A stretch of DNA of 33,760 nt from a virus, in the IMG/VR virus record IMGVR_UViG_3300044632_001447, positions 1 to 33,760 of that record, one strand, 5' to 3'. The notes under the pieces are model-generated. The model was not told where the DNA came from, made no database searches, and saw only the letters and a program-made list of their open reading frames with translations. Position numbers and translations under genes: made by a program. Every line of letters starts with the position of its first letter. Position 1 is the first letter of the stretch. Shown piece by piece: positions 1 through 33,760 of the stretch.

Positions 1-311
1 GCGTCGAGGGTCGCGGCGGAAATGCCCAGGGCGGCGGAGACGGAGGCGATCAGCGGGTGATCGCGGCGGTATTCAGATGCGTGGCGCCATTCGATCATGG
101 CCGCTTCGCGCCGCATCGCGTCGGGGATCGCGGTGATCGCGGTTTCCACATGCGCGCCGGTCACGCCCAAGGCGAGCAGGCCGAGGCGAAGCTGCCGCCC
201 CGTCAGCGTCACCAGCATCTGCGGCGCCGCCGCAGCCTCATCCGCCGCGCGCTGCGCTAGATCATACTCGTCAAGAGGCACGTCGAAGCCGTTTACGTTC
301 TTGGTCAGCAT
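1..311 (-). CDS. Tail-assembly-chaperone-like phage protein, cut by left window edge
   Basis: ATG at 311 opens a frame that stays open to position 1, giving 103 codons without a stop. The protein begins MLTKNVNGFDVPLDEYDLA. Its middle (RQLRLGLLALGV, then MRREAAMIEWRHASEYRRDHPL) matches a pattern common in small phage proteins encoded directly after the tail fibre: a 'TRRQARLAL...AAIEWE.A..F.R.HPL' arrangement, generally taken for tail or fibre assembly factors. It follows the fibre gene by 4 nt. Joined to the right end of the window, the frame continues to a stop at 33664, giving about 135 aa. Assignment is by pattern and position only. Confidence 0.7.
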   Translation of the reverse strand, partial: MLTKNVNGFDVPLDEYDLAQRAADEAAAAPQMLVTLTGRQLRLGLLALGVTGAHVETAITAIPDAMRREAAMIEWRHASEYRRDHPLIASVSAALGISAATLD

Positions 312-315
312 GGCA

Positions 316-1485
316 TCACCCCTTGTGATAACCGATCAGCCGAATGCGGCCCGAGACGATATTCCCGGAGCTAAACAGCACCCTCAGGCCGGTGATGGCC
401 CCGCTTGTGCCGTAGTAGCCCGCGCCGCTGACTGCTGCGGCGCCGTTGCCGGTGGGGCGGAGGTAGCTTGTCCGAAACCGGAATGTGGGCACCAGATTGG
501 CCTCGGGGTTGCACAGCTCCACGATGCCGGAAATCGAGTTGCCAGCCTGGTTGCCGACGCCCACCGTCCCGCCGCCGGCGGCGCTAAGGAAGATGCCGTT
601 ACCGAAGCCGCCGAGGAACGCGACGCTGCCCGTGATCAGTTGTCCGTTGGTGTCATAGGCGCTCGCCCCCGCCTGCCAAGTCGGCCCAGCACCCGTTCCA
701 ACGCGCAGCGCAAGGCTGACATCGTTTGACGCCGGCACCAGCGACAGGATTTCCACCTCATAGCGATCGAAGGTGTCGTCTAGCCCCGCCGTGACATCGA
801 GCGCGGCGGAGTTGTTGGCCACGGCCTCGGCCACGATCTGCGGCGCCGCACGGATGCCGAGCTCGGTCCGCGCGGCGCCGGGTGCGGCGGCCAGGAACAG
901 CGCATCGCCCGTGGCGCCGGCCTCAAGCGTGGCGCGCACTTGCGCGGCGCCCATGTCATCCAACAGCGTCGCGGCGAAAGGCGTGACCGGCGGGCCGGCG
1001 GTGCCGACAACGGCGATAGGCGCGCCTGCGCCATCGAAGGCCAGATACAGCCCCGCCCGCGCCACACTCGACGGCAGCGTGACCGTGCCCGCATCGGTCG
1101 GCGCCACCCGCACCGCGCGCGCCGCGTCCCGCTCCACCTCCTGCGCGATGGCCGTCAGGCGATCCAGCGCGCGCTCATGCGTCTCCGCCGGAAAGGGATC
1201 GTTGGACTGGTAGTCCACTTCCTGCGTTCGCGCGGTGGCCCGCAGGATCGTCCACTGCACCGTGGAGGCCGGCGCCGTCACCGCCGTGACCGTGCCCGTG
1301 GTGCCGTTGCCGCCGCTGACCGTGTAGTGGGTCGAGAGCGCCAGCGTCGTCTCGACGCCCGTGGCGATCACCCGCTGGATGACCGCCAATTCGGACGCGC
1401 CGAAGAAGGCGAACGGCACCGCGAAGGCGGTGGTCACGCCGTTGCCGACATAGTCGACGCGAGAGGTGGTGGAGGTGATGGTCAT
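316..1485 (-). CDS. Tail fibre protein with T7-type N-terminal head-binding domain
   Basis: 389 aa. The N-terminus (MTITSTTSRVDYVGNGVTTA, then FAVPFAFF) and the following 'TLALSTHYTVSGG' and 'TILRATARTQEVDYQSNDPF' segments are the usual opening of podovirus fibre or spike proteins that dock on the tail. 'ETHERALDRLTAIAQEVERD' (about 103-122) is a conserved helical segment of that family. The rest is Gly/Ala/Thr-rich and beta-prone, as in receptor-binding shafts, with no visible enzymatic motif. A GAGG ribosome site lies about 8 nt before ATG 1485. It is the last structural gene before the chaperone-like gene, the expected place for a fibre. Receptor specificity cannot be read from sequence. 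Confidence 0.85.
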   Translation of the reverse strand: MTITSTTSRVDYVGNGVTTAFAVPFAFFGASELAVIQRVIATGVETTLALSTHYTVSGGNGTTGTVTAVTAPASTVQWTILRATARTQEVDYQSNDPFPAETHERALDRLTAIAQEVERDAARAVRVAPTDAGTVTLPSSVARAGLYLAFDGAGAPIAVVGTAGPPVTPFAATLLDDMGAAQVRATLEAGATGDALFLAAAPGAARTELGIRAAPQIVAEAVANNSAALDVTAGLDDTFDRYEVEILSLVPASNDVSLALRVGTGAGPTWQAGASAYDTNGQLITGSVAFLGGFGNGIFLSAAGGGTVGVGNQAGNSISGIVELCNPEANLVPTFRFRTSYLRPTGNGAAAVSGAGYYGTSGAITGLRVLFSSGNIVSGRIRLIGYHKG

Positions 1486-1495
1486 GGGTGGGGCC

Positions 1496-4400
1496 TCATT
1501 GCAGGGCGGGCATGTCGGCGCGCGGGCTGCGGCCCGTCACGGCGCGGATCTCGCGGTCCCGCGTCACGCGCTGGTTCAGGTCGATGTCGAGGTCCAGCAC
1601 CGCATTCTGCGCGGCTCGCCAGCGGCGCGACCGGATGCGGCGGATGCTTTCCATCTGCTCGGCGGGATCGAGCGCCATGAAGTCGGGCGCCTGCACCAGG
1701 TCCAACAGTTCTTCGCGCATCGTCATGCCGGTGTCGTCGCCGCTGTTCATGCTGCGGATCAGGTCGTTGTATTGCCGCGCCGTCAGTTCGACATTGGTGC
1801 CGGGGAATTTGCGATCCGGCATGGCGAGCACGCCACCCAGCCGCATCAGCGTTTCCTCCAGCGCGTCGGTGCGGCCGGAGCGCGTGCGGATCGGCCAGAA
1901 CAGTTCCCACAGCCCGCCCTCGGTCGGCCGCACTTCCTCACCCCACAGGTTCAGTCGCGGCTCGTTCTGCTCGGACAAGCCGGGGATGCGGTTTTCTGCG
2001 CGACGCAGGGCCGCATAGAAGCCGCGCGTGACCGGGCCTTCCTGGGCAACGGAGGGATCGGTCGGCAAGTTGGAGCGCAGCGTCGGGTCCACCGCGCGCT
2101 CGACGCCGCCCGACAGCGTGCCGAGCGTCAGCGGCGAGACGACGGCATCGGTCGCGAGCTGCGAGAACATCTCGACCGCGCGGCGGAACCGCTCCGGCCC
2201 GTCCTGCCGCGTGTCGCCCAGGATGCGGGCGAGGTCCGACACGCCGGTCAGGAACGGCTGCTCGAGCATGAAGTTGTACAGGCCGAAGGCCGCGCCCATC
2301 GCGATCTCGTCCAGCCCCGGCCCGTCGCCGCCGTCCGGATGGTCGAGCGTGTAGTTGGCGGTGTCGGCCGCCATCGCCATGAGGCCCGACAGAGGGTCGA
2401 AGCCGGCGAAGCTGCGGCATGTCCAGCGGTCGCCGTCGCGCGAGCAGAAGCTGAAGGGCTGGAAGCCCTGCCGCTCGAAAGCCTCGCGCCGCGCCGGATT
2501 GCCGGGCGCGCTGCCCGTGACGCGGAAGTCGGGGTCGCTGGCGCTGTTCATGACCACGCCGGAGAACCACCACATGACCATGGAGCCGAGCGCAATGCGG
2601 GCGATAGCGAGGTCAGCCCGCGCGCCGCCCGCGCGGATGTCGGCCCAGGCCTGGCCGGGGATCGCCAGCGCCACCGGGCTGCGGTTGATGACGGCGCGCG
2701 CAACATTCGTCGGCGTGTTGAAAAAGGGCACGAACAGCTTGGCGATGGGGTGCCGCATGAACTCGGCCAGCGTCCCCAGCGCGCCCGTCATCTCGTCCTG
2801 GAAGGTCATGGACCGGGCGAACGTCTCAACCGCGTCCTGCCACATCTGCGGCGGGTTCGCGAGCAGCGCCTCCACCTCGCGCGCCGCTTCATCGGGGGAT
2901 CGGCCGGCGCGGATCAGGGCGGCATGCTGGCGCGCCGCCTGTTGCAGCAGGGCCATGCGCGTGCCGATGGCCTGGAAGAAGCTGTCGGCCGTGACCAGCG
3001 CGCGGCCTGGCACGGTCAGGCCGATGCCGAGCAGGTCCACCGCCTGCCCCATAGTGCCAGACAGGCCGAGCGCCTCCGCGCTGATCGCGTTCGGCCGGTC
3101 GAGTTCAAGGCGGGAGAAGCCGCCGACGGCGCGGTTGGTGCGGAAGGCCTCGCCCGCTGCGGTCAGGCCCTCGCCGAAGCCAGCCCAGATGCCGTACATC
3201 TGGGCAAGCGCCTCGCCCATCACCACCCGGTCGTCCTGCGCCCAGTTGGTGACCATGTTCCCGACGATAGGCAGGCGGTCAGCGCCCACAGCTTGGCCCG
3301 CGCGCCCCAAACCGATCCGCGCCGGCGCCACAGCTGCGGCGACCGCCGTCTCCGGCACCTGCCACAGCATCATGGATTTGGTGCCGATGATGTTCCGCAT
3401 ATGCGTCGAAGGCAGCCACAACAGGCTGTTGACGTAGGCGGCGATGATCGCATCCACGACCCGCGCGCCGACCGTGCGCTGCGCCATGCGGGTGCGGGCC
3501 GCGTCGTCGGGCAGCGTCGCCCAGATCGCGGCTTGGGTCCGCAGCACTTCCACGCCGCCCAACGCCTCGATGATGGATTGGGGCGATGCGCCGGCGGGAA
3601 TGCGGAGTGCTTCTGGCCCGACTTGGCCGGTAGCGGCGGCGGGGACGGAGTTAATCGCGTCTGCGATGAAGCGGAGCGATCCCATGGCGCGGGCCGTCTC
3701 GGCAACAGCGCCGTTCAGCTGCCCCGCGACGGCGGCGGTCAGGGCGTGGTTCAGCCCGAACCGGGCCAGCGCGTCGGCTTCCTCCGGGGAGCCGGGCGGC
3801 AACGCCCGCAGCGCCGCCTCTGCCGCCGCCGTTTCGCGGCGCGCGTTGATCAGGGCGAGGCCGCCCGCGATCAGGCCTTCGTTGTTGAACGTCTCGCCCG
3901 GCTGGCGACGCAGCAGCATCTGGACCGCGCCATCGAGGCCCAGGCGCTGCGCCAATTCGATCTGCTGGTCGCGGGTCTGGACGCCGCGGCGCATCTCGGT
4001 GAACAGGTTCTCATTCGCCAACCGGACGGCGGAGACGAATTCCTGCACATCGGTCGGCATGTAGGCGCCGCGCGTCGAAATCAGCCGCACCTGCTCGGGC
4101 GTCTGGTTGCCCAGGATCTGGGCCACCTGCTCCATTTCGTCGGTGGTCGCGGCCCGCACCGCGATCTGGCGGCGGCCGAGTTCCACGAAATCCTGCGCGC
4201 GGGGGGCGGGCATGGTTTCGGGTCGGACGCGCGCGCCCCGACGCAGAAGGTCGATCAGCCCGCCCACCTCCTCGATGGGGTCGGGGACGCCGGCGGCGGT
4301 GCCGCGCGGGCCGGGCAGCGTGCGGGTGCGGGGCTGGTCGTTCGCAGAAAGGGGGGGGCTTTCTGCGACGGGCTCCGGCGCGGCATCGGGCTGCACGGGC

Positions 4401-4597
4401 GCCGGGGCTGGCGCGGCGGGCGCGGCGGCAGGCTCGGCGCGCGCCTCGGTGATCTCGATGACCTGGCCGGCGGCGGGCGGCTCCTGCGGCGCGGCAGGGT
4501 CCGGCGTCGGCACCTGCGGCAGCAGGACCGGCGGGCCGGGCAGCGCGGCGGCTTCTTCCGGCGTGAGGGTGGCGAGGCCGGGTGTGGTGCCGCTCAT
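1496..4597 (-). CDS. Large internal virion (ejection) protein, gp16-like position
   Basis: 1033 aa, the largest protein of the window. Residues 1 to about 110 are a Pro/Ala-rich low-complexity leader. The remainder is mainly helical, with hydrophobic or amphipathic stretches such as NSLLWLPSTHMRNIIGTKSM and IALGSMVMWWFSGVVMNSA. Proteins of this size and composition, with an 'R.Y.....PS....N..G' segment, are encoded next to the tail fibre in many podoviruses and are interpreted as internal core/ejection proteins that leave the capsid with the DNA. I see no lysozyme or transglycosylase motif of the T7 gp16 kind. The start overlaps the upstream stop (ATGA). Function is inferred from position, size and composition. 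Confidence 0.7.
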   Translation of the reverse strand: MSGTTPGLATLTPEEAAALPGPPVLLPQVPTPDPAAPQEPPAAGQVIEITEARAEPAAAPAAPAPAPVQPDAAPEPVAESPPLSANDQPRTRTLPGPRGTAAGVPDPIEEVGGLIDLLRRGARVRPETMPAPRAQDFVELGRRQIAVRAATTDEMEQVAQILGNQTPEQVRLISTRGAYMPTDVQEFVSAVRLANENLFTEMRRGVQTRDQQIELAQRLGLDGAVQMLLRRQPGETFNNEGLIAGGLALINARRETAAAEAALRALPPGSPEEADALARFGLNHALTAAVAGQLNGAVAETARAMGSLRFIADAINSVPAAATGQVGPEALRIPAGASPQSIIEALGGVEVLRTQAAIWATLPDDAARTRMAQRTVGARVVDAIIAAYVNSLLWLPSTHMRNIIGTKSMMLWQVPETAVAAAVAPARIGLGRAGQAVGADRLPIVGNMVTNWAQDDRVVMGEALAQMYGIWAGFGEGLTAAGEAFRTNRAVGGFSRLELDRPNAISAEALGLSGTMGQAVDLLGIGLTVPGRALVTADSFFQAIGTRMALLQQAARQHAALIRAGRSPDEAAREVEALLANPPQMWQDAVETFARSMTFQDEMTGALGTLAEFMRHPIAKLFVPFFNTPTNVARAVINRSPVALAIPGQAWADIRAGGARADLAIARIALGSMVMWWFSGVVMNSASDPDFRVTGSAPGNPARREAFERQGFQPFSFCSRDGDRWTCRSFAGFDPLSGLMAMAADTANYTLDHPDGGDGPGLDEIAMGAAFGLYNFMLEQPFLTGVSDLARILGDTRQDGPERFRRAVEMFSQLATDAVVSPLTLGTLSGGVERAVDPTLRSNLPTDPSVAQEGPVTRGFYAALRRAENRIPGLSEQNEPRLNLWGEEVRPTEGGLWELFWPIRTRSGRTDALEETLMRLGGVLAMPDRKFPGTNVELTARQYNDLIRSMNSGDDTGMTMREELLDLVQAPDFMALDPAEQMESIRRIRSRRWRAAQNAVLDLDIDLNQRVTRDREIRAVTGRSPRADMPALQ

Positions 4598-6210
4598 TCG
4601 TCGCTGCTCCCGGCGGAGGATCTAAGACCACTGCTTGACTGTTGAGCCCGGAAACGGTCGCGCAGTTCGCGCTGCGCTTTCTGGCGGCGCGTCTCTGTCT
4701 GAGCCCCCTCAACGCTGGCCGCCCACTCGGTCGGGAAGGCCGCCGCGACAGCGCGCCATTCCGCCGCAGCGGCATTTTCCGCCGCTTGCTGGCGAGCGCG
4801 GCGGTCTGCGGCCTGCGCCGCCTCTGCGTCCTTGGCTGCCTGAATTTCCGCCGCGCGCGCGCGAGCGCGCTCAACATTTTCTGGCGCGCGCAGGCTGCGC
4901 GCCCAATCCAGCGCAAAAGGAATGTCCGCGTCGCTGCCGACATGGAAGTCTCGGTCGCGCGCATCACGATTTGCGCCAATGCTGTGGTCCGAAATCCGGA
5001 TGCGGCTCCCTTTTGTAAGGCCGGTAGTTGGGTCGGAAACCTCAAGATAACTACTGGCGCCGCCGACGCTGCTACTATCTACGCGGACAACGCGATAGCC
5101 ATCTGCCCTCAAAGCGTCCTGAATGGCCGATGCGGCGGCACGCACTTGGCGCGGCGAGTTGAAGCGTTCAGAGGACATGGCGACTCCTGCGGCGCGGTCG
5201 CTATCTTTTACTGTGCGCCCCGCTTGCTGGCCTATCCCCGCGCTTGCCCCTACCCCGCCGCTGCTGGCCGCGCCCGTGGTGGCAACGCCGCGCGGTCCGT
5301 TTCCCGCACCGCGCGCGCCAAGCACCGCCGCACCGCCCATCGGATCGACGAAGGCCAAGCCCAGCAAGCGGCCCAGCCCGTCCGCGAAGCGCCCCGCCGC
5401 GCCGCCCGGCGTCTGCATCTCCGGCGTCACCCGCACAGCCTCCACCGCGCCGTCAGGCCGGGCACGAAAGGCGATATCGATGCCCATCTCCGCCGCGCGC
5501 TCACGCGCCGCGCGCAGCCGCTCGACCGCCGGGCCGTCGTCGTTGAAGGTCGGGGCAAGGCGGCGCTGTATCTCGGCATCCGCAACCGCCTGGGCCGTCG
5601 CCAGCGCCCCTTCCGAATACCCCTGCGCCGTCGCCATGAAGGTGTCGCGCACCATGCCCGACAGCTGCTCGCCCAGCGGCGCGGACGCTTGCGCGGGCTC
5701 GGGCGGCCGGGGCGGCAAGGGCATGCCTTCGGGCATCTGCGGCGTGCCGTTCGGCGAAAGGCGCAGTGTGCCACGGCGCGGCTCGGTCGGGGATCGGATC
5801 GCGTCGAAGCCTGCGGGGTCCGGCTGGGCGCGCATCTCGGTGCCGTCGCCACGGGGCGCGGCCTGCGGCGGCATGGCCGGCGCACCGATGCCCTGCCGCG
5901 CCAACCACCGCTGCTCCCATGCGGATGTCACGCGGTCGGCGCTGCCGCCGAAGATCGCCTCGGGCGCGGTAGCCCCTACCGCTTGCGGCGCCTCCATCGG
6001 CGCGGACGCGGGCGGCTTGACAGGAACAGGCCCAGCAGCACCGACACCAGCGCCCCGGCCAGAACCGACAGAATATCCCTCACCCGCCGATCCTACACCG
6101 CCCTGCCCATCGCGTCGCGGGGCGATGTCGATCACGGCCCCGCTGGCCGGCGGCAGCATGACCGTCTCGCCGGTCACGGGGTCGGTATGCGCGACCAGCG
6201 TTTCGCTCAT
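4594..6210 (-). CDS. Internal virion protein with polyvalent-type domain and coiled coil
   Basis: 538 aa. Residues 1-180 are Gly/Pro/Ala-rich and probably disordered; 180-255 are helical. Around 345-440 is a compact domain with 'SSYLEVSD' (387-393) and 'RIRISDHSIG' (403-412), a pattern recalling the small accessory domains of phage polyvalent (ejected multi-domain) proteins. Residues 445-500 form an Ala/Arg/Glu-rich helix likely to be a coiled coil, and the C-terminus is Ser-rich. It overlaps both neighbours by ATGA. Position between the gp15-like and gp16-like proteins suggests a protein packaged in the virion and delivered to the cell. The exact family is not identified. Confidence 0.6.
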   Translation of the reverse strand: MSETLVAHTDPVTGETVMLPPASGAVIDIAPRRDGQGGVGSAGEGYSVGSGRGAGVGAAGPVPVKPPASAPMEAPQAVGATAPEAIFGGSADRVTSAWEQRWLARQGIGAPAMPPQAAPRGDGTEMRAQPDPAGFDAIRSPTEPRRGTLRLSPNGTPQMPEGMPLPPRPPEPAQASAPLGEQLSGMVRDTFMATAQGYSEGALATAQAVADAEIQRRLAPTFNDDGPAVERLRAARERAAEMGIDIAFRARPDGAVEAVRVTPEMQTPGGAAGRFADGLGRLLGLAFVDPMGGAAVLGARGAGNGPRGVATTGAASSGGVGASAGIGQQAGRTVKDSDRAAGVAMSSERFNSPRQVRAAASAIQDALRADGYRVVRVDSSSVGGASSYLEVSDPTTGLTKGSRIRISDHSIGANRDARDRDFHVGSDADIPFALDWARSLRAPENVERARARAAEIQAAKDAEAAQAADRRARQQAAENAAAAEWRAVAAAFPTEWAASVEGAQTETRRQKAQRELRDRFRAQQSSSGLRSSAGSSDE

Positions 6211-7775
6211 CGCTGCGCCCCCTGCCGCTGCACGCCCGCGGCCTCAAGCCGGCGGCGCCACAGCACCAGCGCATCCGGCGTGATGGGCACCACCTGCCCA
6301 CTCGCCGTCGTGGCGCGCGGCTGCTCGACGCCGGTGCGGTTCAAGAAGAAGCGCGCGCGGTCGGCCTGGTATTCGGTCCACTGCTGCTGCAACTGATCGA
6401 ACGCCTCCCAGGTCTGGGCTTGGGTGGGGTTCTGCGACAGCGCCCGCAGGCTGTTGGCCCGCGCGCGTTCGGCCTCGGGGTCGGTCACCCGCAGGCGTTC
6501 GCGGACGAAGGTCAGCGGGTCCACATCGGGGTTCGTGGTCCGCTCCAGCACCAGATCGTTGACGATGCGGTTGCGCGCCCGCAGCGCCTCACGCTGCGCC
6601 GGCACCAGCTGGGCGTCGGGGATATTCGCGCTCGGCACTTCCAGCGCGCGATCGACAAAGGCCTCCGCCTCGCGGAAGCGCGCATCTTCCCGCGCCGACA
6701 GGGACGAAAGGCCACGGCGGAATGTCGTGTCGTTGATGCGCCGCTCCGCCCGGGCGCGGTCCAATTCGTCGCGCGTCAAGGGCGCGCTGCGGGACCGCAG
6801 GCGCTCCTCCAGCCACGCTTCCATTTGGGGCGTCGTCGGCGGCTCCAGCCGGCCATACAGGGCGTCAGCGGCGCTGGCGTACTGGCCCGGCCGGCCATCG
6901 CGACGCAGGATCGCCAGCGCGGTCTGCATGCCCGCCGTGTCGCTGCGGCGCTGCGCGTCACCGAACGCCATCTCTGCCTCATCGGCCCGCCCCTGTCGCG
7001 CGCGGTCCTGCGCGCGGGACGCCACATCGACCTGGGCGGCCTGCGTCTGGATCGCGGTGCGCGCCTGGGAGGTCAGGCGCTCCAGTTGCACAGGGTCCGC
7101 GATGGCGTAGGCCCCGGCATTCAAGCTGCGAAGCGCGGCCTGGGGGTTGGCGCTGATGTCGCGCAGCACGCGCGCCTGCTCCAGCCGCCCAGAGAAGCCC
7201 TGCCGCAGGCGCTCCGCCGCATCGGCCGGGAGGGCGCCGGTGCTGACCCGCGCGAGGATCGCGTCCGTCGCCCGCTGCACGACGGCAGCGCGCCCGGCAT
7301 CGGTGGGCGCCCGCGTGGCCTCTATGGCGTAGGCGTCCAGTTCGCCATCAAGCTGCGCGCGGCTGCTTTCGGCTTGGCGCCGGGCCGCAAAGCGCGTGAT
7401 CTCGATACGGTCGCGCGCCAAATCCATATCGGCCTGACGCAGGAAGGCCGACCGCGCGCGTGCGTCGGGGATTTGCTGCGCGATCTCGTCGCGCGCCCGC
7501 GCGGAGGCGGCGGTCCAGCCCTGCACGGGGTCCGGGCCGAAGGATGGGTCGTTCTGTTCGAACAGCCCGCGAAGGTCGGCCTGTCTGGTGACGTGCTGCA
7601 CGCGCGCCGCCTGAACCTGGTCCTCCTGTCGCGCGCGGTCGGTCGCCTCGCCAAGCTCCCTGACAACGGCCCCAAGCTCTGCCACCGCAGCCCCGACCGG
7701 CGACCCGGCCGGCCGCATGCCCGGCGATGGCGGCTGGACCCCGACGCGCGAGGGGGTGAGGTTGATGGTCGCCAT
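6207..7775 (-). CDS. Helical internal virion protein, gp15-like position
   Basis: 522 aa, almost entirely helical, rich in Ala, Arg, Gln and Glu, with long coiled-coil-like runs (for example 40-180 and 270-400). The start MATINLTPSRVGVQPPSPGM is a common opening of podovirus virion-core proteins. ATG 7775 overlaps the preceding stop (TGATG). There is no enzymatic motif. In T7-like phages the protein at this position (gp15) forms part of the ejection tube, and the same role is inferred here. Size is somewhat smaller than T7 gp15. Confidence 0.65.
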   Translation of the reverse strand: MATINLTPSRVGVQPPSPGMRPAGSPVGAAVAELGAVVRELGEATDRARQEDQVQAARVQHVTRQADLRGLFEQNDPSFGPDPVQGWTAASARARDEIAQQIPDARARSAFLRQADMDLARDRIEITRFAARRQAESSRAQLDGELDAYAIEATRAPTDAGRAAVVQRATDAILARVSTGALPADAAERLRQGFSGRLEQARVLRDISANPQAALRSLNAGAYAIADPVQLERLTSQARTAIQTQAAQVDVASRAQDRARQGRADEAEMAFGDAQRRSDTAGMQTALAILRRDGRPGQYASAADALYGRLEPPTTPQMEAWLEERLRSRSAPLTRDELDRARAERRINDTTFRRGLSSLSAREDARFREAEAFVDRALEVPSANIPDAQLVPAQREALRARNRIVNDLVLERTTNPDVDPLTFVRERLRVTDPEAERARANSLRALSQNPTQAQTWEAFDQLQQQWTEYQADRARFFLNRTGVEQPRATTASGQVVPITPDALVLWRRRLEAAGVQRQGAQR

Positions 7776-8257
7776 CAGTCTTGCGCCCGCAGCGCGCGCG
7801 CCGAACCCTCGAAGCGCCCAGTATCCGGCGCGGCCGGAGTGCCGCCGCCACCAAACCCACCCCAGCTACCCGCGCTGCCCAGCAGCGCCGTGCCGGCGCG
7901 AATGAAGCCCGCGGTCTGCGCCTGGTTGCCCTGCCACCGCTCCAGCGCGGCGCGGCCGCGCATCTCGCGCCGCTCCATCCGCCCCTGGATCAGCGCCGCT
8001 TCGATGTCCCGCGCCTGCTGCCCGGCCGAGAAGGCCAGGGCTTCCAGCGGCGAGCCGTCCAGTTGCAGCCCGCTCGCCGCCGCATTGGCGCGGGATTGGC
8101 CCTGCACCAGCCGGGCTTGCGTCGTCAGCCGCGCGGCGTCCGCCTCGGCCGCCTGCATCTGCATCTCGCCGGCTTCGTTCAGCGCGGCGGCATTGGCCCG
8201 GCTGGCCGCCCGCGCGGCGTTGCCCGCGTAGATGCTGCCGATAGCCTGAAAACACAT
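7775..8257 (-). CDS. Small internal virion protein, gp14-like
   Basis: 160 aa starting MCFQAIGSIYAGNAARAASR. The ATG at 8257 is chosen over upstream in-frame starts because it lies just after the stop of the tail gene, with GGAG about 13 nt and GGGGCG immediately upstream, and because 'MCF...' is the usual opening of this family. The protein is a long Ala/Gln/Arg helix (15-120) followed by a Gly-rich hydrophobic tail. T7 gp14-type proteins have this size and composition, sit between tail tube B and the gp15-like protein, and are inserted in the outer membrane during ejection. The role is inferred. Confidence 0.7.
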   Translation of the reverse strand: MCFQAIGSIYAGNAARAASRANAAALNEAGEMQMQAAEADAARLTTQARLVQGQSRANAAASGLQLDGSPLEALAFSAGQQARDIEAALIQGRMERREMRGRAALERWQGNQAQTAGFIRAGTALLGSAGSWGGFGGGGTPAAPDTGRFEGSARALRAQD

Positions 8258-8262
8258 CGCCC

Positions 8263-10020
8263 CTACTCCGTCGCGGTCACGCGCGGGACGAGGCCCAGCA
8301 CGGTCATGGGCAGCGGCTGGTCCTGCGCCACCACCACGCGGCATTCCCGCGACCAGCCGCCCGGAAACAGCACCACCTTGTCGCCCGAGAACAGCGGCGG
8401 CGACGCGTCCATCGGCATCGCCGCCGTGCGGAACTGCGCCTCCTCCAGCACATACGCGCCGGCCTCGGTGTCAAAGAAGCCGACCCGGCCGCCCAGGGTC
8501 TGGAACAGCCGCACGCCGACCTCGGCAATGCGCCGCCGCCGGGTCGCCGCCGTGCCGTCCACCGCGCCCGCCTCGATATCCAGCGTTTCCAGCCGCGACA
8601 CGTAGCCAAGGCCCACCTGCACCACACTCGCCGCCCGTTGCAGCGTCACCGAACCGGACGCCACCACCCGGTCGGGATGCGCCGCGCCATCGGCCAGGAT
8701 CTGCACCGTCATGCCGTCGAGATGCGACAGCCCCGAGATCGCGGTCGCCGGTGCGCCGGAATAGGTCACGCCGCTGTCCACAAAGAAAGCGTTCGGCTTG
8801 TCCGCTTCGCTGTCCGCCCAGAACTCGGGCTCCATGCGCTCCACATACCGGCGCGCGGTGCCGCCGATGGTGCGCTCGACCACCACCCACAATTCGTTGC
8901 TGGTCGCGGACGGGATCGACGCCACCGACCGCACCAGCCCGCCCCCGCCTAGCCGGTGGCGATGCCACGCCATCACCCGCTGGTCGCGGATGTAGGTCAG
9001 GCCCGCCAGCGTGCCGTCGCCCAGCGCGCACCACAGGCAGCGCCAGGGCTCCGGTTGCCACGCCATCTCGACCACGCCCGCGCGCAGCACATGGTTCGCC
9101 AGCAGGGTCAGGTCGCCGGAGGTGTAGCCGTCCGCGTCAAAGGAATAGGCGAGTTCCGCCAACCGCCGCCCGGCGCGCTGCACGAACACCGTAGACACGC
9201 CCACCTGCACCGCCGGCACCGGCGCCGACCCTTCGGCAGTCTGCCGCCGGGCGCGGGCGCTGGCCGGGGTGATGACGGCATTGCTGTCGCCGGCCTGCAG
9301 CACCCATTCCGCGCCCGCCGTGCCAACCAGCAACGCCCGGGCGGATCGCAGCCACCGGGCCGCGTTCACCTGGTCGCTGTCGAGCGTCAGCTTCAGCGCG
9401 TCATCCGCCGCCGCCCCCGTAGTCAGGTTCTCGAAATCGCCGGACTTGGAGGCCCATAGCGTTTGCGGCTGGGCCGGCGTGCCGCCCCACCACAGGCGCC
9501 CATCGTGGAAGGTCACGGTCGAAGGCCAGTTGCTGCCGGTCCATTCGGCCGGCGTCGCGGTGAAGCTGATCGTCGTCAGCGTCCAGGATGTGTGACCCGT
9601 CCGGGACAGCTTGCGCGGCGCGAAGCGAGGGTGCGCCAGATACAGCACATCCGCGCTCTGCACCCATTGCAGCGCCGCCAGATCGGCCCCGTAGGGGTGC
9701 GCGATCTGATACGGCAGGCCGCCCGACAGCACCTGCCCGCCGTTCATGTAGAAGCGGAAGAAGCCCTCGGACGACGCCTCGATGATGTAGGCCTGGACGG
9801 TTGAGAACTCGAACCCGATCAGCCGGGATGCCGCATTGCCGCGCGTGGCCGCGATGTAGCGCGTGCCGGGCCGGCGCGTCGCCGCACCTTGGGCGCGAGC
9901 GATGAAGTTGAGCATCGACCGCACGGACTGGCCGTATTTGTCGACATCGGTGCGGGCGTAGAGTTGCGGGCTAATCTCCCCGCCCGCAAAGCTGACCAGC
10001 GCGGGAACGGCGCGCGGCAT
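8263..10020 (-). CDS. Tail tubular protein B-like / tail nozzle protein
   Basis: 585 aa. The opening VSFAGGEISPQLYARTDVDK, followed by 'LNFIARAQGAATRRPGTRYI', is the signature of podovirus tail proteins that form the nozzle below the adaptor ring ('F.GGE.SP.L.GR.D...Y......NF.....G...RRPGT.'). The rest is beta-rich, as expected of a beta-propeller nozzle. ATG 10020 overlaps the stop of the adaptor gene as TGATG and is preferred to the GTG three codons upstream. The order adaptor, nozzle, internal virion proteins agrees with T7 genes 11-12-14. Confidence 0.85.
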   Translation of the reverse strand: MPRAVPALVSFAGGEISPQLYARTDVDKYGQSVRSMLNFIARAQGAATRRPGTRYIAATRGNAASRLIGFEFSTVQAYIIEASSEGFFRFYMNGGQVLSGGLPYQIAHPYGADLAALQWVQSADVLYLAHPRFAPRKLSRTGHTSWTLTTISFTATPAEWTGSNWPSTVTFHDGRLWWGGTPAQPQTLWASKSGDFENLTTGAAADDALKLTLDSDQVNAARWLRSARALLVGTAGAEWVLQAGDSNAVITPASARARRQTAEGSAPVPAVQVGVSTVFVQRAGRRLAELAYSFDADGYTSGDLTLLANHVLRAGVVEMAWQPEPWRCLWCALGDGTLAGLTYIRDQRVMAWHRHRLGGGGLVRSVASIPSATSNELWVVVERTIGGTARRYVERMEPEFWADSEADKPNAFFVDSGVTYSGAPATAISGLSHLDGMTVQILADGAAHPDRVVASGSVTLQRAASVVQVGLGYVSRLETLDIEAGAVDGTAATRRRRIAEVGVRLFQTLGGRVGFFDTEAGAYVLEEAQFRTAAMPMDASPPLFSGDKVVLFPGGWSRECRVVVAQDQPLPMTVLGLVPRVTATE

Positions 10021-10610
10021 CAGCGCCACCCAGGCCCGGACAAGCGGGCGCTCACCCAGTCATCGGCCACCAGCCGTTCATCCTGGCTTTGCTCCCGCGC
10101 ATCGATCGCGCGGGCCTCGCGCAGCATCTGCTGGTGGATGCCCGCGGCGCGCTGCACCGCGGTATCCGTGCCCGCGATGGCGAAGCCGGTCATCATCGCC
10201 AAATGGGACGCAATGGCCTCATCGAGCAGCGGGTCGAACAGCGCGGGGTCGGTAATCCGGGCGACGTAGCGGATCCGCAGCGGCGCGGGTTCATCGGTCA
10301 GCAGCATGTTGCCCTCGCGGCGCCAGGTCGCGCCATCCAGGTCGCCATCGGTTTCGATGACGCGGAGGCAATCGGCCGGCAGCTGATAGGCGCGGGCATA
10401 TTCGAAGGCGGGGGCGACGGGGTCTGCCGCCAGCGCGGCGCGCTTCGTGGCGGAGTTCCACGGATAGGCCCGCAGCACGGCATCGCGGGACGCGGGGTAG
10501 TTCTGCCGCATGGTCTGCGCGGCGTGGCCGGAGTCGTCCAAAGACGTGATCAGCGCCTGCCCCAGGATAGTCAGCGCGCGGTTGCAGATCGCGACCTCGG
10601 ACGACGCCAT
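10020..10610 (-). CDS. Tail tubular protein A-like / head-tail adaptor
   Basis: 196 aa. 'EVAICNRALTILGQALITSL', 'RDAVLRAYPWNSATKRAAL' and 'FEYARAYQLPADCLRVIE' match the podovirus tail tubular A (T7 gp11-like) family: an N-terminal helical adaptor part, then '[FY].YA[YR].YQLP.DCLRV'. It would form the ring that joins portal to nozzle. ATG 10610 lies 7 nt after a very strong hairpin (10618-10642), which leaves no free Shine-Dalgarno sequence; the only GGAGGG stretch is inside the hairpin stem. Confidence 0.9.
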   Translation of the reverse strand: MASSEVAICNRALTILGQALITSLDDSGHAAQTMRQNYPASRDAVLRAYPWNSATKRAALAADPVAPAFEYARAYQLPADCLRVIETDGDLDGATWRREGNMLLTDEPAPLRIRYVARITDPALFDPLLDEAIASHLAMMTGFAIAGTDTAVQRAAGIHQQMLREARAIDAREQSQDERLVADDWVSARLSGPGWR

Positions 10611-10617
10611 GCAGCAT

Positions 10618-10642
10618 CGGGGGGAGGGTTGCCCTCCCCCCG
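10618..10642 (-). promoter_or_regulatory. Strong GC hairpin between decoration and tail-adaptor genes
   Basis: An 11-bp perfect inverted repeat (10618-10628 with 10632-10642) with a 3-nt loop. On the minus strand it reads CGGGGGGAGGG-CAA-CCCTCCCCCCG. No T run follows on either strand, so it is not a classical intrinsic terminator. It fills most of the 38-nt gap between the capsid/decoration pair and the tail genes and can sequester the only purine-rich ribosome site. It may act as an attenuator, RNA processing or stability element. Confidence 0.7.
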
Positions 10643-10648
10643 CTCCGG

Positions 10649-11092
10649 TCAGGTGTTGTCGACGTACATGACGCGGACCACCGCGCGGCCCGACGCGGGC
10701 AGCGTGGCAGACGCGGTCGTCATGATAAGCTGCTCATCGGCCAGCAGCGGCACGCCGCAGATGGCGTTCAGCGCGCCGCCCGTGGTGGCGACGCCCTGCG
10801 TCACCCACAGATCGGCCGACGTCACCGCCGCCGCCGCGCGATACTTGCCGACCGTGCCGGCGATACCGATGGCGACCGTGGCAGAGCCCGTGGTGACGGA
10901 CGTATTGAACGCCACCTCCAGCACCCGCGCGCCACGCGGCAGGCGGATGGGGATGGTGTAGGTGCCGGCCGCGTCGGTCGCGTAGGTGAACACGGCCTGC
11001 GCCACGCGCAGCTTGCCGCCCATGTCGGCCACGGGGATGAAGTCGCCCGTGGCGACACCGGCGGCGATGGAAGAAGCATTGACGAAGGGCAT
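10649..11092 (-). CDS. Probable capsid decoration or head-fibre protein
   Basis: 147 aa, beta-rich: 'YTIPIRLPRGARVLEVAFNT' and 'TVAIGIAGTVGKYRAAAAVT' alternate strands and turns. It has a strong ribosome site (AGGAGA about 8 nt before ATG 11092) and follows the major capsid gene by 13 nt. A small beta-protein directly after the capsid gene in podoviruses is usually a head decoration or fibre protein. No specific family is recognised. It shares with the capsid gene a transcript segment bounded by hairpins at 10618-10642 and 12203-12229. Confidence 0.6.
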   Translation of the reverse strand: MPFVNASSIAAGVATGDFIPVADMGGKLRVAQAVFTYATDAAGTYTIPIRLPRGARVLEVAFNTSVTTGSATVAIGIAGTVGKYRAAAAVTSADLWVTQGVATTGGALNAICGVPLLADEQLIMTTASATLPASGRAVVRVMYVDNT

Positions 11093-11105
11093 GGGTCAGA
11101 TCTCC

Positions 11106-12047
11106 TCAGAACACCGACGTCGAGCACTTGACTTCGACCACCCGGACTTCCTCCAGGCGGGTCGCGCCGAAGCTGGCGCGGCCGTGAAGGCGGGTGTTGA
11201 AGCTCTTGGTCGGGTCCGGCGCGGCGTTGATCTCGGTCCCGGCCGTCTGGGCAAACAGCATGCCCTTCTTGCTCCACACCGGGATGCGGCGATGGCTGGA
11301 TGCGTCGAGGTTGAACATGGTCAGCAGGGTCGTGCCATCCGGCGCCACCACGCGGTTCGGCAGCACGATCCAGTTGAGGCCCATGAACTTCGGCAGCGAG
11401 CCGCCGAACCCGGCGTCCATCAGGGGGCGGGCCAGCACATAGTCGCTGCTGTTGTATTCGACCGTCCGCAGCATGGCGCTGATTTCGCGGCGCGTGACCG
11501 CGATGTACATCTCGGCATCTTCGGCGCCGACATCGCCCAGCAGTTCCACCGCGCGGCGAAGCTTGCCGAGCGTGAGGGACGAGTTGGTGGTCGAGCCGCT
11601 CTCCACGAAGTCGACCGCGATCTGCTGGCCGGCCGGGAAGGACACGGTCGTCGCGCCGGCTTTGCCGGTGGCGGCGTCCACGAAGAAGGCATCGAGGATC
11701 GTCTTGTCGCGCTGGCGGGCGAAGGACGCGGCGAAAGCCTGGACATACGCCGACTGCGGATTGGTCAGCATCCGCTCCGTGTCCTGCTTGTCGATCATCT
11801 CGCCAAGCTCCCACTCCTGCGTGGAGAAGCGGCGCCGGCTGTGGGGGATCTCGGTGAAGGGCGTATCCGCGTGGCGGCTGGTGCGGGCCTGCGGCAGCAC
11901 GGCGCCCAGCTGGTCGCGAAAGCCGAATTCGCCGGTCAGCGTGTCCTGCTCGACGGCGTTCAGCAGCCGGCTGTCCATCTGCTGAACCAGCATGTCGAAG
12001 TTGGCGCGGAACTGGTTGATGAAGGCGGTGGGGATCTGGGTGCTCAC
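11106..12047 (-). CDS. Major capsid protein
   Basis: 313 aa. 'IPTAFINQFRANFDMLVQQM' and 'DSRLLNAV', then 'RRRFSTQEWELGEMIDKQDT' and 'MLTNPQSAYVQAFAASFARQ', are typical of the podovirus capsid family ('F...F........Q...SRL......'; '...D......M..DP...Y.......R..D..I..A'). The length is right for an HK97-type fold without a long delta domain. The start is GTG 12047 with AGGGA about 8 nt upstream. It is preceded by a 193-nt leader, the longest non-coding gap of the late operon, and lies directly after the scaffold gene, the standard order. Confidence 0.9.
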   Translation of the reverse strand: MSTQIPTAFINQFRANFDMLVQQMDSRLLNAVEQDTLTGEFGFRDQLGAVLPQARTSRHADTPFTEIPHSRRRFSTQEWELGEMIDKQDTERMLTNPQSAYVQAFAASFARQRDKTILDAFFVDAATGKAGATTVSFPAGQQIAVDFVESGSTTNSSLTLGKLRRAVELLGDVGAEDAEMYIAVTRREISAMLRTVEYNSSDYVLARPLMDAGFGGSLPKFMGLNWIVLPNRVVAPDGTTLLTMFNLDASSHRRIPVWSKKGMLFAQTAGTEINAAPDPTKSFNTRLHGRASFGATRLEEVRVVEVKCSTSVF

Positions 12048-12181
12048 GTTGCAATCCCTGCGAAGCGTCGTGGTGACGGATCGGAGGGGTTGCCCGCGGT
12101 CGCGGACCCGCTGCCTTCCAGGCGCCCGGCCTGGCTATCGGTGGCGCTTTCGCCCGGTCAGCGGGGCCGCATGGCTTGTCC

Positions 12182-12199
12182 GCATGAACGGCATGAACG
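12182..12199. repeat. Tandem 9-bp repeat GCATGAACG x2
   Basis: Two exact head-to-tail copies of GCATGAACG directly next to the scaffold hairpin, in the capsid leader. They could be a simple duplication or a protein-binding site. Confidence 0.8.
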
Positions 12200-12202
12200 A
12201 GG

Positions 12203-12229
12203 GCCGCCGCGCCACGCAAGCGCGGCGGC
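12203..12229 (-). terminator. Hairpin after the scaffold gene
   Basis: Perfect 10-bp stem GCCGCCGCGC/GCGCGGCGGC (12203-12212 with 12220-12229) and a 7-nt loop, 11 nt past the TGA of the scaffold gene on the minus strand. It is preceded by the palindrome CGTTTCGAAACG (12229-12240). No T run follows on the minus strand, so it may be a weak terminator or an RNA processing or stability hairpin rather than a full stop. Confidence 0.5.
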
Positions 12230-12240
12230 GTTTCGAAACG

Positions 12241-13083
12241 TCAGGCCGCGTCGCGGGCAAACAGTTCCTTCGCGCGCTGCACCATATTCCGATGCTCAGG
12301 GTGCAGCGGCTGCCAATACGGGCTGCCGGACTTCATGATGTCCTTCAGTTCCGCCTTCGGGTCGCCGGCACCCCGCCCGGTGCCCATGCCGGCGGGGCGA
12401 TCTTCGGCCATCGCCTCCCCGATCGCCGCAAACATCCGCAGCATGGCAGCGCCGCCGGTCTTGGCTTCCAGCGCGTCAAGCACGCCATCGCCGCCGAATT
12501 GCTTGGCCGCGCGGCGCGCGACCTCCAGCTTCCCGTCGTAGCCCACGCCCCATTCCTGCCGCAGCACATCCTCCATCTTGCGGCCGTCGGGCTCGATGCC
12601 TTCCGCCGCGCGCTGAAGGCCTTCGGCCTGCACCTTCGCATAGCGATCCGCCACGCCCTGCGCCTGCGCCGGTGTCAGGCCCAGTTCATGCGCCCAGGTG
12701 GCGAGGGCCTTCACGCCGTCCTCGCCCCAAGCCTCGGGCGGAATGCCTTCCGGCGCTTTGAGCGTGTAGCCCTCGGGCTTTTCGGGCACGCCCAGCGCGG
12801 CGCGGAACCGGGCGTGGACCTCGGGCGCGTCCTTCTCGGTGGGGATGATAAGGCCCTTGCGGCCGATGAGCCCTTCGGCCTCGACGTAGCTCTTGGCCAG
12901 GGCGCCGGGGTCCGCAAACTTGGCCAGGCTCGGCGCATCGCGCAGTTCGGCCGGCAGGCTCGCGCGCCAGTCGGTAGGCGCCCCGCCGGAAGGCTCAGGA
13001 GGGATGCCCCCCGGCGAGGCTGGCGCCGCCGGCAGCGCGGAGCCGGCGGGCGCGTCGGAAGAAGTGATGGTGGCTTCGGTCAT
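12241..13083 (-). CDS. Capsid scaffolding protein
   Basis: 280 aa. An Ala/Pro/Gly-rich disordered N-terminus (1-40) is followed by 'DWRASLPAELRDAPSLAKF', 'LAKSYVEAEGLIGRKGLIIP' and 'PEGYTLKAPEG', which match the podovirus scaffold family: 'DPTL.KF...D.LAKSY...E..IG....P' and 'P..PEGY.'. The C-terminus is helical and charged (LKDIMKSGSPYWQPLHPEHR), fitting capsid contact. Start ATG 13083 has a strong AGGAGGG site 3 nt upstream; an in-frame GTG at 13101 lacks one. It lies directly before the capsid gene. Confidence 0.85.
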   Translation of the reverse strand: MTEATITSSDAPAGSALPAAPASPGGIPPEPSGGAPTDWRASLPAELRDAPSLAKFADPGALAKSYVEAEGLIGRKGLIIPTEKDAPEVHARFRAALGVPEKPEGYTLKAPEGIPPEAWGEDGVKALATWAHELGLTPAQAQGVADRYAKVQAEGLQRAAEGIEPDGRKMEDVLRQEWGVGYDGKLEVARRAAKQFGGDGVLDALEAKTGGAAMLRMFAAIGEAMAEDRPAGMGTGRGAGDPKAELKDIMKSGSPYWQPLHPEHRNMVQRAKELFARDAA

Positions 13084-13105
13084 GGTCCCTCCTACGGACA
13101 CGAAA

Positions 13106-13429
13106 CTAGGCCCGGCCGCGACGACGGCGGCGGAACAAGATGATCTCGCCGCCCGCCACCGTGCCGCCCGACGCGATGATGTCCGCGACGGTCAGGGCGT
13201 GCGCGTGCAGCAGCGACGCGGCGGCCAGCGTGGTGGCGCCGGTCGTGGTCAGGGTCGCCGCCCCGAGGCTCTGGCTGTGCGCCATTGCGGCGGCGCTGAT
13301 CGTCAGCGCCGACGATATGGTTGGCGAGCCCGCCGCGTGGGCGTGCGCCATCGCGGCCGCCACCAGCGTGAAGCCACCACCCCCAGCAGCGGCAGGCGCT
13401 ACGCGCGGAACGCGGACGCGCAACGGCAT
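13106..13429 (-). CDS. Small protein with three His-containing 'AAxxxHxH' repeats
   Basis: 107 aa. After a Gly-rich linker there are three imperfect repeats of about 22 residues: LVAAAMAHAHAAGSPTIS, ISAAAMAHSQSLGAATLT and LAAASLLHAHALTVADII. They recall the 'ADALHAHSADNVALT' repeats of phage structural proteins. The C-terminus is very basic (FRRRRRGRA). ATG 13429 follows the LamG gene stop by 1 nt. It is probably a virion-associated repeat protein between the LamG-type gene and the scaffold. The exact role is unknown. Confidence 0.6.
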   Translation of the reverse strand: MPLRVRVPRVAPAAAGGGGFTLVAAAMAHAHAAGSPTISSALTISAAAMAHSQSLGAATLTTTGATTLAAASLLHAHALTVADIIASGGTVAGGEIILFRRRRRGRA

Positions 13430-13430
13430 G

Positions 13431-14207
13431 TCAGTCTCCGATCAGCGGCGGGCGATTACGAAACGGGTGCGAGGCGGGCGGTGTTTGAATAAGCCGCCCG
13501 TCCTTCCAATATAAATATCCTTCTACTAACTCAATTTGCCTATCACTCGCCGCATAAGGCAAAATTAAAAGGTCTCGCATTCTACCTGTAAAAGTATTTG
13601 GGTCGGGACCAAATCCAACAAATAAAGCACCGGTGCTTGTGGTGGCCGTTGCTGTGATCGCACCTGAAGTGGCCAGCGCACCATTTACACGCACTATTGA
13701 TTTTGTTGAGGCGCTGCCGTCAAATCTCCAACAGATTACATAATTAGTATTTGTCGCTATAGGTGTAATTGAAACCTGACCGTTCAGAACTGCATACAAA
13801 TCAGCGCCAATAACAACTAATCCCGTTCTTGCCGTAGGGGTAGTGGGTCCATGTTCAAAAAACCATCCTGTCGCTGTTTGATTGATTACCGTAAACGCTG
13901 TAAATGCCGCAGTGGTGACAAGAGGCGTAAAAGAAGCGGTGCCTACTAAACGTTGAGTTGCGGCTGTAAACCCAACAGAAGGGGTGTTATTCCACCCCGT
14001 TTCTTGATAAGCAGGTCGAAGTCCAGCAGTTCCTTGAGTAAAAGACCAAAGACGATCCGAATCATCCCATTGTGAAACCGCGCCGCTAACAACCGTAATG
14101 TTTCTTTGTGCGTCTAGATTCAAACCGCTTCGAATTATTCCACGATCTGGCGTCCAGAGCCGCCCCTGCAACCGCGCTTCATCATATCGAGAAACACCAC
14201 GCGGCAT
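13431..14207 (-). CDS. LamG/concanavalin-like domain protein, AT-rich, probable host-binding
   Basis: 258 aa. The C-terminal segment DRQIELVEGYLYWKDGRLIQ followed by PPASHPFRNRPP is the closing motif of phage LamG-like jelly-roll proteins ('SD.EI..VEGYLAWKWGL...LP..HPY...PP'). Residues 30-230 are beta-rich, as in a carbohydrate-binding lectin fold. Base composition is strikingly different from all neighbours: about 13495-14150 is AT-rich (for example 'aatataaatatcc', 'aaaattaaaaggtc'). The codons for about 19 N-terminal and 20 C-terminal residues keep the phage's GC-rich use. It overlaps the upstream stop by 1 nt (TGATG). It is probably a recently exchanged adhesin or decoration module; virion location is inferred from context. 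Confidence 0.75.
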   Translation of the reverse strand: MPRGVSRYDEARLQGRLWTPDRGIIRSGLNLDAQRNITVVSGAVSQWDDSDRLWSFTQGTAGLRPAYQETGWNNTPSVGFTAATQRLVGTASFTPLVTTAAFTAFTVINQTATGWFFEHGPTTPTARTGLVVIGADLYAVLNGQVSITPIATNTNYVICWRFDGSASTKSIVRVNGALATSGAITATATTSTGALFVGFGPDPNTFTGRMRDLLILPYAASDRQIELVEGYLYWKDGRLIQTPPASHPFRNRPPLIGD

Positions 14208-14626
14208 CAGGCTATATCTTCATTATATGGCCGAACGTAAAGCTCATTCCCGCTCGCCGCAATCGAAACGCCCGCGTTGTTCACGATCTGAAGGCGCATC
14301 GAAAATGGGTAGAGCCGTACCAACGGGAAGGACACCACCTTGGCTGAAGCCCCCGTGGTCAGCGCCGCCGTGTAGCTATCGAAAGACCCGCCATTGAGGT
14401 CCGGCGTGTCGGTCCCGTCGCCGCTGTAAACGCGCAGCGTGATCGAGCCGCCCGCAGTCGGCGTCAGCGACCCCAGCTTCACCGTGACAATCGCGTAAAG
14501 GTCACGGTTCGTGCTGTTGTCGTAGGTAATCGCTGTTCCGGAAGAGCCGTTCGCCAGCGAGTTGAACGTGGTGCCAGCGAGGTTGCTGGACCGTGTGCCC
14601 GGCGTTGCCCATTTCGCTACCGCCAT
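14207..14626 (-). CDS. Beta-rich small virion-type protein
   Basis: 139 aa starting MAVAKWATPGTRSSNLAGTT. The order 'LANGS', 'DLYAIVTVKLGSLTPTAGGS' and 'VRLYPFSMRLQIVNNAGVSI' is seen in small beta-sandwich phage structural proteins ('....L.N.......I.N.....L.....F.L.......P..G..V.LY'). It lies between the 162-aa gene and the LamG-like gene and overlaps the latter's start. A head or tail decoration or fibre-base role is likely. GC content is intermediate between the backbone and the AT-rich neighbour. Confidence 0.6.
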   Translation of the reverse strand: MAVAKWATPGTRSSNLAGTTFNSLANGSSGTAITYDNSTNRDLYAIVTVKLGSLTPTAGGSITLRVYSGDGTDTPDLNGGSFDSYTAALTTGASAKVVSFPLVRLYPFSMRLQIVNNAGVSIAASGNELYVRPYNEDIA

Positions 14627-14627
14627 A

Positions 14628-15116
14628 TCAAATACCCCCCCGCGCCAGCCCGACGCTGCGCGGCGTCACCTCCACGTTGTGCGCCTCGGCCCAGGATTGG
14701 GGCCGCACCGTGCCCGCCAGCACGGCGGCTTTCGTCGCCGGCGATAGCAGCCCCATCGTCTCCAGTGCATTGAGCATGGCGCTGACTTGCGCCGCCGCGC
14801 CCGGCGCGCTGGGGTCCACGCGCAAATCACGGTCCACCGCGTCGAGAATCGTGCCGATGACGACCAGGCCCTGCGTCGGGATCGGGATCGTCTGCTCGGT
14901 CGGCGACACATCGGCGGGGATATGGCCGACCTTCGCCACGATGCGGAGCATCGCCAGCTCGCCGCTCCGCACGGCAGGCTCCGCGATGGCGCGACACGAA
15001 AACACCACCGACACGGTCGGGAGGGACTGATCAGGGGACGTGAGAATGTTCGCGACCTGCCAGTCCGGCAGGCCCGCCAGGTCCGGCTCTGCCAGCCGCT
15101 GTGCCAGCGGGCTCAT
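14628..15116 (-). CDS. Conserved phage protein, unknown function
   Basis: 162 aa starting MSPLAQRLAEPDLAGLPDWQ. Its C-terminal 'SWAEAHNVEVTPRSVGLARG' is a pattern I associate with small conserved phage proteins of the head-tail region. ATG 15116 lies 1 nt past the upstream stop and is preferred to the long in-frame extension upstream, which would shadow the neighbour. Mostly helical; no enzymatic motif. Function unknown. Confidence 0.65.
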   Translation of the reverse strand: MSPLAQRLAEPDLAGLPDWQVANILTSPDQSLPTVSVVFSCRAIAEPAVRSGELAMLRIVAKVGHIPADVSPTEQTIPIPTQGLVVIGTILDAVDRDLRVDPSAPGAAAQVSAMLNALETMGLLSPATKAAVLAGTVRPQSWAEAHNVEVTPRSVGLARGGI

Positions 15117-15117
15117 C

Positions 15118-15351
15118 TCACGCCCCGCCCTGCGGATGCACCAACGGCGCGGGCGATACCGACGCCGCCGCGACCGTGGCGCTGTCCCACGCCAGATGCG
15201 GCAGCGCGATATCCGCCTCCGCCTCCACCACCGTCGCCAGCCCCAGCGCGACCAGCCCATCCGCCACAGCGTCGGGCACCGCGTAGACCAGGCGTGGATG
15301 CAGGCGCTCGCCTTGGTGCAGATAGAGCGTCGCTGTGCGGATGGTCTTCAT
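15118..15351 (-). CDS. Small conserved hypothetical phage protein
   Basis: 77 aa starting MKTIRTATLYLHQGERLHPR. Segments 'GERLHPRLVYAVPDAVADGL' and 'VEAEADIALPHLAWDSATV' suggest a compact alpha/beta fold. ATG 15351 overlaps the upstream stop by 4 nt. It belongs to the block of small genes between portal and scaffold. Function not recognised. Confidence 0.65.
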   Translation of the reverse strand: MKTIRTATLYLHQGERLHPRLVYAVPDAVADGLVALGLATVVEAEADIALPHLAWDSATVAAASVSPAPLVHPQGGA

Positions 15352-15713
15352 GTCACCGCTCCGATCCGCCGCGTCGTAGCGCCGACGCTCACGGTGTTGG
15401 TGCCGTTCGCGACCAGCGCGGTCGAGGAGCAGGTCGTCACGATGTACCGGCTGTTCACCGTGTCCACATAGGCGATGTGGTCCGCCGTGCCGCTGGTCGA
15501 AATCAGGATGGTGTTCACCGCCGGGATGCTGGACTGCCGCCCGTCCGGGCTGCCGGCGCCCAGCGTCGGCGCGCTCATGGATGCGCTCGCCAGCGTCCGG
15601 GATGCGATATCTGCGAAGCTCGTCGGCTGGCCGGCGCAAACCCGCACGCCGTTTAACGCGGTGTCCAGCGTCAGCCCGCCGTCGATCATGTTGTCGGGCA
15701 CGACCTTCGCCAC
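15348..15713 (-). CDS. Conserved small beta-rich virion-type protein
   Basis: 121 aa. 'MAKVVPDNMIDGGLTL' then 'RVCAGQPTSFADIASRTLAS', 'GTADHIAYVDTVNSRYIVTT' and 'LVANGTNTVSVGA' match a widespread family of small phage proteins ('...C..QP..Y..A......LA.......GD.......G.A.HIALVD.....L..VT.....L..G..V'), usually found among head and tail genes. The start is GTG 15713, 1 nt after the upstream stop. Virion location is inferred; biochemical function unknown. Confidence 0.65.
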   Translation of the reverse strand: MAKVVPDNMIDGGLTLDTALNGVRVCAGQPTSFADIASRTLASASMSAPTLGAGSPDGRQSSIPAVNTILISTSGTADHIAYVDTVNSRYIVTTCSSTALVANGTNTVSVGATTRRIGAVT

Positions 15714-15714
15714 G

Positions 15715-16191
15715 TCAGGCCAACCTCGCCTTGATCGCCGCCAGGGCCTCCTCGGCCGCCTGGCGCGCCTTCTCGGCCGCCTCCGCCGCCGCGACCGCCC
15801 CGGCCAGCCGGGCCTCCTCGGCCTTCACGCTCGCCTCCAGGGCCGCAATGCGCGCCGCCGCTGCCTGCTCGGCCGCTGCCATCTTCGCCGCGGCATCCGC
15901 CTGCGCCTTGGCCACATCCGCCGCCGCGTCGGCCTCGGCCCTGTCGGCCCGCGCCTTGGCATCCGACGCGCGCTTGCGATCCGCCGCGATGGCCGCCTTG
16001 CATTCGGCGTCCACCTTCTCGGCATCGGCGCGCGCTTCGGCCGCGCGGCGCTCCATCGTCGGGATGTCGCCCGCGATGCGGTGCGCCACATCCAGCACGC
16101 CCTCCAGGCGCTCCAGCGCCCGGCGTTGCGTCACCAGCGGGCGGAGCGCGTCGATGGCCTCCGCGACCGTCATTTCCTGCGGGGTCGGCAT
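15715..16191 (-). CDS. Ala-rich coiled-coil protein
   Basis: 158 aa. After a short N-terminal domain (MTVAEAIDALRPLVTQRRAL) nearly all residues from 45 to 158 form one continuous Ala/Glu/Lys/Arg heptad-type helix, as in 'AEADAAADVAKAQADAAAKM' and 'EAAEKARQAAEEALAAIKAR'. No membrane segment or enzymatic motif. Proteins of this kind next to portal genes are often scaffold-like or virion-rod proteins, but the composition is too simple for a family call. ATG 16191. Confidence 0.6.
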   Translation of the reverse strand: MPTPQEMTVAEAIDALRPLVTQRRALERLEGVLDVAHRIAGDIPTMERRAAEARADAEKVDAECKAAIAADRKRASDAKARADRAEADAAADVAKAQADAAAKMAAAEQAAAARIAALEASVKAEEARLAGAVAAAEAAEKARQAAEEALAAIKARLA

Positions 16192-16194
16192 GTC

Positions 16195-16560
16195 TCAGGC
16201 TCCGATCAGCATGTGGACAGTCAGGGACGTCGTGCCGTCGCCGCCCGTAATGCGGGGGCGGATCCAGCGCGTGTATTCGCTGACCTGTTCCAGCCGCCCG
16301 GTGGTAAAGGACAGCGCGTTGCCCTGCGGGTCCGTCAGCGTCACCCAATGCGCGGCGAGCGTCGGTTCGGGGACGTTGGACCCCTCCATCACCAGGGTGC
16401 CGCCCGTGCCAAATGTGCCGATCACTTGGATCGATCGATCGGCAAACGGGAACGCGGAATAGGGCGCGCCGTCATCCGTGCCCGTTTGCGTCAGCGGCGA
16501 CCACGAGATGGTCCGGGCGCGCGGCCCGGTTTCCTGTGCGGTGTAGGGGATCGTGGCCAT
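16195..16560 (-). CDS. Small beta-rich virion-type protein
   Basis: 121 aa. 'SIQVIGTFGTGGTLVMEGSN' followed by 'WVTLTDPQGNALSFTTGRLE' and 'YTRWIRPRITGGDGTTSLTV' form a pattern of alternating strands seen in conserved phage proteins of the head region ('..SVQV.GTFG.GGT..I.GSND...W..L.D..G..L..T......V.E...Y.RP...GGD'). It is probably a head or tail accessory protein. It sits 3 nt after the Bbp19-like gene. Exact role unknown. Confidence 0.65.
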   Translation of the reverse strand: MATIPYTAQETGPRARTISWSPLTQTGTDDGAPYSAFPFADRSIQVIGTFGTGGTLVMEGSNVPEPTLAAHWVTLTDPQGNALSFTTGRLEQVSEYTRWIRPRITGGDGTTSLTVHMLIGA

Positions 16561-16563
16561 GCG

Positions 16564-16794
16564 TCAGGGCTCCGGGATCAGCGGCAGGCCCACGCGGCCT
16601 GCGAGGTAGAGGAACACGGCGCGCTTGCCCTCGGCATGCGCGGTGCTGGTGGGGTCGCCGGGCGCGTGGCTGGTCACGCCGACGCCGCAGGCAATGGCGA
16701 GGTCGGCCCAGATCAGCCGGGCCTCGGGGTCGCGCCAGTCGAGCCGCCCGCGATACGCCGCCGCCGTCAGTTCCGCGCGTTCCTCGTGGGTCAT
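16564..16794 (-). CDS. Bbp19-like phage protein
   Basis: 76 aa. 'RDPEARLIWADLAIACGVGV' and 'TSTAHAEGKRAVFLYLAGRV' match the Bbp19-like family of BPP-1-type podoviruses ('F.TP.GR.VL.DL...CGV....F...D...TA..EGRR.V.L.I...'), small proteins encoded next to the portal gene. Molecular function has not been established to my knowledge. It overlaps the portal stop by ATGA, in line with translational coupling. Confidence 0.8.
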   Translation of the reverse strand: MTHEERAELTAAAYRGRLDWRDPEARLIWADLAIACGVGVTSHAPGDPTSTAHAEGKRAVFLYLAGRVGLPLIPEP

Positions 16795-18419
16795 GCCAAC
16801 CCTGCCCCCGCCAGCGTCGCCGCCGCGTCCGCGTATTGCTTCGTCGGGCCAGCGGCGCCGGCCAGCATCTGCGCCTGCTCCATCTGCGCCGCCTGCTGCG
16901 CCCGCGCGTCACGCTCCGCCGCCACCGTGCGGGGATCGCGCAGCAGTTTGGGCGGCAGGCCGTAGCCATCCGCGATGGCCCGAGCCGCCTCGTCGAAGTC
17001 GATGTTGTCCAGGATCGCCGGGTTGGCCTGGGCCAGCGGGAGGATGCTCTGCATCGTCCGCATAACATTGGCCGCCGCGCCCGACCGCTGCGCCACCGCC
17101 AGCTGCGAGACGTACTCCACCTTCACCCGCGCATCCATCGCCAGCGCCTCGGGCACCGGCGGCAGCGCATCGGCCCGCCACAGCAGCGCGAAGACGCGGC
17201 GCGTTAGCGGGTCCAGGAACTCCGTCTCGATGCGCGACAGCTGCGGGCCGAGCAGCCTCAGCCGCTCTTCCTTCACCTCCAGCACCTCGGTCGCCGTGAT
17301 GTTGGGGCGCTGCGTCATCATCATCAGCGTGTTGTGGAACGCCTCGCGCACCGCCGCCCGCTTTTGTTCCGCGATCCCCTCGAACACCCGGAAGTCCGCG
17401 CCGGTCTGAAGCGGCTGGATCAGCGCGTTCCCGTTCGCATCGACGCCGCCATAGGTGATGCCGCCCGGATGAACCTTGACGCCGCGGATCGCGTTCTCGT
17501 CCGGCGCCAGCAGCGGCGGGTCCGCCGCCTTCTGGCCGGCCACCAGCTTCAGCCGCTCCACCTGGTTCAGCATCTTGATGTCGGACAGCGCCTTCATGGC
17601 CGGGCTCTCGCCGTACAGCCCGCGCTGCGCCGTGCCCCACCGGGCGACCTGATAGGGGAACTCCTCGAACCCGCCGTTTTGCACCACCTGCATCCCATCC
17701 AGGGACACATGCACCGACCGCCACGCCTTGCCGCGCGCATCGCGGCGGCGGGGGTCGCGGTCCTCGCGCGGGTAGACCGCGTGGATGAAGTCCAACGTGT
17801 CGTTCGGCCGTTGCGCCGCCACGGCCAGCCGCGCCTTCTCCGGCGCCCGGTCGCCCCACCGCTGCACCGCCTGCCGCGCCGTCCACCGGAAGCGGCGGAT
17901 CACGGTATCGACGCGCTCGCGGTCATCCTGGTCGATCACGCATTCGACCAGCGCCCGGTTGGAGAACGTCAGCCGGCCGCGCCCCGCGTCCTCGTCGGTG
18001 TAGAAGATCGCGGTGCCGAACGCGCCCAGGTCCGAATAGAACTCCAGCGCCTGGGTGTAAAACCGTTGGCCCTCGGCCGAAAGCGCGTCGGACATGATGC
18101 GCCGCGCCTCGTCCAGCCACAGCTTGACCTCGCCATCCTCGGCCAGCACGGGGTCTGGGTGGCGCACCTGGAACCATTCGGTGGCGCTGTTCGTCACCGC
18201 GCCCCAGAGCCCGGCCGCAAGCTGGTCCAGCGCGGTCGCCGACGTCGCGTCGAATTGCAGCAGCCCGCGCCGCTCGCCCTCCAGCTTGCGCGACAGGAAC
18301 TCGGCGCGCTGCGGGCGCACAAGCTCCGCGATGTCCTGCCATTGCGTCTCAAGCTGGGAGCGGTCCGCCTTCAGCCGGTCGTGGCGGGCGACGATGTCCT
18401 TGGCCAGGGTGTCAGCCAT
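16791..18419 (-). CDS. Portal protein (podovirus head-to-tail connector)
   Basis: 542 aa, the usual length of the podovirus head-tail connecting family. Landmarks: 'RHDRLKADRSQLETQWQDIA' (11-30), 'DATSATALDQLAAGLWGAVT' and 'NSATEWFQVRHPDP', 'LGAFGTAIFYTDED', 'ESPAMKALSDIKMLNQVERL', 'MMMTQRPNITATEVLEVKEE' and 'RIETEFLDPLTRRVFALLWR'. It forms the dodecameric ring through which DNA enters and leaves the capsid and onto which the adaptor binds. It follows the terminase group and a small conserved gene, as in BPP-1-like phages. The C-terminal 45 residues are Ala/Gln-rich and probably flexible. Confidence 0.95.
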   Translation of the reverse strand: MADTLAKDIVARHDRLKADRSQLETQWQDIAELVRPQRAEFLSRKLEGERRGLLQFDATSATALDQLAAGLWGAVTNSATEWFQVRHPDPVLAEDGEVKLWLDEARRIMSDALSAEGQRFYTQALEFYSDLGAFGTAIFYTDEDAGRGRLTFSNRALVECVIDQDDRERVDTVIRRFRWTARQAVQRWGDRAPEKARLAVAAQRPNDTLDFIHAVYPREDRDPRRRDARGKAWRSVHVSLDGMQVVQNGGFEEFPYQVARWGTAQRGLYGESPAMKALSDIKMLNQVERLKLVAGQKAADPPLLAPDENAIRGVKVHPGGITYGGVDANGNALIQPLQTGADFRVFEGIAEQKRAAVREAFHNTLMMMTQRPNITATEVLEVKEERLRLLGPQLSRIETEFLDPLTRRVFALLWRADALPPVPEALAMDARVKVEYVSQLAVAQRSGAAANVMRTMQSILPLAQANPAILDNIDFDEAARAIADGYGLPPKLLRDPRTVAAERDARAQQAAQMEQAQMLAGAAGPTKQYADAAATLAGAGLA

Positions 18420-18422
18420 GCA

Positions 18423-18677
18423 TCACCCAAGCAGCAGTCGCGCCGCCGAAGCGGTGGGCCGCGCCAGTTCCGGCACCGTTGTGTCGCCCTGCCCGCCCGT
18501 TAGCAGCGCTGCCGCCCTGCCCCGCGCGCGCCGGGCCCGGTCGCGCTCCTGCTCCTGCGCCGCCGTGTCCACCGCATCGAGTTGCTGGACGATGGGCTGC
18601 GCCTCGACGCCCTGCGGCGGCGGCGGCATGCGCGGCGCGGGCGGGGTGAAGGCGCGGGTGATGGCGCGGAAGCACAT
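18423..18677 (-). CDS. Small Arg-rich conserved phage protein upstream of portal
   Basis: 84 aa. The start MCFRAITRAFTPPAPRMPPP and the basic segment RARRARGRAAALLTGGQGDT resemble a widespread podovirus gene family ('MCF...P..P.PP' and '..RRGRASTILTG..G') located between the terminase and portal genes. The middle is helical and charged, with Pro-rich ends. ATG 18677 overlaps the preceding stop (TGATG). Function unknown; the 'RRGR..LLTG' motif suggests a virion-associated or packaging accessory role. Confidence 0.65.
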   Translation of the reverse strand: MCFRAITRAFTPPAPRMPPPPQGVEAQPIVQQLDAVDTAAQEQERDRARRARGRAAALLTGGQGDTTVPELARPTASAARLLLG

Positions 18678-19150
18678 CAGCCGGTCACCCGCGCAAAGGG
18701 GATGAACGCCTCGCGCGCCCGCCCATAGAGTCGGGGCTGGCCTTCGGCCGCGAAGCCCAGCGCCAGCAGGAACCGATGCGCGTCTTGATGTGTGGCGAGG
18801 CTGTTGCACTCAGCCCGCCACATGCCCGCAGCCTCACCGGCCGGGAAGATTTCGCGGCGGATGTGCCGCACCGCGCCGCGCCACACCTCACCCCAGCGTT
18901 CGGTCGCGAACATCCATGCCGAGAACACGCCCGGCCACATGGGCGCGAGGCCCAGCGCCGCAGCCGGCTCGCCGTCGAGAGTGTGGATCGTGGCGCCGTA
19001 GGCGGTCACCCGTAGGGCCTCCATCGCGAGATGGGCCGGCGTGTCGTCGCCGGGCCACATGGTGGCGAAGATCTCCGCTCGGTCCTGGTCCCGCATGCGG
19101 TTGGCCACATGCAGCACCGCGTCCAGGGACAATGGCCGCGCCATGGTCAT
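18677..19150 (-). CDS. T7 gp13-like / DUF2833 protein with GNAT-type fold
   Basis: 157 aa. 'DAVLHVANRMRDQDRAEIFA' opens the family, followed by 'GATIHTLDGEPAAALGLAPM' and 'VFSAWMFATERWGEVWRGAV', then 'ECNSLATHQDAHRFLLALGF' and 'RLYGRAREAFIPFARV'. This is the arrangement of phage proteins related to T7 gp13 (internal virion protein A): an acetyltransferase-like fold lacking a clear acetyl-CoA loop. It is needed for virion morphogenesis in T7; here the role is inferred. ATG 19150 overlaps the upstream stop by ATGA. Confidence 0.75.
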   Translation of the reverse strand: MTMARPLSLDAVLHVANRMRDQDRAEIFATMWPGDDTPAHLAMEALRVTAYGATIHTLDGEPAAALGLAPMWPGVFSAWMFATERWGEVWRGAVRHIRREIFPAGEAAGMWRAECNSLATHQDAHRFLLALGFAAEGQPRLYGRAREAFIPFARVTG

Positions 19151-19356
19151 GGGGTGGCGCACCCGGAGGGCGCGCCGCAAGCGCCGGGATGTTTCGAAAC
19201 GTCGCCGCCCCGCAGCCAGCGCCAGAACGTCGCCCGCCCATGCGGCAGGCCCCGGCGGCGAAGGTCGGCGGCAATCAGCTTCCAGGCCTCGCCACGTTCG
19301 CGGCGCCGGGCGATCTCGGCCAGCAGGTCGGGCGTGACGCTGGATGCGCGGGGCAT
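19147..19356 (-). CDS. Small helix-turn-helix protein
   Basis: 69 aa. 'LAEIARRRERGEAWKLIAAD' followed by 'RGLPHGRATFWRWLR' is a homeodomain/resolvase-like helix-turn-helix. The C-terminal 20 residues are Gly/Pro/Cys-containing and probably loose. It is encoded between a Cys-rich small gene and the gp13-like gene, downstream of terminase. Possible roles are packaging-site binding or late gene regulation. The gene carries one copy of the 13-bp repeat GACGTTTCGAAAC (19191-19203). Confidence 0.6.
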   Translation of the reverse strand: MPRASSVTPDLLAEIARRRERGEAWKLIAADLRRRGLPHGRATFWRWLRGGDVSKHPGACGAPSGCATP

Positions 19357-19359
19357 GGC

Positions 19360-19578
19360 TCAGTCCCTCCCCATCGCCCGCGCCCGCTCGCAGCCATGCT
19401 CCGGGCCGCAGGCGGTGGAGGCGTCGCAGCGGATGGCGTAGCGCGAGCACCAGGCGGTGTGCGGCTGGCCGTCGAGCAGGCGCAGCGCCGCAGCCCTCAC
19501 CCGCTCGTCGCTTGCCGCATGGGCGATCTCGACCAGTCGTAGCCGGTCGCGGTCGGTCAGGTCGGTCATGCTTACCAT
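19360..19578 (-). CDS. Small Cys-rich protein, unknown
   Basis: 72 aa starting MVSMTDLTDRDRLRLVEIAH. The N-terminal half is helical. The C-terminal half carries four cysteines (WCSRYAIRCDASTACGPEHG, then C), compatible with a zinc knuckle. ATG 19578 overlaps the terminase stop as TGATG, with GGAG 8 nt upstream; an upstream in-frame GTG is less likely. Family not recognised. Confidence 0.55.
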   Translation of the reverse strand: MVSMTDLTDRDRLRLVEIAHAASDERVRAAALRLLDGQPHTAWCSRYAIRCDASTACGPEHGCERARAMGRD

Positions 19579-20903
19579 CAGCGCCACTCCAAAGGATTAT
19601 ATTCGCTGCCCTCGGCGCGGGCCGGCGGCGGCGGCGCGTGCGGATCGCGCGGGTCACGCAGGTTCACCGCGCCCTCCCGAAACGCATCCGCCGCGTGTGA
19701 CGACCAATCGTGCAGCGGCTGCGCCGACCACACGCCGCGATCCTCGATCCACTGCCGGCGGTAGGACCGCAGCGCTTTCCGTCCAGGCAAAGTCTTTTCC
19801 GCGTCGAACCAGCAGCGCGGCAGCAGCATCTTCGCGGCGTTGATCCCATCGGCCACCGGCAGCGCGCGGCCCACCTTGATCGGCCGCACCCCGAGGCTTT
19901 CCAGCACTTCCTTCCGGCTGCGCCCGGTGCCGAGTTCTCGCACCTGGGCATCGTGCGGCAGGCGGTGGACGCTGTAGTGGTAGCCCCGGCCCGACAACTC
20001 GCGCGCGTAATGCGACAGCGCCTCGCCGCTGGCCTCCAGGTAGTCGATCACCCGGACCTCGCCCGCGCCCGGAAGCTGCTGGACGAACCAAATAGCCGTC
20101 GCGTCATCCATGCCGAGATCCCACCACGTCTCGACCGGCAACCGCGGCTCATGCGGCACGCGAGCGATGCGCCCGGCCTGCTCCGCCTGATCCAGCAGCT
20201 TCGCGTAGTAGGCTCCGCTGTTCGGCGCCGCGAACGAGACATCAAGCTCCTGGTCGAATTCCTCGTTGGTCAGCTGCGACCGCAGGCGCTGCACCGCTTC
20301 CTCGGACAGCGCGCCCGTGTCCCGCCAGGTCAGGCGGTAGCGCGACCACCCCGCTTCCGTCGCCGCCCGCTCGTACAGCGCCTGCAAGCGCCCGTTGCCC
20401 TTCGGCGTTCCGCTGAACAGGCGCACCCCGGCGTAATCCGCCAGCATCGGCTCCACGACCATGTCGAGCCCGGCGGCGGTGACGTCATCCGCCTCGTCCT
20501 CGATCACCTCGTCCGCGTAGCCGCCGCGCCAGCTATCCGGGCGATCCATGCCGCCGGCCTGGTAGACGCCGCCACCCGGCAGCACAACGCGCCGCTCGGC
20601 CCGCTTGATCTCCGCGCCGGGGATAGCCTTGGCCGCCGCCTCCAGCCGATCCCACAGGCCCGTGCGCTCCCACTGCACGGCGAGGGGGAGGACGTGGATC
20701 ACGCGCGGCGGGGCGGCGCGAAGGTTGCGCTTCTCAGGCGGCAGGTGCCAGCGCCCCCACGCCGAGGCTTTACGCAGGCCGCGCCACAGGAGCACTTCGC
20801 TCTTGCCCGCCCGCCGATGGACGACCGCCACAACCCGCAGCGCGCGATCGTTCAGCATCGGGCGCTGCCACGGGCGAGGGATGAACGGCGCCAGCCAAGT
20901 CAT
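19578..20903 (-). CDS. terL: Terminase large subunit
   Basis: 441 aa. The packaging motor: ATPase plus headful or site-cutting nuclease. The N-terminal ATPase has a Walker A variant HRRAGKS (29-35), an acidic Walker B region around ADEVIEDEADD (130-140) and the coupling motif SGTPKGNG (164-171). The C-terminal RNase H-like nuclease shows WWDLGMDD (260-267; D262) and HAADAFR (403-409; D406), with D318 as a possible third metal ligand. ATG 20903 overlaps the small-subunit stop (ATGA) and is preferred over the GTG eight codons upstream. Length fits the family. Confidence 0.95.
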   Translation of the reverse strand: MTWLAPFIPRPWQRPMLNDRALRVVAVVHRRAGKSEVLLWRGLRKASAWGRWHLPPEKRNLRAAPPRVIHVLPLAVQWERTGLWDRLEAAAKAIPGAEIKRAERRVVLPGGGVYQAGGMDRPDSWRGGYADEVIEDEADDVTAAGLDMVVEPMLADYAGVRLFSGTPKGNGRLQALYERAATEAGWSRYRLTWRDTGALSEEAVQRLRSQLTNEEFDQELDVSFAAPNSGAYYAKLLDQAEQAGRIARVPHEPRLPVETWWDLGMDDATAIWFVQQLPGAGEVRVIDYLEASGEALSHYARELSGRGYHYSVHRLPHDAQVRELGTGRSRKEVLESLGVRPIKVGRALPVADGINAAKMLLPRCWFDAEKTLPGRKALRSYRRQWIEDRGVWSAQPLHDWSSHAADAFREGAVNLRDPRDPHAPPPPARAEGSEYNPLEWR

Positions 20904-21376
20904 TCCGAGCCGTCGCCCCACTTCCACACGATCGCGCCGCCGCCGGAACCCGTGTGTTCGGTGGTGGTCTTCTCGCCGTAGGTCTTGGGCAGCATTTTGG
21001 ACGCGAACCAGCGGCGAGCATCGAAGCGCAACCGGCCAAGTTGCGCGTCCTCGTCGGTTTGGGCGCCGATCAGCGCCTTCTCGGCAATGGCATGGGCCTG
21101 GGCTTCGCGCGCGCGCGCGAACACCACGGAAAAGCCGTCAACGTCTTGCACCGCCCATCCCCGCACGGTGTTGGCATGCGGCATGCCCGGCGCCTCGCAG
21201 ATAGCGGCGAGCGTCTCGCCGTCAGCCATGCGCTGGACAATCTGCGCGGCGACCTCGCGGGTGTAGCTGGACGGCCTGCCACGGGGGGCGAGAGGCAGGG
21301 CGCCTACCACCTTCGGACAATCCGCGCGCGTCCCGCCGCAGCCGTTGAGGCAGGCCGGGCAGTCCTGGCCACTCAT
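20900..21376 (-). CDS. terS: Terminase small subunit with N-terminal Cys cluster
   Basis: 158 aa, immediately before the large subunit and overlapping it by 4 nt. The N-terminus has a CPACLNGCGG...C cluster (four cysteines in about 20 residues) that may bind zinc. Residues about 35-85 (SSYTREVAAQIVQRMADGET, then AICEAPGMPHANTVRGWA) form the helix-turn-helix typical of small terminases that recognise the packaging site. The C-terminal 'RWFASKMLPKTYGEKTTTEH' is the usual oligomerisation/linker segment ('R.W..AKL.PK.YG.K'). ATG 21376 overlaps the upstream stop. Confidence 0.9.
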   Translation of the reverse strand: MSGQDCPACLNGCGGTRADCPKVVGALPLAPRGRPSSYTREVAAQIVQRMADGETLAAICEAPGMPHANTVRGWAVQDVDGFSVVFARAREAQAHAIAEKALIGAQTDEDAQLGRLRFDARRWFASKMLPKTYGEKTTTEHTGSGGGAIVWKWGDGSE

Positions 21377-21696
21377 GCCGGCACCCGCAGCGCAGCGGCG
21401 ATCGATCGCATGTAGCGCCCCAAGTCGCAGTTCAGCTTGCCAAGCTCGGCGCGCAGCTGCGTGGCATCGGCCCAGCCCGGATTGCGCCCGGTCGCGACCC
21501 AGAACACGCGGGCATCGCCGGTGCCGGTCGGGTCGAGGATCGTGGCCCGGCCGTTGCGCTTGGCCAGCCATTCGCGCTGGGTGTCGGACGGCGGAGCGCC
21601 GACGATGCGGAGGTTTAGCCGGGGATCGTCGGGCGACACGGGCCAGACGCAGGCCACGGCCTGGTCGAGCGGGATCAGGGGGGCGGCGTCAGCCAT
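21373..21696 (-). CDS. Conserved hypothetical protein upstream of terminase
   Basis: 107 aa starting MADAAPLIPLDQAVACVWPV. Segments 'NLRIVGAPPSDTQREWLAKR' and 'DARVFWVATGRNPGWADATQ' show no family I recognise. GGAGG lies 6 nt before ATG 21696, and the gene overlaps the DUF1376 stop by 8 nt. It may be a packaging or replication accessory protein, judged only from place. Confidence 0.55.
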   Translation of the reverse strand: MADAAPLIPLDQAVACVWPVSPDDPRLNLRIVGAPPSDTQREWLAKRNGRATILDPTGTGDARVFWVATGRNPGWADATQLRAELGKLNCDLGRYMRSIAAALRVPA

Positions 21697-22573
21697 GGGC
21701 GGCCTCCGGTCGGGCGCGGACGTCGTAGCCATCGAGGGCCTGGGCGAACTCGGCGCGGCAGTGGTCGGCGTGGAAGCGGGACGGCGCGATCAGCACGGGC
21801 CTGCCGTCGAGGCTCTCGACCTCAATCAGCGGCTCGATCCATCGGCCGAACAGCGCGGGCGTCAGGCCCAGCGTGCGGCATCGCGGCCAGAGCGGGTGAT
21901 CGGGCTCGGGAGGCGGCGGCGCGGCGGCCTTCGCCTTCGCGGCTTGCGCCCTCGGGTTGCTGCCGTTCGCTCGCAACCCGCGCCACTGCCCATTCCAGTC
22001 CGAAGGACGATCTGACCCCCCGTCGCCGTCAGGCGATGGGGTTGGGGGTTCTTCTATTATTCCCTGTCCCTGTCCCTGTCCCTGTCCCTTGGAGCCTGTG
22101 ACATTCTCTGTGACAGAGGGTGTGACATGCGCTGTAGCAATGTCTGTGCGGTCGCTGTTGCTGCCATTGTCACGTTGGCGGCGGTTGGCTTCGCGTGCTG
22201 CTCTCGCAGCCTCTGTGCGAGCGCGCTGCGCCAGCCTCGCTTCCCAGGCTTCCTTGGCCTTCTCGGCCACCACGGGGTGATACAGGCGCCCGTCGCGGGC
22301 CTTGACCCAGCCGCGCAGCGCCATGTCCTTCACTTTGCGCCACCCGGTGCCGGCGCCAGACAGATGCGCCAGGATCCGGTCGTCGTCGGGCAGACTCCCG
22401 GCCGGCACTTGCAGGAACGCCTTGCCCCAGAGGGTAAACGCGGCCTTGAACTCATCGCCGGTCGAGAGCGCGTAGAGATCGCTGTCGAACAGCCGCACCA
22501 GGTCCACCGGCATGAAAGGCATCCCCCGCAGATCGCAGCCGGGCGGCGTCAGGGGCTCGGGAAGGTCGCTCAT
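21689..22573 (-). CDS. DUF1376 (YdaU-like) phage replication protein
   Basis: 294 aa. 'MPVDLVRLFDSDLYALSTGD' and 'FKAAFTLWGKAFLQVPAGSL', 'PDDDRILAHL', then 'MALRGWVKARDGRLYHPVVA' are the DUF1376 arrangement (winged-helix-like domain of phage replication-initiation proteins). A variable linker follows, including (GQ)4-5 coded by a hexanucleotide tandem repeat at 22062-22089. The C-terminal 'GLTPALFGRWIEPLIEVESL' resembles the DnaA-N/helicase-loader-like tail of such proteins. No DnaB, DnaC, primase or polymerase is present in the window, so it probably recruits host enzymes. ATG 22573 overlaps the upstream stop. Confidence 0.75.
   Translation of the reverse strand: MSDLPEPLTPPGCDLRGMPFMPVDLVRLFDSDLYALSTGDEFKAAFTLWGKAFLQVPAGSLPDDDRILAHLSGAGTGWRKVKDMALRGWVKARDGRLYHPVVAEKAKEAWEARLAQRARTEAARAAREANRRQRDNGSNSDRTDIATAHVTPSVTENVTGSKGQGQGQGQGIIEEPPTPSPDGDGGSDRPSDWNGQWRGLRANGSNPRAQAAKAKAAAPPPPEPDHPLWPRCRTLGLTPALFGRWIEPLIEVESLDGRPVLIAPSRFHADHCRAEFAQALDGYDVRARPEAAHG
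22062..22089. repeat. Hexanucleotide tandem repeat (CCCTGT)4.7
   Basis: Four exact CCCTGT units plus CCCT inside the DUF1376 gene. On the coding strand they give alternating Gly-Gln. As the unit is two codons long, slippage changes linker length without shifting the frame. Confidence 0.9.
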
Positions 22574-22932
22574 GCGTCGGTGCTCCCGATGGGCACGGCG
22601 CGCAGCGTCAGCCCCACGACGTTCAATGCGGCCTCCAGGTGCGCCGCGTTCGGCGCGTATTCGTGCTGCCAGGACCAATGGCTCTTGGCGCACACGCCGG
22701 CGCGGCGCATGACCTCGGCCAGCGGGATGCCCTGCTCGCGCGCGGCGGAGCGCATGGCGTCAACCGGCTGCATGCGGATGCGGGGTTCGCGCGGGACGCG
22801 CGGGCGGGTGGTGGCGCTCATGGTGTCGGGTCGCTCCTGCGGCTGGCCGACAGTCGATCTAGCGCCACCGCCGCGCCGCGTGTCGCCAAACTGAGGTGGA
22901 CGCTTGTGGACATCGGGGATCGTCGCGCTCAT
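22570..22932 (-). CDS. Small DNA-binding-type phage protein
   Basis: 120 aa from ATG 22932, which overlaps the upstream stop by ATGA. A second possible start is ATG 22821 (83 aa), with AGGAG about 12 nt upstream. The C-terminal half 'AMRSAAREQGIPLAEVMRRA' followed by 'HWSWQHEYAPNAAHLEAALN' and 'VVGLTLRAV' looks like a Cro/XRE-type helix-turn-helix with a rigid tail ('..L..ALN.LGL.L'). The N-terminal 37 residues are charged and low-complexity. It is a probable regulator of the leftward operon. Confidence 0.6.
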   Translation of the reverse strand: MSATIPDVHKRPPQFGDTRRGGGARSTVGQPQERPDTMSATTRPRVPREPRIRMQPVDAMRSAAREQGIPLAEVMRRAGVCAKSHWSWQHEYAPNAAHLEAALNVVGLTLRAVPIGSTDA

Positions 22933-23156
22933 GCCGCGCGCCCCGTGCTACGCGCTTCGACGTAGCGCACCACCTTCCGCAGCCCGAGGGCGCGCAGGAT
23001 AGACTCGCCCGGGTCGCGCCGCGCGTTCAGCACATCGCAGACATAGGCCGCCGAAACGCCGTTCTGTTGCGCCCAGGCCTGCTGCCCGCCGGCGGCGCGG
23101 CACGCGGCCATAAGGCGCGCGCAGACATCGAGGGAGGTGAGCCCCGGCGCGCTCAT
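22929..23156 (-). CDS. Small HTH transcriptional regulator
   Basis: 75 aa. 'LMAACRAAGGQQAWAQQNGV' followed by 'SAAYVCDVLNARRDPGESIL' and 'RALGLRKVVRYV' is a standard phage helix-turn-helix pattern ('..AGSQ.AWA...GVS..YVSDVL.GRR.PG..IL.ALGL..V..Y'). ATG 23156 overlaps the VRR-NUC gene stop by ATGA and is preferred to the upstream in-frame start. Its targets are unknown. Confidence 0.75.
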   Translation of the reverse strand: MSAPGLTSLDVCARLMAACRAAGGQQAWAQQNGVSAAYVCDVLNARRDPGESILRALGLRKVVRYVEARSTGRAA

Positions 23157-23581
23157 ACCCGCCACCCCGCTTGCCGCAGCAGTTCCACCGCCTCATCCTG
23201 ATCGCGGACCAGCCCGGTGAGGTGCCCCATCCGGGCGAGCGTGGCGCGGGTCTCGGCCTGGCGCTGCCAATGGGCGGTGGCCTTCGCGTTGCGTGGCCGG
23301 GCACCAGGGGCCTTCACTTCCAGGAACGCGGTGCGGCCATCGCCGGACATGACGGTCAGGTCGGGGAAGCCGAGGATCGTCCCCTGGATTTTCAACCCGC
23401 GCCCGGCGGCGGCGGATCGCGCTTCGTTCGGGTTGGCCTGGCAGAGGATGCCGTGGAGCGCGAGGCGATTGCGGATCGCGTTGACGACTTGCGTCTCCGA
23501 TGGCTGAGGCGCCTTCGCCGGGCGCTTGCGCGGGATCACGGCGGCAAGTGTTTCCCGCCCGAGGTGCAGATCATTGGCCAT
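23153..23581 (-). CDS. VRR-NUC domain nuclease
   Basis: 142 aa. Residues 28-140 form a PD-(D/E)XK-type VRR-NUC domain: E29 in PSETQVV, GFPDLTV (71-77; D74), then FLEVK (86-90; E88 and K90) and Q106 in the following helix. Phage VRR-NUC proteins are stand-alone Holliday-junction or structure-specific nucleases that process replication and recombination intermediates. ATG 23581 overlaps the upstream stop (TGATG). It lies on the opposite strand from RecE/RecT, so it is expressed with the replication/late block rather than the recombination operon. Confidence 0.85.
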   Translation of the reverse strand: MANDLHLGRETLAAVIPRKRPAKAPQPSETQVVNAIRNRLALHGILCQANPNEARSAAAGRGLKIQGTILGFPDLTVMSGDGRTAFLEVKAPGARPRNAKATAHWQRQAETRATLARMGHLTGLVRDQDEAVELLRQAGWRV

Positions 23582-24039
23582 CACCGCCACCCCACCCCGC
23601 TGTTGTGCGGCTCTTGGACATCGGCGGCCGGCGGGCAGACGGTGACGCTGCGCCGTGCGAGGAATTGCGCGACCAGCGCATTGGCTTCCTCGCGGGACGG
23701 TCGCCCGAGAGCCTGAAGGCGCGTGTCGCAGCGGCGCCACTCCCGGCTTTTGATCAGGTTCGCCTGCCGTTGCTGGGCGCGGGTGCGCTTTGGGTTCGGC
23801 GGCGCCAGCGGGGCGGCGACGGCTTGATCGCGGGCTTGGTGCTTGTTTCCCCCGCCAGAAAGCCGCCCGGCAGGCTGTGACACCTGCCGGGCGCAGTTGA
23901 GGGAGGAAACGCGGCAGACGCCGGCGTCGCTAGTCCCCTCGCCGGCTAGGGGATCGGATGCGGCGGGGCTGGGCACGATGCCCGTGGGGGTGGCCCCGCC
24001 GCTACGCGCGGCGGCGGGCCGCGCGGTCTCGTTGCTCAC
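23581..24039 (-). CDS. Hypothetical protein, disordered N-terminus
   Basis: 152 aa with a GTG start at 24039, supported by GGAGGTGA about 5 nt upstream and a GTGA overlap with the preceding stop. The first 80 residues are Ala/Gly/Pro/Ser-rich. The C-terminal part 'KRTRAQQRQANLIKSREWRR' and 'SREEANALVAQFLARRSVTV' is basic and helical and may bind nucleic acid. Family not recognised. Confidence 0.5.
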   Translation of the reverse strand: MSNETARPAAARSGGATPTGIVPSPAASDPLAGEGTSDAGVCRVSSLNCARQVSQPAGRLSGGGNKHQARDQAVAAPLAPPNPKRTRAQQRQANLIKSREWRRCDTRLQALGRPSREEANALVAQFLARRSVTVCPPAADVQEPHNSGVGWR

Positions 24040-24329
24040 CGCGTCACCTCCGTGCCGCCAGCCACCGCAGCGCCTTGGCCCGAGCCAGTCGCAGCGCGAT
24101 CTCCGCGCGCAGCAGCCAGACGACGAGCCAGAGCGGCAGCGAGTGCTTCATCACGTTCAGCCATCAGCAAGAGGGTTGCGGCGGAAGGGATGGAGCGGCC
24201 GCGCATCCAGTCCCGTGCGGTTTCGTAGGCGACGCCGGCCGCGCGGGCGGCGAGCTTCGCGCCGTGGCGAGGCCAGGCGTCGCGAAGCAGTGGGGGGATG
24301 CCGCCCCCCGTCTGCGTGGTGGCGCTCAT
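24036..24329 (-). CDS. Small HTH regulator (phage type)
   Basis: 97 aa. 'LLRDAWPRHGAKLAARAAGV' followed by 'AYETARDWMRGRSIPSAATL' and 'LLMAERDEALAAALARRL' is a helix-turn-helix arrangement common in alphaproteobacterial prophages ('....WP..A.K..ARAAG.S..TA..W..G...PS...LL.......'). ATG 24329 has a GGGGGCGG stretch upstream. The upstream gap is filled exactly by a 23-codon ORF. Probable second regulator downstream of Cro. Confidence 0.7.
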   Translation of the reverse strand: MSATTQTGGGIPPLLRDAWPRHGAKLAARAAGVAYETARDWMRGRSIPSAATLLLMAERDEALAAALARRLAAARGDRAATGSGQGAAVAGGTEVTR

Positions 24330-24397
24330 CGGCCGCCCCCGCCATGCTGCACGACATGAACAGGCAGCCAGACCGAACCCCACCATGCGAGAGGCAT
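24326..24397 (-). CDS. Tryptophan-rich 23-residue micro-ORF between cro and HTH genes
   Basis: ATG at 24397 overlaps the Cro-like stop as TGATG, and the TGA at 24328-24326 overlaps the next gene's ATG, so the frame tiles the whole gap. The product MPLAWWGSVWLPVHVVQHGG plus GGR has an aromatic, hydrophobic first half. All neighbours use the same overlap style, which supports translation. It is too short for family recognition and could equally be a leader that only carries ribosomes across. Confidence 0.4.
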   Translation of the reverse strand: MPLAWWGSVWLPVHVVQHGGGGR

Positions 24398-24615
24398 CAC
24401 GTGGCGCATTCCGGCGTCGGAAACAGCTGCGGCAGATCAGGGCGGAGTTCGTGCGCCGGGATGCCAGTCAAAGTGCTGACGGCAGGGACGTGCTGTGGCG
24501 GCACAACTGCCCATGAATAGGGGGTCGCGGCATCCAGCCCGCAGGCGCGCGCAAGCGAGGTTCGCTTGACGCCGCTACGGGCAAGGACATCGGTGATGGG
24601 GAGTGGTTGGGCCAT
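24397..24615 (-). CDS. Cro/YdaS-like antirepressor-side regulator
   Basis: 72 aa starting MAQPLPITDVLARSGVKRTS, then LARACGLDAATPYSWAVVPP and VSTLTGIPAHELRPDLPQLF. This is the Cro/YdaS pattern ('..L...VG....LA..LGV....VS.W....VP...C..I...TG....ELRPD'). It is the first leftward gene, divergent from the XRE repressor and preceded by operators at 24623-24638 and 24658-24673. The predicted promoter places the transcript start at or next to the ATG, so the mRNA may be leaderless. It would repress the repressor and set the lytic state; this is inferred from family and position. Confidence 0.8.
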   Translation of the reverse strand: MAQPLPITDVLARSGVKRTSLARACGLDAATPYSWAVVPPQHVPAVSTLTGIPAHELRPDLPQLFPTPECAT

Positions 24616-24620
24616 GCCTA

Positions 24621-24650
24621 ATCTTGGGCGAACCCAAGTTGAGCCGTCAA
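24621..24650 (-). promoter_or_regulatory. Predicted leftward promoter of Cro/late operon
   Basis: On the minus strand TTGACG (24650-24645) is followed after 18 nt by CAAGAT (24626-24621). The downstream operator (24623-24638) covers the spacer and -10 region, and a second operator (24658-24673) lies 7 nt upstream of the -35 box. The -10 is weak by consensus (3 of 6, keeping A2 and T6). Confidence 0.55.
24623..24638. promoter_or_regulatory. Operator OL1 (TTGGG-N4-CCCAA)
   Basis: CTTGGGCGAACCCAAG: a perfect 6-bp inverted repeat around CGAA, inside the leftward promoter. It shares TTGGG-N4-CCCAA with three other sites around the repressor gene. Confidence 0.8.
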
Positions 24651-24657
24651 GTGAAAA

Positions 24658-24673
24658 ATTGGGCGCGCCCAAG
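24658..24673. promoter_or_regulatory. Operator OL2 (TTGGG-N4-CCCAA)
   Basis: ATTGGGCGCGCCCAAG: the inner 14 bp TTGGGCGCGCCCAA are a perfect palindrome. It is centred 35 bp from OL1 and lies upstream of the leftward -35 box and in the repressor leader. Confidence 0.8.
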
Positions 24674-24706
24674 CGCGTATGCCGCGAGGCGTGCCACAAG
24701 CGGGGC

Positions 24707-25027
24707 ATGAAAGTCCATGGACAGAAGCTGCGGGCGCTCCGCAACGGGCTGCGAATCAAGCAGGTGGAAGCGGCCGAGTTCGCTGGGATCAGCGGTTCGC
24801 ACTTGAGCAAGGTGGAAGCCGGGGAAGACAACCTAAGCCTAGAAGCGGCCCTTAAGCTGGCTATCTTGTATCGGGTCGGCTTGGACGAGATCGCCCCGAA
24901 CGACGAGGCCTTGTCGCGGGTCGAGGTCGCCATAGACCCGGCCGAGGTGGATTGGCTTCGGGCCTATCGACACCTCAACCCCGAAGAGCGCGCGGGGGCT
25001 CGCGCCCTCATCAAACGGCGCGCCTAG
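24707..25027 (+). CDS. XRE-family phage repressor (CI-like)
   Basis: 106 aa starting MKVHGQKLRALRNGLRIKQV, then EAAEFAGISGSHLSKVEAGE and LSLEAALKLAILYRVGLDEI: a classic HTH_3 domain with recognition helix around SGSHLSKVEAG. The C-terminal 40 residues (EVDWLRAYRHLNPEERAGAR) are a short helical tail. There is no LexA-type Ser/Lys autoprotease domain, so RecA-driven self-cleavage is unlikely. It is the only plus-strand gene between the two operator pairs, as expected for the master repressor of both divergent operons. ATG 24707 is preferred over the long 5' extension that would run across the operators. Confidence 0.85.
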   Translation: MKVHGQKLRALRNGLRIKQVEAAEFAGISGSHLSKVEAGEDNLSLEAALKLAILYRVGLDEIAPNDEALSRVEVAIDPAEVDWLRAYRHLNPEERAGARALIKRRA

Positions 25028-25047
25028 CCGATTACATTTTCGAGAGA

Positions 25048-25063
25048 ATTGGGCGACCCCAAT
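25048..25063. promoter_or_regulatory. Operator OR1 (TTGGG-N4-CCCAA)
   Basis: ATTGGGCGACCCCAAT: a perfect 6-bp inverted repeat around CGAC, 20 nt after the repressor stop and 7 nt upstream of the rightward -35 box. Confidence 0.8.
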
Positions 25064-25070
25064 TTTCTTG

Positions 25071-25099
25071 TTGACTGCAAGCTTGGGTTTCCCCAAAGT
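25071..25099 (+). promoter_or_regulatory. Predicted rightward early promoter
   Basis: TTGACT (25071-25076), 17 nt, CAAAGT (25094-25099). The start would be near 25106, about 20 nt before the first early gene, which has GGGAG upstream. Operator OR2 (25082-25097) sits in the spacer and OR1 lies upstream of the -35. The -10 is weak by consensus. Confidence 0.55.
25082..25097. promoter_or_regulatory. Operator OR2 (TTGGG-N4-CCCAA)
   Basis: CTTGGGTTTCCCCAAA: TTGGG and CCCAA separated by four bases, inside the spacer of the rightward promoter and centred 34 bp from OR1. Confidence 0.75.
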
Positions 25100-25126
25100 G
25101 GCCCCACCAACCGGGAGCCGCTACCG

Positions 25127-25372
25127 ATGTCCGCCTTCGATCTGGTCCACGACCACATCGCCCGCCAGCTTGCCCCCAAGCCGTGCCAGCCTGCCGTCGC
25201 GCAGGCGACGCCGCTCGCCAGCGCCGACGATATCCGCGAGGCCATCGAGGTCCTGAACGACGAAGCCGACGCGCATGACGCGAAGGGCCAGCGCAACCAC
25301 CTCGCCCGCGCGGACCAGCTGCGCCGCGTGGTCGCGCTGCTCCGCGCCAACCTGCATCGCGTGGGGGGCTGA
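25127..25372 (+). CDS. First early gene, small helical protein
   Basis: 81 aa starting MSAFDLVHDHIARQLAPKPC. The C-terminal part (ADDIREAIEVLNDEADAHDA, then ADQLRRVVALLRANL) is a charged helical hairpin. ATG 25127 is preferred because upstream in-frame codons overlap the operators. Family not recognised. As the first gene under the repressed rightward promoter it is made earliest on induction. Confidence 0.6.
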   Translation: MSAFDLVHDHIARQLAPKPCQPAVAQATPLASADDIREAIEVLNDEADAHDAKGQRNHLARADQLRRVVALLRANLHRVGG

Positions 25373-25376
25373 GGCG

Positions 25377-25823
25377 ATGCGCTACAAGCTGATCCGTGGA
25401 TTTGACGGCATCGCCTACAGCGCCGAGGTCACGCTGACTGAGCGCGAGCGCACGCTCGTCCTGACCCGCCGCGTGCCGATGATCTACAGCCCCGGCGGCA
25501 TGGGGCCGGATGACCCGCGCGAGAGCAACACCGTCCGGTTTGGCGGTGCGTGCTATGTGGACGTAGAGCCGAAGCTGCGGGCATGCCTCGCCGCGTTTCG
25601 CGCTGCGCTCAAAGCGGAAATCGAGCGCGAGGACGCGCGTCGCATCGACATCGATGCCGAGATGCGCGGCTTCAACGCTTTCCCGGCGGGCCGCTACCTC
25701 GACGCTTTGCGCGGCACCAAGAGCTTCCCCGCTCCCGTGCGGTGCCCGTATCGCGAGCCCCGGCGAACTGCGGCTTGGGCGCGTGGATACGACGCCGCGC
25801 ACGCTGCGCTGGTGGAGGGCTGA
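25377..25823 (+). CDS. Early protein with ribosome-modulation-factor-like C-terminus
   Basis: 148 aa starting MRYKLIRGFDGIAYSAEVTL. The N-terminal 60 residues are beta-rich. The C-terminal segment FPAGRYLDALRGTKSFPAPV followed by RCPYREPRRTAAWARGYDAA resembles the small RMF/CrpP-type motif ('A...G..A...G....NPY.....R..W..GY..A'). In RMF this fold binds 30S ribosomes; in phages the motif occurs in small unknown proteins. The ribosome link is only a resemblance. The gene follows the first early gene by 4 nt. Confidence 0.5.
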   Translation: MRYKLIRGFDGIAYSAEVTLTERERTLVLTRRVPMIYSPGGMGPDDPRESNTVRFGGACYVDVEPKLRACLAAFRAALKAEIEREDARRIDIDAEMRGFNAFPAGRYLDALRGTKSFPAPVRCPYREPRRTAAWARGYDAAHAALVEG

Positions 25824-25827
25824 GGCG

Positions 25828-26094
25828 ATGATCCGCACCGACCTCTGCGGCGGGCGGTACCTCGCCACGCCATACGACGACGAGTGCCCCGCGACTGCCC
25901 GCGATCTGCGTATCGAGGCCGTGGACGATGCGCGCCGCGACGCTCACGACAAGGCGGCGGAGCTGCTCGACCTGCTGTCGCGCCATGACGGCACCAGCGG
26001 GGAGGATGCGATCCCTTTCCTCGCGACGGCAACCGACCTCGCCGGGCTGATCCGGCGCGTCGAGGCCGCCATCAAGGCAGGGGGCACGCCATGA
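25828..26094 (+). CDS. Small hypothetical early protein
   Basis: 88 aa starting MIRTDLCGGRYLATPYDDEC. The helical segment 'EAVDDARRDAHDKAAELLDL' and 'TDLAGLIRRVEAAIKAGG' suggests a compact helical protein. It starts 4 nt after the preceding stop and overlaps the next start by ATGA. Family not recognised. Confidence 0.6.
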   Translation: MIRTDLCGGRYLATPYDDECPATARDLRIEAVDDARRDAHDKAAELLDLLSRHDGTSGEDAIPFLATATDLAGLIRRVEAAIKAGGTP

Positions 26095-26390
26095 GCACGC
26101 AGCACACGCCGGGCGATTGGGACATTTGCTGGGACGGCACGCGATACGTCATTCACGACAACACGGCGCTACAGCGGCACATTGCCTACACCAGCAACGG
26201 CGGCGTCCCTGATGACGAAGCACGCGCCAACGCCCGCCTGTTCGCCGCCGCGCCGGACATGCTGAAGGAACTGCGGAACCTGCGGCGCCGGTTCCACGCT
26301 GCCTGCATCCACGCGGGCAGCGCTGAATGGGCGGCTACTGCGGCCTGCGCCGACGCCGACGCAGCCATCGCCAAGGCGACCACGCCATGA
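26091..26390 (+). CDS. 'HTPGxW' family small phage protein
   Basis: 99 aa. 'MSTQHTPGDWDICWDGTRYV' and 'DEARANARLFAAAPDMLKEL' are the two marks of a family of small phage proteins ('..HTPGPW......' and 'A..NA.LIAAAPDLLEAL') found in early operons of many proteobacterial phages. Function unknown. ATGA overlap on both sides. Confidence 0.7.
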   Translation: MSTQHTPGDWDICWDGTRYVIHDNTALQRHIAYTSNGGVPDDEARANARLFAAAPDMLKELRNLRRRFHAACIHAGSAEWAATAACADADAAIAKATTP

Positions 26391-26704
26391 CCCCCGCCGA
26401 CCGCATCGTCGCACACCTCCGCATCGCCGCAGAGACGGCCGCCGCGCATCACGCCGCGCGCCACCCTCACCGCCTCGCCCATGTCGCGCGCCTGCTGCGT
26501 CTGCGGGATGACTATCTCTCTGTCTACCACGCCATGCCCCCACGCGATCCGCGAGGGCATCGGGCGCGCCACCTAGCCGCGTGCGCCGCGTGGCGCGCGA
26601 TGGCGTATCAGGCGCTGGCCGCAGGTGACGCCTTGCTGGCCTGGCATCGGCGCGCCGCCGCCGCGCGCAGTTGGCGCGAGGCTATGACTGTGAGGGTCGC
26701 GTGA
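26387..26704 (+). CDS. His- and Ala-rich helical early protein
   Basis: 105 aa starting MTPADRIVAHLRIAAETAAA. It is very rich in Ala, Arg and His (for example AHHAARHPHRLAHVARLLRL). No domain recognised. It overlaps the next gene as TGATG, and its place directly before RecE suggests co-translation. Confidence 0.55.
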   Translation: MTPADRIVAHLRIAAETAAAHHAARHPHRLAHVARLLRLRDDYLSVYHAMPPRDPRGHRARHLAACAAWRAMAYQALAAGDALLAWHRRAAAARSWREAMTVRVA

Positions 26705-27516
26705 TGGCCCGCCCCGGCATCTACCCCGACATGGACGAGGCGACCTATCGCGCCACCCCTGCGGTGTCCTGCTCCACCCTCAAGCGGTTCGCGGACGCCC
26801 CGGCAAAAGCGCATGTCGCGCTGGCCGAGACGGACAGCATGCGCGCCGGTCGGCTGATCCATTCCGCCGTGATGGAGGCGTGGTCATTTGACGCGCGCTA
26901 TCAGCGGACGGATCTCGACCGGCGCGGCACCAAGGCGTGGCAGGAGGAGGAGGCCGCTGCGCTCTCCACCGGCCGCACGCTGATTAAGGTGGCCGAATAC
27001 GACAAGATGGCCGCGATCCGCGACGCGGTGCATTCGCACCCGGCGGCGCGCGAGTTGCTCGCGCCCGGCTTAACGACCGAGACGGCGGTCTTCTGGGATG
27101 ACCCGCTGACCGGCAGGCCTTGCCGCGCCCGCATGGACGGCATCCGCCGGGACATGCGGCTGGTGCTGGACGTCAAGACCACGGGCGACGCCAGCCCGCG
27201 GGAGTTCGCGCGCTCCGCTGCGAAACTGCGGATGCACTGGCAGGCCCCCTGGTATCTCGACGGCATCGCCGCCGCACCCGGCGGCTTCAAGCCCGAGGCG
27301 TTCCTGTTCATCGCCGTGGAGCGCGACGCGCCGCACCTGATCGCGGTCTACGAACTGCCGACCGACGCGATCGATGCCGGCCGCCGCCAGATCCGCGCGG
27401 CGCTGCATGGCTACCTCGAATGCGAGCGTCGCGGCGACTGGCCCGGCTACCCGCCCACCATCACCCCCCTGCACCTGCCCGAATGGGCGATACTGGATGA
27501 GGAGAGCGCGACGTGA
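26704..27516 (+). CDS. RecE-like exonuclease (PD-(D/E)XK, exodeoxyribonuclease VIII type)
   Basis: 270 aa. 'SCSTLKRFADAPAKAHVAL' near the start and GRLIHSAVME (49-58; H53) open the family. The nuclease core shows ETAVFW (from E126), RARMDG (D145), LVLDVKTT (153-160; D156 and K158) and HWQAPWYLDG (168-177; Q170, Y174). It should degrade 5' ends of double-stranded DNA to give 3' tails for the RecT protein encoded next, with GTGA overlap. Length is typical of the phage-type single-domain RecE/PDDEXK exonucleases. Confidence 0.85.
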   Translation: MARPGIYPDMDEATYRATPAVSCSTLKRFADAPAKAHVALAETDSMRAGRLIHSAVMEAWSFDARYQRTDLDRRGTKAWQEEEAAALSTGRTLIKVAEYDKMAAIRDAVHSHPAARELLAPGLTTETAVFWDDPLTGRPCRARMDGIRRDMRLVLDVKTTGDASPREFARSAAKLRMHWQAPWYLDGIAAAPGGFKPEAFLFIAVERDAPHLIAVYELPTDAIDAGRRQIRAALHGYLECERRGDWPGYPPTITPLHLPEWAILDEESAT

Positions 27517-28355
27517 GCGCACACATGAACCCCACCGGCTCGGCCATCGAGGCCCCGACGCGCGGCCTCGCGCAGATGCGCCAGCCTGGCACGGCGCTGG
27601 CGGAGGCCAAGCCCGCCCGACCCATCGACGTTCTACGAAAGCAGTTGGCGAGCCTGCCGGAGATCGCGCAGAACCTGCCGTCCACGGTGTCGCCTGACAA
27701 GTTTCGCAACGTGGTGATCACGGCGGCCAACATGACGCCCGACCTGCTCGGCGCCGACCGCCGGTCCCTGCTGGGCGCGTGCGTGAAGTGTGCGGCGGAT
27801 GGGCTGGTGCCGGATGGCCGCGAGGCGGCGCTCGTCCTGATGGGCAACAAGGTCCAGTACATGCCGATGATCGCCGGCGTGCTGAAGCGCGCCCGCAACA
27901 GCGGCGAGATCGCATCGCTGGTGGTGCAGGTGGTCTATGAGCGCGACGCCTTCACCTGGTCGCCCTGCGATCCCGAGCGCCCCATCCAGCACACCACGCC
28001 GCCGCTGGCCGAGGAGCGCGGCGCGCCTATCGGTGCCTATGCCATCGCCCGGCTGAAGGACGGCAGCGTGATGGCCGAGGTGATGAGCAAGGCCGAGATT
28101 GAGAAGGTCCGGGGCGTGTCCCGCGCAAAGGGCAGCGGCCCCTGGGTGCAATGGTGGGACCAGATGGCCCGCAAGACCGTGCTGCGCCGCCTGTCGAAAT
28201 ACCTGCCGATGGATGCCGCGCCGATGGAGGCGCTGCTGCAGCGCGACGAGGAGCGCCCCGCGACGCCGACCGGCGAGGAAATCGTGGAGGCCGAGGCGGT
28301 GGAGATCCTGGACACCGCCGAGATCACCGACAGCCAGCCTGGGGATGACGTGTGA
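27513..28355 (+). CDS. recT: RecT single-strand annealing protein
   Basis: 280 aa. 'PSTVSPDKFRNVVITAANMT' followed by 'RRSLLGACVKCAADGLVPDG' and 'REAALVLMGNKVQYMPMIAG', then 'VLKRARNSGEIASLVVQVVY', is the RecT core ('F.......N.P.L....S...A...AA..GL.PDG....L.......Q.MP...G..K..R.SG.I'). 'SGPWVQWWDQMARKTVLRRL' is the conserved C-terminal helix ('..PW....D.M..KT..R...K'). It pairs 3' tails made by the RecE-like nuclease. Start GTG 27513 has GAGGAG upstream and overlaps the RecE stop; ATG 27525 is an alternative. Confidence 0.95.
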   Translation: MSAHMNPTGSAIEAPTRGLAQMRQPGTALAEAKPARPIDVLRKQLASLPEIAQNLPSTVSPDKFRNVVITAANMTPDLLGADRRSLLGACVKCAADGLVPDGREAALVLMGNKVQYMPMIAGVLKRARNSGEIASLVVQVVYERDAFTWSPCDPERPIQHTTPPLAEERGAPIGAYAIARLKDGSVMAEVMSKAEIEKVRGVSRAKGSGPWVQWWDQMARKTVLRRLSKYLPMDAAPMEALLQRDEERPATPTGEEIVEAEAVEILDTAEITDSQPGDDV

Positions 28356-28549
28356 TGCTCGTCCGCATCATGGAGAGCCAGCCGGCACGGCTGCGCACGC
28401 TGGCGCGGGAATGGGGCGTGTACCGCGAGGGGCTGTCCCTGGCGGACATGACGGCACGCATTGAGGCCGCATACCGCCGGGAGGTGGAGGCCGAGGCGCG
28501 GCGCGAGGCGCATCGGAGGCTAATCGCGCAGATGAGGGCTCCCGCATGA
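28355..28549 (+). CDS. Small charged helical protein
   Basis: 64 aa starting MLVRIMESQPARLRTLAREW. Helical, Arg/Glu/Ala-rich C-terminal half (REVEAEARREAHRRLIAQMR). ATG 28355 overlaps the RecT stop as TGATG; GTG 28352 is in frame one codon upstream. No family recognised. Confidence 0.55.
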   Translation: MLVRIMESQPARLRTLAREWGVYREGLSLADMTARIEAAYRREVEAEARREAHRRLIAQMRAPA

Positions 28550-28731
28550 CCCCCGGCTGGTCCTACGCGCTCGTCGTGTTCCTGTCCCTCGACGCCCGCG
28601 CGCATCCGCCGCCGCAATGGTTCGGCACGCGAGCTGAGTGCGAGCGCCAAGCGCCCGTTCGCGTGCTGCATTTCGAGTTGACCGGGCATCCGGTCGCGCA
28701 TGTCAATTGCCAGCGCGTGAGGATGAGATGA
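28546..28731 (+). CDS. Small hypothetical protein
   Basis: 61 aa starting MTPGWSYALVVFLSLDARAH. A short hydrophobic stretch (YALVVFLSL, 7-15) is too short for a firm membrane call. 'PPQWFGTRAECERQAPVRVL' and 'VAHVNCQRVRM' carry two cysteines. The layout resembles small phage proteins with a hydrophobic N-terminus and 'F.....C......'. ATGA overlap with the upstream gene. Confidence 0.5.
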   Translation: MTPGWSYALVVFLSLDARAHPPPQWFGTRAECERQAPVRVLHFELTGHPVAHVNCQRVRMR

Positions 28732-28913
28732 TGAGCAACGCGACAGACGACATAGCCGCCGGACTGCGCGCATGGGCGCGGCGCGCAAAGGCGGCTGGGC
28801 TGGGCGACATGCGCGAGGCGCTGATGTCCTACGCGCTGGAGGTGGAGCGCGTACAGGACCAATTGCGTGAAGCACGCGCTGCGTTGGAGCGCGCGAAGGA
28901 AGCCGGGCTGTGA
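28731..28913 (+). CDS. Small helical protein ending in an SD-bearing AKEAG tail
   Basis: 60 aa starting MSNATDDIAAGLRAWARRAK. Charged helical C-terminus (LEVERVQDQLREARAALERA). The last codons (AKEAGL) contain AAGGAAG, 14 nt before the GTG of the next micro-ORF. ATG 28731 overlaps the upstream stop; ATG 28728 is adjacent in frame. Function unknown. Confidence 0.5.
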   Translation: MSNATDDIAAGLRAWARRAKAAGLGDMREALMSYALEVERVQDQLREARAALERAKEAGL

Positions 28914-28984
28914 GTGACAATGCCGCGACGCTGGAGCGCCTTAAAGCCGAGGAAATCGCGAACCAACCGGAGTTGAGCCTATGA
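28910..28984 (+). CDS. 24-residue micro-ORF tiling a gap
   Basis: GTG 28910 overlaps the upstream TGA (GTGA), and the TGA at 28982-28984 overlaps the next ATG (ATGA). An AAGGAAG ribosome site lies 14 nt upstream of the GTG. The product (V/M)SDNAATLERLKAEEIANQ then PELSL is acidic and helical. The double overlap and ribosome site match the style of all real genes in this operon. No family can be judged at this size. Confidence 0.5.
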   Translation: MSDNAATLERLKAEEIANQPELSL

Positions 28985-29163
28985 CCGACACAGACACCAG
29001 CGCCGATGGGACGATGACACAGACGCCGATTGCAAGCGTGCCCGATATGCGCGCGCGCCTGTCCTACTTGCCGCGCGACATACAGCGCGAAGTCTGCCGC
29101 CTATGGAACCAAGGCCACATGAGCGCCGCAATCGAGCTTGTGGAGAAGAAGGCCGCACGATGA
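28981..29163 (+). CDS. Small hypothetical protein
   Basis: 60 aa starting MTDTDTSADGTMTQTPIASV. 'LSYLPRDIQREVCRLWNQGH' suggests a small helical domain. The first residues (MTDTDTSAD) resemble those of the next protein (MMTDTTDTSAD), hinting at a short 5' duplication. ATGA overlaps on both sides. Function unknown. Confidence 0.5.
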   Translation: MTDTDTSADGTMTQTPIASVPDMRARLSYLPRDIQREVCRLWNQGHMSAAIELVEKKAAR

Positions 29164-29579
29164 TGACCGACACGACAGACACCAGCGCTGACGAGGTGGA
29201 GCGGCTGGCGGTGCTAACTGACGGCGTGTGGCGCCGGCTGAAGGATGGTGAGCGGTTCAGCATGCGCGTGCCGGCTGAACCCGAGCGCGACATGGACCTG
29301 ATCCTGCATCGGGCCGCCGCCACGCTCCGCGCCCTGCTGGCCGAGCGGGACCGGCTGCTGAAGGCGCTTGGCGACAAAGACGAGGCGCTGCTGCACATCG
29401 CGCAATGGGCCGAAGCCTACCCGGAAGACATCTTTCCGCCCGTCGATGTGGCCTCCGCGCGCGAAAAGGTAGGCGACGATGCCCTGTTCTCAAGGCTGCA
29501 CGCCGAGTGGGCACGCCATTTATGTAAGGGCATCGGTGCCATCGCCCGCGCCGCGCTGGAGGAGACGGGCCATGACTGA
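29160..29579 (+). CDS. Hypothetical early protein with helical core
   Basis: 139 aa starting MMTDTTDTSADEVERLAVLT. 'ILHRAAATLRALLAERDRLL' is a leucine-rich coiled-coil segment, as in many small phage early proteins ('A...L..L.AE.D.L'). The C-terminal 'HLCKGIGAIARAALEETG' is hydrophobic. Overlaps the following ATG. No enzymatic motif. Confidence 0.5.
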   Translation: MMTDTTDTSADEVERLAVLTDGVWRRLKDGERFSMRVPAEPERDMDLILHRAAATLRALLAERDRLLKALGDKDEALLHIAQWAEAYPEDIFPPVDVASAREKVGDDALFSRLHAEWARHLCKGIGAIARAALEETGHD

Positions 29580-30285
29580 CAGCAACCCAGGCGCGTGGGA
29601 CGGGCGCCCGCTAAACCCGGAGCGGGATGGCGTGCATGAGCTTGAGGCGGCTGTGGGCGCGGACGGCAATCGCATCCGGTTTGTCGCGCTATGGGCCTAC
29701 GGCCGCTGGCACTGCGGACAGGCCGAGACGCGGCCGACCGTCGCAGTCGAATACGGATGGCGCTATGTCGCCCCCTGCCACACCCCCACCGAAGTCGCCG
29801 CGCTGGTCGAGGCGGCGCGGCGGGAGGAGCGGGAGGCGTGCGCGCAAGCCATTGAGTGCGGCTGTGAGCAGGCAGACGCCGTGCGGGCTGCCGTCGCGCA
29901 TTGCGGGTCCAACAGCAGCGCCCGCTGGCGGCTGTGCGGGGAGGCGTTGTGCGGCGCAATCGAGGCGGACGAAATCCGCGCGCGAGGTGACGCTATCCCC
30001 GGCGAATACCAAAGCGAGGCCGAGCGGGAGCGAGTCGAACTGTTCAACCGCCTCGGCCGCGTGACCGAGGAATTGGGCCTCCCCATGGACGCGACGGCCA
30101 GCCGGATTATCGAGGCCATCCGCGGGCGTGTGGATGGCGAGCGCGAAGCGTGTGCCAGCCTCAGCGTGCGGGTGGAAGTGCCGCCCGGCGCAGAAACGTG
30201 GTCTCCGCTTGAAGCGTGGCAGGAGGCACTAGTCATGCTCGACGCGGCGTTCCGCGCCGCCATCCGCGGGCGAGGTGACGCATGA
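29572..30285 (+). CDS. Hypothetical early protein, possibly a fusion of two small proteins
   Basis: 237 aa starting MTDSNPGAWDGRPLNPERDG. The N-terminal 70 residues read as an alpha/beta domain (HELEAAVGADGNRIRFVALW, YGRWHCG). A helical part with several cysteines follows (ACAQAIECGCEQADAVRAAV). At residues 137-141 RARGDA mirrors the C-terminal RGRGDA, and the coding DNA shares GCGAGGTGACGC at both places (29982-29993 and 30270-30281). At the second this is the ribosome site/start junction of the next gene. That suggests fusion of two coupled ORFs. Function unknown. Confidence 0.55.
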   Translation: MTDSNPGAWDGRPLNPERDGVHELEAAVGADGNRIRFVALWAYGRWHCGQAETRPTVAVEYGWRYVAPCHTPTEVAALVEAARREEREACAQAIECGCEQADAVRAAVAHCGSNSSARWRLCGEALCGAIEADEIRARGDAIPGEYQSEAERERVELFNRLGRVTEELGLPMDATASRIIEAIRGRVDGEREACASLSVRVEVPPGAETWSPLEAWQEALVMLDAAFRAAIRGRGDA

Positions 30286-30575
30286 CCCGCGATGGCCTGA
30301 CCGCGCTGATCCGCGCCGCGCTGGAGGCGGCGGCTTGCGCCTTGTGCCGCGAGGCGAAGTCGTGCCGTGGCGATTGCGGCGACCGCTGCGCTTGGCGCGA
30401 GCCTGATGTGTCCATGCCTGCTTGCGCCGCCGCCGCCATCGCCGCGTTCTTGCAGGACTTGCCGCCCGCCGCGCTCGATACCGTGCCGGGCGTCGGATAC
30501 CTCGATGCCGTCGCGTGCAGAAACGCATGGCTGCGCGCCGTCGAGCAAGCCGCGAAGGAGGCTGACCATGCCTGA
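30282..30575 (+). CDS. Small Cys-cluster protein
   Basis: 97 aa. Cysteines at 19, 22, 28, 32, 36 and 48 (ACALCREAKSCRGDCGDRCA) suggest a zinc-binding module, followed by a helical C-terminus (AALDTVPGVGYLDAVACRNA). It ends AAKEADHA, whose codons carry the AAGGAGG ribosome site of the next gene. ATGA overlap at the start. Family not recognised. Confidence 0.55.
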   Translation: MTRDGLTALIRAALEAAACALCREAKSCRGDCGDRCAWREPDVSMPACAAAAIAAFLQDLPPAALDTVPGVGYLDAVACRNAWLRAVEQAAKEADHA

Positions 30576-31047
30576 GTGCGGCCCGCACGCTGGCGCCCTG
30601 CGCCAATGCCCCCGCCAGCGCGTTGTCAGTCTGACTGCGACAGAGCACGATCTTCGCGCCGCTGCGGCGGAGGCTGCGAAGTATCCGGACGCCGATGTGT
30701 CTCTGCCCGCCGTCGTGCTGCTGCGGCTACTGGACGACCGGCACATCGTCGGCAAGAAGCTCGCGGGCGCCGAGGCGCGCATTTCCGACGCCCGGCGGTC
30801 GCAAGACGCGGCCCTTGCGGCCCGCGAAAGCTGGATGAAGACGGCGCTCGACGCCGAGGCCCAAGCGAACCGGGCGACTGATCGCCTCATGGCGATCATC
30901 CAGAAATGCCATGAGGCCAACCACCACTTTGCGGACTGCCTCGTGAAGAACAGGCGCATCAGCAAGCGGGTCTATGAGGCATGGCGCGCCGATCTGCGCC
31001 GGCTCGGGGACGAAGCGCAAGCCGCGAAGGAGGCGGGGGATGGGTGA
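30568..31047 (+). CDS. Hypothetical helical early protein
   Basis: 159 aa starting MPECGPHAGALRQCPRQRVV. A long helical central part (KKLAGAEARISDARRSQDAA, then KTALDAEAQANRATDRLMAI) and 'CHEANHHFADCLVKNRRISK' near the C-terminus; the His/Cys pair there could bind metal. It ends QAAKEAGDG with the ribosome site of the next gene inside. AAGGAGG starts 13 nt before ATG 30568. Function unknown. Confidence 0.55.
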   Translation: MPECGPHAGALRQCPRQRVVSLTATEHDLRAAAAEAAKYPDADVSLPAVVLLRLLDDRHIVGKKLAGAEARISDARRSQDAALAARESWMKTALDAEAQANRATDRLMAIIQKCHEANHHFADCLVKNRRISKRVYEAWRADLRRLGDEAQAAKEAGDG

Positions 31048-31459
31048 TCTGTCCGCCAGAGAGGCAATCCCGGCAGAACTGTCCGCGCTGCGCCGCATAG
31101 CGGAAAACAGCCCCGCCACCGGGGTATGCCCCATGCCGAGCGTCTGCGTCCTGTTGCGCCACATCGCGTGGCAGGAACAAGAAATCGCGCGCCTGCGCCG
31201 GCTGGTTGAGAGCCGCCCGCGCGTGGTCGTGCCGCTTCGGAGTGGGAGCGCAGCGATGGCTGGCACAGCACTGCAAGGCCGCGAGCCCGTGCCACTGCCC
31301 ATCGCGCCGCAGCCAGGCATCGCAGCATCCCGCCATGACCCAGACGCTCAGCACGAGCCCCATGGACCGTGCGGAGATCGCGCCTGCGCTCACGGGTGCT
31401 GGACGTGGCGCAGCTTCGGCCGCCGGTGCGGCGCAGCGAAGGAGGCGGGGGATGCCTGA
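31040..31459 (+). CDS. Hypothetical protein with doubtful 3' half
   Basis: 139 aa starting MGDLSAREAIPAELSALRRI. Residues 1-70 form a clear helical domain (HIAWQEQEIARLRRLVESRP). Residues 70-139 (PLPIAPQPGIAASRHDPDAQ, later CGDRACAHGCWTWRSFGRRC) look unlike a folded domain. They overlap another open plus-strand frame in which MTQTLSTSPMDRAE joins the next gene. The C-terminus AAKEAGDA again contains the next gene's AAGGAGG. AAGGAGG starts 13 nt before ATG 31040. Function unknown. Confidence 0.45.
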   Translation: MGDLSAREAIPAELSALRRIAENSPATGVCPMPSVCVLLRHIAWQEQEIARLRRLVESRPRVVVPLRSGSAAMAGTALQGREPVPLPIAPQPGIAASRHDPDAQHEPHGPCGDRACAHGCWTWRSFGRRCGAAKEAGDA

Positions 31460-31760
31460 CGGCGCCGGGCCGCGCTCCCAAGAGGACGCCATGCGCCGGA
31501 TCGCGGCGACGGGCGATCCCTTGGCGGAGTTCTACCGCCAGATGGTCGGGAAGGCCGTGCGGCTGCATCTGAGGCTCACGGACGTAATCAGCCTGCGCGC
31601 CTACGCCGCTGCGCTGCGCGTGCTGGCCTCGACCTTAGAGCGACTGAGCTACAGCAAGGAGGCCGACCACGTCATATTGATGCAAGCCCGCAACGCTATC
31701 GAGGCTGCTAACCGCGCCATTGGTGGCAGCCGCCACAAACCGCGCCCCGATGTGGACTAG
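31452..31760 (+). CDS. Last gene of early operon, hypothetical
   Basis: 102 aa starting MPDGAGPRSQEDAMRRIAAT. Helical: 'DPLAEFYRQMVGKAVRLHLR' and 'AYAAALRVLASTLERLSYSK'. AAGGAGG starts 13 nt before ATG 31452, the same spacing as in the two preceding junctions. An in-frame ATG at 31335 (MTQTLST) would extend it into the previous gene. The stop TAG lies inside the left arm of a possible terminator. Function unknown. Confidence 0.5.
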   Translation: MPDGAGPRSQEDAMRRIAATGDPLAEFYRQMVGKAVRLHLRLTDVISLRAYAAALRVLASTLERLSYSKEADHVILMQARNAIEAANRAIGGSRHKPRPDVD

Positions 31761-31794
31761 GCAAACTGTCGCATGTAGCGGGAGCCTAGTTTTA
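31756..31794 (+). terminator. Possible weak terminator of the early operon
   Basis: ACTAGGC (31756-31762) pairs with GCCTAGT (31784-31790), followed by TTTTAC. The left arm contains the stop codon of the last early gene. The loop is long (21 nt), so the structure is weak. Confidence 0.35.
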
Positions 31795-32074
31795 CAACGC
31801 GGAATTATTGTAATGTCCGCAATGGGATTGAAGTCTATCGTTGACACAACATCTAGTTGCAGCAATGCGTCTAGCCACAATATATCTTATGCGGCAAAGT
31901 CGCCTATGGACATTTTCATCCACGGCGGCTTTTTATTTCAAACAGTTAGATGGCGCGACTTGTCCACCACGGGCGCGGAACGGCGCAGCAACACAACATA
32001 CAGGATCAAAACGGAACAGCGTCCTATCCCGGCAAAATCCGTGCCAAGGGACGATGTTCCGTGATCGCAGACAC
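31795..32074. other. AT-rich gap without a convincing gene
   Basis: This stretch between the converging early and lysis operons is clearly more AT-rich than its surroundings (for example 'ggaattattgtaatg' and 'cacaatatatcttatg'). It contains TTGACA at 31841 and a possible promoter TTGCAG-N18-TATATC (31857-31886) on the plus strand. Open frames crossing it (31720-32064 plus, 31635-31880 minus) have no ribosome site and codon use unlike the phage. No tRNA or clear att-like repeat was found by eye. It could hold an origin, an attachment site or a small RNA. Confidence 0.5.
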
Positions 32075-32110
32075 ACAAAAAGCCCCGCCAGATCGCTCCG
32101 CGAGGGGCTG
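32075..32110 (-). terminator. Rho-independent terminator after endolysin
   Basis: On the minus strand AGCCCC (32109-32104) pairs with GGGGCT (32086-32081) and is followed by TTTTTGTGT. It begins 5 nt past the endolysin stop, so it ends the lysis (and, on a circular map, the whole late) transcript. Confidence 0.85.
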
Positions 32111-32114
32111 TTGG

Positions 32115-32705
32115 TCACGCCGGATATTTCCGCCTATCCAACTCGAAATGCGGCCCATCAAACCACGGCTTGCCAGCCCGGTCTCGGAACGTCCCGCCCC
32201 ACACAATCGCCACGCCCTCATCATCCGCCGCGCGCTGCATCGCCTTGGCCAGCCGGCGGAACGCGGGCAGGTCTTCCCAGTCGAGCGGCACCGGCCCGAG
32301 ATCCACGGCGTGGCCGGTCAGGTGGCGGGAGCGCAGCGTCTGCGATGCGCCCTTCGCCACAAGCGCCGCCTGCCGATCAGCAGTCCGCACGCCCTCGATG
32401 ACCGTGAACGGCTCGCTTGCCCGCGCGCGGATCACCACCCGCACGAGGTCGGGATGCACGCCGGCCAAGCGCGAGATATCGCGCGGGGTCAGGCCAGCGG
32501 CGGCGGCTTTGATCGTGTCAAGACCGGGGAGCGCATCACCCACCGCATGGACAGGCACGGCGGGGGGCGTTGCCGCCCCCTCGCCTGCGCCATGCATGTT
32601 AGCGGCGCCATTTACCTCGGCCGGCGCTTGCGGCGGTGCGGACGGCAGGCCGGCAGCCTCTCGCCGAGGCGTCAGGAAGCCGGTCAGGCGGCGCAGCAGG
32701 CTCAT
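32115..32705 (-). CDS. Endolysin, M15 family L-alanyl-D-glutamate-type peptidase
   Basis: 196 aa. Residues 1-65 are a Pro/Ala/Gly linker, possibly a membrane- or virion-associated leader (MSLLRRLTGFLTPRREAAGL). The catalytic M15 domain covers 75-196: 'RLAGVHPDLVRVVIRARASE', S126-R-H128 and G131-H-A-V-D135 (zinc ligands H128 and D135), WGG (159-161) and DGPHFEL (183-189; H186, third ligand). This is the fold of phage Ala-Glu peptidases that cut the peptide stems of peptidoglycan. ATG 32705 overlaps the holin stop (ATGA). No signal peptide, so it depends on a holin. Confidence 0.9.
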   Translation of the reverse strand: MSLLRRLTGFLTPRREAAGLPSAPPQAPAEVNGAANMHGAGEGAATPPAVPVHAVGDALPGLDTIKAAAAGLTPRDISRLAGVHPDLVRVVIRARASEPFTVIEGVRTADRQAALVAKGASQTLRSRHLTGHAVDLGPVPLDWEDLPAFRRLAKAMQRAADDEGVAIVWGGTFRDRAGKPWFDGPHFELDRRKYPA

Positions 32706-33259
32706 CGACTTGGCCCCCCGCCGAAAGGGCCGGGCAGCGCGCGGCGCAAGGCCTCGTCCTTTCGCGCGCTGCCCGCAGACGACCCGACCCAATACGCGAC
32801 CACCGCCTGAGCCATGCCCAGCAGCCCGCCCAACAGCAGCAGCGCCAGTTCCCGCGAGCCCTCCGGGATTTCGCGCGCGACGATGCCGTACAGCGCGAAG
32901 CCGAAGGCCACCAGCACCAGCGCCGAGACGACCGGCGCGCCCCAGGCGATGGGCGACCCGGCGCGGGCCAAGTCAACCGTCTGGTCGCGCGCGCCGGCCA
33001 CATCGGCCAGCGTCGCGGCCAGGATCGCGCGTTCCTGCTCGGCCTCGATCCGCGCCAGTTCCAGCCGCAGATCGGCCGCGCGCTGGGGGTCGCGCAGCGC
33101 CAGCTCGATCTCGGCCGGGTCTTCGGACCTGACCACGGCACCGATGGCGCTGGTGATCTCACCGGCAATCGCGCCGGCCTTGTCGCCCGCCATGTGCTTG
33201 ATCAAGCCCGGCGCCAGAGAGGCGACGAGCGGCAGCAACGTCGCCAAGGGCAACGGCAT
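32702..33259 (-). CDS. GTA-type 3TM holin / lysis regulator
   Basis: 185 aa. N-terminal hydrophobic segment PLATLLPLVASLAPGLIKHM (2-21), then 'RDPQRAADLRLELARIEAEQ', then two transmembrane helices (about 104-126, IAWGAPVVSALVLVAFGFAL; and 136-157, SRELALLLLGGLLGMAQAVV), and the signature YWVGSSAGSARKDEALR. This order matches the GTA holin 3TM family of alphaproteobacterial phages and gene-transfer agents. It permeabilises the inner membrane so the endolysin reaches peptidoglycan. ATG 33259 has GGGAG 7 nt upstream. Confidence 0.85.
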   Translation of the reverse strand: MPLPLATLLPLVASLAPGLIKHMAGDKAGAIAGEITSAIGAVVRSEDPAEIELALRDPQRAADLRLELARIEAEQERAILAATLADVAGARDQTVDLARAGSPIAWGAPVVSALVLVAFGFALYGIVAREIPEGSRELALLLLGGLLGMAQAVVAYWVGSSAGSARKDEALRRALPGPFGGGPSR

Positions 33260-33274
33260 GCGTGTCTCCCGTGT

Positions 33275-33346
33275 TTATGATGATGCCGGCGGCCCGCCGG
33301 CGGGGTCAGTCCGCGCCTGCATGGCGCGCTTCTGGTTGCTGGTCAT
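33275..33346 (-). CDS. Possible 23-residue micro-ORF between the two holin genes
   Basis: ATG 33346 has AGAGG about 5 nt upstream; TAA at 33277-33275. Product MTSNQKRAMQARTDPAGGPP plus ASS. It fills most of the 103-nt gap between the upstream holin and the 3TM holin. Short and polar; could be chance. Confidence 0.35.
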   Translation of the reverse strand: MTSNQKRAMQARTDPAGGPPASS

Positions 33347-33362
33347 TGGTGCCTCTCTGCGA

Positions 33363-33692
33363 TCACCGAGGCGGCGCCTGGAGCCGAGAGCACGCGATGC
33401 GCTTCACGACCTCCCAGCCCAGCAGCCCGGAAAGGATGCCCGCGCCCACGGAGGCGGCGACACTGCCAGTCCACCACAGCGTCAGCGCCGCAATCGCGTA
33501 GCCGACGAGGGATTGCACCAGCCCATCGACCAGCACCGCGCGCCAAGGCCGAGCCGGGCCGGAATAAGTGGCCAGCCGCAGCACGGCGGCGGCGACCCCG
33601 GCGGCGCCCATGGCAAGGTGCGGCGCAGCGTCGGCGACGACCTTGGCTGCGGCCTGCGCCTCTTCAGACATAACACTGCCAGGTGGGGACAT
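33363..33692 (-). CDS. Putative small holin
   Basis: 109 aa from ATG 33692 (GGAG 8 nt upstream). A second start, ATG 33671 (MSEEAQAAAKVVADAAPHLA), overlaps the stop of the frame arriving from the right edge. Hydrophobic segments at about 36-50 (LAMGAAGVAAAVLRL), 66-86 (LVDGLVQSLVGYAIAALTLW) and 88-104 (TGSVAASVGAGILSGLLGWE), then a short basic tail (VVKRIACSRLQAPPR), fit a small phage holin. First gene of the lysis cassette. Two closely spaced starts recall holin/antiholin dual-start control, but this is speculative. Confidence 0.65.
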   Translation of the reverse strand: MSPPGSVMSEEAQAAAKVVADAAPHLAMGAAGVAAAVLRLATYSGPARPWRAVLVDGLVQSLVGYAIAALTLWWTGSVAASVGAGILSGLLGWEVVKRIACSRLQAPPR

Positions 33693-33760
33693 TGCGGCCA
33701 CTCCGGACGCAGCGCTTGTCTTCACGCGAAGCGATGGCGGCCATATGCTGCCCCCCCTCT
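33664..33760 (-). CDS. 3' end of an ORF entering from the right edge; likely end of the gene at position 1-311
   Basis: Read on the minus strand from 33760, one frame is open and ends at TGA 33666-33664, overlapping ATG 33671 of the holin by 8 nt. It contains ATG 33744 preceded by GAGGGGGGG, so it could also be a free 26-residue ORF (MAAIASREDKRCVRSGRNVP, then TWQCYV). If the window is circular, the gene at 311-1 continues exactly in this frame and totals 135 aa. Confidence 0.45.
   Translation of the reverse strand, partial: EGGQHMAAIASREDKRCVRSGRNVPTWQCYV

Follow-up and report, generated by a model that had tools for sequence, protein, structure and literature searches.

In phage lambda, the operators OR1, OR2, and OR3 are centered at positions −66, −42, and −19 relative to the start of the repressor gene cI. 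The cI transcript from PRM is leaderless, and CI bound to OR2 activates it. In CP-933P of Escherichia coli O157:H7, the analogs of CI and Cro are PaaR2, an XRE-family protein without a peptidase domain, and YdaS, both of which repress PR and PL (PMC8630535). These two promoters carry identical −35 and −10 elements, operators lie on both sides of the paaR2 locus, and PaaR2, while lacking a peptidase domain, forms octamers (PMC8630535). For HK022 and phiKO2, OL and OR flank the repressor gene at distances of approximately 700 and 630 bp, respectively, and looping by the repressor has been demonstrated for lambda, HK022, and phiKO2 (PMC8053113).

Here, we analyzed a stretch of 33,760 nucleotides (the window), which is a linear virus contig of 33.8 kb with 70% G+C that may be incomplete. 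We conclude that it very probably carries a compact lambda-type immunity region (OL-repressor-OR) that is built around a short PaaR2-like repressor without an autocleavage domain and belongs to a podovirus that is, or used to be, temperate. The genes concerned are the following:

21689..22693, minus strand: DUF1376 (YdaU-type) replication gene of the leftward operon (PF07120, above cut-off)
23153-23740: endonuclease-like gene of the leftward operon
24036..24386, minus strand: second leftward gene, in the cII/ydaT position (weak HTH_3 match under cut-off; role assigned from position only)
24397..24615, minus strand: YdaS/Cro-like regulator, 72 aa, first gene of the leftward operon (phrog_35 transcriptional repressor, 2.5e-6)
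24707..25027, plus strand: XRE/HTH_3 repressor, cI analog, 106 aa (HTH_3, 7.2e-11, cut-off passed)
26671..27516, plus strand: exonuclease VIII (RecE-like) of the rightward operon (phrog_412, 8.4e-79)
27513..28355, plus strand: RecT-like annealing protein of the rightward operon (phrog_148, 7.4e-63)

After the DUF1376 gene, the leftward operon continues with terminase and then the virion genes; the portal and terminase have relatives in podoviruses, for example Pelagibacter HTVC010P, and in environmental phages. The 72-aa regulator falls under the cut-off for Pfam YdaS_toxin, and its homolog in a related contig, L101 (IMGVR_UViG_3300010052_000145), passes the YdaS cut-off. This contig was found through RecT relatives among viral contigs; its RecT is 78% and its exonuclease VIII 74% identical to those of the window. 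The arrangement of the window is that of the lambdoid layout: an HTH repressor gene stands between two clusters of the same operator, the cro analog comes first in the divergent operon with the replication gene next, and the recombination genes lie opposite. No tyrosine integrase (PF00589) was matched in the window, serine integrases being covered by the Pfam scans of chosen ORFs; integrase-borne lysogeny is thus not indicated by the genes of this record, which is linear and may lack part of the genome. An M15 peptidase (lysis) gene occupies the right end of the window (32115-33760, minus strand) and a tail gene the left end (1-1485), which suggests that these ends are contiguous in the actual genome, as they are in phage ctEw122.

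The first-pass annotation had reported four sites of the form TTGGGN4CCCAA. A scan of the whole 33,760-base record, which it had proposed as a check, recovered all four and no other exact match; its coordinates are those of the 14-mers below extended by one base on each side. The predicted operators and early promoters are as follows:

24621..24650, minus strand: predicted leftward early promoter, PR-like (TTGACG at 24650-24645, 18 nt, CAAGAT at 24626-24621)
24624..24637: predicted operator O1, TTGGGCGAACCCAA, exact palindrome over the −10 box of the leftward promoter
24659..24672: predicted operator O2, TTGGGCGCGCCCAA, upstream of the leftward −35 box, centered at −41.5 from the repressor start codon
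25049..25062: predicted operator O3, TTGGGCGACCCCAA, upstream of the rightward −35 box
25071..25099, plus strand: predicted rightward early promoter, PL-like (TTGACT at 25071-25076, 17 nt, CAAAGT at 25094-25099)
25083..25096: predicted operator O4, TTGGGTTTCCCCAA, over the −10 box of the rightward promoter

The four exact palindromes all lie within 473 bp, in the two regions adjoining the repressor gene, whereas dinucleotide-preserving shuffles of the 33,760-base record gave an expectation of 0.01; a chance origin was therefore rejected. When two mismatches were allowed, nine matches were found against 11.9 expected, which is not above chance, and thus only the exact sites carry meaning. A candidate third left operator with two mismatches (TTGGGCCATGCCTA, 24607-24620), lying over the ydaS start codon, falls within this chance expectation and was set aside. 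Measured from start to start, the spacing is 35 bp in the left pair and 34 bp in the right pair, as had been annotated. The inner sites, O2 and O3, are 390 bp apart, and the module centers are separated by approximately 424 bp, close to the earlier estimate of about 420 bp.

Both modules show the same order of elements, namely an operator, 8 nt, TTGAC, 6–7 nt, and a second operator running into a weak −10 box. Inverting the left module onto the right one leaves this order unchanged, and the 8-nt T-rich stretches read TTTTTCAC and TTTTCTTG. The earlier description of two homologous modules that face outward with a short XRE repressor gene in between is upheld. Each operator pair does bracket a TTGACG or TTGACT box, at 24650-24645 (minus strand) and 25071-25076 (plus strand), and the gaps given previously for 16-mers agree with those counted from the 14-mers (8 + 7 nt on the left, 8 + 6 nt on the right).

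The early promoters were predicted from a hexamer scan together with a reading of the sequence. Their −10 boxes, CAAGAT and CAAAGT, are weak, with three of six consensus matches, and a standard sigma-70 scan found no promoter, the leftward one scoring under its cut-off. The predicted leftward start coincides with the ydaS ATG at 24615 to within one or two bases, so that the transcript would be leaderless; L101 repeats this geometry, with a TTGACC-to-ATG distance that puts the predicted start equally close to its own ydaS ATG. Unlike ydaS, the rightward gene has a leader with a GGGAG ribosome site at 25113-25117. Judged by sequence alone, the two early promoters point apart and are overlapped by operators, and L101 keeps this arrangement. 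Collectively, these features support the first-pass proposal that the four palindromes act as operators in a switch centered on the XRE repressor.

For the repressor itself, Pfam matched only HTH_3 and HTH_31, and no C-terminal peptidase or oligomerization domain was found in its 106 residues; the protein was therefore not placed in the lambda CI family (LexA-like, with S24 autocleavage). No close homolog was found in viral, phage, plasmid, or genome collections, where the remote matches comprise one partial stretch in the genomes and weak, HTH-only similarities in the plasmids. Weak sequence matches in the PDB include C.AhdI, C.BclI, and DdrO, and a single-sequence AlphaFold model reached a pLDDT of 51, which is too low for fold comparison. 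An ImmR/DdrO-type repressor working with an M78 (ImmA/IrrE) protease was considered and rejected, despite the weak DdrO match, as no match to PF06114 was found in the window.

Relative to the repressor ATG (A = +1), the window has operator centers at −76.5 and −41.5, and L101 has them at −76, −41, and −17. Neither contig shows a well-placed ribosome site upstream of this ATG, and the hexamer scan gave no convincing plus-strand promoter for the repressor gene of the window. Because a well-placed ribosome site is absent and O2 is centered near −41, we surmise that the repressor transcript is leaderless and is activated from O2. A third, OR3-like operator over the repressor's own promoter is present in L101, whereas the window has no exact site there; thus, self-shutoff at high repressor levels would be weaker in the window or would proceed by another route. 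Since an OR3-like site is not universal, its lack was not taken as excluding the window from the lambdoid layout class.

The comparison with L101 concerns the switch in particular. Beside YdaS, L101 encodes an XRE repressor that is 29% identical to that of the window over 101 residues, the C-terminal end included. Its two mirrored, outward-facing modules are composed of GTGAN7TCAC operators around TTGACC, and their spacings (left, 35 bp; right, 34 bp) equal those of the window. In a scan of 271 loci for mirrored pairs, only the window and the L101 contig (in several overlapping loci) were positive, and dinucleotide-matched controls contained none. A strict palindrome scan had missed L101 because its operator arms are only four bases long; the looser scan caught it with a clean control. 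The operator sequence is thus wholly replaced while the geometry is unchanged, which argues strongly, at the level of sequence, that the geometry works. The relationship between the two contigs is reminiscent of the way in which lambdoid phages swap immunity specificity. The inner-site distance is 672 bp in L101 versus 390 bp in the window, so loop length is not kept. Furthermore, the virion genes of L101 show no match to those of the window in the parts compared, so that what the two contigs share is the early region. At its end, the L101 contig carries a tyrosine integrase. The third GTGAN7TCAC of L101, at 1670-1684, has its center 17 bp upstream of the repressor start codon, which corresponds to the place of OR3 in lambda, and it has no counterpart in the window. 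In the search for further relatives, L101 was the only one found with the same layout.

Two other podovirus relatives, ctEw122 (L098, 10893-11292) and Limnohabitans DC33 (L099, 10641-11159), have the RecE/RecT and YdaS-like plan with no XRE gene between the operons, which suggests that they are strictly lytic cousins of the switch-bearing lineage. Their switch regions contain no TTGGGN4CCCAA pairs. The record of Limnohabitans DC33 files this virus under Inoviridae, although both its gene content and its genome size (39 kb) are those of a podovirus. None of the terminase relatives has paired sites, the closest ones ending before the switch region, and no exonuclease relative other than the L101 contig is close. 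Among other viral contigs, paired TTGGGN4CCCAA sites gave three unrelated matches. In one of these (L001:11238-11283), an unrelated phage that carries an integrase has two such sites 32 bp apart between two divergent XRE genes, where the same operator sequence appears to be in independent use. A looser operator pattern matched 58 times in viral contigs, 57 of these being one stretch shared by freshwater contigs. This TTGGGN4CCCAA-TTGAC-TTGGG stretch is nearly unchanged in L199-L256 except L252 (for example, L199:3684-3727); it appears to be part of a conserved coding region and was rejected as a switch.

Based on the sites, their geometry, and the gene order, we propose how the switch might operate. 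Dimers of the 106-aa repressor would bind all four TTGGGN4CCCAA operators. Because O1 and O4 lie over −10 boxes, their occupancy would block both early operons: at O1, leftward transcription of the YdaS-like Cro, replication, and late genes, and at O4, rightward transcription of exonuclease VIII and RecT. O2 is centered 41.5 bp before the repressor start, a position like that of lambda OR2, and by this analogy the repressor bound there probably activates its own gene. Each pair, O1/O2 and O3/O4, is probably bound cooperatively, and the two pairs may be bridged by a loop of approximately 400 bp. The YdaS-like protein would play the part of Cro and push the switch toward lytic growth. As the repressor has no autocleavage domain, induction through RecA cleavage is unlikely. 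A more specific form of the proposal, which we regard as rather doubtful, is a minimal four-site switch, devoid of an autocleavage domain, an OR3-like site, and a phage integrase, in which the 106-aa repressor would control the two outward early promoters by means of exactly two cooperative pairs and a loop of approximately 400 bp around its own gene, with non-integrated lysogeny and RecA-independent induction, the 35/34-bp geometry being fixed and the operator and repressor specificities being swapped between relatives.

Whether the separation of the modules has a role is the question on which the readings lie closest. The first-pass annotation held that the mirrored pairs would allow looping around the repressor gene, which is plausible by analogy with lambda, HK022, and phiKO2, where it has been shown (PMC8053113). 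In a local alternative, to which we give nearly even chances, the two divergent early promoters are simply repressed and the 400-bp separation has no role. The repressor indeed lacks the C-terminal oligomerization domain of the lambda type, and the distance between inner sites (390 bp in the window, 672 bp in L101) is not fixed. However, loops do not require a fixed length, the repressors of lambda, HK022, and phiKO2 loop (PMC8053113), and PaaR2 forms octamers without a peptidase domain (PMC8630535).

It is improbable that the sites serve mainly as operators of the YdaS/Cro-like protein in a lytic timing circuit, with the XRE protein recognizing something else. Such a circuit would fit ctEw122 and Limnohabitans DC33, which place a YdaS-like gene by the recombination operon with no annotated XRE gene between; their switch regions, however, are devoid of TTGGGN4CCCAA pairs, and the sites flank the XRE gene in both L101 and the window. 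Repressor and Cro share their operator regions in both lambda and CP-933P (PMC8630535), and binding by YdaS is therefore likely an addition rather than an alternative. Most improbable of all is a host-type regulator or restriction-control (C-protein) circuit on a lytic phage in place of an immunity switch. The weak PDB matches to C.AhdI and C.BclI and the integrase-free window point that way, but no restriction gene lies beside the repressor, the relative L101 carries an integrase, and both early operons appear from their sequence to be under the control of the sites, with Cro-replication and RecE/RecT arms that match those of Rac and lambda. A lambda-type immunity region thus remains the preferred reading.

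As such, the window offers a compact and fully readable lambda-type switch in a podovirus lineage, with an uncharacterized short repressor. Of note are the 35/34-bp geometry, kept with swapped operators, the −41 position, and three features that the window was not found to have, namely a third site, an autocleavage domain, and an integrase. Between the window and L101, both the spacing and the placement with respect to the repressor start are conserved while the operator is replaced, as expected of immunity-specificity exchange. Moreover, with four sites and one small protein, the switch would be a simple model in which to study cooperativity, self-activation, and looping by a repressor that lacks the C-terminal domain of lambda CI.

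The claim that this plan is unlike lambda was not borne out. In the annotated lambda record, OL1-3 and OR1-3 also flank the cI-rex block, and PL and PR are directed outward from it; as in the window, the repressor gene lies between two operator clusters with early promoters diverging outward, cro comes first on one arm and the recombination genes lie on the other, and OR2 is at −42. The lambda gene plan is that of the window reversed (PR-cro-replication-late versus PL-recombination, with the repressor transcribed away from cro). The differences are that lambda has three operators per cluster, clusters 2.3 kb apart, rexAB in between, and an autocleavage/oligomerization domain in CI. Nor do mirrored pairs mark a departure, since Rac, CP-933P, HK022, and phiKO2 likewise have operators on both sides of the repressor gene. 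HK022 and phiKO2 share with the window a short OL-OR distance around this gene, and looping was shown there; their repressors are homologous to other lambdoid ones (PMC8053113), and their operators differ. Rac of E. coli K-12 is closer than lambda: on either side of racR, TTGACA stands between mirrored palindromes of the TAGGC type, with recE/recT on one arm and ydaS-ydaT-ydaU (DUF1376) on the other. However, its operator sequence is different, its spacing is 26 bp, RacR has 158 aa and no detectable sequence similarity to the window repressor, and an integrase is present. CP-933P, for which the arrangement has been established by experiment (PMC8630535), resembles the window in its short peptidase-less XRE repressor, YdaS as Cro, and divergent PR and PL. 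It differs in having 18-bp repeats of the GTTTAGTAA type (four copies at PR, three at PL) and toxin-antitoxin genes after paaR2, whereas the window has two sites on each side, of another sequence, and nothing between the repressor and PL. Collectively, the PaaR2/YdaS and Rac immunity regions are the nearest known kin of this switch, and its mirrored identical modules around the repressor are not new; they are the usual lambdoid plan in compressed form.
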